A stretch of 42,724 nt of DNA from Limosilactobacillus coleohominis (lineage in GTDB: Bacteria > Bacillota > Bacilli > Lactobacillales > Lactobacillaceae). The notes beneath the pieces are model-generated. The model had not been told where the DNA came from. It searched no databases and saw nothing but the letters and a program-made list of their open reading frames with translations. The position numbers were made by a program, and so were the translations under genes. Shown here piece by piece: positions 1 to 42,724 of the stretch; position 1 is the stretch's first letter; every line of letters starts with the position of its first letter. The stretch is taken from NCBI RefSeq assembly GCF_016901675.1, contig NZ_JACJKU010000003.1:1-42724 (forward strand), given 5' to 3'.

Positions 1-110
1 TTGTTTAGGGTAACGACCTTAACTAATGCTTTTTCGCTATACATTAATTATGTGTCTAAATCCCTGCATTAACAATTAAGGAGGTCACTTCATATTATCT
101 CCCAAATATA
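1..110. other. Window edge, no gene recognised
   Basis: This AT-rich stretch lies downstream of the minus-strand LTA synthase gene. I see no hairpin followed by a U-tract and no open frame with a good ribosome binding site. A GGAGG-like string near 80-84 on the plus strand is not followed by a usable start codon in a long frame. It may be the intergenic edge of a neighbouring gene outside the window. Confidence 0.4.
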
Positions 111-2243
111 TTAATTATTATTAGCATCCTGATTGGTAATCTTAATCCGGTTTGAATCGGTACGTGAATGATTTTGTTCAGGAGCAGTTGTTGAGTAATC
201 GTTAACAGTTGAACGGTTGCCATTTTCACTATAAATACTAGTGGATTTAGTGCCTTTCTTCTTTTCAATTGCCTTGGCTTTCTTAAGACCATTAGAGTAG
301 TTATAGTTCTTAGGGTTAACCTTTTTGAAACCTTTTGGAGTATAGAAACGTAGCAAGTTCTTTTCATTGAGTGAGTCAGAGAGACGTAATTCTTTATTAA
401 CTAGCTTTTGTTGAGCTTCGAGTCTCTTCTTTTGTTTAGCCGTTAATTTAGCTTCCTTACCCGTACGGTTGTCATAAATAGTACTGTTAACACTGGTGTA
501 ACGCGGAGTTACAAAATCATGATTACGGAAGGCAACAGTTTGACTATGCTGAGCGCTAAACAGATCTGTTCCAAACATAATGTACCGTTTAGAGCTGATT
601 CCTAAGAGGTGTAATAAGGTTGGTAGAACGTCAATTTCTCCTCCGTAGGTATGATTTATTCCACCATGACCGCCAGATCCAGGGATTACAAACATCATTG
701 GTACCCGCTGCAATTGGGCATTATCAAAGTCGGTCCAATTATCAGCACTCTTTCCTAGGACACTTGCTAGATTCTTATTTTCAGAATTAGAAATACCATA
801 GTGGTCACCATAAATCATAATGACAGACTTTTTGTCTAAACCAGTTTTTTGCAAGTATGCAAAGAATTCTTGTAATGATTGATCTAGGTAATGGGCTGTT
901 AGGAAGTAGCCATCAACCGTGGAATCACCGGTATTAGTTGTTTGGAAATTTGGATCTTTATCTTCATCATCTAAAGTGAATGGGAAGTGATTAGAAACCG
1001 TTAAAAACTTAACATAGAACGGTTGTTGAAGAGTTTGTAGATATTTGATGGAATTTGCAAATAACAACTTATCCTTCAGACCATATCCCATTGCTTTATC
1101 ACCAGATGTATCAAAATAGCTGGCATCGAAGAAGTATTGAAAACCAAGATTTTTATAAACATTATTTCGGTTCCAAAAACTGGCAACGTTACCATGAAAA
1201 ACACCACTAGTATAGCCGGCACGCTGGTTTAAGATAGCAGGAGCAGCTTCAAAAGTATTATCACTCCCTAATGTGGCAAACAATGATCCTTGAGGGAGAC
1301 CAAAAGTACTAGTTTCAAGCATGTTTTCAGCATCTGAGGTTTTCCCTTGACCAACTTGGTGGAAGAAATTATCAAAGGCGTATGTGTCTTTGCCATGATA
1401 AAGCGAGTTAAGGAAAGGAGTAACTTCCTGGCCATTGATTTTCTTGTCAATTAAAAACTGTTGGAAGCTTTCCAAGTGAATAACAATTACATTTCGCCCC
1501 TTAGCAATACCGTACATTTTAGGATTAGCTGGAGCAAAGTGGTGATCGGTAAACTTTTTAACAGTAAGTAATTCCGACTTCTTGGCGCTCTTACGCATGC
1601 TGTTAGTATGTTCAGACTTAGCAAGATCATAACCGGTAAATGCATCTACACCGAGATACTTAACGATATAGGAACGGTCAAAAGTACGTCCTAGTAATTG
1701 GGGACGGTTGAATTCAGCGACCATTAAGTTGATACCAAAAAGTAATACGGATAATGATGTAAAAGAAAAGGCAAGGCGTCCACTAATTGCTCGCGGATCA
1801 AACTTAATTTTCTTAAAGATCATCAAAATAAGGATTACAACAATATCAATCCAATATAACAAGTCATGGACGTTGGTTAAAGCAAGTGAGCTACCACTCA
1901 ATCCTTCATTAACCTTGGAATAACCTGTCATTGTGGCGATAGTCATAAAATCTGTAAATTCACGATAGTAAATGACATTTAAGTACAGTAATAACGTATT
2001 GAGAATATCTAAACCCATTAAAACCGGATAGAAAAACCGGGAGCGTTTGAAATAAAAAGCAAGACTAAATAAGAAAAGAGTTGTTGCTAATGGATTTAAA
2101 AGTAAGATGGTGTATTGGACAATACCAGTAGCACCTAGTTTGAAATCGGTAAAGTACGCAATGAGCGTTTTAAACCAAAAAAGGACTACCAGGAGGCCGC
2201 AAAAGCCAATCCGGGTGTCCACAAGTTGACCTATTTTTTTCAT
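111..2243 (-). CDS. ltaS: Lipoteichoic acid synthase family protein (LtaS-like)
   Basis: Membrane-anchored phosphoglycerol transferase that polymerises glycerol phosphate from phosphatidylglycerol on the outer face of the membrane. The first ~210 residues hold about five hydrophobic segments, followed by an extracellular sulfatase-like domain. The GQGKTSDAEN motif places the catalytic Thr at about residue 302 and the metal-ligand Glu of HLESF at about 258, very close to the positions in Staphylococcus aureus LtaS. YGDHYG and SNHFPF supply further metal ligands. I chose the ATG at 2243 because GAGGAA lies 7 bases upstream; the open frame continues 24 codons further with no good site. Length is 710 residues, longer than the ~650 of classical LtaS because of a polar, Lys/Asn/Ser-rich C-terminal tail of roughly 80 residues. 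It appears to be transcribed alone. Family assignment is secure; which paralogue of the genome this is cannot be told. Confidence 0.9.
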   Translation of the reverse strand: MKKIGQLVDTRIGFCGLLVVLFWFKTLIAYFTDFKLGATGIVQYTILLLNPLATTLFLFSLAFYFKRSRFFYPVLMGLDILNTLLLYLNVIYYREFTDFMTIATMTGYSKVNEGLSGSSLALTNVHDLLYWIDIVVILILMIFKKIKFDPRAISGRLAFSFTSLSVLLFGINLMVAEFNRPQLLGRTFDRSYIVKYLGVDAFTGYDLAKSEHTNSMRKSAKKSELLTVKKFTDHHFAPANPKMYGIAKGRNVIVIHLESFQQFLIDKKINGQEVTPFLNSLYHGKDTYAFDNFFHQVGQGKTSDAENMLETSTFGLPQGSLFATLGSDNTFEAAPAILNQRAGYTSGVFHGNVASFWNRNNVYKNLGFQYFFDASYFDTSGDKAMGYGLKDKLLFANSIKYLQTLQQPFYVKFLTVSNHFPFTLDDEDKDPNFQTTNTGDSTVDGYFLTAHYLDQSLQEFFAYLQKTGLDKKSVIMIYGDHYGISNSENKNLASVLGKSADNWTDFDNAQLQRVPMMFVIPGSGGHGGINHTYGGEIDVLPTLLHLLGISSKRYIMFGTDLFSAQHSQTVAFRNHDFVTPRYTSVNSTIYDNRTGKEAKLTAKQKKRLEAQQKLVNKELRLSDSLNEKNLLRFYTPKGFKKVNPKNYNYSNGLKKAKAIEKKKGTKSTSIYSENGNRSTVNDYSTTAPEQNHSRTDSNRIKITNQDANNN

Positions 2244-2280
2244 TAGGTAATTCCTCGCAGTTCCAGAATTTCGATTATTT

Positions 2281-2300
2281 AATAGGTAATATCGCCTATT
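2281..2300. repeat. Inverted repeat in the ltaS leader
   Basis: AATAGG (2281-2286) and CCTATT (2295-2300) form a 6-bp inverted repeat separated by 8 bases, about 40-60 bases upstream of the chosen ltaS start. It could be an operator or a small leader hairpin. No regulator is assigned. Confidence 0.3.
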
Positions 2301-2377
2301 TAGCGAAAATATCAACGATATTCATTTTAACACATTCGGGAAAAAACAAGGGATATCAGTTAAACTGTTGCATAATC

Positions 2378-2638
2378 TTAATGATCTGCTCTAACTGGCT
2401 CCATTAACCAATCAAACTGAAAGAGCTGGTGCAGGTGAGTGTTAACGGGGATCCAAATTTTATTGTGCCAAATATCTTTCAATGAGGCGAGAAAAACTTG
2501 ATCATGTTGTTTTTTAGGAGATAGAGGGAGTCTTAAAATTTGACCACTTTCGGTTTTGACAATAACATTTTTTCCTGACAAACCGATGATTTGTGCAGCG
2601 GCAATATTAGTAGTTGCATTCGCTTGTCTTAACTTCAT
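2378..2638 (-). CDS. Small protein of unknown function, 86 residues
   Basis: I do not recognise this protein. It starts with ATG at 2638 behind an AAGGATG ribosome binding site and is 86 residues long. It has no signal peptide, membrane segment or cysteine pair. The N-terminal part (about residues 10-45) reads like short alternating beta strands with a V-x-V-x-T pattern around a GxxGK turn; the C-terminal part is richer in His, Trp and Phe. It stands alone between ltaS and the divergent phosphatase gene. The ribosome binding site and lack of any overlapping gene argue it is real, but function is open. Confidence 0.6.
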   Translation of the reverse strand: MKLRQANATTNIAAAQIIGLSGKNVIVKTESGQILRLPLSPKKQHDQVFLASLKDIWHNKIWIPVNTHLHQLFQFDWLMEPVRADH

Positions 2639-2762
2639 AAATTCATCCTTCCCTTCATGTAAATAATCATATCGATTAAATATGAAGAAAGTGTGGCTGA
2701 TTTAGTAAGGTAACATTAAGTTTGGTGTTAAAATAAGCATAAATTATGAAGGGGATGCCATA

Positions 2763-3416
2763 ATGATTAAAAATATATATTTAGTAAGACACGGGCAAAC
2801 ATACTATAATATTTATAATAAACTCCAAGGGTGGAGTAACTCTCCATTGACCAAAAAGGGAAAGCAAGATGCTGTGCAAGTCGCGCGACGTTTAAAGAAT
2901 ACGCATTTTGATGCAGCATTTTGTTCAGATTTACCACGGGCAATTGAAACTTGTCAGACTATTTTAGATGGTAATGGTGCTAATTCAGTAAAGTCACCAA
3001 CGATTTCACCATTTTTCCGAGAAGAATTTTATGGCGTCTACGAAGGCACTAACATGGACCAAGCATGGTACATGGCTGGTGCACCGCACGGATTAAAAAC
3101 TTTTAAAGAAATCGTTTCTCAACACTCGATTGGAACAGCAAAGGATTGGCTCCATGATGCTGACCCATTTCATGATGCAGAAAACAATCAACAGTATTGG
3201 CACCGTATGGATCAAGGAATTGAACTGATTAAAAATGTTCAAGTGCCAGACGGAGCGAATATTCTTTGGGTTAGCCATGGGAATACCTGTTTGAGTTTGG
3301 TAGAACGATTTGGCGAAGGAAAATACGACATTACTAAACGGCCAGATAATGGGAGCTTATCTAAATTGGTAATGACTGAGAATGATATCAAGTTCGAATT
3401 TTATAACAGAAAATAA
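2763..3416 (+). CDS. Histidine phosphatase family protein (phosphoglycerate-mutase-like)
   Basis: Cytoplasmic phosphatase of the histidine phosphatase superfamily, which forms a phospho-histidine intermediate. The signature LVRHGQT lies at residues 7-13 with the catalytic His at 10. The second catalytic His is probably in WVSHGNT near residue 170, and the Glu of the FREEFYG segment near 85 fits the proton donor. Length of 217 residues is typical of the broad-specificity (CobC/PhoE-like) members rather than glycolytic phosphoglycerate mutase. Start ATG follows AAGGGGATG. It is a single gene ended by a terminator shared with the convergent dipeptidase gene. Substrate cannot be predicted. Confidence 0.85.
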   Translation: MIKNIYLVRHGQTYYNIYNKLQGWSNSPLTKKGKQDAVQVARRLKNTHFDAAFCSDLPRAIETCQTILDGNGANSVKSPTISPFFREEFYGVYEGTNMDQAWYMAGAPHGLKTFKEIVSQHSIGTAKDWLHDADPFHDAENNQQYWHRMDQGIELIKNVQVPDGANILWVSHGNTCLSLVERFGEGKYDITKRPDNGSLSKLVMTENDIKFEFYNRK

Positions 3417-3420
3417 AATA

Positions 3421-3483
3421 AGAGCGTCTGAGACGTCCAGGAAGTTGTAGTATACTTCCTCGTCATCAGGCGCTCTGTTTTTT
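3421..3483. terminator. Bidirectional intrinsic terminator
   Basis: The arm AGAGCGTCTGA (3421-3431) pairs with TCAGGCGCTCT (ending near 3476) with one G-U pair. Inside it is a second small hairpin, GGAAGT/ACTTCC. A T-run follows on the plus strand and an AT-rich tract lies on the other side, so it can serve both convergent genes. Confidence 0.8.
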
Positions 3484-4918
3484 AAAGCCCATCACCTAAG
3501 TTAAAAGCGATCTTAGAAGATAATAATGTTTGATGAATGAGACTGTCAATCAAGTTAGTGGTACTTTCAGTAATATGATCAGCAGTTTTAATATTTTCAT
3601 TTGTTAGGAATTCTTGAAGATCACTACCAGTTAATGTTTTAGCCTTTTCATCTACCGAATCTAATCGTCCTACTGCATAACTTTGAGCGTCATCACGGTA
3701 GGCATTGACCTCATTAATGAATTGATGGTACTTCGGTTCAATAATTACCGGCAATAATTTATACATCCAATAAGCACTATCCATATTGAATTTATCTGGT
3801 GCAAATTTGTAATTTGCAGGGGTATCAATGATGTTGGTGTAGAACGGTACGTATGGACTGTAGTTGTAGAATCCAAAAGCAATCCACTGAACTGCAGCCA
3901 TATTAGCTGGGACGTCATTTCTAATTTGTAAAATACAAGAGCTTTGATTACGATCCAAGGCAATGGAACGGAACTTCTTTTGATCCTTTTCGTCACCAGA
4001 TGAATGAGTGCCAAATGGATCGTACTTTGTACCGTTATAATGTGAACTCAAAAAGTATTGGACGTCTTCTATGGCAATCTTTTTTTCCGGTTTCCGACAG
4101 AATGGCATGTTTTGACTAGTTGGTTCTTGTTCTACACTTGGATTGAATAGTTTTTGACCATACCAAGTCCGCGGGGTGTTATAGTAACTGTCCGCTTCGT
4201 TTTGTGAACCAAAAATATTACGGAAGTTAAAGTCAATTGGATTTGGATTAAGATGGTACTTGTTAACAAAGTCGCGGATGCCTTCAGAATGCATAAAATT
4301 GTCATGATCACCAAATTCAATATTTTCGATCACCATGATATTCGGACAAATTGCGTAGGCATCATCTGGTAGCTTTTCCGCAACCCACTGGTGACCACCA
4401 GCAGTTTCCATGTACCATACTTCATCTTTATCGCTAAAAGCAATCCCATTTGTTTCGGCAGTACCATACTTTTCAATTAATGCTCCCAGTCGTTGAACAC
4501 CTTCACGAGCACTGTTAACAAAAGGAAGAACAAGGGTCACCATTGCGTCTTCAGCAATCCCATTTTCCACCAGTGGATCATGTCCTAAAACCCGCGGATT
4601 AGTTAATTCAGTTTCAGTAGCGGACATTGCAACGTTTTTCTCGTTAATACCAGCTTCAAACCAGTCGCCTTCACTAGGGTTGCCATTTGGAGTAGCTGTA
4701 TAACGATATCCGTGACCCTTAACCGGAACTTCTAAACCAGTGTACTTAGACTTGTAAGTTAAATCATAATCTTTGGAGGGGACTACAACAAATTTCTTTG
4801 TATTGATGGCCGTGTGCGCATCTTCATCTCTTGCAATAATTGTTGAACCGTCAATAGAAGCTTTTTTGCCGACAATAATTGCCGTACAATCAGAACTAAG
4901 TCGATTAAATTTTCCCAT
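3482..4918 (-). CDS. pepD: C69 family dipeptidase (PepD-like)
   Basis: N-terminal-nucleophile dipeptidase that releases amino acids from dipeptides of broad specificity in the cytoplasm. In the C69 family an N-terminal segment is removed to expose a cysteine nucleophile; here the segment SSDCTAIIVGKKAS places it at about Cys11, followed by the typical DGSTIIARDED motif. The length of 478 residues fits lactobacillar PepD. The start ATG at 4918 has GGAGTG six bases upstream; an in-frame GTG three codons earlier would overlap that site and is rejected. It is monocistronic and converges on the phosphatase gene. It belongs with the other peptidases in the window (PepX and proline iminopeptidase) in peptide use. 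Confidence 0.9.
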   Translation of the reverse strand: MGKFNRLSSDCTAIIVGKKASIDGSTIIARDEDAHTAINTKKFVVVPSKDYDLTYKSKYTGLEVPVKGHGYRYTATPNGNPSEGDWFEAGINEKNVAMSATETELTNPRVLGHDPLVENGIAEDAMVTLVLPFVNSAREGVQRLGALIEKYGTAETNGIAFSDKDEVWYMETAGGHQWVAEKLPDDAYAICPNIMVIENIEFGDHDNFMHSEGIRDFVNKYHLNPNPIDFNFRNIFGSQNEADSYYNTPRTWYGQKLFNPSVEQEPTSQNMPFCRKPEKKIAIEDVQYFLSSHYNGTKYDPFGTHSSGDEKDQKKFRSIALDRNQSSCILQIRNDVPANMAAVQWIAFGFYNYSPYVPFYTNIIDTPANYKFAPDKFNMDSAYWMYKLLPVIIEPKYHQFINEVNAYRDDAQSYAVGRLDSVDEKAKTLTGSDLQEFLTNENIKTADHITESTTNLIDSLIHQTLLSSKIAFNLGDGL

Positions 4919-4996
4919 AAAAAACACTCCTTTGATTATAACTGTGTATAAAACCTATTATACATCTCAATCAATTAGGAGTGTTTAAAATCATAA

Positions 4997-6307
4997 CTAT
5001 TTCTTGGATGATTTAAATTCATCATAATTTAGGATCAAGTTTAGGATGACAGCGGCTAGGCTCCCCATAACAACACCGTTACCAAGGATAATTTGAAGTT
5101 CAGTGTTGAGGTGCTGGAAAATTTGTGGATAAACGGTTACTCCCAAACCTAAGCCAATGGAAAGTGAAGATACCATTAAATTACTATTTTTTGAAAAGTC
5201 AACTTTATGGAGAATTTGCATTCCTTGGATACCAACCATTCCAAACATTACAACCATGGCACCGCCTAAAACAGGATCAGGAATCATCGTTGCTAATGCT
5301 CCTGCTTTAGGCAACAGTCCTAAAATTAATAGCAAGACAGCAGCATAGTAAACAGGACGACGGGTGCGGACACCAGACATTTTAAGGACGCCAACATTTT
5401 GTGAGAAGGTGGAATATGGGAATGTGTTGAACAAGCCACCTAAAATAGCAGCAATTCCTTCAGCACGGTAGCCACGTTTCATATCATCTTCAGTAATATT
5501 TTGGTGGGTTGCTTCTGCTAGGGCGAAGTAAACACCAGTGGATTCAATCATGGTGGTGATTGCCACTAACATCATTGTAATAATAGCTCCGGTATTAAAC
5601 GTTGGAACACCAAAGTAGAAGAAGCGTGGCAAGTGGAACCAGGCAGCACTTGTCACTGGTTGGGTTGAAACCATTCCCCAAACAGCGGCTGCCAGGGAAC
5701 CAATTAAGATTCCTAATAGAATGGCAATGGATTTAATAAATCCTTTTCCAAACCGGTTGATAAGAACAATAATGATAATTGTTAGAAAACCGATTACCAA
5801 GTTTTGAGTACTACCAAAAGATTTTGCTGTTGCAGTTCCGCCGCCAAGGTTTTGGAAGCCAACTGGTACCAATGTAAAACCGATAACAGTGATTAATGAT
5901 CCAGTAACAACTGGTGGGAATAATTTTTTCATTTTGGCAAAGAAACCAGCGATTAAGAAGATAAAAATACCGGCACAGATAATCGCACCATACATATATG
6001 TAATGCCCATCTTACTTCCAATAGATTCTAGTGGGGCGACCGATTGTACGGCACAACCAAGAACAACTGGGAGACCAATTCCCATGAGTGGTGTGCGGTG
6101 TAATTGTAAGAGGGTTGCGATACCACACATAAAAATATCGATAGAAACCAAGTAGGTCATTTGCGTTTGGTTAAAATGTAAAAAATTCCCAATCAGTAAC
6201 GGAACTAACACGTCACCAGAATACATTGCTAATAAATGTTGAAAACCTAATAATAAATTTTTCCCAAAATTAGTTGTTGGTGCTTCGTGTACAATTTGAC
6301 GATTCAA
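4997..6307 (-). CDS. pbuX: Xanthine/guanine permease, NCS2 family (PbuX-like)
   Basis: Integral membrane nucleobase:cation symporter of the NCS2 (xanthine/uracil permease) family, 436 residues with about 12-14 hydrophobic segments. Family features include the N-terminal FQHLLAMYSGDVLVPLL segment, the LGGLFNTFPYSTFSQNVG loop and the conserved Glu/Gln pattern around IESTGVYFAL. The NTFPYSTFSQN signature favours xanthine/purine rather than uracil as substrate. A guanine-type purine riboswitch with terminator directly precedes the gene, which supports purine transport. Start ATG lies behind AAGGGAGGATT. I infer uptake of xanthine or a related oxopurine for salvage; the exact substrate is not proven by sequence. 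Confidence 0.9.
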   Translation of the reverse strand: MNRQIVHEAPTTNFGKNLLLGFQHLLAMYSGDVLVPLLIGNFLHFNQTQMTYLVSIDIFMCGIATLLQLHRTPLMGIGLPVVLGCAVQSVAPLESIGSKMGITYMYGAIICAGIFIFLIAGFFAKMKKLFPPVVTGSLITVIGFTLVPVGFQNLGGGTATAKSFGSTQNLVIGFLTIIIIVLINRFGKGFIKSIAILLGILIGSLAAAVWGMVSTQPVTSAAWFHLPRFFYFGVPTFNTGAIITMMLVAITTMIESTGVYFALAEATHQNITEDDMKRGYRAEGIAAILGGLFNTFPYSTFSQNVGVLKMSGVRTRRPVYYAAVLLLILGLLPKAGALATMIPDPVLGGAMVVMFGMVGIQGMQILHKVDFSKNSNLMVSSLSIGLGLGVTVYPQIFQHLNTELQIILGNGVVMGSLAAVILNLILNYDEFKSSKK

Positions 6308-6323
6308 AATAATCCTCCCTTAA

Positions 6324-6355
6324 TAAAAAAACGAGTCCATTAGCCCGGACTCGTT
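6324..6355 (-). terminator. Riboswitch expression-platform terminator upstream of pbuX
   Basis: On the minus strand ACGAGTCC and GGACTCGT form an 8-bp stem (6331-6338 with 6347-6354) followed by seven U residues. It lies between the purine aptamer and the pbuX ribosome binding site. It is the expected off-switch when purine binds the aptamer. Confidence 0.9.
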
Positions 6356-6366
6356 ACTTCAAAAGT

Positions 6367-6431
6367 GCTTATAGTCTCATATTTACGGCATGAGGTAGAG
6401 ACGTCCGACCATATTACGGAATTATATAGGC
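6367..6431 (-). ncRNA. Purine riboswitch aptamer (guanine class)
   Basis: Read on the minus strand, the leader matches the purine aptamer. The P1 arms are GCCTATA and TATAAGC, the conserved core contains ATATGG, GTCTCTACC and CCGTAAAT, and the 3' junction is GACTATA. The pyrimidine at the position that discriminates the ligand is C (as in xpt-type guanine aptamers), not U, so guanine, hypoxanthine or xanthine is the expected ligand. It is followed by a terminator and then pbuX, so binding should end transcription early when purine is plentiful. Confidence 0.92.
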
Positions 6432-6446
6432 ATAAATATTGTTAGA

Positions 6447-6475
6447 ATTTTAGCATGACTTGCGAACAATAGCAA
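6447..6475 (-). promoter_or_regulatory. Promoter for the riboswitch-pbuX unit
   Basis: On the minus strand TTGCTA (6470-6475) and TAAAAT (6447-6452) are separated by 17 bases. Transcription would start near 6440, just upstream of the aptamer. It lies immediately downstream of the corA stop codon, so pbuX need not rely on read-through from corA. Confidence 0.6.
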
Positions 6476-6478
6476 TGA

Positions 6479-7399
6479 TCACTTCCACCAATGCCGATTA
6501 AAGACGAACCAAATGGAAAGCGCCATTAAAATTAGGGTAATGATGATAGTGATCTGCCATGCAAAATCATTTTGTGCAAATGGCAGAGACTTAACGTTTT
6601 CACCATAAAATCCTGATACAATGGGTGGAATTGCCAAGACAATTGAATAAACAGTTAAAAACTTCATGGTTTGGTTTAGGTTACTATCCAGAACCTTACT
6701 GTATGCATCAGAAACTCGTGTAGAAACGTCTGATGTCATTTGTGCCATTTCAAGCCCCTGTTGAGCTTCGACAATAACATCATCTAAATCATTCCGTTGC
6801 CGACGGGTCATTAGTTTAGCAAACCGCCGTTTAAACTCTTGAAGCAATGAGACGTTACCTTGTAATGAAGTAAGAATATAAACTAAACCAGTTTCAATTT
6901 CCATGAATTCAGTAATGGCTTTGCGTTCAGTGCGGTGTTGCAAATTTTTTTGAATTTCTCGCCGTTGTTGGTCAGCCCTGCGGATGGGGCCAAAGTAAGC
7001 CGTTGATAATTGATAGAGAATCGGCAAAATAAAATCAAATTGGTCAGTTTGCGCATCGCGTTTTTTAAGTTTATCCAGTTGTCGAGCAATAATTCCATTT
7101 ACAAAATTTGTTTGAGCATTTGTAAATGTTAAAACATTATTGGTAGTTAACATGATACCAATTGGTGCAGTTTGTGGAGCCGACAACTCATGGGTAGGAA
7201 TATAAACATCAAAAATCAGTAATGTAACTCCTGCGTCGGGATCAACTTCTACCCGTGCCTTTTCGTAAGGGTCAATAGCATAGTCCAGTAGCTCTTGGGT
7301 CACTTCGTATTTATCAAATAGTTCTTCTCGTTCGTTTGGTAATGGTTCAAAAACACTTACCCAGTAACCATGATCGTTAATTTTAACTGAACTAAGCAC
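6479..7399 (-). CDS. CorA family divalent-cation transporter with YGEN in place of YGMN
   Basis: Pentameric inner-membrane cation channel of the CorA family, 306 residues. A soluble N-terminal domain and a long helical region (about residues 130-240) precede two C-terminal membrane segments (about 245-265 and 275-297). The signature loop after the first segment is normally YGMN; here it reads Y265-G266-E267-N268, so the Met is replaced by an acidic residue at the pore entrance. The GTG at 7399 is chosen because GGGAGG lies 7 bases upstream; the longer frame with ATG at 7414 has no such site. The gene is divergent from the rluD-like operon. The fold is clear; magnesium is the default substrate but the motif change leaves selectivity open. 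Confidence 0.82.
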   Translation of the reverse strand: MLSSVKINDHGYWVSVFEPLPNEREELFDKYEVTQELLDYAIDPYEKARVEVDPDAGVTLLIFDVYIPTHELSAPQTAPIGIMLTTNNVLTFTNAQTNFVNGIIARQLDKLKKRDAQTDQFDFILPILYQLSTAYFGPIRRADQQRREIQKNLQHRTERKAITEFMEIETGLVYILTSLQGNVSLLQEFKRRFAKLMTRRQRNDLDDVIVEAQQGLEMAQMTSDVSTRVSDAYSKVLDSNLNQTMKFLTVYSIVLAIPPIVSGFYGENVKSLPFAQNDFAWQITIIITLILMALSIWFVFNRHWWK

Positions 7400-7483
7400 A
7401 ATTTCGCCTCCCATTTTTATAACTCAGGGTTTATTATACGCTATATAATTACAATAATTGAAATGATTTTAAGGAGAAAATTT

Positions 7484-8413
7484 TTGGTAAAAGCGCGTTG
7501 GACAATTGAAGAAGAACTAATGCCAAATCAAGCAACGATTTCGGTACGCCAATTATTACATCAACAATGGCTTCTGCCAAACAGGTTTATTCATTATCTG
7601 CGGAGTCGACACCAGATAGAATTTAATCATCAATACCGTTATATGAATGAGAATGTTTATCCTGGTGACAAGGTTACAATGCATTTTTATGGAGATGAGT
7701 TTCGAACCGCTCAATCAAATTACCGAAAAACCATTCATCCTCAACTGAAAGTATTGTATGAAAATCGGGATTTGCTGGTCGTCAACAAGCCAGCTGGTCA
7801 AAAGACCCATCCTAATCAGCCTTTAGAAACTGGGACATTGATGAATGATGTCGCAGGATATTTAGCTGGTAAAAGTGACGCGGCATATATGGTTCATCGA
7901 ATTGATCAAGCAACTAGCGGAGCGTTGATTGTAGCCAAAAATCCTGTAGTAGTGCCAGTCCTAGACCGGTTAATTGCAACCAATCAAATTCATAGGGAGT
8001 ATCTGGCAGTCGTCAACGGAGAAATACCTAATGGGACCGGTTGTTTTGACTGGCCAATTGGAAAAGATCCGGATGATCCACGCAAGCGAAAAGTAAGTGG
8101 ACTTGGTGCGCAGCCCGCAGTGACCTTTTATCAAACGTTAGGGGTAGCAGATGGACAAAGTCTGGTGAAGTTACGATTAGCAACGGGAAGAACACACCAA
8201 ATTAGGGTTCATTTAGCCTATAGTGGTCATCCGATTGTCGGTGATCCATTGTATGGCAATGAGCCAGCTTCTCACATGTTATTGCATGGAAGAAGTCAAC
8301 GATTAGTGATTCCTTTTAAAGGAAGTCTTAAACAAATTTTTGCACCAATCCCTGCATATTTTCCAAATGCTTTGGTAAAATATGATCAGAAAGAATTACA
8401 AGGGGGATACTAA
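7484..8413 (+). CDS. RluA/RluD family 23S rRNA pseudouridine synthase
   Basis: Isomerises specific uridines in RNA to pseudouridine. Residues 1-65 look like a divergent S4-like RNA-binding region, and the catalytic domain follows from about residue 80. The HRID motif gives the catalytic Asp at about 141, with VNKPAG and GRTHQIRVH as the other family motifs. Total length is 309 residues. I chose the TTG at 7484, 7 bases after AAGGAG, over the in-frame ATG at 7463 that has no ribosome site and would contain this AAGGAG. It is the first gene of a tight unit with a terC-like gene and trxA. Which uridine is modified cannot be told from sequence. Confidence 0.88.
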   Translation: MVKARWTIEEELMPNQATISVRQLLHQQWLLPNRFIHYLRSRHQIEFNHQYRYMNENVYPGDKVTMHFYGDEFRTAQSNYRKTIHPQLKVLYENRDLLVVNKPAGQKTHPNQPLETGTLMNDVAGYLAGKSDAAYMVHRIDQATSGALIVAKNPVVVPVLDRLIATNQIHREYLAVVNGEIPNGTGCFDWPIGKDPDDPRKRKVSGLGAQPAVTFYQTLGVADGQSLVKLRLATGRTHQIRVHLAYSGHPIVGDPLYGNEPASHMLLHGRSQRLVIPFKGSLKQIFAPIPAYFPNALVKYDQKELQGGY

Positions 8414-9208
8414 TTGTCACTTTTAAGTGAACTATATGGACCGTTCTTTGATGGTCATAACTGGTTAACTGTAATTGAATCAGGTCAAGATTGGTTAGTA
8501 ATTTTATCGTTGGTTTTAATAGAGTGTTTGCTGTCAGTAGATAATGCAATTGTGCTAGCTGCTCAAACCCGTGTTTTGCCAACATTGAAGGAACAAGAGG
8601 AATCACTATTTTACGGAATTTGGGGTTCATACTTATTTCGTTTCCTAATCATCGGTATTGGAACGTATTTAATTAATTTCTGGGAAATCAAAGTACTAGG
8701 TGCAGTCTATCTTATGTACCTTTCTTTCCGCTTTTTCCGTAGTCAGTTGACTGGTAACAAAAAACGACGTAGAAGCCAGAACAAAATAGCTAGTCGCTGG
8801 ACAGGGCGCAAAAGGTTCTGGATGGTAGTGGCCCAAATTGAATTTATTGACATTGTCTTTTCAATTGATTCTGTATTGGCTTCTTTGGCCATCTCTTCTA
8901 ACCCAGTGATTGTGTTAATTGGTGGCTTCATTGGAATTGCATGTATGCGTGGGGTTGCGGAAATTATCATGCGGTTGATGCGTAAAATTCCGGAATTGGA
9001 ACCGATGGCCTACGTGTTGATCTTTCTGATTGCCATTAAATTATTCTTAACCATTCCAGCAATTGATATTGAAATTCCTTCTGGACAATTTGGAATTTTC
9101 ATTGTTGGTGTATTTATTGTGACCTTTATTGTTCACTTCATTCGTAACCCCAAGGGTAAAGGTGAACAACCCCAAGTAGATAAAAAGGAGGAAGATCATA
9201 ATGATTGA
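8414..9208 (+). CDS. TerC family integral membrane protein
   Basis: Membrane protein of 264 residues with about seven hydrophobic segments and the two TerC family repeats, LSVDNAIVLAAQ near residue 40 and FSIDSVLASLA near 155, whose acidic residues are thought to bind metal. In Bacillus, homologues (YceF/YkoY) act in manganese handling linked to metalation of secreted proteins; that role here is inference. Start is TTG at 8414, immediately after the stop of the preceding gene and 7 bases after AGGGGG. The 3' end overlaps trxA by 8 bases, showing translational coupling. The C-terminal ~25 residues are charged and probably cytoplasmic. Confidence 0.85.
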   Translation: MSLLSELYGPFFDGHNWLTVIESGQDWLVILSLVLIECLLSVDNAIVLAAQTRVLPTLKEQEESLFYGIWGSYLFRFLIIGIGTYLINFWEIKVLGAVYLMYLSFRFFRSQLTGNKKRRRSQNKIASRWTGRKRFWMVVAQIEFIDIVFSIDSVLASLAISSNPVIVLIGGFIGIACMRGVAEIIMRLMRKIPELEPMAYVLIFLIAIKLFLTIPAIDIEIPSGQFGIFIVGVFIVTFIVHFIRNPKGKGEQPQVDKKEEDHND

Positions 9209-9515
9209 TGCGTCAGCTGAAGATTTTGATCAACAAACTGGTGGTCCTGTAACCATTGTTGATTTTTGGGCTCCCTGGTGTGGACCATGTAAGATGATGG
9301 CACCAGTTATGGAAAAAATGGAGCAAAAATATGGCGATCGGATTAAATTCGTTAAATTCAATGTGGATGATGACAAGCAAATTCCACAACGTTACAAAGT
9401 GATGAGCATTCCTAGCCTGGTATTATTTAAGGATGGACAGGCTAAAGAAAAGGTAACTGGGTTATACAATGCCGAACAATTAAGCCATTATTTTGAACGA
9501 AAATTAGCTGAATAA
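9201..9515 (+). CDS. trxA: Thioredoxin
   Basis: Small cytoplasmic thiol-disulfide oxidoreductase, 104 residues. The active site WCGPC has its cysteines at 27 and 30, and the conserved cis-proline sits in MSIPSLV near residue 73. The start ATG overlaps the end of the terC-like gene by 8 bases and has AAAAAGGAGG upstream. Co-transcription with an rRNA pseudouridine synthase and TerC is suggested by spacing. A bidirectional terminator follows. Together with msrA elsewhere in the window it can serve methionine sulfoxide repair, though that link is only general knowledge of the pathway. Confidence 0.95.
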   Translation: MIDASAEDFDQQTGGPVTIVDFWAPWCGPCKMMAPVMEKMEQKYGDRIKFVKFNVDDDKQIPQRYKVMSIPSLVLFKDGQAKEKVTGLYNAEQLSHYFERKLAE

Positions 9516-9569
9516 AAAACAGTGCTGATGATTTATCACAATGGTGTGATACTCATTAGCACTGTTTTT
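9516..9569. terminator. Bidirectional intrinsic terminator
   Basis: AAACAGTGCTGATGA (9517-9531) pairs with TCATTAGCACTGTTT (9553-9567) with one mismatch and an inner ATCACA/TGTGAT hairpin. A-run and T-run flank it on both sides. It separates trxA from the convergent SorC regulator. Confidence 0.85.
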
Positions 9570-10521
9570 ACATTTCTAACAGTTTTTCCGCACTTCTGAT
9601 ATCAGTAATGAGGACGTTTGCGTAACCGCCAACTAAAGCAGCATGAATGGCGGGAACCTTTTCAATACCTCCTGCTGCCAGGATAGATTGACGCTTGTGT
9701 TTTAATTCATCTAATGATAATGAAACAGTTCTCTGAGCGATTTTTGGCGATGCTAATTGACCATCACGGTCAATGAACTGTGACAAAATATCTCCCACAG
9801 CATGTTCTTCTAAAAAAGCAGTCTGTTTTTGGTTAAAATAGCCCAACTGAAAAAGCATGGCATCTGGACGAGTAGTTCCAACTGTAAAAAGGGCAATTTG
9901 AGCATCTTTTCCTTTTTGAATAATACGTTTAATAAACTGGTCCTGGAGCACTAAGTCACGGGTCTTTTGATTATCGAAAATAACCGGGACAGGAAGAATT
10001 TCAGTTTGGGTATGAAAAGCAGAATTAAAACGTTGAGTAATGATACTGGAATAATTGTTATGGGTTGAATTGGAAACTGTTCCTTTCAAATACACTGTTT
10101 GGACGTTCTGATGCGAGCTCGGTTGTAAGTAACGCGCAATGGACGCCATTGTGGTTCCCCATGTTAAACCGATGATGTCATTATCGCGAACCACTTGTCC
10201 TAAATATTGGGCTCCAATCTGACCAATCTGATCTAAAATGCTAGCATATGAATCGCCGATTTGATCCGCAATTAATACTTTTTGTAGGCCATATTTACTA
10301 GCTAATTCGTTTGGCAAATCCGAAGCCTCTTCAAATGGGTTGTTAATCTTGATTTGTACAATTTGCTGATCTTGAGCTAATTGAAGAAGCCGAGAAATTG
10401 TTGGACGTGACAACTTTAGTTTTTTAGCAATGGCTGTCTGACTAATTTTATCAATGTAATATAACCTGCTAACTTGAACGGCCGTCTTTAGCTGAGCATT
10501 GTTTTTACTAGTAAGTGGCAT
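9568..10521 (-). CDS. deoR: SorC/DeoR-type sugar-binding transcriptional regulator
   Basis: SorC-family regulator, 317 residues: an N-terminal helix-turn-helix (about residues 25-60, with QTAIAKKLKLSRPTISRLL) and a C-terminal phosphosugar-binding domain containing GLTWGTTMASIA and the LVGGYANVLITD segment. Bacillus subtilis DeoR, which responds to deoxyribose-5-phosphate, belongs to this family; the divergent position next to deoC strongly suggests the same job here. ATG at 10521 is used because AAAGGAGG lies 8 bases upstream; the longer frame to 10566 lacks a site. A cre-like string TGAAAGCGCTTTAT (10536-10549) sits just upstream of the ribosome site, hinting at catabolite control. Confidence 0.85.
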   Translation of the reverse strand: MPLTSKNNAQLKTAVQVSRLYYIDKISQTAIAKKLKLSRPTISRLLQLAQDQQIVQIKINNPFEEASDLPNELASKYGLQKVLIADQIGDSYASILDQIGQIGAQYLGQVVRDNDIIGLTWGTTMASIARYLQPSSHQNVQTVYLKGTVSNSTHNNYSSIITQRFNSAFHTQTEILPVPVIFDNQKTRDLVLQDQFIKRIIQKGKDAQIALFTVGTTRPDAMLFQLGYFNQKQTAFLEEHAVGDILSQFIDRDGQLASPKIAQRTVSLSLDELKHKRQSILAAGGIEKVPAIHAALVGGYANVLITDIRSAEKLLEM

Positions 10522-10535
10522 TATTCTGGCCTCCT

Positions 10536-10549
10536 TTGAAAGCGCTTTA
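10536..10549 (-). promoter_or_regulatory. cre-like site in the deoR leader
   Basis: TGAAAGCGCTTTAT, read with the plus strand, matches 12 of 14 positions of the CcpA consensus TGWAANCGNTNWCA. It is positioned between the promoter region and the deoR ribosome binding site. CcpA-mediated catabolite repression is the inference. Confidence 0.45.
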
Positions 10550-10574
10550 TTTTTACTATTTTTCATTTTAGCTA

Positions 10575-10616
10575 TTTACAAATGTAAAATCAAGGGGTAT
10601 TATGTAAGCGTATTCA
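10575..10616 (+). promoter_or_regulatory. deoC promoter with overlapping palindrome and cre site
   Basis: TTTACA (10575-10580) and TATTAT (10598-10603) with a 17-base spacer form the promoter. A palindrome TTTACA-AA-TGTAAA (10575-10588) coincides with the -35 region and could be the operator of the divergent regulator. TGTAAGCGTATTCA (10603-10616) matches 13 of 14 cre consensus positions and would cover the transcription start, the usual place for CcpA repression. Confidence 0.65.
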
Positions 10617-10663
10617 AGAAATGCAAGCGCAACCATTTTGGCTGTGAAGGAGGATCTTAGATT

Positions 10664-11317
10664 ATGGAATTCAATAAGTACATTGATCATACGTTACTAG
10701 CACCAGATGCTACTGAAGAACAAGTGGATACGGTTATTAAACAAGCAATTGATAACCATTTCCACACTGTCATGATTAACCCATATTGGGTTGCTAAAAC
10801 TCACAAGGCACTTGAGGGTACTGATGTAGCAACTGCTTGTGTAATTGGTTTCCCTCTTGGTGCTAACACAACTAAGATCAAAGTTGCGGAAGCTCAAGAT
10901 GCAATTGACAACGGTGTTGATGAACTTGACATGGTAATGAACATTGGTGAAATGAAGTCAGGCCACTATGACAAGGTTGAAGAAGATATTCAAGCTGTTG
11001 TGGATGCCGGACACGCTGCTAATAAAATTGTTAAAGTCATTATTGAAACATGTCTTTTAACTGATGACGAAATTACTAAGGCCTCTGAAATTGTTGCCAA
11101 GACTGGTGCTGACTTTGTTAAGTCATCAACTGGTTTCTCCACTGAAGGGGCTACTGTTCACGGTATCGAATTAATGTCAGCTGCTGTTAAGGGCAGTAAC
11201 ACAGCCGTTAAGGCTTCAGGTGGTATCCACACACCAGCTGATGCACAAGCAATGATTGATGCTGGTGCAACTCGACTTGGTGTTAGTCATAGTATGGCAA
11301 TTATTGGTAAAGAATAA
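10664..11317 (+). CDS. deoC: Deoxyribose-phosphate aldolase
   Basis: Cleaves 2-deoxy-D-ribose-5-phosphate to acetaldehyde and glyceraldehyde-3-phosphate in the cytoplasm through a Schiff base. This class I TIM-barrel aldolase has 217 residues. The Schiff-base Lys is about 153 in FVKSSTGF, the second catalytic Lys about 183 in VKASGGI, and KVIIETCLLTDDEI is a family signature. First gene of the deoxyribose operon, preceded by AAGGAGG and by a promoter with palindrome and cre site, divergent from the SorC regulator. With the downstream kinase it completes a pathway from free deoxyribose to glycolysis. Confidence 0.97.
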   Translation: MEFNKYIDHTLLAPDATEEQVDTVIKQAIDNHFHTVMINPYWVAKTHKALEGTDVATACVIGFPLGANTTKIKVAEAQDAIDNGVDELDMVMNIGEMKSGHYDKVEEDIQAVVDAGHAANKIVKVIIETCLLTDDEITKASEIVAKTGADFVKSSTGFSTEGATVHGIELMSAAVKGSNTAVKASGGIHTPADAQAMIDAGATRLGVSHSMAIIGKE

Positions 11318-11341
11318 TTTAGAATAGTTGGGGTGAAAATA

Positions 11342-12361
11342 ATGAAACGTTTTAACTTAAATCATGCAATGTTTTCAGATGCTAAGTATTTGCTCTATGA
11401 AGATGATAACTTTAAAGCAGAGACTTACAAATTCCCTGATGGAATTGAAGCCCTTAAGGTTTCTAATAGCCGTGGATATTTAACATTATTACCATTTTAC
11501 GGATTAATCGTTTGGGATGCTGTTTTTGATGGCATTAAGTTAAAGGAAAAGGACGGTTTCAAACAACCTCACTGGGGTAATCAAATTGCTGATACCTATG
11601 GTGCATTTGAATTTACCTCTGGATTATTAGCTAATGGTAACCCTGGCCCAGAAGACCACCACGTTCAACACGGTGAAGCGGCCACAGCACGGATGGATCA
11701 TGCTTACTTAGAAGTTGGCGATGATGACTCAATCACTGTTCAAAGTGATTATGAATATATCAAGGGCTTTGGTGATCACTACATTGAAAAGCCATCAGTA
11801 ACTCTGCACAAAGACAGTGGATTATTTGACATTCGTCAACATGTTAAGAACTTATCTGGCTATGCACCAATGACCCTTCAATACATGTGCCACTTATGCT
11901 ATGCCTACGTTGATAACGCAGTGATGACTTCTAATATTCCTGATGAAGCCTTCCAACTTCGGACTTCAGTTCCTGCCCATGTTCACCCAACTCCAGAATG
12001 GACTAAGTTTACGGATGAATTGGAAAAGAGTGGCAAGATGATTGATAAGCTGGATGATGCTAGTCATTATGATCCAGAAATTGTCTTCTTCTCCAAGGAT
12101 TTACGGAAGTACACTGACAAAGCCGAATTCCGGATGGACTTAGGTAATGGACACAGCTTCTTAACAACGTTTGATACTGAGAACTTACCAATTGTTACTC
12201 GGTGGATTCTCTTCAATGCGGATCAACAAGTTGCAGCTTACTGCTTACCTGGAACTTGTACCCCAGAAGGACAAACTGCTGCTAAGAAGGCTGGTACATT
12301 AATTATGCTTCAACCAGGTGAAGAAAAAGACTTCCACGTAGTAACAGGACTCGAAAAATAA
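11342..12361 (+). CDS. DUF4432 aldose-epimerase-like protein, probable deoxyribose mutarotase
   Basis: Protein of 339 residues resembling the DUF4432 family, related to aldose 1-epimerases (galactose mutarotase fold). The beta-rich pattern and the segments HWGNQIADTYG, GNPGPEDHH and QYMCHLCYAY supply several conserved His/Asp/Glu that could act in sugar binding. In the Salmonella deoQKPX locus a protein of this kind accompanies the deoxyribose kinase, so anomer interconversion of deoxyribose is a reasonable inference, not shown. ATG at 11342 is chosen, six bases after GGGGTG; a GTG three codons earlier would overlap that site. Spacing to deoC (24 bases) and to deoK (18 bases) indicates one operon. 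Confidence 0.8.
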   Translation: MKRFNLNHAMFSDAKYLLYEDDNFKAETYKFPDGIEALKVSNSRGYLTLLPFYGLIVWDAVFDGIKLKEKDGFKQPHWGNQIADTYGAFEFTSGLLANGNPGPEDHHVQHGEAATARMDHAYLEVGDDDSITVQSDYEYIKGFGDHYIEKPSVTLHKDSGLFDIRQHVKNLSGYAPMTLQYMCHLCYAYVDNAVMTSNIPDEAFQLRTSVPAHVHPTPEWTKFTDELEKSGKMIDKLDDASHYDPEIVFFSKDLRKYTDKAEFRMDLGNGHSFLTTFDTENLPIVTRWILFNADQQVAAYCLPGTCTPEGQTAAKKAGTLIMLQPGEEKDFHVVTGLEK

Positions 12362-12379
12362 ATATAGGAGGGTGTTAAG

Positions 12380-13330
12380 ATGACTCACGATATTACAGTA
12401 ATTGGTTCCAACATGATGGAACTTTCAACAGATATTGACCGGATGCCAAAATTAGGTGAAACCGTAGCGGCACCTAACTTTCACATGGCCTTTGGTGGCA
12501 AGGGTGCTAACCAAGCATACGCTGCCTCTCAACTTGGCTCCAATGTAGCGATGATTTCAAAAGTTGGATCCGATATGCTGGGTCGCGAGTATCTAAAGCA
12601 CTTCAAAGAAAGCGGCATTGATGTATCAGGTGTTAGTGTTGGTAAGAAAAGCAATGGTGTTGCACCTTGCTTTATTCAAGGAAACATGAACAGCATTATC
12701 ATTGTTCAAGGGGCTAACAGTGAATTAACACCCGATGTTTTAGATGATTACCGGGACATTATTAAAAACTCTAGGCTAATTGTATTACAACAAGAAATTT
12801 CTTTAGAAACAGATTATAAAGCCATTGAAATTGCACATGAATACGGTGTTCCCGTAATGCTTAACCCTGCACCTGCTAATGATGATATTGACATTAAGCA
12901 CGTCGCAATGTGCGAATTCTATTCACCTAATGAAACTGAATTGGGACGACTCACCAAGATGCCAATCGAAACGATTGAACAAATCAAGGCAGCTGCTCAT
13001 AAATTAGTTGATTTAGGAGTTAAGAACGTTATCGTTACAATTGGTTCTCGTGGTGCATTATGGGTAAATAAGGATCATGAAGAATTAATCCCTTCATATA
13101 AAGTTAAGGCGGTTGATTCTATTGGTGCCGGTGACTCGTTTGTAGGGGCATTCTCTCACTATTACACTCAAGGTGAAGATATTAGCACAGCACTTAAGCA
13201 TGCTAACGCTTATGCAGCAGTTACAGTTACCCGACCAGGTAGCCAAACTTCCTACCCAACTGCTGCAGAATTACCTGCATTACAAAAACAATTGGGTATC
13301 GACGTAACCGACGAATTAGTAGGTGCGTAG
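12380..13330 (+). CDS. deoK: Deoxyribokinase (PfkB family)
   Basis: Phosphorylates 2-deoxy-D-ribose to deoxyribose-5-phosphate, feeding DeoC. Member of the PfkB/ribokinase family, 316 residues. It has GGKGANQ near residue 39 and the ATP-site motif GAGDSF with catalytic Asp about 252. The N-terminal GSNMMEL, the GVAP segment and the C-terminal SQTSYPT resemble what I recall of Salmonella DeoK (GSNM, GVAP, TQSSYPS) more than the ribokinase in the next operon, hence the call. Last gene of the deoC operon, with GGAGGG before its ATG, and followed by a terminator. Ribokinase activity cannot be excluded. Confidence 0.82.
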   Translation: MTHDITVIGSNMMELSTDIDRMPKLGETVAAPNFHMAFGGKGANQAYAASQLGSNVAMISKVGSDMLGREYLKHFKESGIDVSGVSVGKKSNGVAPCFIQGNMNSIIIVQGANSELTPDVLDDYRDIIKNSRLIVLQQEISLETDYKAIEIAHEYGVPVMLNPAPANDDIDIKHVAMCEFYSPNETELGRLTKMPIETIEQIKAAAHKLVDLGVKNVIVTIGSRGALWVNKDHEELIPSYKVKAVDSIGAGDSFVGAFSHYYTQGEDISTALKHANAYAAVTVTRPGSQTSYPTAAELPALQKQLGIDVTDELVGA

Positions 13331-13350
13331 TTTATAACTAGCGATTGAAG

Positions 13351-13395
13351 ATGGAGACGCAGGACACATTTGTTGAAATGCGTCTCCATTGTTTG
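13351..13395 (+). terminator. Terminator after the deoC operon
   Basis: ATGGAGACGCA (13351-13361) and TGCGTCTCCAT (13379-13389) make a perfect 11-bp stem with a 17-base loop. The following T-rich tract is short, so termination may be incomplete, allowing some read-through into the ribose genes. Confidence 0.7.
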
Positions 13396-13451
13396 TTAAA
13401 GCTGGTTCATTATTTCACAATTAATGAGACTAGCATACCTTGGTAAAGCAA

Positions 13452-13644
13452 TGTAAACGGTATCATCGTTTAAACTGTTGAAATAAATTTTTTCTAAAAA
13501 TTTTTAGATCTGTGAAATCCCGAGCGTATACGTTTTCATGGCGTTTTCATTGTTAAAACGTTAAACCTGTTGATGGAAAAGGCTTGCAAACGATTTCTTG
13601 ATATGTTAAATTATGATCGTCAACAAAATGTAAAACGATTTACG
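13452..13644 (+). promoter_or_regulatory. rbsK promoter region with clustered cre/LacI-type operators
   Basis: The 343-base gap between deoK and rbsK holds a terminator and this control region. TGTAAACGGTATCA (13452-13465) is a perfect cre match. CGTATACGTTTTCA (13525-13538) and TCATGGCGTTTTCA (13536-13549) match on the minus strand at 12 of 14. GTTAAAACGTTAAAC (13552-13566) is another near-palindrome with central CG. The promoter is TTGCAA (13584-13589), 17 bases, TAAATT (13607-13612), with a cre-like TGCAAACGATTTCT overlapping its -35. TGTAAAACGATTTACG (13629-13644) lies at about +10. CcpA and a LacI-type repressor are the likely readers. Confidence 0.65.
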
Positions 13645-13673
13645 TGATTTTACTGAACAAGGAGGATTACAGA

Positions 13674-14597
13674 ATGTCAAACAAAATTGCCGTTCTAGGT
13701 AGTATTAATGTTGATACGACTTACCACATGGATCGTTTCCCAGAACCTGGTGAAACACTTCAAGCTAACGATAAGTCATCAGCACCTGGTGGTAAGGGTG
13801 CTAACCAATCAGTAGCTTGCGCTCGATCCGGTGCTAAAACGTATCACATTGGAATGGTTGGTGCAGACCAAGAAGGTCAATTCATGCGGGAATCTATGCA
13901 AGAAGATGGTATTGATACTCGCTTTGTTGGAATTGACAAGATGCATGGTACTGGTACCGCAATGATCACTTTGGATGCCAATGGTCAAAATGACATTATG
14001 GTATATGGTGGAGCAAACCAATCCATGACGACTGATGTTTTAAAGGGTACAGATGAATTATTCAAAGATATTGACTTCATCATTACTCAATTTGAAACAC
14101 CACAAAAGGTTTCAGCAGAAGCTTTCAAGCGTGCTAAGGCCAACGGTGTTACCACTATTTTGAATCCAGCACCAGCTAAAGAAATTGATCCAGAATTATT
14201 AAAGTACACTGATGTCATTGCTCCTAACGAAACCGAAAGTGCTTTATTAACTGGGATTGAAATTACTGATGAAGATTCAATGATCAAGACAGCGGAATAC
14301 TTTAAGAACAAGGGTGTTGATAATTTATTAATCACTCTTGGATCTAAGGGTGTTTTCTACTCAACACCAAATGATCATGGTTTAGTACCAGCATTTAAAG
14401 TTAAGCCAGTGGATACTACCGCTGCAGGTGATACTTTCATCGGTGCTTTGGCTTCTCAACTAAAGACAGATTTGAGTAACATCGCAGATGCATTGGTATA
14501 TGCTCAACGGGCATCAAGTTTGACCGTTCAAAAGATGGGTGCTGCGCCTTCTATTCCAACTTATGATGAAGTTAAAGCAGCACTAGCTGAAAAGTAA
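13674..14597 (+). CDS. rbsK: Ribokinase
   Basis: Phosphorylates D-ribose to ribose-5-phosphate. PfkB family, 307 residues, with the ribokinase N-terminus GSINVDTTY, substrate loop PGGKGANQ near residue 40, and the anion-hole/catalytic motif AAGDTF with Asp about 253. The ATG at 13674 follows AAGGAGG; the longer open frame from 13644 begins inside an operator and has no ribosome site. It heads a unit with rbsD and a FucP-like permease. It is clearly diverged from the deoxyribokinase upstream, so the two are functional partners for different sugars rather than a fresh duplication. Confidence 0.93.
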   Translation: MSNKIAVLGSINVDTTYHMDRFPEPGETLQANDKSSAPGGKGANQSVACARSGAKTYHIGMVGADQEGQFMRESMQEDGIDTRFVGIDKMHGTGTAMITLDANGQNDIMVYGGANQSMTTDVLKGTDELFKDIDFIITQFETPQKVSAEAFKRAKANGVTTILNPAPAKEIDPELLKYTDVIAPNETESALLTGIEITDEDSMIKTAEYFKNKGVDNLLITLGSKGVFYSTPNDHGLVPAFKVKPVDTTAAGDTFIGALASQLKTDLSNIADALVYAQRASSLTVQKMGAAPSIPTYDEVKAALAEK

Positions 14598-14622
14598 TAA
14601 TTAATGAAAGGGGTATTTTAAA

Positions 14623-15018
14623 ATGAAAAAAACTGGAATTTTAAATTCAGAAGTTGCTTCTGTAGTTGCAGGCATGGGTCACATGGATTGGCTCTCAATT
14701 GGTGATGCAGGAATGCCAGTACCAATGGGAACTAAGAAGATTGACCTTTGCGTTGATAAAGAATTACCTAGTTTCATGGATGTCCTCAAAAATGTTTTGA
14801 AGGAAATGAAGGTTCAAAAGATCTACTTAGCTGATGAAATTAAGGACCAAAACCCTGAACAATTGGAAAACATTAAAAAGGCATTGCCTGATGTTGAAAT
14901 TGAATTCATGCCTCACTCAGACTTGAAGAAGAACTTAGCTAAAACCCATGCGTTCATTCGGACTGGTGAAATGACTCCATACTCCAACATCATCCTTGAA
15001 TCTGGAGTTACATTCTAG
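14623..15018 (+). CDS. rbsD: D-ribose pyranase
   Basis: Speeds conversion of ribose between its pyranose and furanose forms so that ribokinase can use it. The 131-residue product is the family length. His20 in [16 protein letters not shown] is the conserved catalytic residue, and the C-terminal [10 protein letters not shown] segment is also typical. Located 25 bases downstream of rbsK with a GAAAGGGG ribosome site and 21 bases upstream of the permease gene, clearly one operon. Confidence 0.97.
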
Positions 15019-15039
15019 AACTAAGAAAGAGGTAAGGAA

Positions 15040-16389
15040 ATGGATAACACAAAAAAGCAATCATGGGTACAATTTCCCGATGGTTACCTTAGTAAAACGC
15101 CTATCTGGCAATACATTTTAGTTACATTGGTCTTCCCATTTTGGGCAATGGCCGCTGCGCTAAACGATATTTTAATTACTCAATTTAAGACTGTCTTTAC
15201 TTTAAACGATACGGCTACTGCACTTGTTCAATTTGCTTTCTACGGTGGTTACTTCTTAATTGCTTTACCAGCCGCATCAATTATTCGTAAGAATACTTAT
15301 AAGACAGCGATCTTAACTGGTTTGACATTCTTCATCATCGGATGTGCAATGTTCTTCCCAGCTTCTCACATGGCTACTTATGGAATGTTCTTAGCAGCCG
15401 TGTTCGTTATCGCCATTGGTTTAAGTTTCTTGGAAACTTCATGTGATACTTACTCCACAATGATGGGTCCTAAGAGTACTGCTAACTTACGAATCAACAT
15501 TTCTCAACTTTTGATTCCAATTGGTAACATTACTGGTATTGTTTTAGGTAAGTACTTAGTTTTCGCCGGCCACGGTAACATGGAAGACGAAGTTAAGGGT
15601 ATGAATGCCGCTCAAAAGTTAGCTTACAACAAAGAAGTTTTGCAATTAACTTTGAAGCCATACAAGTACATCCTCTGTGCTTTGATCGTACTCTTCATCT
15701 TAATCGCCGTTACTCACATGCCATACTCAAAGGCTGCTCCTAAGAAGGACGCTAATGGTGTTGAAGAAAAGAAGCCATCAACTGGTGAATCTGTCAGCTA
15801 CTTAGTTCACAACAAGCGCTTCATGAAGGCTGTTGGTGCACAATTCCTTTACGCTGGTATGCAGACTTGTGTATGGTCCTTCACAATTCGTTTTGCTCTT
15901 CGGATTATTCCTGGTATTACAGACCACGCCGCAACTAACTACATGATGATTGGTTATGCTGCATTCTTCGTTGGTAAGCTTCCTGCTACCTGGTTGATGC
16001 ACCGCTTCTCAATCACTAAGGTTATGACTTGGTACGGTATTCTTGGTACATTAAGCTTAGTATTCGCATTTACTTACCATGGTACTGCAGCTATCTGGGG
16101 TGCCGTAATGAGTGACTTCTTCTTCGGACCATTCTGGCCAACTATCTATGCTCACGGTTTGGACCAAGTTCACGAAAAGAAGTACACCGAAACTGGTGGT
16201 GCCTTCATGGTTATGTCCTTAATCGGTGGTTCATTAGTTCCACTTATCATGGGTCGTGTATCTGACCTTTCTGGTTCAATGCAACTTTCCTTCGTTGTTC
16301 CTGCAATCTGCTTCGCTTTGATTGCTATCTACTTCTTCAGCGAACACCGTTGGGAAATGGCTCACCCAGACCAAGTTCAAGAACACTAA
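15040..16389 (+). CDS. FucP-type MFS sugar:H+ symporter, probable ribose/deoxyribose permease
   Basis: Membrane protein of 449 residues with about 12 hydrophobic segments, belonging to the fucose:H+ symporter group of the major facilitator superfamily. The N-terminal LNDILITQFKTVFTL resembles the conserved FucP NDIL motif with its proton-linked Asp, and FLETSCDTY corresponds to the conserved ETxxN-like region of helix IV. In Salmonella the deoxyribose permease DeoP is also FucP-like. Here it follows rbsK and rbsD and sits next to the deoC/deoK operon, so ribose, deoxyribose or both are plausible substrates. The organism lacks an rbsABC transporter at this locus. SD is AGAGGTAAGG before ATG. 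Confidence 0.85.
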   Translation: MDNTKKQSWVQFPDGYLSKTPIWQYILVTLVFPFWAMAAALNDILITQFKTVFTLNDTATALVQFAFYGGYFLIALPAASIIRKNTYKTAILTGLTFFIIGCAMFFPASHMATYGMFLAAVFVIAIGLSFLETSCDTYSTMMGPKSTANLRINISQLLIPIGNITGIVLGKYLVFAGHGNMEDEVKGMNAAQKLAYNKEVLQLTLKPYKYILCALIVLFILIAVTHMPYSKAAPKKDANGVEEKKPSTGESVSYLVHNKRFMKAVGAQFLYAGMQTCVWSFTIRFALRIIPGITDHAATNYMMIGYAAFFVGKLPATWLMHRFSITKVMTWYGILGTLSLVFAFTYHGTAAIWGAVMSDFFFGPFWPTIYAHGLDQVHEKKYTETGGAFMVMSLIGGSLVPLIMGRVSDLSGSMQLSFVVPAICFALIAIYFFSEHRWEMAHPDQVQEH

Positions 16390-16402
16390 TTGTTCAGTAA
16401 AA

Positions 16403-16411
16403 TGATATAAT
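16403..16411 (+). promoter_or_regulatory. Extended -10 promoter candidate
   Basis: TGATATAAT matches the extended -10 form TGnTATAAT exactly. No good -35 is present 16-18 bases upstream. It lies just before a hairpin and the tiny ORF at 16467, and could drive that gene. Confidence 0.4.
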
Positions 16412-16449
16412 AAAGAGGTTTGAAAACAGGGGTTTCCAAGCCTCTTTTT
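16412..16449 (+). terminator. Terminator after the ribose operon
   Basis: AAAGAGG (16413-16419) pairs with CCTCTTT (16441-16447), with inner pairing of AAAC/GTTT, followed by a T-tract. It ends the rbsK-rbsD-permease unit. If the extended -10 just upstream is active, the same hairpin would be an attenuator in the leader of the small ORF. Confidence 0.75.
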
Positions 16450-16466
16450 AATTGGGGGAAAACATT

Positions 16467-16553
16467 TTGATTTGGATTTATATCATTATTGTGGTGCTTT
16501 GCTTTATTATTGGAACAGTATGGAGTTACAAGAAAAACCATCATAAGCAATAA
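16467..16553 (+). CDS. Tiny single-pass membrane protein, 28 residues
   Basis: A TTG-started frame encodes 28 residues: a hydrophobic run of about 19 residues rich in Ile and Val (IWIYIIIVVLCFIIGTVW) and then a basic tail (SYKKNHHKQ). GGGGG lies 8 bases before the TTG. It is bracketed by the ribose-operon terminator and another strong terminator at 16571, with an extended -10 upstream, so it may be its own small transcript. The shape is that of a small membrane protein with N-out or N-in helix and positive cytoplasmic end. I know no family for it. Too short to be certain from sequence alone. Confidence 0.5.
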   Translation: MIWIYIIIVVLCFIIGTVWSYKKNHHKQ

Positions 16554-16570
16554 TTTAGTATTTAACATTA

Positions 16571-16614
16571 AAAAGCGTGATTGTAATCGTAAACGACTAT
16601 AATCACGCTTTTCT
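16571..16614. terminator. Strong intrinsic terminator
   Basis: AAAAGCGTGATT (16571-16582) pairs perfectly with AATCACGCTTTT (16601-16612), and the loop itself contains TCGT/ACGA, giving a long hairpin. A T-rich end follows on the plus strand and an A-rich one precedes it. It ends the small ORF transcript before sufS. Confidence 0.8.
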
Positions 16615-16653
16615 TGATGTTAAGTAATATCTACTAGAATCTTAAATTCATGA

Positions 16654-16681
16654 TTGTAGATCAGGAACCATGGACTATAAT
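16654..16681 (+). promoter_or_regulatory. Promoter of sufS-sufU
   Basis: TTGTAG (16654-16659) and TATAAT (16676-16681) with a 16-base spacer, 30 bases before the sufS start. Confidence 0.6.
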
Positions 16682-16710
16682 TTAGTAAGTAGAAAAAAGG
16701 AGGAGTAATT

Positions 16711-17940
16711 GTGATTGACATCAAACAAGTTCGTGCAGACTTTCCAATTCTCAATCAACAAGTTAATGGCGAAAAGCTGGTTTATTTTGATAATGCGGCA
16801 ACCTCACAAACTCCGTTACCCGTATTAAATACCATTTGCCAATATTATTTAAAAGAAAATGCTAATGTTCATCGGGGAGTTCATACATTGGCAGAACGTG
16901 CCACGGAGCATTATGAACGGGTTCGTCAACAAGTCGCTGATTTTATTCATGCGGCCAGTTCGAACGAAATCATTTTTACCAGGTCAACCACTGAAAGCTT
17001 AAATGACATTGCACGAGGATTAGGAGACAATATCTTACAACCGGGTGATGAAATTGTTATTTCGATTATGGAACATCATAGTAATTTAGTGCCTTGGCAG
17101 GAATTAGCAGCACGGACAGGTGCTAAATTAAAATATATTGAACTTGATAATCATCAGGAACTTGATTTAAATAGTGCAACAGAGCAAATTACTCCAAAAA
17201 CAAAAATCGTGGCGGTGACCGCTGCTTCTAATGTTCTTGGAACTATCAATCCAATTAAGCAAATTGTTCAATTGGCTCATCATGCACATGCATGGGTAGT
17301 AGTGGATGCTGCTCAATATGTTGGCCATCATGTAGTTGACGTACAAGATTGGGACGCTGATTTTGTTGCGTTCTCTGGTCATAAAATGCTGGGTCCTACG
17401 GGGATTGGTGTTTTATATGGCAAACAAGACTTATTAAATATCATGCATCCAGTCCAATTTGGTGGAGAAATGATTGAGGATGTTACACGGCAACGAACAA
17501 CTTTTAAGAAGTCGCCACTTGGTTTTGAAGCGGGAACTCCCAACATTAGTGGTGCAGTAGGCCTGGGAGCTGCTATTGACTATCTGAATAAAGTTGGAAT
17601 TAAAAATATTGAAAAGCGCGAACAAAGTTTGGCAAATTATTTATTACCGCATCTGCAAAAAATAGATCATTTAACATTATATGGACCACAAGATCATCAT
17701 ACTGGAGTGTTTGCTTTTAACTTGGATGGACTTCATCCCCATGACGTCGCTACCGGATTAGATTTAGAAGGTGTTGCAGTACGGGCGGGCCATCATTGCG
17801 CCCAACCATTAATGCATACATTGGGGGTAACAGCAACTGCACGGGCAAGTCTTGCTTTTTATAATACTAAAGAAGAATGTGATCAGTTTATTCAATCACT
17901 TGTAGCAGTAAAGGAGTTTTTCAGTAATGGGCTTGGCTAA
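16711..17940 (+). CDS. sufS: Cysteine desulfurase, SufS type
   Basis: PLP enzyme that removes sulfur from cysteine and passes it, as persulfide, to SufU for Fe-S cluster assembly. It has 409 residues and belongs to the group II (SufS/CsdA) desulfurases. The PLP-binding Lys is about 225 in SGHKMLGPTGIG, and the active-site Cys is about 363 in RAGHHCAQPLM, the short-loop type that needs an acceptor protein. GTG start at 16711 behind AAAGGAGGAG. It overlaps sufU by 14 bases, so the two are translationally coupled. No sufB, sufC or sufD is present beside them. Confidence 0.95.
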   Translation: MIDIKQVRADFPILNQQVNGEKLVYFDNAATSQTPLPVLNTICQYYLKENANVHRGVHTLAERATEHYERVRQQVADFIHAASSNEIIFTRSTTESLNDIARGLGDNILQPGDEIVISIMEHHSNLVPWQELAARTGAKLKYIELDNHQELDLNSATEQITPKTKIVAVTAASNVLGTINPIKQIVQLAHHAHAWVVVDAAQYVGHHVVDVQDWDADFVAFSGHKMLGPTGIGVLYGKQDLLNIMHPVQFGGEMIEDVTRQRTTFKKSPLGFEAGTPNISGAVGLGAAIDYLNKVGIKNIEKREQSLANYLLPHLQKIDHLTLYGPQDHHTGVFAFNLDGLHPHDVATGLDLEGVAVRAGHHCAQPLMHTLGVTATARASLAFYNTKEECDQFIQSLVAVKEFFSNGLG

Positions 17941-18370
17941 CTTAAGTTTCTTATATAAAACGTTGGTATTAGAGCATGCTAAATCGCCCCACCATTATGA
18001 AGCAAATTTGCCCACAAATGGGCATCAAGTAACACTTCATAATCCAACATGTGGAGACACCATTAACGTTTCTTTGCAAATCAAAGATGGTTATTTAAAT
18101 GACCTGTGTTTTAACGGAAGTGGTTGTACGATTTCACAAGCATCAGCCAGTATGATGACTGATACTTTGGATGGTAAAAGTGCGGATGATGCACAGAAAT
18201 TAATCCAAGGTTTCCTGAATCTTTGTATGGGTAAACCAATTTCTGATGAGCTGAAGCAAGGCTTACGAGACGCAGCGGTAATGGGGACTGTCGCTGAATT
18301 TCCAGCGCGGATTAAATGTGCAACATTGGCTTGGCATGCAGTTCAAGATATTTTAAATCAGCAAAAATAG
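17927..18370 (+). CDS. sufU: SufU-type sulfur acceptor / Fe-S assembly protein
   Basis: Zinc-containing sulfurtransferase partner of SufS, 147 residues. The ligands of the SufU family are visible: Cys42 and Asp44 in NPTCGD, Cys67 in GSGCTIS and Cys131 in RIKCATLAW. The GSGCTISxAS spacing and the insertion before RIKC distinguish it from IscU. ATG at 17927 lies inside the end of sufS, 10 bases after AAAGGAG. It ends 65 bases before the end of the convergent msrA gene. Confidence 0.95.
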   Translation: MGLANLSFLYKTLVLEHAKSPHHYEANLPTNGHQVTLHNPTCGDTINVSLQIKDGYLNDLCFNGSGCTISQASASMMTDTLDGKSADDAQKLIQGFLNLCMGKPISDELKQGLRDAAVMGTVAEFPARIKCATLAWHAVQDILNQQK

Positions 18371-18377
18371 GATAAGC

Positions 18378-18419
18378 AAAAAAGAGGCTCACCGTTTAAC
18401 ATTGCGAAACGGTGGGCCT
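18378..18419. terminator. Terminator shared by sufU and msrA
   Basis: AGGCTCACCGTTT (18385-18397) pairs with AAACGGTGGGCCT (18407-18419) with one G-U. The best U-tract (six to seven) is on the minus strand side, so it primarily ends the metQ-msrA transcript; the plus strand is followed by a weaker AT-rich tract. Confidence 0.8.
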
Positions 18420-18435
18420 AAATTTAATTTAAAAA

Positions 18436-18957
18436 CTAATCATGCCAATGTGCCTTTTTGAATTGCTCTCGTCCGCCAGCTTCTTGGAGTGCGTACCTTT
18501 CAGGATTCTTCTTGTAGAAGTCTTGATGGTAATCTTCAGCTAAATAAAACGGTTGAGCGTCTTCGATTTGAGTCACAATTGGTTGATCAAAAAGGCCACT
18601 TGCTTGTAAATTTTGTTTTGATTTTTCGGCAATGACACGTTGCTGAGCATTCTTAACAAAGATTACAGGACGGTAGTTATCACCGCGATCTTGAAATTGA
18701 CCGCTAGCATCGGTGGGATCTGTTTGGTGCCAGTAAATTTCAACTAATTTCTGGTAGGAAATTTTATTAGGGTCAAAGGTAATTCTGACGGCCTCCGTAT
18801 GTCCGGTAGTTCCGCTTTTAACTTGTTCATAGGTTGGATTAGCTACATGACCGCCAGTATAACCTGATTCCACTTTGATAATTCCAGGATAGGTGTCAAA
18901 AGGTTCCACCATGCACCAAAAACAACCGCCGGCAAAGATTGCTGTTTCGTATTTCAT
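18436..18957 (-). CDS. msrA: Peptide methionine sulfoxide reductase MsrA
   Basis: Reduces the S-form of methionine sulfoxide, free or in proteins, using thioredoxin. The active site GGCFWC places the catalytic Cys at 12, and 173 residues is the usual length. [21 protein letters not shown] and YWHQTDP are typical family segments. No C-terminal resolving cysteine is obvious, so Cys15 may play that part. It is separated from the upstream metQ-like gene by 14 bases, with AAAGGAGG in the gap, so both are controlled by the methionine T-box leader. Confidence 0.95.
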
Positions 18958-18971
18958 TATCCATTCCTCCT

Positions 18972-19817
18972 TTAATTTTTACCAAAAATTGGCCATGCAG
19001 CTACTTCTGAACCATGATAAGTTTTTTCAATGGCTTTTTTAGTAGCTTCAGTTTGGTATGCTTCAACAACTTTCTTGTATGTTTTGTTATCTTTATTTTT
19101 GGCTTGAACCGCAATAATGTTAACGTATGGCTTTGCTTTTTGATTAACAGGTTCTAAATAGATTGCATCCTTTTTAGGATTCAGATTGGCTGCTTCAGCA
19201 TAATTTCCATTAATGATTGAAGCATCAACAGAATTTAAAGCGCGGGCGGCAGTGGCTGGATCAACTTCCTTAAATTTTAGATTCTTTGGATTACTGGTAA
19301 TATCATTGAGTGAAGGCTTGATTCCAGAACTTTTCTTGACCTTAATCAGTCCAGCAGATTGGAGTACATTTAGTCCACGACCCAAAGTAGTTGGCTCGTT
19401 TGGAATTGCAACGGTTACGCCGTCAGGGAGGTCTTTAATATTTTGATATTTTTTAGAATAAACACCTAATGGCGAAATCACGGTATTCCCAATAGAAGTT
19501 AAGTGGGCGTGTTCACGTTTGTTATATGAGTCAAAGTAGTAACGGGTCAGGCAAGAATGCATATCAATCTTTCCTTCCTTCAGTGCCACGTCGGGTTGAA
19601 CGTAATCATTAAAAGTAACGTATTTAATAGTAATGCCTTGCTTTTTTAAACGCTGACGGACATTATTCCAGACCGGCTGTGAATCGGTTCCGACTAATCC
19701 AAGGCGAACAACTTTGTTTTGCTGGGTCGTTCGCTGATGAATAAAGCCTACTAATCCGCCGATAACAATGATCACAATAACAACTAAAGCAATTAATCCG
19801 GAATGACGTTTTTTCAT
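18972..19817 (-). CDS. metQ: MetQ/NlpA family methionine-binding protein with N-terminal membrane anchor
   Basis: Substrate-binding protein of the NlpA (MetQ) family, 281 residues, expected to capture methionine at the cell surface. Family segments include [44 protein letters not shown] and [14 protein letters not shown]. The N-terminus is a Lys/Arg start and a Val/Ile-rich helix (about residues 8-27) without a lipobox Cys, so it looks like an uncleaved anchor or a signal peptide rather than a lipoprotein. A methionine T-box leader lies upstream and msrA downstream; no metN or metP genes are adjacent. ATG follows AAAGGAGG at 8 bases. Confidence 0.87.
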
Positions 19818-19840
19818 AAGAAAATCCTCCTTTAATTAGA

Positions 19841-19885
19841 AAAGAAAAAACGTCCCTAGGAATAAAATTTTATTCCTAGGGACGT
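19841..19885 (-). terminator. T-box terminator hairpin
   Basis: ACGTCCCTAGGAATAAAA (19850-19867) is directly followed by its exact complement (19868-19885), with the U-tract on the minus strand at 19841-19850. The T-box bulge sequence can compete with its 5' arm through the antiterminator. Confidence 0.85.
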
Positions 19886-20133
19886 TGATCACGTGTTACC
19901 ACCCTAATTTAGTATCTGCAGAAGACACCCTCAGCCACTTCACCAATTACTCAGTAAAGTGAGGCATTGAATAACGGTTGCCATACCGTAGTTAATTTGC
20001 AGAAGCTCATTAACTAGATTTACTAAAGACCATCTTCATCAACTATTTCAGGATCACTTTGCAGCAATTAAGTGACTCTCTGGACGAGAAATAAGAGATT
20101 ACTCATCTTTTCTAATCATTTTTTAATTTAATT
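19841..20133 (-). ncRNA. T-box leader, methionine type, controlling metQ-msrA
   Basis: The 355-base gap before metQ is filled by this leader. On the minus strand the T-box AGGGTGGTAACACG (19892-19905) is followed by a perfect 18-bp terminator hairpin (19850-19885) and a U-run. Stem I shows GATTA and AAAGA arms near 20105-20118 pairing with TCTTT and TAAATC near 20014-20028, with an AGTA loop-E element. The specifier side reads GATGAAGATGG, offering ATG at 20031-20033 (or 20037-20039), hence methionine. Uncharged tRNA-Met should favour readthrough. Specifier choice is my reading, not computed. Confidence 0.85.
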
Positions 20134-20139
20134 GTCATT

Positions 20140-20168
20140 ATAATAAAAGATTAGTTCATGCTTGTCAA
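20140..20168 (-). promoter_or_regulatory. Promoter of the T-box-metQ-msrA unit
   Basis: On the minus strand TTGACA (20163-20168), 17 bases, TATTAT (20140-20145). The -35 is a perfect consensus. Transcription would begin near 20133. Confidence 0.75.
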
Positions 20169-20172
20169 CATT

Positions 20173-20679
20173 TTAAAAAGAATTTCCTAGTTCGTATGCC
20201 ACTTCTGGATAGAAACGTAAATGATCAGGGCCGGTAACTTTCCCAGCGAGCACTTGTCCTCCAAAGCGCCAACCCAGGTCATCAAAAATTTCTTTAAATT
20301 CAGATTTAACATTGTCAAAATTATCAGTATCGGCAACCGCTATTAAAACCGCAGTTTTTTCTTGATGCAATTCTTTAGTCCAGAATTGCATGTAGTCAAT
20401 CACTGTTTTCATTTGAGCTGACATCCCAAATAGGTATAATGGAGTCGAAAAAACGATTGTGTTCGCTTTAACCATGTCGCTTTTTAGCTGATTAAGGCGT
20501 GCGTTGTCGATTTGAAATTGATTATTACTGTCTACTGATAACATCGGGAGCGGATCCAAGCCAGCGTCAAATTGAATAACTTGCTGACCGGCATCTTGCG
20601 CACCATCACTAAATCGATTAGTAATTGCATGAACAGCACCATTTTTTAGTGGACTGCCGTTAATAATTAACATACACAC
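20173..20679 (-). CDS. NADPH-dependent FMN reductase / flavodoxin-fold oxidoreductase
   Basis: Flavodoxin-like NAD(P)H oxidoreductase of 168 residues. The N-terminal IINGSPLKNGAVH forms the FMN phosphate loop, and FSTPLYLFGMSAQMKTVIDYM resembles the second flavin-binding segment of the family. Likely a cytoplasmic flavoprotein reducing flavin or quinone-like substrates; the true substrate is unknown. I use GTG at 20679, 7 bases after GGAGGG; the ATG two codons later is also possible. It ends only a few bases before the metQ promoter and is probably a separate transcript. Confidence 0.8.
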   Translation of the reverse strand: MCMLIINGSPLKNGAVHAITNRFSDGAQDAGQQVIQFDAGLDPLPMLSVDSNNQFQIDNARLNQLKSDMVKANTIVFSTPLYLFGMSAQMKTVIDYMQFWTKELHQEKTAVLIAVADTDNFDNVKSEFKEIFDDLGWRFGGQVLAGKVTGPDHLRFYPEVAYELGNSF

Positions 20680-20749
20680 CGTAGTTCCCTCCTATTTATA
20701 GATTGCTAAATGTTCTAACATATATCTTAGCACTTATCTTAAAAATATG

Positions 20750-20778
20750 TTGTTTTCTTTAACATAAATTGGTATGAT
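20750..20778 (+). promoter_or_regulatory. Promoter of the ABC-F gene
   Basis: TTGTTT (20750-20755), 17 bases, TATGAT (20773-20778), 37 bases before the start codon. Confidence 0.6.
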
Positions 20779-20815
20779 TAAAAGTATTTGAAAAAATAAT
20801 AGGACGTGAAATAAG

Positions 20816-22366
20816 ATGGCAATTCTTGATGTCTCAGGATTAACAATGAGTTTTGCTGATAAAAAATTATACGAGGACGCCAGTTTCCAACTAGAAAGAG
20901 GCGAACACATGGGAGTGGTTGGCCAAAATGGTGCTGGTAAATCTACTCTGATTAAAATCCTAATCGGTAAAGAGCTTCCCGTTGACGGGCAGATTAAGTG
21001 GCAGAAAAACACCAAAATTGGTTACTTAGATCAATATGTTGATATCCCACATGGAATGACATTGATTGAGTTTCTCCATACAGCTTTTGCAGATCTATAT
21101 CGCATTAATGAACAAATGAATCGGTTATATGCTGATTATGCTAGTAAGATGGAAGACGATCTTCTTACTAAAGCAGGACGATTGCAGGAAAAACTAGATG
21201 CAAATCATTTTTACGATATTGAGACTGAAATCGAGCGGGTGATGTCTGGATTAGGTTTAAATGAAATTGGTAAAGACCATGTTGTTTCTGAAATGAGTGG
21301 TGGACAACGGTCTAAAATTATTTTGGCCAAAATGCTTTTGGAAAAACCGGACGTCATCCTACTTGATGAACCGACCAACTATCTAGATACTGCTCATATT
21401 GAATGGTTGATTGATTATTTAAACAGCTTCGATGGGGCAGCAATGATTATTTCCCATGATTATGACTTTTTAGAGCGGGTTACTAATAGTATTGTCGATG
21501 TTGCTTTTGGTAAAATCACCAAGTACCGTGGCAGTTTCAAACAGGCGATGCGTCAAAAGAAAGAACGCAAAGAAACGCAACAGCGGGAATATGAAAAGCA
21601 GCAAGAGGAAATTGAGAAGGCGGAACGATTTATCCGTAAAAATAAGGCTGGGTCTAAATCAAATTTGGCTAAGTCACGTGAAAAGATGCTGGCACGAATG
21701 GAGCGCATCGATCCCCCTACAGATAATTTAAAAGCAGCTTTTAAATTTCCATATGAAAATACGGGATCTGCTAATGCATTACGCGTGAATGAACTATCTG
21801 TTGGGTATGGTCATCCACTTCTCAAACCAGTTACTTTTTCAGTAACGATGGGTGAAAAATTACTGTTTACGGGATTTAATGGTGTTGGTAAATCAACATT
21901 GATCAAGTCGATACTAGGTAAGATTCCTGCATTATCAGGAAATGCAGAGTTTTCACCGTCAGCAATTGTTAATTACTTTGATCAGGATTTGGAATGGGAT
22001 GATCCGAGTCTAACCCCATTACAGACAATTCAAAACCTGTTTCCTACTATGATGCCGAAAACGATTCGACAACGATTAGCGCGAGCAGGAATTAACGCTG
22101 CCAATACTCAAAAGCCGCTTCACTTATTATCTGGTGGGGAACAAACCAAAGTTAAGTTGGCGATTCTTGAATTAACGCCAAGCAACTTTTTAATTATGGA
22201 TGAACCAACAAACCACCTTGATGATGAGACCAAGGAAGGGCTTAAGAAAGCTCTACAACAGTTTCCGGGGAATTTAATATTGGTCAGCCACGAAGCTAGC
22301 TTTACGAATGGTTGGTTTGATAAAGTATTAAACGTTGAAAAATTGAGTTTAAAAGAGCAGATGTAA
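20816..22366 (+). CDS. ABC-F family ATPase
   Basis: Soluble protein of 516 residues with two ABC ATPase domains and no membrane segments, the ABC-F layout of ribosome-associated factors. Domain 1 has Walker A GQNGAGKST near residue 37 and signature MSGGQRSK; domain 2 has GFNGVGKST near 355 and signature LSGGEQTK. Between them lies a charged linker rich in Lys/Glu (about residues 240-300) corresponding to the P-site tRNA-interaction motif. It resembles YkpA/YbiT-like translation factors rather than known antibiotic-resistance members, but I cannot assign a subgroup. SD is AGGACGTGAAATAAG before ATG. Confidence 0.87.
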   Translation: MAILDVSGLTMSFADKKLYEDASFQLERGEHMGVVGQNGAGKSTLIKILIGKELPVDGQIKWQKNTKIGYLDQYVDIPHGMTLIEFLHTAFADLYRINEQMNRLYADYASKMEDDLLTKAGRLQEKLDANHFYDIETEIERVMSGLGLNEIGKDHVVSEMSGGQRSKIILAKMLLEKPDVILLDEPTNYLDTAHIEWLIDYLNSFDGAAMIISHDYDFLERVTNSIVDVAFGKITKYRGSFKQAMRQKKERKETQQREYEKQQEEIEKAERFIRKNKAGSKSNLAKSREKMLARMERIDPPTDNLKAAFKFPYENTGSANALRVNELSVGYGHPLLKPVTFSVTMGEKLLFTGFNGVGKSTLIKSILGKIPALSGNAEFSPSAIVNYFDQDLEWDDPSLTPLQTIQNLFPTMMPKTIRQRLARAGINAANTQKPLHLLSGGEQTKVKLAILELTPSNFLIMDEPTNHLDDETKEGLKKALQQFPGNLILVSHEASFTNGWFDKVLNVEKLSLKEQM

Positions 22367-22400
22367 GGTCACGTGAGTGGCGGGGTACACCTGCTTTTTT
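22356..22400 (+). terminator. Terminator overlapping the ABC-F stop codon
   Basis: AGCAGATGTA (22356-22365) pairs with TACACCTGCT (22386-22395) with one mismatch, then six T. The 5' arm lies in the last codons of the gene. Confidence 0.8.
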
Positions 22401-22428
22401 GATTGCATTATATAAATTAGCAGAAAAA

Positions 22429-22508
22429 TGTAAACGTTTACGCAAAAATGGTTGCAAATTGGTAAAAAGGTGCTAAGATGAGAATTGTAGTTAATGTAAA
22501 CGTTTACA
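22429..22508 (+). promoter_or_regulatory. Sugar-permease promoter flanked by two LacI-type operators
   Basis: TGTAAACGTTTACG (22429-22442) and TGTAAACGTTTACA (22495-22508) are near-perfect and perfect palindromes with centres 66 bases apart. The promoter lies between them: TTGCAA (22452-22457), 16 bases, TAAGAT (22474-22479). The downstream operator covers about +10 to +23. The same sequence occurs before the GH31 gene at 32491. Either CcpA or a MalR-like LacI regulator could bind. Confidence 0.75.
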
Positions 22509-22602
22509 GAAGCAAGTTGTCTAAAGAAGTTAATTTTTCATCATTTGCAATTATTATTTTTTGAAAAACATAGTTTCCAGTTTTGTTTAAGGGAGTGTAA
22601 TC

Positions 22603-24000
22603 ATGGATATGACACACAAGGGGAATCAAACCCATCTGGAACAACCTGTTAAAAAAGCACGGGTAGACCTAGATGCAGGTTTACCAGATTTATCCAAGCG
22701 GGTAATTTTTGCAATCACCTTTGGCTTTCTCGGTATTAACATGGGCTTTTCGTTACAAAGTTCTCAAATGAGCCGGATATTCCAGTCAATCGGTGCAAAC
22801 CCTAATAGTTTAGGTTTCTTCTTCATTTTTCCACCATTAATGGGAATGGTTGTTCAACCACTGATTGGTAAATATTCTGATCGGACATGGAACCGTTTTG
22901 GTCGGCGGATGCCTTACTTACTATTTGGTGCACCAATTGCTGCATTAGTTTTATTGATGCTACCATTTTCAGGTTCATTTGGTTTTGGATATGGATCAAT
23001 GGCCGCAATGGTTTTTGCTGCCTGTGCGGTATGCTTCATGGATTTGTTTAATAACATTTGTATGCAACCATTCCGGATGATTGTTGGTGATATGGTCAAC
23101 AATAAGCAAAAGAACTTTGCATGGTCCTGGCAACAAATCTTCTTCAACACTGGTGGGATCTTAGCTTCACTCTTACCATTTATCTTTACTGCTTTTGGAA
23201 TGCACAATACAGCTAAGAAGGGTGTTGTACCAAATACTGTTATTTGGGCATACATTGTGGCTGCGGCAGTCTTATTAATTACTAGTATGTGGACTGTCTT
23301 TAACGTTAAAGAATATGATCCAGCAACATATGCTAAATACCATGGAATTGATCCAGCGGCTAATAAGAAGGCTGTTTCACTATGGTATTTGTTACGGACC
23401 GCACCTAAGGCCTTCTATGAAATTTGTTTAGTTCAATTCTTTAGTTGGGTTGGTGTAATGTATGTCTGGACATATTCTACTGGAACGCTGGCTAAGAACG
23501 TTTGGGGAACTACCAACCCAACGAGCGCTGGTTTCCAGGCTGCCGGAAACTGGTATGGTGTATTAACAGCCATCCTAAGCGTTGCCGGGATTTGTTGGGG
23601 ATTCTTATACTCCAAGTCAAAAGCTAATGATCGGAAGAAATGGTACACATTAGGGCTCACACTTGGTGGCTTAGGTTTAATCTTAGTATCATTTGCACAA
23701 AACCAAGCATTAACGATTGTTGCATTTATTCTCTTTGGTATTTCATACTTTACCATTCACACCATTCCATTTACTCTGTTGACTTCATCACTCAACGGTG
23801 AAAATGAAGGTGCTTATATGGGACTATTTAATATTGGAATTTGTTTACCACAAATTGCTGCATCACTGCTTAGCTTCATCATTTTTCCACTCACTGGAAA
23901 GAACCAACCAACAATGATGCTGATCGCCGGAATTTCATTAATTATCGGTGCTTTGCTGGTTCGTCAAATTCATGAAGGTGTGGCTGCTAAAGCTGATTAA
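22603..24000 (+). CDS. GPH/SLC45-type MFS sugar permease
   Basis: Integral membrane transporter of 465 residues with about 12 hydrophobic segments, of the glycoside-pentoside-hexuronide / SLC45-like group of cation-coupled sugar symporters. The PPLMGMVVQPLIGKYSDRTW and RFGRRMPYLLFG segments match the loop between helices 2 and 3 of these carriers. Probably an alpha-glucoside (maltose, isomaltose or sucrose-like) permease, inferred from the operator shared with the GH31 alpha-glycosidase gene. SD GGGAG before ATG. It is monocistronic, with two operators in its promoter and a terminator after it. Confidence 0.83.
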   Translation: MDMTHKGNQTHLEQPVKKARVDLDAGLPDLSKRVIFAITFGFLGINMGFSLQSSQMSRIFQSIGANPNSLGFFFIFPPLMGMVVQPLIGKYSDRTWNRFGRRMPYLLFGAPIAALVLLMLPFSGSFGFGYGSMAAMVFAACAVCFMDLFNNICMQPFRMIVGDMVNNKQKNFAWSWQQIFFNTGGILASLLPFIFTAFGMHNTAKKGVVPNTVIWAYIVAAAVLLITSMWTVFNVKEYDPATYAKYHGIDPAANKKAVSLWYLLRTAPKAFYEICLVQFFSWVGVMYVWTYSTGTLAKNVWGTTNPTSAGFQAAGNWYGVLTAILSVAGICWGFLYSKSKANDRKKWYTLGLTLGGLGLILVSFAQNQALTIVAFILFGISYFTIHTIPFTLLTSSLNGENEGAYMGLFNIGICLPQIAASLLSFIIFPLTGKNQPTMMLIAGISLIIGALLVRQIHEGVAAKAD

Positions 24001-24015
24001 CAAGTTTAAAATGGA

Positions 24016-24050
24016 AGTTCAAGACGGCTGGTTGTTGTCCTGGACTTTTT
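24016..24050 (+). terminator. Terminator after the sugar permease
   Basis: AGTTCAAGAC (24016-24025) pairs with GTCCTGGACT with a G-U and one mismatch, followed by five T. Confidence 0.7.
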
Positions 24051-24084
24051 GTATAATAAAGGAAAATGATAAGGACGAATTGAA

Positions 24085-25164
24085 ATGACTAACCAGCGAA
24101 TTAAAATTTTTTCCCATAATGATTTAGACGGGTTTGGAGCACCTTTTATATTAAAAGAGGTCCAGTCAGTGATGTTCCCAGAAGTGGACTTTGATATTAC
24201 AAACATTGGGGCTGGTAAAATTGATGAAGAACTAGACTATTGGTTCACACACACTGATTTAGGTGCTTATTCTGATCTTTACATTATGGATATGACTCCA
24301 GATAGTGAACACACTTTTAATGAATTAAACCAGCATTTTGCTAATCATTGGCTGATTTTTGATCATCATGAAACTGAAGCTGATGCTCGGCAAAAATATT
24401 CGGCAAATGCTGTTACAGTAAATAGTGATCAAGAGCAGAGTGCCACTAGTTTGGTATGGCATTGGCTCAAAAACCAACCACGGTTTAGCAAACTAAGTGC
24501 TGAGTATCAATCTCAATTAGGGGTTGTGGTCGAATTAATTCGTGCTTATGATACGTGGGACTGGCAAAATGATCCGACGTTGGCTTCAGAGATTAAAACG
24601 GGAGCTGATGAATTAGATCAGTTGTTTTGGTTCTATCCAATTGATTATTCTGCTCAATTTATTCAAAAAGTCTTACATGATGGTTGGGAAAAATATCGCC
24701 AAGCAAATCAGTTGTTAATTCAAACTTTAAATGATCGCCGTACGCATTATCTTCACCATCATTTAAAGGACGTTCTGATTGATGAACTGGATGGACATCG
24801 CTGGGGATTTGTATATGCGGATGATTATAAATCAGAGATTGCACATCAATTATTGCAAGAGCATCCGGATGCTGAGGCTGCCATGGTAATTAGTCCAAAG
24901 AGTGTCTCATTGCGAAGCAACGGTAAGTTAGATGTTGCTCAATTTGCTGAAAAATACTTTCATGGCGGTGGCCATGCAGAAGCTGCAGGAGGACGAATTG
25001 ATATCAACATGATTCAAGTGGGTGAACAGGCCGTTATCGATCATGTTAAAGAGGCCATCCACAGTTCACAACAAGAGGCTAAAGCCCAGCAAGATACGTT
25101 GGCAGATAATATTGATCCAGCAGTAGCTGATAAATTGGCCGCATTATTTGGCAAAAAAGAATAG
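24085..25164 (+). CDS. DHH/DHHA1 phosphoesterase, NrnB-like oligoribonuclease
   Basis: Cytoplasmic metal-dependent phosphoesterase, 359 residues. Residues 5-120 carry the DHH domain: SHNDLDGFGAP near residue 10 and FDHHET near 91 supply the metal ligands. Residues ~270-320 hold the DHHA1 motif GGGHAEAAGG. Resembles NrnB, which degrades short RNAs and nanoRNA. The start ATG at 24085 is preceded by AAGGACGAATTGAA and by a TATAAT at 24052. It stands alone and is ended by a perfect palindrome. NrnB versus another DHH subgroup is a judgement from motifs. Confidence 0.8.
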   Translation: MTNQRIKIFSHNDLDGFGAPFILKEVQSVMFPEVDFDITNIGAGKIDEELDYWFTHTDLGAYSDLYIMDMTPDSEHTFNELNQHFANHWLIFDHHETEADARQKYSANAVTVNSDQEQSATSLVWHWLKNQPRFSKLSAEYQSQLGVVVELIRAYDTWDWQNDPTLASEIKTGADELDQLFWFYPIDYSAQFIQKVLHDGWEKYRQANQLLIQTLNDRRTHYLHHHLKDVLIDELDGHRWGFVYADDYKSEIAHQLLQEHPDAEAAMVISPKSVSLRSNGKLDVAQFAEKYFHGGGHAEAAGGRIDINMIQVGEQAVIDHVKEAIHSSQQEAKAQQDTLADNIDPAVADKLAALFGKKE

Positions 25165-25170
25165 GGAACA

Positions 25171-25200
25171 AAAAAAGAAGTCGCTAGCGACTTCTTTTTT
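25171..25200. terminator. Perfect palindromic bidirectional terminator
   Basis: AAAAAAGAAGTCGCT followed by its exact complement AGCGACTTCTTTTTT. A- and T-runs at each side suit both the DHH gene and the convergent reductase gene. Confidence 0.9.
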
Positions 25201-25216
25201 TGTCCCCTTTAAGCTT

Positions 25217-26089
25217 TTAATAGATTATTTTTTCTTTACCATAGTGGTCATGCAAGAATTTAGCCATATCAGTAGGCGTCATACCAGTTAACCTGTGAAA
25301 ATCATTACTGGTTTCCTTCATTAAACCACGTTGACCAGCTTCATACATTGATGCTAGTTCAGCACCACCGTCATTTTGATAGATTCTACCAAATTGTTCT
25401 ACAGTTACAGGACGATAGGAAATACTGTGGCCAGTCACTTCAGTCATCAATTGAGCCAATTCAACCATATTGTAGTTTTGGGGCATAGATAATAAATAAC
25501 TTTGCCCATGCCCGCGTAATGCTGGTTCAGTAGCTAAGCGGGCAATCGCTTCTGCGCTGTCATCATGACTGATGAAACTGAGTGGTTGATCACCAACTGG
25601 ATAAATGACATGTCCCCGTTCAATTAATTCAGGTAGGTAAGGAATCAGTGGATCTGCATAGATTGTGTTTCGAACGTAAGCATACGCCAAACCACTACCA
25701 GCTAACCGCCGAGGAACGTACGCGTAGAATGGTGACATTTGAAAAGTATTGTTAACCTGGTCGGCAAAGAAACTAACAAAAATAAAGTTTTCAATGTGAT
25801 TTCTTTGAGCACCAGTAAGAACATTTTCAAATTCTTGGACACGTCTAGTTAAATCATAAGTAATGCTTGGAATATATACTAAGACATCAACATTTTGAAA
25901 ACTTTGATCGATTGTTGATGAATCAAAGTAGTCTAAATGACTAATTTCCAAACCAGTGTTTTCAAATAAAGATGCCTTCTTCATATTATGAATGCCAACT
26001 CGGACTTCTGTTTCATCGACATATTTTCTTAAATGAGTAACCACTTTTTGTCCTAAGTGACCACTTGCACCAGTAATTAAATATTTCAT
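25217..26089 (-). CDS. NmrA-type SDR, NAD(P)H:quinone oxidoreductase-like
   Basis: Atypical short-chain dehydrogenase of 290 residues. The Rossmann loop TGASGHLGQKV is at residues 7-17, as in NmrA/QorB-like NAD(P)H-binding proteins. No classical YxxxK active site is evident, which fits this subfamily of quinone reductases or redox sensors. Its ATG overlaps the stop codon of the upstream Rrf2 regulator by one base (TAATG), so the two are co-translated, suggesting a redox-stress role. The substrate cannot be predicted. Confidence 0.8.
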   Translation of the reverse strand: MKYLITGASGHLGQKVVTHLRKYVDETEVRVGIHNMKKASLFENTGLEISHLDYFDSSTIDQSFQNVDVLVYIPSITYDLTRRVQEFENVLTGAQRNHIENFIFVSFFADQVNNTFQMSPFYAYVPRRLAGSGLAYAYVRNTIYADPLIPYLPELIERGHVIYPVGDQPLSFISHDDSAEAIARLATEPALRGHGQSYLLSMPQNYNMVELAQLMTEVTGHSISYRPVTVEQFGRIYQNDGGAELASMYEAGQRGLMKETSNDFHRLTGMTPTDMAKFLHDHYGKEKIIY

Positions 26090-26526
26090 TATTTATCCTC
26101 CTTTTTTGACTGTTCAACTAGGATATCGTTAATGACGTCATCTAGCGTGATCCGTGCTAACCGGCCCATTGCGGCGTTTTGAGTTTCCTGATAATACCTA
26201 CCTAAGACCTTTTGAATATTACCACCAACGATACACTGAGGATTAGTTTTAGGATCGACACTAAAAAGCTGTTTATGACCTTCTACAGCGTAGTAAACAT
26301 CGAGTAGAGAAATTTCACTTGGATCCTTGGCTAAATGAGGATTTGGCGATCCATGAGTAGTGCTAATCAATGATGCTTTTTGGAGGGCACCCATGATTCT
26401 GCGAACTACAACTGGAGATGTCATTACACTAGCAGCGATGTTTTCGCTTGATAATTTGGTATCTTGATAGATATTCAAGAAAGCCAAGATATGAATTGCA
26501 TCACTGAATCTTGTAGAGATTTTCAA
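26089..26526 (-). CDS. Rrf2 family transcriptional regulator
   Basis: Winged-helix repressor of 145 residues, with the Rrf2 start (KISTRFSDAIHILAFLNIY), the SSENIAASVMTSPVVVRRIM recognition region, and the C-terminal linker. It has only a single Cys in NPQCIVGGNI, rather than the three-Cys cluster of Fe-S type IscR/NsrR, so it resembles the YwnA-like group and may sense thiol oxidation or a small molecule. I chose TTG at 26526, 6 bases after AAAAGGAGG; the open frame to 26568 lacks a site. Autoregulation is suggested by an inverted repeat over its -35. Downstream: NmrA-type reductase. Divergent: OpuC-like transporter. Confidence 0.85.
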   Translation of the reverse strand: MKISTRFSDAIHILAFLNIYQDTKLSSENIAASVMTSPVVVRRIMGALQKASLISTTHGSPNPHLAKDPSEISLLDVYYAVEGHKQLFSVDPKTNPQCIVGGNIQKVLGRYYQETQNAAMGRLARITLDDVINDILVEQSKKEDK

Positions 26527-26570
26527 TTTTATCCTCCTTTTTATAATTGCTTTAGTATGAATATGCATTA

Positions 26571-26648
26571 ATTATATAATGCTTATTGTAACTAATCAAA
26601 TTACATAAATAAAAAACATTTGACAAAGTAAAGGGATAATAATATTCT
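26571..26648. promoter_or_regulatory. Divergent promoters with Rrf2-type inverted repeat
   Basis: For the minus strand, TTGATT (26594-26599) and TATAAT (26571-26576) have a 17-base spacer. For the plus strand TTGACA (26620-26625) is followed 17 bases later by TATTCT (26643-26648). TGTAA (26587-26591) and TTACA (26601-26605) form an inverted repeat straddling the rrf2 -35 element, a candidate operator. Confidence 0.55.
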
Positions 26649-26685
26649 TGACGTAACTTAATTAATTACGACAGGGAGGATAACA

Positions 26686-27633
26686 ATGATTAAATATGAT
26701 CATGTTGCCAAAACATATACAGATATCCCGGTCCTCAAAGATGTTTCTTTTGAAATTAATCGTGGGGATTTATTTGTTTTGGTTGGTCCTAGTGGTAGCG
26801 GGAAAACCACTTTATTGAAAATGTTTAACCGTTTAACTGTCCCGACAGATGGTGATGTTTACTACCAGGGCAAAAAGATTAAGGACTATGATCTTCAACA
26901 ACTTCGCTTGAAGACTGGGTATGTCCTTCAAGAAAGCAGTCTGTTTCCGAACCTCAACATTCAAGACAATATTGCGATTCAACTAGAACAACAAGGAGTA
27001 GATAAGGAGCAGCGGCATCATCGGGCCCAAGAATTGCTACGGGCTGTCGAAATGGATCCCCAAATATATGCACGTCGGATGCCGAATGAACTTTCTGGTG
27101 GTGAGCAGCAACGGGTTGGTATAATTCGAGCTTTAGCTGCCAAGCCAGAAGTAATCTTGATGGATGAACCATTTAGTGCACTGGATCCAGTAGTCCGTCA
27201 TCAGCTTCAAGACTTAGTTTTAAGATTGCAAAAGCAGACTCATACCACCATTATATTTGTAACTCATGATATGCAAGAAGCTTTACGACTCGGTACAAAG
27301 ATTGCTGTCCTAAAGGATGGAATCTTACAGCAGGTTGGCATGCCACAGGAGATTATTAACCGTCCAGCAACTGAATTTGTAAAAGAATTTTTCCATGGAC
27401 ATAATTTTCATTTTAGTTTAACTGATATTTTAGATAATGGCTTGGGTGAGAAGATAGCTATTAAACAGACCGATTTACCCGTTGTAAAATGCCGTCAATT
27501 TGCAGACTTGCTGTCATATTGCCGTGATCATGATAATCCAACCTTTATCGTACAAACCGATCAAAACCAATATGTAATCCATCAAAGCAATCTTTGGAAC
27601 TATCTGATTAGGAGGGAGCAAGAACGTGTATAA
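26686..27633 (+). CDS. Osmolyte (glycine betaine/carnitine/choline-type) ABC transporter ATP-binding protein
   Basis: ATPase subunit of the OpuC/ProU family, 315 residues. Walker A GPSGSGKTT near residue 36, signature LSGGEQQR near 136, and DEPFSALDP are intact. The C-terminal ~75 residues are shorter than the tandem CBS module of full OpuCA (~380-400 residues), so it may hold one degenerate CBS or none; this matters because CBS domains sense ionic strength. GGGAGG precedes ATG. It overlaps the permease/binding-protein gene by 8 bases. Role: energises uptake of compatible solutes. Confidence 0.88.
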   Translation: MIKYDHVAKTYTDIPVLKDVSFEINRGDLFVLVGPSGSGKTTLLKMFNRLTVPTDGDVYYQGKKIKDYDLQQLRLKTGYVLQESSLFPNLNIQDNIAIQLEQQGVDKEQRHHRAQELLRAVEMDPQIYARRMPNELSGGEQQRVGIIRALAAKPEVILMDEPFSALDPVVRHQLQDLVLRLQKQTHTTIIFVTHDMQEALRLGTKIAVLKDGILQQVGMPQEIINRPATEFVKEFFHGHNFHFSLTDILDNGLGEKIAIKQTDLPVVKCRQFADLLSYCRDHDNPTFIVQTDQNQYVIHQSNLWNYLIRREQERV

Positions 27634-29158
27634 CTCGATTTTACATACCTTACAGAGCCAGCAAGGAGCGATTATCAAAGCCACAGAACAGCATATTAGC
27701 ATTTCTCTGCTCTCGTTGTTGATTGCCATGTTAATTGCAATCCCATTAGCGATTTTACTGAAAGATCATCACAAAATTGCAGAAGCTTGTCTGCAGGTGG
27801 CAGGAATTATTCAAACGATTCCTAGCTTGGCGATTCTGGGACTATTAATTCCAATCGTCGGAATTGGAACAGTGCCAGCTGTCATTGCCTTAGTACTGTA
27901 TGCGATTATGCCAATGTTCCAAAACACTTACGCTGGATTGACCGAGATTGCGCCTAATTTAGAAGAAGCCGCCACTGCATTTGGGTTAACCAAATGGAAA
28001 AAACTCCAACGTCTTGAATTGCCACTTGCCATGCCCATGATTCTCTCTGGTATCCGGATTTCACTTGTTATGATTATTGGAACCGCCACTTTAGCAGCCT
28101 TAATTGGGGGCGGTGGATTAGGAACATTTATATTAACCGGAATCCAATCCAACAATAATACGTACGTTATTATTGGGGCGATTTTATCAGCCATCTTAGC
28201 ATTTTTCTTCAGCTGGTTATTAAAATTCATTAGTACCAATACTCACCGAATGCGGATTGGCTTAGTTGCAATATTAATCCTAATATGTGGTTTTGGCGGA
28301 TACAAAGGTTATCAAGCAATCCGTCCAGCTCCTACAAAAGTTGTTATTGCCGGGAAAATGGGGAGTGAACCAGATATTTTAATTCACATGTATAAAGACC
28401 TGATTCAACAAGAAGATCCCCGAGCTGAAGTAACCTTAAAGCCAAATTTTGGTGGGACTACTTTTCTTTTTAAAGCGTTGCAAAGCAATCAGATTGATAT
28501 CTATCCAGAATTTACGGGAACGGTTAACCAACAAATTATTAAGACTAATCAAAAAACAGGTTCCGATCCTCAAAAGACCTACCGCCTTGCAAAGCGAGAA
28601 TTAGAGCAGCGTTATCAAATGCGTTACTTAAAACCGATGCAATATCAAAACGGTTATGCACTAGTGGTCAGTTCTCAATTTGCTAAGGAACATCACTTAA
28701 CAAAGATGAGTCAATTAGCAAGCTACAACAACGAGATTACCGCTGGCTTTGACCCTGACTTCTATCAACTGCATGATGGTTACCCTGGGTTAAAGGGTCC
28801 GTACGGTTATGACTTTAAAAACGTTAAAACAATGGAGCCAACCATTCGTTATAAGGCAATTGCCAATAATCGAGTTAATGTTGTAGATGGCTATACAACG
28901 GATCCACAGATTCCACAATACCATTTAAAAATGTTAAAGGACGATCGGCATTTCTTCCCACCATATCAAGGAGCACCATTAATGAAAGAATCATTTGCAA
29001 AGCATAATCCTAAAGTGGTGAAGGCATTAAACAAACTCTCTGGAAAAGTGACGACGGAAGAAATGCAGCAAATGAACTACGACGTAACAGTTAAAAAAGA
29101 AAGCGCAGCAAAGGTTGCGCACCGCTACCTTGTTCAACATCATTTACTTCATAAGTAG
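27626..29158 (+). CDS. Osmolyte ABC transporter permease fused to substrate-binding domain
   Basis: Fusion protein of 510 residues, membrane and extracellular. Residues 1-220 form the permease with about six hydrophobic segments and the EAA loop EAATAFGLTKWKKLQRLELP. After a last helix near residue 215-230, residues ~235-510 form a betaine/choline-type binding domain (VVIAGKMGSEPDILIHMY, QIDIYPEFTGT, YPGLKGPYGYDFKN). Such fusions are typical of OpuC-like transporters in lactic acid bacteria. GTG start inside the end of the ATPase gene, with GGAGGGAGCAAGAAC before it. Substrate (glycine betaine, carnitine or choline) not determined. Confidence 0.9.
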   Translation: MYNSILHTLQSQQGAIIKATEQHISISLLSLLIAMLIAIPLAILLKDHHKIAEACLQVAGIIQTIPSLAILGLLIPIVGIGTVPAVIALVLYAIMPMFQNTYAGLTEIAPNLEEAATAFGLTKWKKLQRLELPLAMPMILSGIRISLVMIIGTATLAALIGGGGLGTFILTGIQSNNNTYVIIGAILSAILAFFFSWLLKFISTNTHRMRIGLVAILILICGFGGYKGYQAIRPAPTKVVIAGKMGSEPDILIHMYKDLIQQEDPRAEVTLKPNFGGTTFLFKALQSNQIDIYPEFTGTVNQQIIKTNQKTGSDPQKTYRLAKRELEQRYQMRYLKPMQYQNGYALVVSSQFAKEHHLTKMSQLASYNNEITAGFDPDFYQLHDGYPGLKGPYGYDFKNVKTMEPTIRYKAIANNRVNVVDGYTTDPQIPQYHLKMLKDDRHFFPPYQGAPLMKESFAKHNPKVVKALNKLSGKVTTEEMQQMNYDVTVKKESAAKVAHRYLVQHHLLHK

Positions 29159-29170
29159 GGAGATGAGCAG

Positions 29171-30127
29171 ATGAAAGCAATTGTTATCAGTGAAGCAGGG
29201 GGACCTGAAAAACTACAATATACTGACGTTCCCACACCACAAGTAAAACCTGGGTGGTCATTAGTCCAAGTTAAAGGGTTTGGGATTAACCACTCGGAAA
29301 TTTTTACCAGAAAAGGATTGTCCCCGGATGTACAATTTCCAAGGATTTTAGGAATTGAATGTGTAGGAATTATTACACAGACAACGGATGATGCCCGATT
29401 ACCAGTTGGACAGAAAGTGATTTCAATTATGGGTGAAATGGGGCGTCAATTTGATGGATCATATGCTGAGTACGTTCTATTACCAAATGAACAAATTTAC
29501 CCAGTTACGAGTAACTTAGATTGGGCGACATTAGCGACGTTGCCAGAAACTTATTACACTGCCTATGGATCATTGTTAAACTTACGTATTCAATCAGGAA
29601 ACAAAGTGCTGGTACGTGGAGGCACCAGTGGTGTTGGTACAGCATTTGTCAACCTCGTCAAAGCCAAGGATCCGCAAATTCATATTGCCGGCACAACCCG
29701 GAGTTATGATAAAAAGCAGTTATTAATCCAGTCTGGTTATGATGAAGTCATTCTTGACCAGGATGGTAAATTACAGTCTACCGAAGAATTCGATAGAGTG
29801 TTGGAATTAATTGGGCCGGCAACGATACAGGATACCTTCCAACATGTTCATGAGGGTGGAATCGTTTGCAGTACCGGACAATTAGGCAACCAGTGGTATT
29901 TAGAACACTTTGATCCCATTATGGATATTGCGGCGAATGGTTACTTGACCAGTTTCTATTCAGGAAACGTTAACCAGCAAAAAATAGATGATTTGTTGCG
30001 ATATGTTGAACAATATGATGTCCAAGTAAAACCAGAGAAAATATATTCATTATCTGAAGTGCCTGAGGCTCATCGATATTTAGCAAGCCACAACTCATTA
30101 GGCAAAGTGATTGTTCTGAATCGTTAA
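29171..30127 (+). CDS. Zinc-independent MDR alcohol dehydrogenase / NADPH:quinone reductase-like
   Basis: Medium-chain dehydrogenase of 318 residues. The N-terminal GroES-like fold (MKAIVISEAGGPEKL) is followed by a Rossmann domain with RGGTSGVGTAFVNLVKA near residue 145. Cysteine ligands of zinc MDRs are missing, as in quinone oxidoreductases. It starts 12 bases after the osmolyte transporter gene, so it lies in that operon, across a divergent promoter from the Rrf2/NmrA pair. The reaction is probably NADPH-dependent reduction of quinone or enone; substrate unknown. Confidence 0.83.
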   Translation: MKAIVISEAGGPEKLQYTDVPTPQVKPGWSLVQVKGFGINHSEIFTRKGLSPDVQFPRILGIECVGIITQTTDDARLPVGQKVISIMGEMGRQFDGSYAEYVLLPNEQIYPVTSNLDWATLATLPETYYTAYGSLLNLRIQSGNKVLVRGGTSGVGTAFVNLVKAKDPQIHIAGTTRSYDKKQLLIQSGYDEVILDQDGKLQSTEEFDRVLELIGPATIQDTFQHVHEGGIVCSTGQLGNQWYLEHFDPIMDIAANGYLTSFYSGNVNQQKIDDLLRYVEQYDVQVKPEKIYSLSEVPEAHRYLASHNSLGKVIVLNR

Positions 30128-30133
30128 GTATGA

Positions 30134-30702
30134 TTAATGATTGGTAATTACTACTTTGGTGCCTTGCTTAATATTCTGATACATCCACTTAGCATCCGGA
30201 ACGGAGAGACGGACACAACCATGTGAGTTAGCCGTTTTACCGAGATTATGAGCTTCGTTAATGAGATATTGTCCTTGACGATTAACAGGAACAGAATGAA
30301 AAAGGTATTCACCATGATTTTTCCAAGATACCCAATAGCGAGCTCCTTCGCCACTTTTGGCATTAAAAAACGATAATCCCCGTTTAGCTTGAATATGATA
30401 CGTTCCAGTTGGGGTATTGTTTTTCCCCGTTCCTGTTGAGGCGTACATTGTGTATAAAACTTTACCGTGATTGATTAAATATACCCGTTGTTTTTTTTGG
30501 AAACTAAAATCCAAAGGCGCGGGTATTGATTAACGTTTGGATAAGGACGATTTTCTGAAGAATGTTGCCATTGATTATTGCTGGGTTGCTGAGCGCTAAC
30601 TGGTGAAGAACTTTCTAGGTGATGATGATAGGTCATTCGACCACCAATTATGGCAACTACACAAATGATAAGTATTATAAAGAAGTTACGAATTACTTTC
30701 AT
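30134..30702 (-). pseudogene. L,D-transpeptidase (YkuD) gene with a one-base frameshift
   Basis: A signal-anchored YkuD-domain protein split by a frameshift. The upstream part (ATG 30702, AAGGAA ribosome site) reads MKVIRNFF and then SENRPYPNVNQYPRLWILVSKK before running into a wrong frame; the downstream part resumes with KKQRVYL and continues to the intact catalytic HGC motif (SHGCVRLSVPDAKWMYQNI) at 30134. The join lies in an A8 run on the minus strand (plus T8 at 30491-30498); nine A would restore alignment to the neighbour at 30821-31360 without gaps. So this is a one-base loss, unless programmed slippage or sequencing error explains it. It would cross-link peptidoglycan or anchor proteins. 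Confidence 0.75.
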
Positions 30703-30781
30703 AATTTTAATTCCTTTGAAGATTTTGTTTATAGATTGTAGCACCAGTTACTGATTAAAGGGGTACTATTAATACTTACTT

Positions 30782-30823
30782 AACTAAAAAAGGCACCAGC
30801 GTTAGCTGATGCTTTTTTAGTTA
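30782..30823 (-). terminator. Terminator after the intact L,D-transpeptidase
   Basis: GCATCAGC and GCTGGTGCC arms on the minus strand form a hairpin with flanking A6/T6 runs, separating the two tandem transpeptidase genes. Confidence 0.7.
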
Positions 30824-31360
30824 ATCTTTGGTAACAACAACCTTTGTTCCTGTTGGAATGTTTTGATACATCCATTTAGCATCAGGAACTGAAAGGCGGA
30901 TGCAACCGTGGGAAAGGGGCTTTTTGCCTAATTCCGCAGCTTGTTTCTTATCATATTGGCCCTTATCATTGATTGGAACTGAGTGAAATAGGAAATCAGA
31001 TCCTTTCCAGGCAACATAATAGTTAGCGCCGGCCTTTTCGGATTGATTATAGAAGGTATCACCACGAAGGTCCTCGATATGGTAGGTGCCAGTAGGAGTG
31101 GCATTATTTGCTCCGGATGAGCAGTACATAGTGTACAGTGTCTTGTTGTGATCGCTCATTAAGTAAACACGCTGTTTCTTTAAATTGACGTGAATCCACA
31201 TATTTGGATTTTTCTGGACATCTGGGTATGGTTTATTCTCTGACGGCTTCCGGTAATCAATATTGGCAGCGTGAGCAGTATTTACCATTCCTGCTAAACT
31301 AACACAGGCAACAAAAGCAACTGTAAAGCTAATGATTAGTTTCTTGAATATGGTTTTCAT
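30821..31360 (-). CDS. L,D-transpeptidase (YkuD domain), secreted
   Basis: Secreted enzyme of the YkuD family, 179 residues, acting on peptidoglycan stem peptides at the cell surface. A signal peptide (Lys-rich start, hydrophobic core, cleavage after AHA near residue 32) is followed by a short region and the catalytic domain. The motif HSVPINDKGQYD...LSHGCIRLS contains the active Cys at about 153. Close relative of the frameshifted gene beside it; PNMWIHVNLKKQRVYL corresponds to the region where the neighbour has lost a base. Ribosome site AGGAGAG precedes ATG at 31360. Confidence 0.9.
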   Translation of the reverse strand: MKTIFKKLIISFTVAFVACVSLAGMVNTAHAANIDYRKPSENKPYPDVQKNPNMWIHVNLKKQRVYLMSDHNKTLYTMYCSSGANNATPTGTYHIEDLRGDTFYNQSEKAGANYYVAWKGSDFLFHSVPINDKGQYDKKQAAELGKKPLSHGCIRLSVPDAKWMYQNIPTGTKVVVTKD

Positions 31361-31414
31361 AAGAATGACCTCTCCTTAAAATACAGAGTCCATTCTACCA
31401 CAATTTAGAACATG

Positions 31415-32398
31415 TTAATCAATATTTTGAACGCTTTCTCGTTCTCTAACATTTACTGGAATAAATTGAGACTTCGCACCCTGAATTAAGTTTTCAACAC
31501 TTATTCTTCCCATTTTTTCAAATTCCTGTGAAATACTGGTGAGTTGCGGAGCCGTAATGTTACAGATGAATGTACCATCAATGCTGATGATAGAAAGGTC
31601 CTGTGGTATCTGATAACCATATTGGTGAGCTGCTTTGAGAATTCCAGCAGCTGTCATATCACTGGCAGCAATCACTGCTGTGAGTCCTAAGTTACGCACT
31701 CGTTTAAAAAGCTTTTCACCACATTCAAAACTGTAATTTCCATACTGAATCCAACCGGGCTCTACGACTTGATTTGCTTTTGTCATTACTTTTTCGTAGC
31801 CTAATAATCTTTGTTTACCAGTATTAGATTTATCAATTCCAATCAATCCGATCCGCGTATGTCCATGGTTAATTAGATATTGGGTAGCTAATTCACCAAT
31901 TTTAATATTATTGGAACTAATAAACTTGGTTTCGTGATCATCGCTGCCATAGATTGAAACAAACCGATAGGGCAGACCAGAACGATTTAATAACTGCAAT
32001 TGCTGGTGATTAGCCTTGGCGGCAATTAACAAAATTCCTGAAACTGATCGTGCTAGCGCAGAATTAATGGCTTCCGTAAGCATTGCTTCATCATTATTGC
32101 CAGCATAAAAAATAATGGAATTACGGTGATTTTCTTTAATGGCTGCTTGAATGCCATCCAGAACTTTTTGCCAGAAATTTGTCTTGGTATTGTTGATGAT
32201 AATAGCAATAGTTTTAACTTCATTGGAAGCTAATTCAGCTGCTGAAATATTACGATGGTACCCGAGTTCATCCGATACTTTGCGGACGACTTTGGCTGTA
32301 TCTTCACGGTAGGTGCCCTTTTTGTTGGATAGCACTCGTGAAACCGTTGCGGTAGAAACGTGGGCAGCTTTAGCGACGTCTTTGATCGTAGCCTTCAT
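31415..32398 (-). CDS. LacI family transcriptional regulator (MalR-like)
   Basis: DNA-binding sugar-responsive repressor of 327 residues. N-terminal helix-turn-helix TIKDVAKAAHVSTATVSRVLS at residues 3-23 with hinge near 50, then a periplasmic-binding-protein-like effector domain. Divergent from the GH31 gene. It probably acts on the TGTAAACGTTTACG operators found at 32491 and at the sugar permease promoter (22429, 22495). Ribosome site GGAGGG, 7 bases before ATG at 32398. The inducer (maltose-like or isomaltose-like sugar) is inferred from target genes. Confidence 0.88.
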   Translation of the reverse strand: MKATIKDVAKAAHVSTATVSRVLSNKKGTYREDTAKVVRKVSDELGYHRNISAAELASNEVKTIAIIINNTKTNFWQKVLDGIQAAIKENHRNSIIFYAGNNDEAMLTEAINSALARSVSGILLIAAKANHQQLQLLNRSGLPYRFVSIYGSDDHETKFISSNNIKIGELATQYLINHGHTRIGLIGIDKSNTGKQRLLGYEKVMTKANQVVEPGWIQYGNYSFECGEKLFKRVRNLGLTAVIAASDMTAAGILKAAHQYGYQIPQDLSIISIDGTFICNITAPQLTSISQEFEKMGRISVENLIQGAKSQFIPVNVRERESVQNID

Positions 32399-32459
32399 CG
32401 ATATTCCCTCCCTTCAGAAAATTTTCATTACTTACATTATAAACTAATTTCCAGCACTA

Positions 32460-32539
32460 GCAAGCGTTTGCATTATTGATATTTAGCTATTGTAAACGTT
32501 TACGTAAAGTGATACAGTATTCACTGTAAACGGATTACA
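32460..32539 (+). promoter_or_regulatory. GH31 promoter with three operator-like palindromes
   Basis: Promoter TTGTAA (32490-32495), 17 bases, TACAGT (32513-32518). TGTAAACGTTTACG (32491-32504) overlaps the -35 and spacer. TGTAAACGGATTACA (32525-32539) covers the start region, and GCAAGCGTTTGC (32460-32471) lies upstream, towards the divergent LacI gene. Repression by the LacI regulator and/or CcpA is likely. Confidence 0.7.
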
Positions 32540-32573
32540 TTCAACTTCAGGTTCACTGAAAGGGAGATTCATT

Positions 32574-34904
32574 ATGATGAGTAATCAATTAACAGGATAT
32601 CAAGACGAAGATCAAACTATTACACTAAATTATGAAAACAGCAAAAGCATTATTCTTAAGATCTTAACTAGTGAAATTGTTCAAGTTTTTCAAGATCATG
32701 GTTGTCCAACTAACTCCTATGCCATTGAGGGGGATAAGCAGCGTCAAACTAACTACACAGTTGAAAATCAGGGGGATCATGTTGAAATTCGGACTAGTGA
32801 TTTAATTATCAAAGCGTTTGATGACGCTAAAATTGATGTCTATGATGCTGAAAATCATCCACTCGTTCTCGATTATCGAGGCCAACGCAAACCATTGCCA
32901 ACAGATATGGATGATGAACACCGGAAAACTGTGATGTCAGAAGGACATGCGGTTCATGCTAAAGAGAATCCGGACAATGTGAACTTTGAAATAATTAAAT
33001 CCTTAGCTAAGGATGAAGTCTTTTATGGTCTAGGTGGGAAAACAGGATTTCTCAACAAACGTGGTTATGAATATGATAATTGGAACAGTGACGTTCCTGT
33101 TTTGCACAATGAATCTGAAACGCACTTATACAAATCCATTCCAGTTATGTACGGATTAAAAAATGGTCATCCATACGGTTTATTCTTTGATGACACCTAT
33201 AAAAGTCATTTTGACCTAGGTAAAGAAAGTGAAAATTACTACTATTACTCAGCAGTGGGTGGTAATGTTGATTACTACATCTTGGGTGGTCATACTCTAA
33301 AGGATGTTGTTTCAAACTACACCTACTTAACTGGAGTAGTTCCATTACCACAAAAATGGATGTTGGGTTATCAACAATCACGATGGGGATACAGCACCAG
33401 TGATCAGCGAGTTGAAAGTATTGCCGATGGTTTTGCTGAACATGATTTACCAATTGATGTCATTCACCTGGATATTGATTACATGTACGGATACCGTGAC
33501 TTTACATGGGACACTACTAAATACAATAACCCCAAGGCATTCGTAAGTAAGATGCGTAAACGGGGAATTCGTTTAATGCCAATTTTGGATGCCGGTGTCA
33601 AAGTGGATGATCAGTATGACATCTACAAAGAAGGAATTGAAAAAGGGTATTTTGTAACTAATCCTGATGGAACGGTTTATATTGGTTCAGTCTGGCCTGG
33701 TGACTCTGTCTTCCCAGATTTCGGTAACCCCGATGTTAGAAAATGGTGGGCTAAGCATGTGAAATTTTTTGCTGATATGGGAGCATGTGGTGTCTGGAAT
33801 GACATGGATGAACCGGCAAACTTCCGTGCTAAGGGTCAATTACCTGATGACTTGGTATTTCACGACGGTGTGAATATTAGTACCCATGCCAAAATGCATA
33901 ACGTCTTTGGTCATTTGCAGGCGCAAGCAACATACGAAGGAATGAAACGGGCCACAGGCAAACGTCCATACATCATTACCCGGGCTGCTTATTCAGGTAC
34001 TCAAAAGTACTCCACAGTATGGACTGGTGATAATACAGCTGTTTGGTCTCACCTACAACTAGCAATTCCACAGTTAAATGGGTTAGGCTTAAGTGGATTT
34101 GCCTTTGCTGGAACGGACATTGGGGGATTCCAAGAAGATACTACGCCAGAGTTGCTGACCCGGTGGATTGAGGCCTCACTATTAGTACCATTGTTCCGGA
34201 ATCATTCCATTTTAGGATCGCGGTATCAGGAACCGTGGGCATTTGATAAACAAACGCTAGATATTTACCGGAAATACCTTAACCTTCGTTATCGTTTTAT
34301 TCCGTATCTCTATGATCAATTCCGCCACGAAACTGAGTCAGGATTACCAGTAATGCGCCCACTAGTATTAAACTATCCTGATGATCATGAAACCCGTAAT
34401 TTGAATGATGAGTATATGATTGGCACCAATATCTTGGTTGCACCAATTGTTGATCAAGGTTCTACCAAGCGGTTAGTCTACTTACCAGCAGGTGAGTGGG
34501 TTGACTTTTGGAATCATGCAGAATACGCTGGTCGGCAATATATTATGGCAGATGCACCAATTGAAAAGTTACCATTGTTCATTAAAAAGAATACGATTCT
34601 CCCATGGGGGAATAAAGTAATGCATGTCAGTGATGAACAAGAAAAGTTAATGACATTCAAACTATATGGTGAATGTGGTTCATACCTGCACTATCAAGAC
34701 AATGGTCAAGACTTTAAGTATCAACAAGGTGAATACAATGACTACTACATTGAAGTGGCAGAAGACGGGAAAGTTACCGTTAAATTAACAAAGCATGGCT
34801 TTAAACCAACTTATGATAAGATCTATGTAGAAACTAACCAACAACGGTACGAGTTTGATTTTGACTCTACTGATAACGAGTATAAGTTAGTTAATGCAGA
34901 ATAA
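32574..34904 (+). CDS. Glycoside hydrolase family 31 (alpha-glucosidase-like)
   Basis: Cytoplasmic alpha-glycosidase of 776 residues. It has an N-terminal beta domain, a catalytic TIM barrel from about residue 230 to 580, and C-terminal beta domains. The nucleophile motif reads GVWNDMDEPANF with Asp about 410, and Asp about 486 in VWTGDNTAVW is the likely acid/base. FRNHS and WxxxL segments are also typical. In this family the N of WNDMNEP is often Asn; here Asp. No signal peptide. Probable substrates are alpha-1,4- or alpha-1,6-linked glucosides or xylosides; cannot be resolved from motifs. Divergent to the LacI gene. Confidence 0.88.
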   Translation: MMSNQLTGYQDEDQTITLNYENSKSIILKILTSEIVQVFQDHGCPTNSYAIEGDKQRQTNYTVENQGDHVEIRTSDLIIKAFDDAKIDVYDAENHPLVLDYRGQRKPLPTDMDDEHRKTVMSEGHAVHAKENPDNVNFEIIKSLAKDEVFYGLGGKTGFLNKRGYEYDNWNSDVPVLHNESETHLYKSIPVMYGLKNGHPYGLFFDDTYKSHFDLGKESENYYYYSAVGGNVDYYILGGHTLKDVVSNYTYLTGVVPLPQKWMLGYQQSRWGYSTSDQRVESIADGFAEHDLPIDVIHLDIDYMYGYRDFTWDTTKYNNPKAFVSKMRKRGIRLMPILDAGVKVDDQYDIYKEGIEKGYFVTNPDGTVYIGSVWPGDSVFPDFGNPDVRKWWAKHVKFFADMGACGVWNDMDEPANFRAKGQLPDDLVFHDGVNISTHAKMHNVFGHLQAQATYEGMKRATGKRPYIITRAAYSGTQKYSTVWTGDNTAVWSHLQLAIPQLNGLGLSGFAFAGTDIGGFQEDTTPELLTRWIEASLLVPLFRNHSILGSRYQEPWAFDKQTLDIYRKYLNLRYRFIPYLYDQFRHETESGLPVMRPLVLNYPDDHETRNLNDEYMIGTNILVAPIVDQGSTKRLVYLPAGEWVDFWNHAEYAGRQYIMADAPIEKLPLFIKKNTILPWGNKVMHVSDEQEKLMTFKLYGECGSYLHYQDNGQDFKYQQGEYNDYYIEVAEDGKVTVKLTKHGFKPTYDKIYVETNQQRYEFDFDSTDNEYKLVNAE

Positions 34905-34917
34905 TTTGGCAGTAAAA

Positions 34918-34958
34918 GAAACCTTCCAAACCGAGGACCGGCTAGGAAGGCTTTTTTA
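34918..34958 (+). terminator. Terminator after the GH31 gene
   Basis: CCTTCC (34922-34927) pairs with GGAAGG (34945-34950), followed by six T. Confidence 0.75.
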
Positions 34959-34964
34959 GTTCAA

Positions 34965-35609
34965 TTAATACTTTTCTAAGTCTGTTGGTGTTTTCAGAAT
35001 GAAATCTGCTCCATCTTGGATGGCAGTTGGGTTAGCAGATCCATATACTGCAGCAGCAAATTTAACACCTGCTGCATGGGCTGCTTTCAGATCATTAATC
35101 GTGTCACCAATATAAACAGTAGTAGGTTTGTCTGCTCCCATTTTGTCAACAGCGGCAAGGATCGGGTCTGGATTTGGCTTGTGCTTATCAGTATCTTCTG
35201 AAGTAATGACAGTCTTAAAAAGGTCTGCAAAGAAGTAACGGTGTTTAAAGTTGGCATATTCATACGCTAACTTTGAAGTAGCGATTGCGAGGTGCGCATC
35301 GGCTCGTTTAGAAAGGTCATCCAACATTTCCTTAATGCCTGGAAAAACAGAGACACGGTTTTGACGAGTATAAGCTAGCTTAAACCATTCTTCTTGAATA
35401 GGGCGGATGTCGTTTTCACTGACATTACCCATTCGCAATGCATCATCACCAGTGATTCCAAAACCCTCTTTAAAAATTTTGTCGTGTTGCTCAGGTGTAT
35501 ATGTATAACCATGCTTTGCCAAAATTTCAAACATCGCAGGCATATACATATCGATAGTATTGATTAATGTTCCATCAATATCAAAAATAAAATTATGAAT
35601 TTGTGGCAT
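34965..35609 (-). CDS. HAD family hydrolase (phosphoglycolate phosphatase-like)
   Basis: Haloacid-dehalogenase-type phosphatase of 214 residues. Motif I DIDGTL at residues 10-15 supplies the nucleophile Asp, motif III has SEDTDKHKPNPDP, and motif IV is GDTINDLKAA with metal-binding Asp residues. A helical cap follows motif I, placing it in the Gph/beta-phosphoglucomutase-like subgroup. ATG follows GGAGG (9 bases). Stands alone with its 3' end near the GH31 terminator. Substrate unknown; a sugar-phosphate or phosphoglycolate is likely. Confidence 0.83.
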   Translation of the reverse strand: MPQIHNFIFDIDGTLINTIDMYMPAMFEILAKHGYTYTPEQHDKIFKEGFGITGDDALRMGNVSENDIRPIQEEWFKLAYTRQNRVSVFPGIKEMLDDLSKRADAHLAIATSKLAYEYANFKHRYFFADLFKTVITSEDTDKHKPNPDPILAAVDKMGADKPTTVYIGDTINDLKAAHAAGVKFAAAVYGSANPTAIQDGADFILKTPTDLEKY

Positions 35610-35760
35610 ACAATAATTCCTCCCACTTGAATTACTAAATAATATTTTACGCTATCTCAGTAGAAACCAAAAGGATGAAAGCAGCAATTATTGCTACTCA
35701 ACATATTAACAACAATAAAGGCCCCTTATACAGGCTAAAAGTTAATAGCACGGTACAGAA

Positions 35761-35801
35761 ATGGGCCCAAGCACTCGGAAATCCCGAACACTTGGGCCCA
35801 T
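35761..35801 (-). terminator. Large hairpin downstream of proline iminopeptidase
   Basis: ATGGGCCCAAG (35761-35771) and CTTGGGCCCAT (35791-35801) form a perfect 11-bp GC-rich stem. Inside it CGG/CCG-like pairing continues. On the minus strand the following U-tract is weak, so it could terminate or stabilise the pip mRNA. The surrounding gap (35610-35819) otherwise holds only the HAD gene promoter region. Confidence 0.55.
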
Positions 35802-35819
35802 TAACCAATAATGTGATCT

Positions 35820-36731
35820 TTATTGGTTGAAAGTGTTATTTTCAACTTGACGAATAAAGTCAGCAAGATGCTTATAGTAAACATCAGGATTATCTAACAT
35901 GTGGTGGTGACCGCCATTAGGGGTGGTTACTAATTTGGAATTTGGAATCAGTTTTTCCATCCGTCGAGCAGCACTAAGTGGCATTGTTTCGTGTTCACCA
36001 AATGTTAAGAGAGTTGGTACTTTGATATTGTGCAATTGGTCAGTAAAGTGCCAGTCAGCCAGTTTTCCGGTAATTACGAATTCATTATCACCTTGGAAAG
36101 CATGGTAAACGGCATCACCATCCAGGCTTTTAACGTGGTCCAGTTTAGAAGGCTGTTTGCGGTCAACGAAGTTTTTATTTAATACCTGCACATCATCTTG
36201 GTAACGTTGATTATCCCAATTACCGTTGTTTTCGCATTCTTTCATGAAAGCTACTTCTTCAGCTGGCAAAACATCTTCACGAATCTTATTAACGTGCTCA
36301 ACATAATCATCGACATCGTCCACCATGGAAGAAATAATAGCCCCTTTAAGGTGTTGTCCATATTTAACAGCATATTCTTGAACTAGTAGGCCACCCCAGC
36401 TTTGCCCAATCAGGTAGAAATTATCTAAGCCTAACTTTTGGCGAACTTCTTCAACTTCGTCTAAGAAGTATTCGTACGTTAAATATTTTTTAGCTACTTC
36501 AGGATCACTGTAATCAGGCTGGTCAGAATATAGTGAGCCTAGCTGATCGTACATGTGAACTTGGACATTTAATCCCTGCTTTTTTAATTGAGCTGCAGTA
36601 TCTTCCCAGTATTCATGATTGCCACCAGGTCCACCATGAAGTGCTAGTAAATGAATATCACCTTCACCTTGGGTATTGGTCCACAGATGATAGCCATTAT
36701 CTAAGGTTAATATTTTGGTTCCTTGTTTCAT
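35820..36731 (-). CDS. pepI: Proline iminopeptidase
   Basis: Alpha/beta-hydrolase that removes N-terminal proline from short peptides, 303 residues, cytoplasmic. The oxyanion motif HGGPGG is at residues 33-38, and the nucleophile Ser is about 111 in GQSWGG. The His of GGHHHM is the catalytic His, and FGEHETM near 244 is a likely site of the catalytic Asp/Glu. Length fits lactobacillar PepI. Start ATG follows AGGAAA. Neighbour of pepX: together they process proline-rich peptides such as those from casein. Confidence 0.92.
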   Translation of the reverse strand: MKQGTKILTLDNGYHLWTNTQGEGDIHLLALHGGPGGNHEYWEDTAAQLKKQGLNVQVHMYDQLGSLYSDQPDYSDPEVAKKYLTYEYFLDEVEEVRQKLGLDNFYLIGQSWGGLLVQEYAVKYGQHLKGAIISSMVDDVDDYVEHVNKIREDVLPAEEVAFMKECENNGNWDNQRYQDDVQVLNKNFVDRKQPSKLDHVKSLDGDAVYHAFQGDNEFVITGKLADWHFTDQLHNIKVPTLLTFGEHETMPLSAARRMEKLIPNSKLVTTPNGGHHHMLDNPDVYYKHLADFIRQVENNTFNQ

Positions 36732-36808
36732 ATCAATTTTCCTCTCACTTAATTATTAGAATATGATAAATGTTAACTCATTCTTCTTTAAAAAACAAAC
36801 CGTGTATC

Positions 36809-36853
36809 AAAAAGAGTGTGGCAATTGTCATCAATGACGAAATTGTCACACTC
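36809..36853 (-). terminator. Terminator after pepX
   Basis: On the minus strand GAGTGTGACAATT and AATTGCCACACTC form a 13-bp stem with one wobble pair, followed by a U-run. It lies between pepX and the pepI start region. Confidence 0.8.
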
Positions 36854-36903
36854 AACTGTTCAAACTAGAGATTGATTAAAGGATTTTACAGATTAGCGGA
36901 TGG

Positions 36904-39303
36904 TTAGTTATTAGGGATAATTAATTGACAGTGTTCCGGAGCAATTTGGTAACTAATTGCTTCATTACCTCGTAAAGTCATTTCATAATCAGTAGCATAA
37001 ATGATTAATTCTAATTGGTGTCCGGCTTTCAAGGTATGGAATACTGGCTGTAGTGGTAACTCGACATCCACAAATTGGTTAGCTTTAAGGTCATCTACAG
37101 TAGATGCATCGTGACGATTCTGCAGATTAATATGACCATAAGAAATTACCTTGGCATCAGTGAATTGCTTTTGTAATTCAAATTCGCGGAGATCATCTTT
37201 TCCAAAGTGATAAGCTAATTCTAAGCCGTCCTTAGCCAAAATAACTGGAGAAATAGTAAGTCGTTTTGCTCGACCGCGGTCCACTAATCGTGCACTGATG
37301 AGTCCATGATCTGCTGAAGAAGCTACTCGCACTTTCAAGGTTGGAGTACCACGGAGTACCCAATCCTGATCTAATGGAGTCCCAACAAAGTGGGCACTGA
37401 ATTTGCCATCCATATCGTTCAATAATGCTTTAGCCCATTCAGATTGTTGGTCACACCATGCATGGTATGTTTTGTCATCTTGATGGTCGTCGAATTCAAC
37501 TGCTGATACTGAATTAGGCTCAGTTGGTGTCAAAGCATTATCAGTTAGGAAGAGGGTAGTAGAGTGGTTGCCTGACCAATTAGTATAGGTTCGCCAAGTT
37601 TCTGGTTGGACGTTATCTTGAACTAGCACATCTGGCAAGATTTCGTCCGCATTGTTATCTAGGTCCCATAACTTATTGGCAAACCATAAGTTGATCATTT
37701 CTGAAAAATCAAGTGAACGGAAGGCATTGATATAAATATGCTGACCCTGATGTAAGATTAACTTACTTGTGTTAGGCATTTCTTGCAATGAATCATAAAG
37801 ATTTTTAACGTTAACCGGCTTTACATTCCAATCATTTAGTCCGTGGACCATCATTACGTCACATTTAATATTATCGACGTTTGGAATGTAGTTACGGTGT
37901 GACCAGAATCCGTTATAGTTACCAGTAAGCCGATCTTCGGCGGCTTCAATGCCCTTCATGTACTTATTATTGGTCTTTTCAATGCGTCGGTAATCGGCAG
38001 GTGACTTAGTTCGACTAAAGGTTTCTGCAGCTAATACGTCAGCATCTTCACCTTGAAAACCACCCGGTGCCATGACTAGGCCATTTTCTCGGTAGTAGTC
38101 ATACCAATTAGAAATGGCGGCTTCACTAACAATTGCTTTTAATCCGGGAACACCAGTTGTGGCGACGGCTGTAGCAAGAGTTCCTAAGTAAGAACGTCCA
38201 GTCATTCCGACGTTGCCATTGCACCAGGTAGCGTGGATTTCGATCCCACTAGTCCGATCAGTAAACGCACGCCGATCTCCATGCAACCATTCAACGACGG
38301 CCTTCATAGAATCAGTTTGTTCTGGGGAACCACAGGTTTGCAGTCCATCGGAGTTTTTAGTACCAATTCCTGAGGCATAGACGATGGCGTAACCGCGCAC
38401 ACTTAAGTAAGTATTTAAGGTGTATGCAGGAGTGGAACTAAAAGACTCACTAGCCGTTTGACTTTCACCGTTAACCTGGTGTTTTTGATAAGACATTGGA
38501 AAGTCAGGTTCATTAGGAGATTGATAATGAGGATCTTTATGTGTTAATGGAACGTTAACGTTATGGGTGATTTCCTCTCCCCACTTGTCATTAGTTCCTT
38601 GATTATAGGGACTGGCGGTGAACACCGCTGGGACTTTTAAACCGTTATTGGTGTCAGCTGGCCGCATAATTTCGACTTTTACTAGGTCGGCCATGCCATC
38701 ATAATCAGTATCCATATCGGTTTCAACATAAACTACTTCACGAATAAAGCGGTCTGGATCAAAACTAGCGATTGGTTTGCCGTTAAAATACAGTGGTTTT
38801 TCGCTCGCTGGTAATGAGTAAGTCCAGGTGAACATTCCTTGACTAGTCAAGCGGTCTAAGAGATTTTGCCCTAGTTTTGTACGAGTATTTAAAAGCAGGT
38901 AGAAGGCATCAATAATGTCATTGTTTGTCCATTGCTCATGCTGTTCCATTGGCAATTGGATTTTGTTCATACCATCTATTGGGGCATGAATAGAAAAATC
39001 GATAGCAGGTTCAAACTGCAAAATTTGCAGAGCAACCAAATAGAATACTTCGTTGGTCATTGGTTGTGATTGGGATAACCAGTCAGTAATTGAAAGGTCA
39101 GGAGTAGCTAGTAGACTGTTTAACCACTCGTGATCTAATGCTTGACTATGGTCAGCAATATGAATCCGTAATAATAATTTTGTCCATAATTCGTTAGGGG
39201 TTAATGTAGTTAATTCATCTGGTTGTAATAAGCGAATCCGTTGTAATTCAGCTACCCGTGTTTCATGGTCAGTTGGTGCAATGGCAAATTGATTGTTTTT
39301 CAT
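36904..39303 (-). CDS. pepX: Xaa-Pro dipeptidyl-peptidase
   Basis: Serine peptidase of the S15 family that releases X-Pro dipeptides from peptide N-termini, 799 residues, cytoplasmic. An N-terminal helical region (about 1-200) precedes the alpha/beta-hydrolase domain. The nucleophile Ser is about 371 in MTGRSYLGT; VHGLNDWNVKP near 485 carries the catalytic Asp and HQGQHIY near 515 the His. The C-terminal ~220 residues form a jelly-roll domain. I use ATG at 39303, 8 bases after AAAGGTG; a start six codons upstream is possible but its site is the coding part of this one. Works with PepI on casein-like peptides. Confidence 0.95.
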   Translation of the reverse strand: MKNNQFAIAPTDHETRVAELQRIRLLQPDELTTLTPNELWTKLLLRIHIADHSQALDHEWLNSLLATPDLSITDWLSQSQPMTNEVFYLVALQILQFEPAIDFSIHAPIDGMNKIQLPMEQHEQWTNNDIIDAFYLLLNTRTKLGQNLLDRLTSQGMFTWTYSLPASEKPLYFNGKPIASFDPDRFIREVVYVETDMDTDYDGMADLVKVEIMRPADTNNGLKVPAVFTASPYNQGTNDKWGEEITHNVNVPLTHKDPHYQSPNEPDFPMSYQKHQVNGESQTASESFSSTPAYTLNTYLSVRGYAIVYASGIGTKNSDGLQTCGSPEQTDSMKAVVEWLHGDRRAFTDRTSGIEIHATWCNGNVGMTGRSYLGTLATAVATTGVPGLKAIVSEAAISNWYDYYRENGLVMAPGGFQGEDADVLAAETFSRTKSPADYRRIEKTNNKYMKGIEAAEDRLTGNYNGFWSHRNYIPNVDNIKCDVMMVHGLNDWNVKPVNVKNLYDSLQEMPNTSKLILHQGQHIYINAFRSLDFSEMINLWFANKLWDLDNNADEILPDVLVQDNVQPETWRTYTNWSGNHSTTLFLTDNALTPTEPNSVSAVEFDDHQDDKTYHAWCDQQSEWAKALLNDMDGKFSAHFVGTPLDQDWVLRGTPTLKVRVASSADHGLISARLVDRGRAKRLTISPVILAKDGLELAYHFGKDDLREFELQKQFTDAKVISYGHINLQNRHDASTVDDLKANQFVDVELPLQPVFHTLKAGHQLELIIYATDYEMTLRGNEAISYQIAPEHCQLIIPNN

Positions 39304-39384
39304 AAGATCGACACCTTTCATAACTTAATTATCATTATTATGACACGTCAGATACTAGAAAAGTAGTAATTCTTCACTGAATAA

Positions 39385-39432
39385 ATAAAGGGAGCGTGGT
39401 AGCAGCCGATAAAGACTTTTACCATACTCCCT
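39385..39432 (-). terminator. Terminator after the amino-acid permease
   Basis: AGGGAG (39389-39394) pairs with CTCCCT (39427-39432), with TGGTA/TACCA inner pairing. An A-rich tract on the plus strand (U-rich in the transcript) follows on the minus strand. Confidence 0.65.
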
Positions 39433-39483
39433 ATTAACAGTTAGTGTGATTTAAATTGTTAAATTAATTGTGGCATCGATCAA

Positions 39484-40878
39484 TTATTTGTCTGATGCAA
39501 TCGTACTGTGGTGATAGCCGTAACTGAAGTAGATGATAATTCCGATTACGAACCAGATTCCGGCACCAATAAAAGTGGTCATTGATAATTGGGAAATCAT
39601 CCAGAGACAAGCTAAACCAGATACAATTGGTAGAACTGGGTAAAGAGGAACCTGGAAGCCACCCCGATTTTCGATATCTTTGCGTTTCCGTAATGGAATA
39701 ATTCCAAATGAAACGAAAGTAAATGCTAGTAAAGTTCCGATGTTAACCAGGTTAGTTAATTCATCTAACGAAACAAACCCACCCATAATTACAATAATAA
39801 TGGTAACAAAGACTAAGGCATTTTCTGGAGTTTCACCTTTATCCTTATTTAATTTACTCAAGGCCTTTGGCAATAAACCGTCACGACCAATGGAATATAC
39901 TAATCGAGAACTAGCAAAGACAGTTGTAATCATCATAGTAAACATTCCAATTAAGGCACCAATTGCCAATGTGTCAGCTAACCAGCCTTGGTGGACAAGG
40001 TTTAAGGCATAAGAAACGGGGTTGGCTACGTCTAATTTAGTGTACTTAACCATTCCAACTAGCACCGCTGAAACACCCATGTATAAAACTGCTGCTACCA
40101 GAAGGGTTCCTAGAATCCCGATTGGCATATTCTTCTTGGGGTTCTTAACTTCCGCAGCAGAACTAGAAACAGCATCAAAACCTAGGAAGGCAAAGAAAAC
40201 GGTAGTTGCTCCCTTTAAAACCCCACTCAATTTGTATGGCATAAATGGATGATAGTTAGAAGGTTTGATAAAGAAGAAACCAACTCCAATGAACATCAGA
40301 ATAATCAGAATTTTAAGAATAACCATTGCGTTGTTAACCCGCTTGGAAGATTGCATCCCGCGCGAGAGAATTAAACTAACAATAATAACTATTAAAACAG
40401 CGACTAGGTTAAAGTAAGTTCCGTGAGCAGGATCAAACGGGCCAGAAATTGCTTTTGGCAAGTGAATTCCAAAACTAGCAATTAACGCGTTAAAGTAGGC
40501 GGACCATCCAGTAGAAACAGTTGCCACGGCTAACATGTATTCCAAAACTAGTGCCCAACCGAGGATCCAGCCGATGAACTCACCAAAAATAATGTTTCCA
40601 TATGAGTAAGCACTCCCGGCAACTGGAAGTGCAGATGAAAATTCAGCGTAACACATTGCAGCAAGTGCACAAACAATTGCTGCAAACAAGAATGACAAAA
40701 TCACTCCTGGACCAGCAGCGTTTGCGGCTACAGTCCCGGGAAGAATAAAAATCCCTGTTCCAATTACGGCCCCAATACCTAAAGTCATTAAATCGAAAGC
40801 GGAGAGCGATTTAACGAAGTACTGGTCGGCTCCTAAGTAGTTTGAAAGACTTTCCTTTCTGAAAATCTTTAAATGCAT
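39484..40878 (-). CDS. APC family amino-acid permease
   Basis: Membrane transporter of 464 residues with about 12 hydrophobic segments, of the amino acid-polyamine-organocation superfamily, cationic-amino-acid (CAT/YfnA) type. GIGAVIGTGIFILPGTVAA near residue 40 is the substrate-binding helix 1 motif, and GFDAVSSSAAEVKNPKKNMPIGI near 235-257 is a further family signature. I used ATG at 40878 (AAAGGTGG at 9 bases) rather than a GTG two codons earlier. Substrate cannot be assigned. It stands alone, divergent from the Nudix gene cluster. Confidence 0.87.
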   Translation of the reverse strand: MHLKIFRKESLSNYLGADQYFVKSLSAFDLMTLGIGAVIGTGIFILPGTVAANAAGPGVILSFLFAAIVCALAAMCYAEFSSALPVAGSAYSYGNIIFGEFIGWILGWALVLEYMLAVATVSTGWSAYFNALIASFGIHLPKAISGPFDPAHGTYFNLVAVLIVIIVSLILSRGMQSSKRVNNAMVILKILIILMFIGVGFFFIKPSNYHPFMPYKLSGVLKGATTVFFAFLGFDAVSSSAAEVKNPKKNMPIGILGTLLVAAVLYMGVSAVLVGMVKYTKLDVANPVSYALNLVHQGWLADTLAIGALIGMFTMMITTVFASSRLVYSIGRDGLLPKALSKLNKDKGETPENALVFVTIIIVIMGGFVSLDELTNLVNIGTLLAFTFVSFGIIPLRKRKDIENRGGFQVPLYPVLPIVSGLACLWMISQLSMTTFIGAGIWFVIGIIIYFSYGYHHSTIASDK

Positions 40879-40990
40879 AATCACTAACCACCTTTGCTAT
40901 AATGTTCTATAATATAGTTTCCATATTAGGACTATAATAAGTTGAGTTAATATTAAAAGTCAATTAAAATATCATTAAGGAGTGTTTATA

Positions 40991-41412
40991 ATGGCGATTG
41001 AAGTCACTGCTGGTGCGGTAGTTTATCGACAACAAAATGGTGAAATTCAGTATCTTTTACTTGAAAGCACTAATAAAGGTAATTTTTGGGGGTTCCCTAA
41101 GGGACACGTTGAAGGAAATGAAACCCTGGAAGAAACGGCACATCGTGAAATTAAAGAAGAAACGTCTTTAGATCTTCCCATTGATACTAGTTTTAATGTT
41201 TATACAGAATATGATTTACCAAACGGTAACCATAAGCAAATGACACTATATACCGCTGAGGTACCTGAGCCAGAAGCCCTTCATCTTCAAGCCGAAGAAA
41301 TTGAGAATGCCGGATGGTTTAACTATGATGAAGCTCGCCAACGGCTAACCTACAATAACCGAAAGAATTGTTAGATCAGGCCCATGCACACTTGGTACAC
41401 CGAGCAGACTAA
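40991..41412 (+). pseudogene. Nudix hydrolase with a C-terminal frameshift
   Basis: Nudix-family pyrophosphohydrolase; the uninterrupted reading frame from the ATG at 40991 gives 127 residues and stops at 41374. The Nudix box GHVEGNETLEETAHREIKEE lies near residues 37-56, with Ser where the usual box has Gly after EE-x. In the -1 frame the codons after YNNRK read ELLDQAHAHLVHRAD and end with TAA at 41412, overlapping the next gene's ATG (TAATG). So the ancestral product was about 140 residues and lost one base near 41361-41366. The catalytic core is intact, so the shortened protein could still work. ATG follows AAGGAGTG at the usual distance; a GTG upstream overlaps this site. Confidence 0.7.
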
Positions 41413-41966
41413 TGGATAAGAAAAAAGTATTTGTGATTACTGGCGCCACGGGATCTGGGAAAACAACGGTCGCTCGTTATCTGAAAAAACATTATGATAT
41501 GTTTAAGGTAATAACCCATACTACCCGAACGCCACGAAGTAATGAAAGAAACGGTATCGACTACTATTTTGAAGATCAACAATCAATGGAGAAACTCCAT
41601 TTGTTGGAAAAAGTTGAATATGACCATCATTGGTATGGTTCATCACTGGAAGGCCTGCAAAAGGGGTGGCAAAACCATGATTATGATGTTATTGTGCTAG
41701 ACACTAAGGGAGCCATCACGTATAAAGAAAAATTAGGCGATCAAGCTGTGATTATTTTCTTAACGGTTTCCCGATTAAATAAGTTAGCAGAACGCCTAAA
41801 GGCCCGTGGTGATTTGAAAGCTGCTATTTCATCACGCCTGAATAGTAATGAGTATAGGCGTGATTTAACACTACCTCGTCAATTAAAGGGACGGGCTCAT
41901 GTCATTGTTAACGACAATTGGAAACGAACAACAAAAGCATTGGATCGAATTATGCGTCAGAAATAA
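41412..41966 (+). CDS. Guanylate-kinase-like protein
   Basis: P-loop kinase of 184 residues resembling guanylate kinase, which makes GDP from GMP. The Walker A motif GATGSGKTT lies at residues 11-19, and TTRTPRSNERNGIDYYF corresponds to the GMP-binding loop. It is shorter than canonical Gmk (~205 residues) and the lid region is compressed, so it may be a paralogue with a different nucleotide target. ATG overlaps the ancestral stop of the Nudix gene (TAATG) and has no strong ribosome site, implying translational coupling now disturbed by the frameshift. The stop is 10 bases before the Fur-family gene. Confidence 0.78.
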   Translation: MDKKKVFVITGATGSGKTTVARYLKKHYDMFKVITHTTRTPRSNERNGIDYYFEDQQSMEKLHLLEKVEYDHHWYGSSLEGLQKGWQNHDYDVIVLDTKGAITYKEKLGDQAVIIFLTVSRLNKLAERLKARGDLKAAISSRLNSNEYRRDLTLPRQLKGRAHVIVNDNWKRTTKALDRIMRQK

Positions 41967-41976
41967 GAGGTTAAAT

Positions 41977-42420
41977 ATGACGGAGATTACGGGACGTACT
42001 AAATCAATATTACAATCCAATGGGTTGCGGTGGACAAAACAACGTCGATCTTTAATTCAGATTTTGAGTAATGCTATGGATCACTATGTCGACATTACAG
42101 AAGTGGATCGGCAAATGCGTCAGGAATATCCAGGAATTAGCCATAATACAATTTACCGTAACCTGCAGGAATTTAAAAAGCTGCGACTCGTGGAATTTAA
42201 TAGTGGAACTGCAGGACTAATGGTTAAACTAGAATGCGATGTTCACCACCACCATCATTTTATTTGCCAGCGCTGTGGGAAAGTTCAAGAAATTACGATG
42301 CCAAACTTTAACTACCAGCAATATCAACAGCAGCTACCAGGAGCCAAAATTACAGGACACAGTTTTGAATTATATGGTTACTGTGCAGATTGCCAACGAG
42401 AGATGGCTAAAAAATCTTAG
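41977..42420 (+). CDS. Fur family metalloregulator
   Basis: Metal-responsive repressor of 147 residues. The N-terminal winged helix (about residues 10-80, with TKQRRSLIQIL and HNTIYRNLQEF) is followed by a metal region: CDVHHHHHFICQRCGKVQEI with a His cluster and CxxC, and a second CxxC (CADC) at the C-terminus for the structural zinc. This is typical of Fur/PerR/Zur; which metal or peroxide it senses cannot be told. ATG at 41977 follows AAGAGG; the open frame starting at 41899 overlaps the preceding gene and is not used. It closes the Nudix-gmk cluster. Confidence 0.87.
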   Translation: MTEITGRTKSILQSNGLRWTKQRRSLIQILSNAMDHYVDITEVDRQMRQEYPGISHNTIYRNLQEFKKLRLVEFNSGTAGLMVKLECDVHHHHHFICQRCGKVQEITMPNFNYQQYQQQLPGAKITGHSFELYGYCADCQREMAKKS

Positions 42421-42454
42421 GAGATCTTTAAACTTTATTGAGGAGAAAGTTGAT

Positions 42455-42460
42455 TATAAT
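42455..42460 (+). promoter_or_regulatory. -10 element upstream of the secreted-protein gene
   Basis: TATAAT preceded by GAT, 24 bases before the ATG at 42484. No convincing -35 at the standard distance. Confidence 0.35.
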
Positions 42461-42483
42461 TGGGTACTAAAGGAGCTGTAAAA

Positions 42484-42724
42484 ATGTTAAAAACACCACC
42501 ATTTGTTACCCCCTTTGCGCTAGTGTCATTAGTGTTAGCATTAGGTGCAACGAACGTGGTAGTTAATAAAACCACCCATACTAATGAAGGGGCAAAGGTC
42601 ACGAACACAAGGACAGTGCGCCAAAATTCAGATGACCAGCAAAATAGTAATAGTAGTAGTCGTAATGACAATAGTGATCGTGATAATGATCAATCATCGT
42701 CTTCCTCCACTACACGTCAGGATC
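42484..42724 (+). CDS. Secreted or membrane-anchored protein with Ser/Asn/Asp-rich linker (3' end missing)
   Basis: The first 80 codons are in the window; the rest lies beyond the end. The product starts with a short polar stretch and a hydrophobic segment (about residues 8-27, FALVSLVLALGATNVVV), then a low-complexity Ser/Asn/Asp/Gln-rich linker. This looks like an exported protein with an unstructured linker leading to a domain not visible here. AAAGGAG precedes ATG at about 7 bases. No family can be assigned. Confidence 0.6.
   Translation, partial: MLKTPPFVTPFALVSLVLALGATNVVVNKTTHTNEGAKVTNTRTVRQNSDDQQNSNSSSRNDNSDRDNDQSSSSSTTRQD

Follow-up and report, generated by a model that had tools for sequence, protein, structure and literature searches.

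The window analysed here is a stretch of 42,724 nucleotides from a draft assembly (1.69 Mb, 240 contigs). On its minus strand a promoter-like site is followed by a T-box leader, a terminator, a metQ-like gene and msrA, in that order. The features are as follows:

20140..20168, minus strand: putative sigma-70-type promoter-like site, TTGACA-17-TATTAT (11/12 consensus matches)
19875..20125, minus strand: T-box leader from Stem I to antiterminator (RF00230, 85.5 bits, E 3.9e-19; stem covariation)
20031..20033, minus strand: specifier codon AUG (Met) in the context GAAG-AUG-G (RF00230 alignment and register comparison)
19898..19901, minus strand: T-box bulge UGGU, complementary to the ACCA of a tRNA with A73
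19849..19886, minus strand: intrinsic terminator, a 17-bp hairpin alternative to the antiterminator (terminator scan, fold z -6.5, covariation)
18972..19817, minus strand: gene for a MetQ/NlpA-family binding protein of 281 aa (PF03180, E 3.1e-81; AlphaFold model; structure comparison)
19545..19559, minus strand: codons of the pocket motif H87-S88-C89-L90-T91 (alignment; C89 corresponds to F98 and T91 to H100 of Neisseria meningitidis MetQ, NmMetQ)
18436..18957, minus strand: msrA, peptide-methionine (S)-S-oxide reductase (TIGR00401, 207.4 bits)
18385..18419, no strand assigned: inverted repeat, a possible terminator serving both msrA and sufU where they converge (by eye)

A promoter scan of the region returned seven sites against 6.4 expected by chance; the site at 20168-20140 was the best of these and lies just upstream of the leader. 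A distance of 14 nt separates the metQ-like gene from msrA, a spacing that points to a single transcript. The inverted repeat beyond msrA was not picked up by the terminator scan. The neighbouring genes are sufU, convergent downstream, and an FMN-reductase-like gene upstream. Neither metN nor metP adjoins the pair among the neighbouring genes checked, which bears out the earlier note on this point, and with these two genes on its flanks a metNP concealed within the operon was ruled out. Elsewhere in the window, a purine riboswitch (RF00167, 66.3 bits) is found at 6352-6449 on the minus strand, directly followed by a gene (4997-6307) that by eye resembles a xanthine/uracil permease.

The earlier note had placed a T-box leader with an ATG specifier before a MetQ-family gene and msrA, and the matches to RF00230, PF03180 and TIGR00401 confirm this arrangement. 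In cmscan, RF00230 was matched over its full length (minus strand, 20125-19875). The score lies below the Rfam gathering score of 93 bits, so the leader was missed by the default Rfam scan and was found in E-value mode. Fourteen of the 24 T-box matches in the genome, the window leader included, are below the gathering score, among them those before tyrS, glyQ, trpS and argS (genes named by eye), and the leaders of orthologous loci score 66.9-92 bits (7/7 matched, of 13 named loci). Judged on its anatomy the leader is a T-box; the gathering score is a curation cut-off and not a property of the RNA. Matches to caiA, PyrR and rli38 were far under their thresholds, overlapped the terminator hairpin and were rejected.

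The specifier AUG lies in the same register as the codons of five T-boxes that precede aminoacyl-tRNA synthetase genes of the same genome, recognised by eye: tyrS (TAC), pheS (TTC), glyQ (GGC), trpS (TGG) and argS (CGT). AUG also occupies the specifier loop in all 23 orthologous leaders readable on their contigs. The covariance search suggested at the outset as a check on the specifier upheld the AUG register, with stems that covary, and a non-ATG specifier was not seen. The covariation alignment comprised 26 leaders, namely 23 of the 24 genus loci described below, one being cut by a contig end, together with L150, L152 and L158. Both-side changes with pairing kept were found in 8-12 rows per pair of the upper Stem I helix (0 for its closing pair) and in 3-11 rows per pair of the lower Stem I helix, whose five pairs are broken or gapped in 4, 1, 2, 2 and 5 of the 26 rows. 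In the terminator 99.3% of cells are paired and 8 of 12 pairs show both-side changes; in the antiterminator 97.1% of cells are paired, and its outermost pair is broken in 5 of 25 distinct rows. None of 500 shuffles reached the covariation score of the antiterminator or that of the terminator, nor did any slid control, while the pair-type count of the antiterminator was no higher than that of shuffles (173/500). The covariation supports the antiterminator and terminator as mutually exclusive structures.

The UGGN bulge, here UGGU, fits a tRNA with A73 as its discriminator. The draft genome yielded no tRNA-Met (23 of its 27 tRNA loci were covered by the scan, and the remaining four lie within the flanks of these), and the nearest relative (G006) was therefore used for A73, which is present in all four CAU-anticodon tRNA genes read there (16 of 30 loci scanned). 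From their sequences, two of these genes appear to be initiators and one may be tRNA-Ile2. One S. aureus met T-box is described as specific for the initiator tRNA, according to a title in a reference list.

The protein encoded by the first gene contains the NlpA lipoprotein domain (PF03180, Lipoprotein_9; 272.5 bits against a cut-off of 27), whereas it falls below the cut-offs for canonical MetQ (TIGR00363, 188.4 against 228.85 bits; PRK11063, 192.3 against 374 bits). Its AlphaFold model has a pLDDT of 89.4 and, in the structure comparison, VIA Z scores of 23.5-29.4 to 23 MetQ/NlpA-type entries (rmsd 1.8-4.4, apart from a single model at 10.1); ModA follows as the next fold (Z 15.8). The protein is 91% identical to that of L. 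caecicola and 89% identical to that of L. coleohominis, and by this measure the source is a Limosilactobacillus near these two species. Its N-terminus is a hydrophobic membrane helix (model residues 5-30), and the N-terminal Cys of a lipobox is absent from the window protein and from 12 aligned named orthologues. The uncleaved anchor without a lipobox that the earlier note described is thus present. However, it is not unusual, because the MetQ of the genome's metQNP operon is likewise anchored without a lipobox, and for this reason we dropped the absent lipobox as a mark of a special scavenger. Unprocessed NmMetQ is reported still to stimulate MetNI, albeit less strongly (PMC8416018).

The msrA product scores well above the cut-off of the equivalog model TIGR00401 (108.1 bits) and carries the motif GCFWC, with Cys12 and Cys15 presumably in the catalytic role. 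It is the only PF01625 match in the genome and must therefore serve protein repair too. A single MsrB is encoded on contig C172, apart from the metQ-like/msrA unit. MsrA reduces free Met-S-sulfoxide, while MsrB is reported to be hardly active on the free sulfoxide (PMC3206869); these data would be in keeping with a split of tasks in which MsrA works for methionine supply. Oxidants induce msrB in L. reuteri, in a report whose text makes no mention of msrA (PMC6722424). In one relative (L123, G013) a second msrA, at 443-946, lies upstream of the T-box-metQ-msrA unit, and metQ is thus bracketed by msrA.

The MetQ-like protein differs from its canonical relatives at the ligand pocket. In NmMetQ, R156, N213 and N238 bind the amino and carboxyl groups of the ligand, and Y81, F98, H100 and Y103 surround the thioether (PMC6739813). 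Alignment to NmMetQ shows the backbone-binding Arg-Asn-Asn set to be conserved in the MetQ-like protein (R147, N203 and N233), and Y72 and Y94 are also conserved at matching positions. The Phe and His that pack against the thioether are replaced, F98 by Cys (C89) and H100 by Thr (T91) in N. meningitidis numbering. The motif H[SA]CLT was found in every one of the 37 orthologues, which comprise 25 distinct sequences (25/25), 12 of the 13 named loci being identical to others of the set. Moreover, C89 is invariant and the sole Cys of the extracellular domain in all 25 distinct orthologues. None of 67 other NlpA loci has Cys where C89 stands; Phe is found there in 53 and Tyr in 14. The place of T91 is filled by His in 37 of these loci, by Thr in 16, by Ser in 11 and by Asn in 3. 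As Thr is common in these other loci, Cys is the distinctive change. The FQH motif is kept by the MetQ of the genome's metQNP operon and by E. coli MetQ, and the alignment suggests that C89 faces the ligand.

This change is clade-wide and was absent from the first reading. Together with the neighbouring msrA, it favours the oxidised form over plain methionine as the candidate ligand. However, canonical NmMetQ is reported already to tolerate methionine sulfoximine (PMC8416018), so an altered pocket would be unnecessary for accepting an oxidised sulfur and may have a different ligand as its target. Another divergent NlpA paralogue of lactobacilli (L071, L073, L075, L089, L091 and L097) has a pocket altered elsewhere, with Tyr81 changed to Gly or Pro, His100 to Ser and Asn213 to Gly or Ser.

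Conservation of the unit was assessed in a genus set of 50 Limosilactobacillus genomes, 26 of which contain a match with an E-value of 1e-80 or lower. All 24 with an orthologue at 68-100% identity have msrA next downstream; the two further matches (52-53%) are a different paralogue with no msrA beside them. An AUG T-box precedes the orthologue in 23/23 loci where the leader is on the contig. The gap between metQ and msrA is at most about 65 nt in the genus, except for about 335 nt in G049. Two loci with identical metQ (L038 and L120) have an insert of about 335 nt separating metQ from msrA, and in another genome (G009, L137) msrA is split over two frames, possibly by sequencing error. Compared by flanking ORFs of at least 110 aa, the window and 13 named loci form seven groups that have none of these ORFs in common, and the window's own neighbour genes recur only in the three nearest loci. 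These seven flanking contexts weaken inherited synteny as the whole explanation of the arrangement.

Two genomes with no metQ match at E 1e-80 (G022 and G041; loci L150 and L152) have an AUG T-box directly on msrA, and a third (G037, L158) retains the T-box before a frame-shifted metQ followed by msrA. A metQ remnant also stands ahead of msrA in L149 (G031), and L158, L149 and L137 possibly represent decay. A scan of 13 loci that lack an intact metQ beside msrA (L164 of G021 left out) placed the T-box directly on msrA in two and before the frame-shifted metQ in one; no T-box adjoins msrA in the other ten. In a family sample of 349 genomes, an orthologue at E 1e-90 or better was found in 11, all of them Limosilactobacillus (one of 40 genera). 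A record titled Lactobacillus corticis (L046) matches none of the unnamed sequences of the genus set and is possibly one occurrence outside the genus.

The genome contains two PF03180 genes. The second, on contig C207, heads metQ-metN-metP behind an AUG T-box of its own, with metP apparently split across contigs C207 and C231; the MetI model also gave four lower-scoring matches, which we took for other ABC permeases. A transporter encoded elsewhere, as the earlier note had supposed, was thus located by a genome search for metNP, and it is this MetNP that the orphan MetQ-like receptor most likely feeds. A genome search with PF01717 and PF02574 gave no match to a methionine synthase, which suggests a methionine auxotroph. 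Among the genome's 24 T-box matches, AUG was read as the specifier in three, those of metQNP, the metQ-like/msrA unit and an M20 peptidase, although specifiers were assigned by eye and some of the weaker ones are ambiguous. The third (L013, G000:C183; 1501-1747) precedes an M20-type peptidase gene that starts at 1792 and is a further candidate for a methionine-supply gene controlled by tRNA-Met. Ile-like T-boxes (ATC, by eye) were also seen before two fumarylacetoacetate-hydrolase-type genes (L006 and L010, on C220 and C179), and two similar Ile-like ATC T-boxes (L004 and L007, on C159 and C102) each stand before a gene for an OppA-like peptide-binding protein (genes and specifiers by eye).

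Computation supports the anatomy of the leader, its specifier, the order of the genes, their conservation together, a metNP elsewhere in the genome, the lack of a methionine synthase match and the changed pocket. We propose that the unit is a salvage operon for oxidised methionine, switched on at methionine shortage, and give this reading a probability of about one half. Uncharged tRNA-Met, whether initiator or elongator, would pair with the leader at its AUG specifier and at the UGGU bulge; this pairing would block the terminator, and the metQ-like gene and msrA would be transcribed together. The MetQ-like protein, tethered outside the cell by its uncleaved N-terminal helix, would capture oxidised methionine, most likely free methionine sulfoxide, and pass it to the MetN-MetP encoded elsewhere under its own Met T-box. 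In the cytosol, MsrA would turn the S-sulfoxide into methionine and tRNA-Met would be recharged. What we infer in this scheme is the response to tRNA in vivo, the identity of the ligand, the involvement of MetNP and the part that MsrA plays in nutrition.

Methionine is easily oxidised. Free methionine sulfoxide cannot be used for charging tRNA-Met (PMC3206869), and MetNPQ of B. subtilis imports methionine sulfoxide, according to a title cited in PMC6004538. Several observations count against the sulfoxide model: the orphan T-box metQ genes of L. paracasei respond weakly or not at all to lack of methionine (PMC6004538), the Rfam score of the leader is below gathering and the draft yielded no tRNA-Met. 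Moreover, NmMetQ tolerates sulfoximine, Thr is not special at its position, msrA is the sole copy in the genome and ten of the 13 loci described above have no T-box on msrA. More tentatively, the MetQ-like proteins of the H[SA]CLT clade may have arisen in Limosilactobacillus as receptors devoted to oxidised methionine and have become tied to MsrA. In a bolder form of this proposal, the lone pocket Cys would contact the sulfoxide directly.

If this dedicated-receptor reading is true, msrA would be a nutrient-supply gene under tRNA-Met control, and a repair enzyme would be employed and regulated as the final step of methionine acquisition. Joint control of receptor and MsrA by a tRNA-sensing RNA would imply that commensal lactobacilli use oxidised methionine as food, beyond its being damage, and the clade would offer a clean test case of a methionine-receptor pocket re-tuned at its sulfur-facing residues.

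The alternative that survives best is ordinary uptake and repair. Here the MetQ-like protein would be a second L-methionine receptor for MetNP, msrA would be co-regulated because methionine shortage and the oxidation of protein methionine coincide, and the pocket would reflect drift or tuning. The conservation of every backbone-binding residue and the Thr found at the pocket-His position in 16/67 other NlpA loci are consistent with this, as are the orphan T-box metQ genes without msrA in L. paracasei (PMC6004538) and the control of Shewanella msrA by MetJ (PMC4239095). However, H[SA]CLT is fixed in 25/25 distinct orthologues though identity drops to 67%, and drift would hardly fix a lone Cys that 0/67 other NlpA loci carry. 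The metQNP operon, moreover, already supplies a MetQ with the usual FQH. We consider ordinary uptake somewhat unlikely.

A different precursor ligand that needs the pocket Cys, such as a methionyl dipeptide, S-methylmethionine, homocysteine or a mixed disulfide, with msrA present for redox balance, appears decidedly unlikely. An invariant lone Cys near the ligand sulfur would suit thiol or disulfide ligands, GmpC, which has the same fold, binds Gly-Met (from a title cited in PMC6739813), and the additional AUG T-box before the M20 peptidase also points in this direction. Yet this does not account for the close association with msrA in seven different contexts, the unit has no gene for using such compounds, and NmMetQ is reported to bind homocysteine poorly (PMC8416018). 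That the gene order is an inherited neighbourhood, with metQ and msrA lacking a joint function, is highly improbable: the family-sample matches come from one genus (11/349 genomes), so common descent could preserve the order, and msrA has no adjacent T-box in the 10/13 loci, but the trio stays while flanking genes differ between species groups, and the T-box and msrA stay together in two genomes without metQ.

The salvage unit may be compared with several known systems. Its leader is like other Lactobacillaceae Met T-boxes (L. paracasei metQ1, metQ2 and metQ3NP), which have an AUG Stem I, a UGGN bulge, an antiterminator/terminator pair and metQ downstream (PMC6004538). Orphan metQ genes under a T-box are thus already known in L. 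paracasei, where they are reported as single-gene units, whereas here msrA is the second gene (PMC6004538); a word search of the text of that paper gave 0 hits for msrA. In two relatives msrA is the first gene after the leader, again unlike the L. paracasei metQ units. A methionine T-box signal is reported in L. reuteri, with no msrA in the main text (PMC10949432).

The literature searched gave no description of an msrA gene downstream of a T-box, though the catalogues of Rodionov 2004, Vitreschak 2008 and Gutierrez-Preciado 2009 may list it. The arrangement is not described in the accessible text of PMC4239095, PMC7438776, PMC10746273, PMC2885750, PMC10620731 or PMC10715087, nor did a word search find it in the main texts of Wels 2008 (PMC2494555) and a 2013 RNA-regulon survey (PMC3766115). 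Met T-boxes on metQ and methionine control of msrA are known, and msrA behind a T-box may be new.

The MetQ-like protein shares its fold, Pfam domain and Arg-Asn-Asn backbone set with MetQ of N. meningitidis and E. coli and with MetNPQ of B. subtilis. Unlike MetQ/NlpA proteins, it has no lipobox and no metNP neighbours, carries Cys and Thr for Phe and His, and scores below the NCBIfam cut-offs. It also has the fold of S. aureus GmpC (PG110; 1p99, which we take to be GmpC), with a sequence match of E 1.3e-53, but in the alignment GmpC keeps the FQH motif and the window protein does not. As for regulation, MetJ senses SAM. In B. subtilis, msrAB is controlled by the oxidative-stress regulator Spx (PMC2885750). 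The closer parallel to methionine control of msrA is Shewanella, where the gene is under the methionine repressor system MetJ. There the regulator is a DNA-binding repressor and no receptor gene is reported with msrA in the accessible text (PMC4239095), whereas here a tRNA-sensing RNA precedes a receptor gene and msrA.
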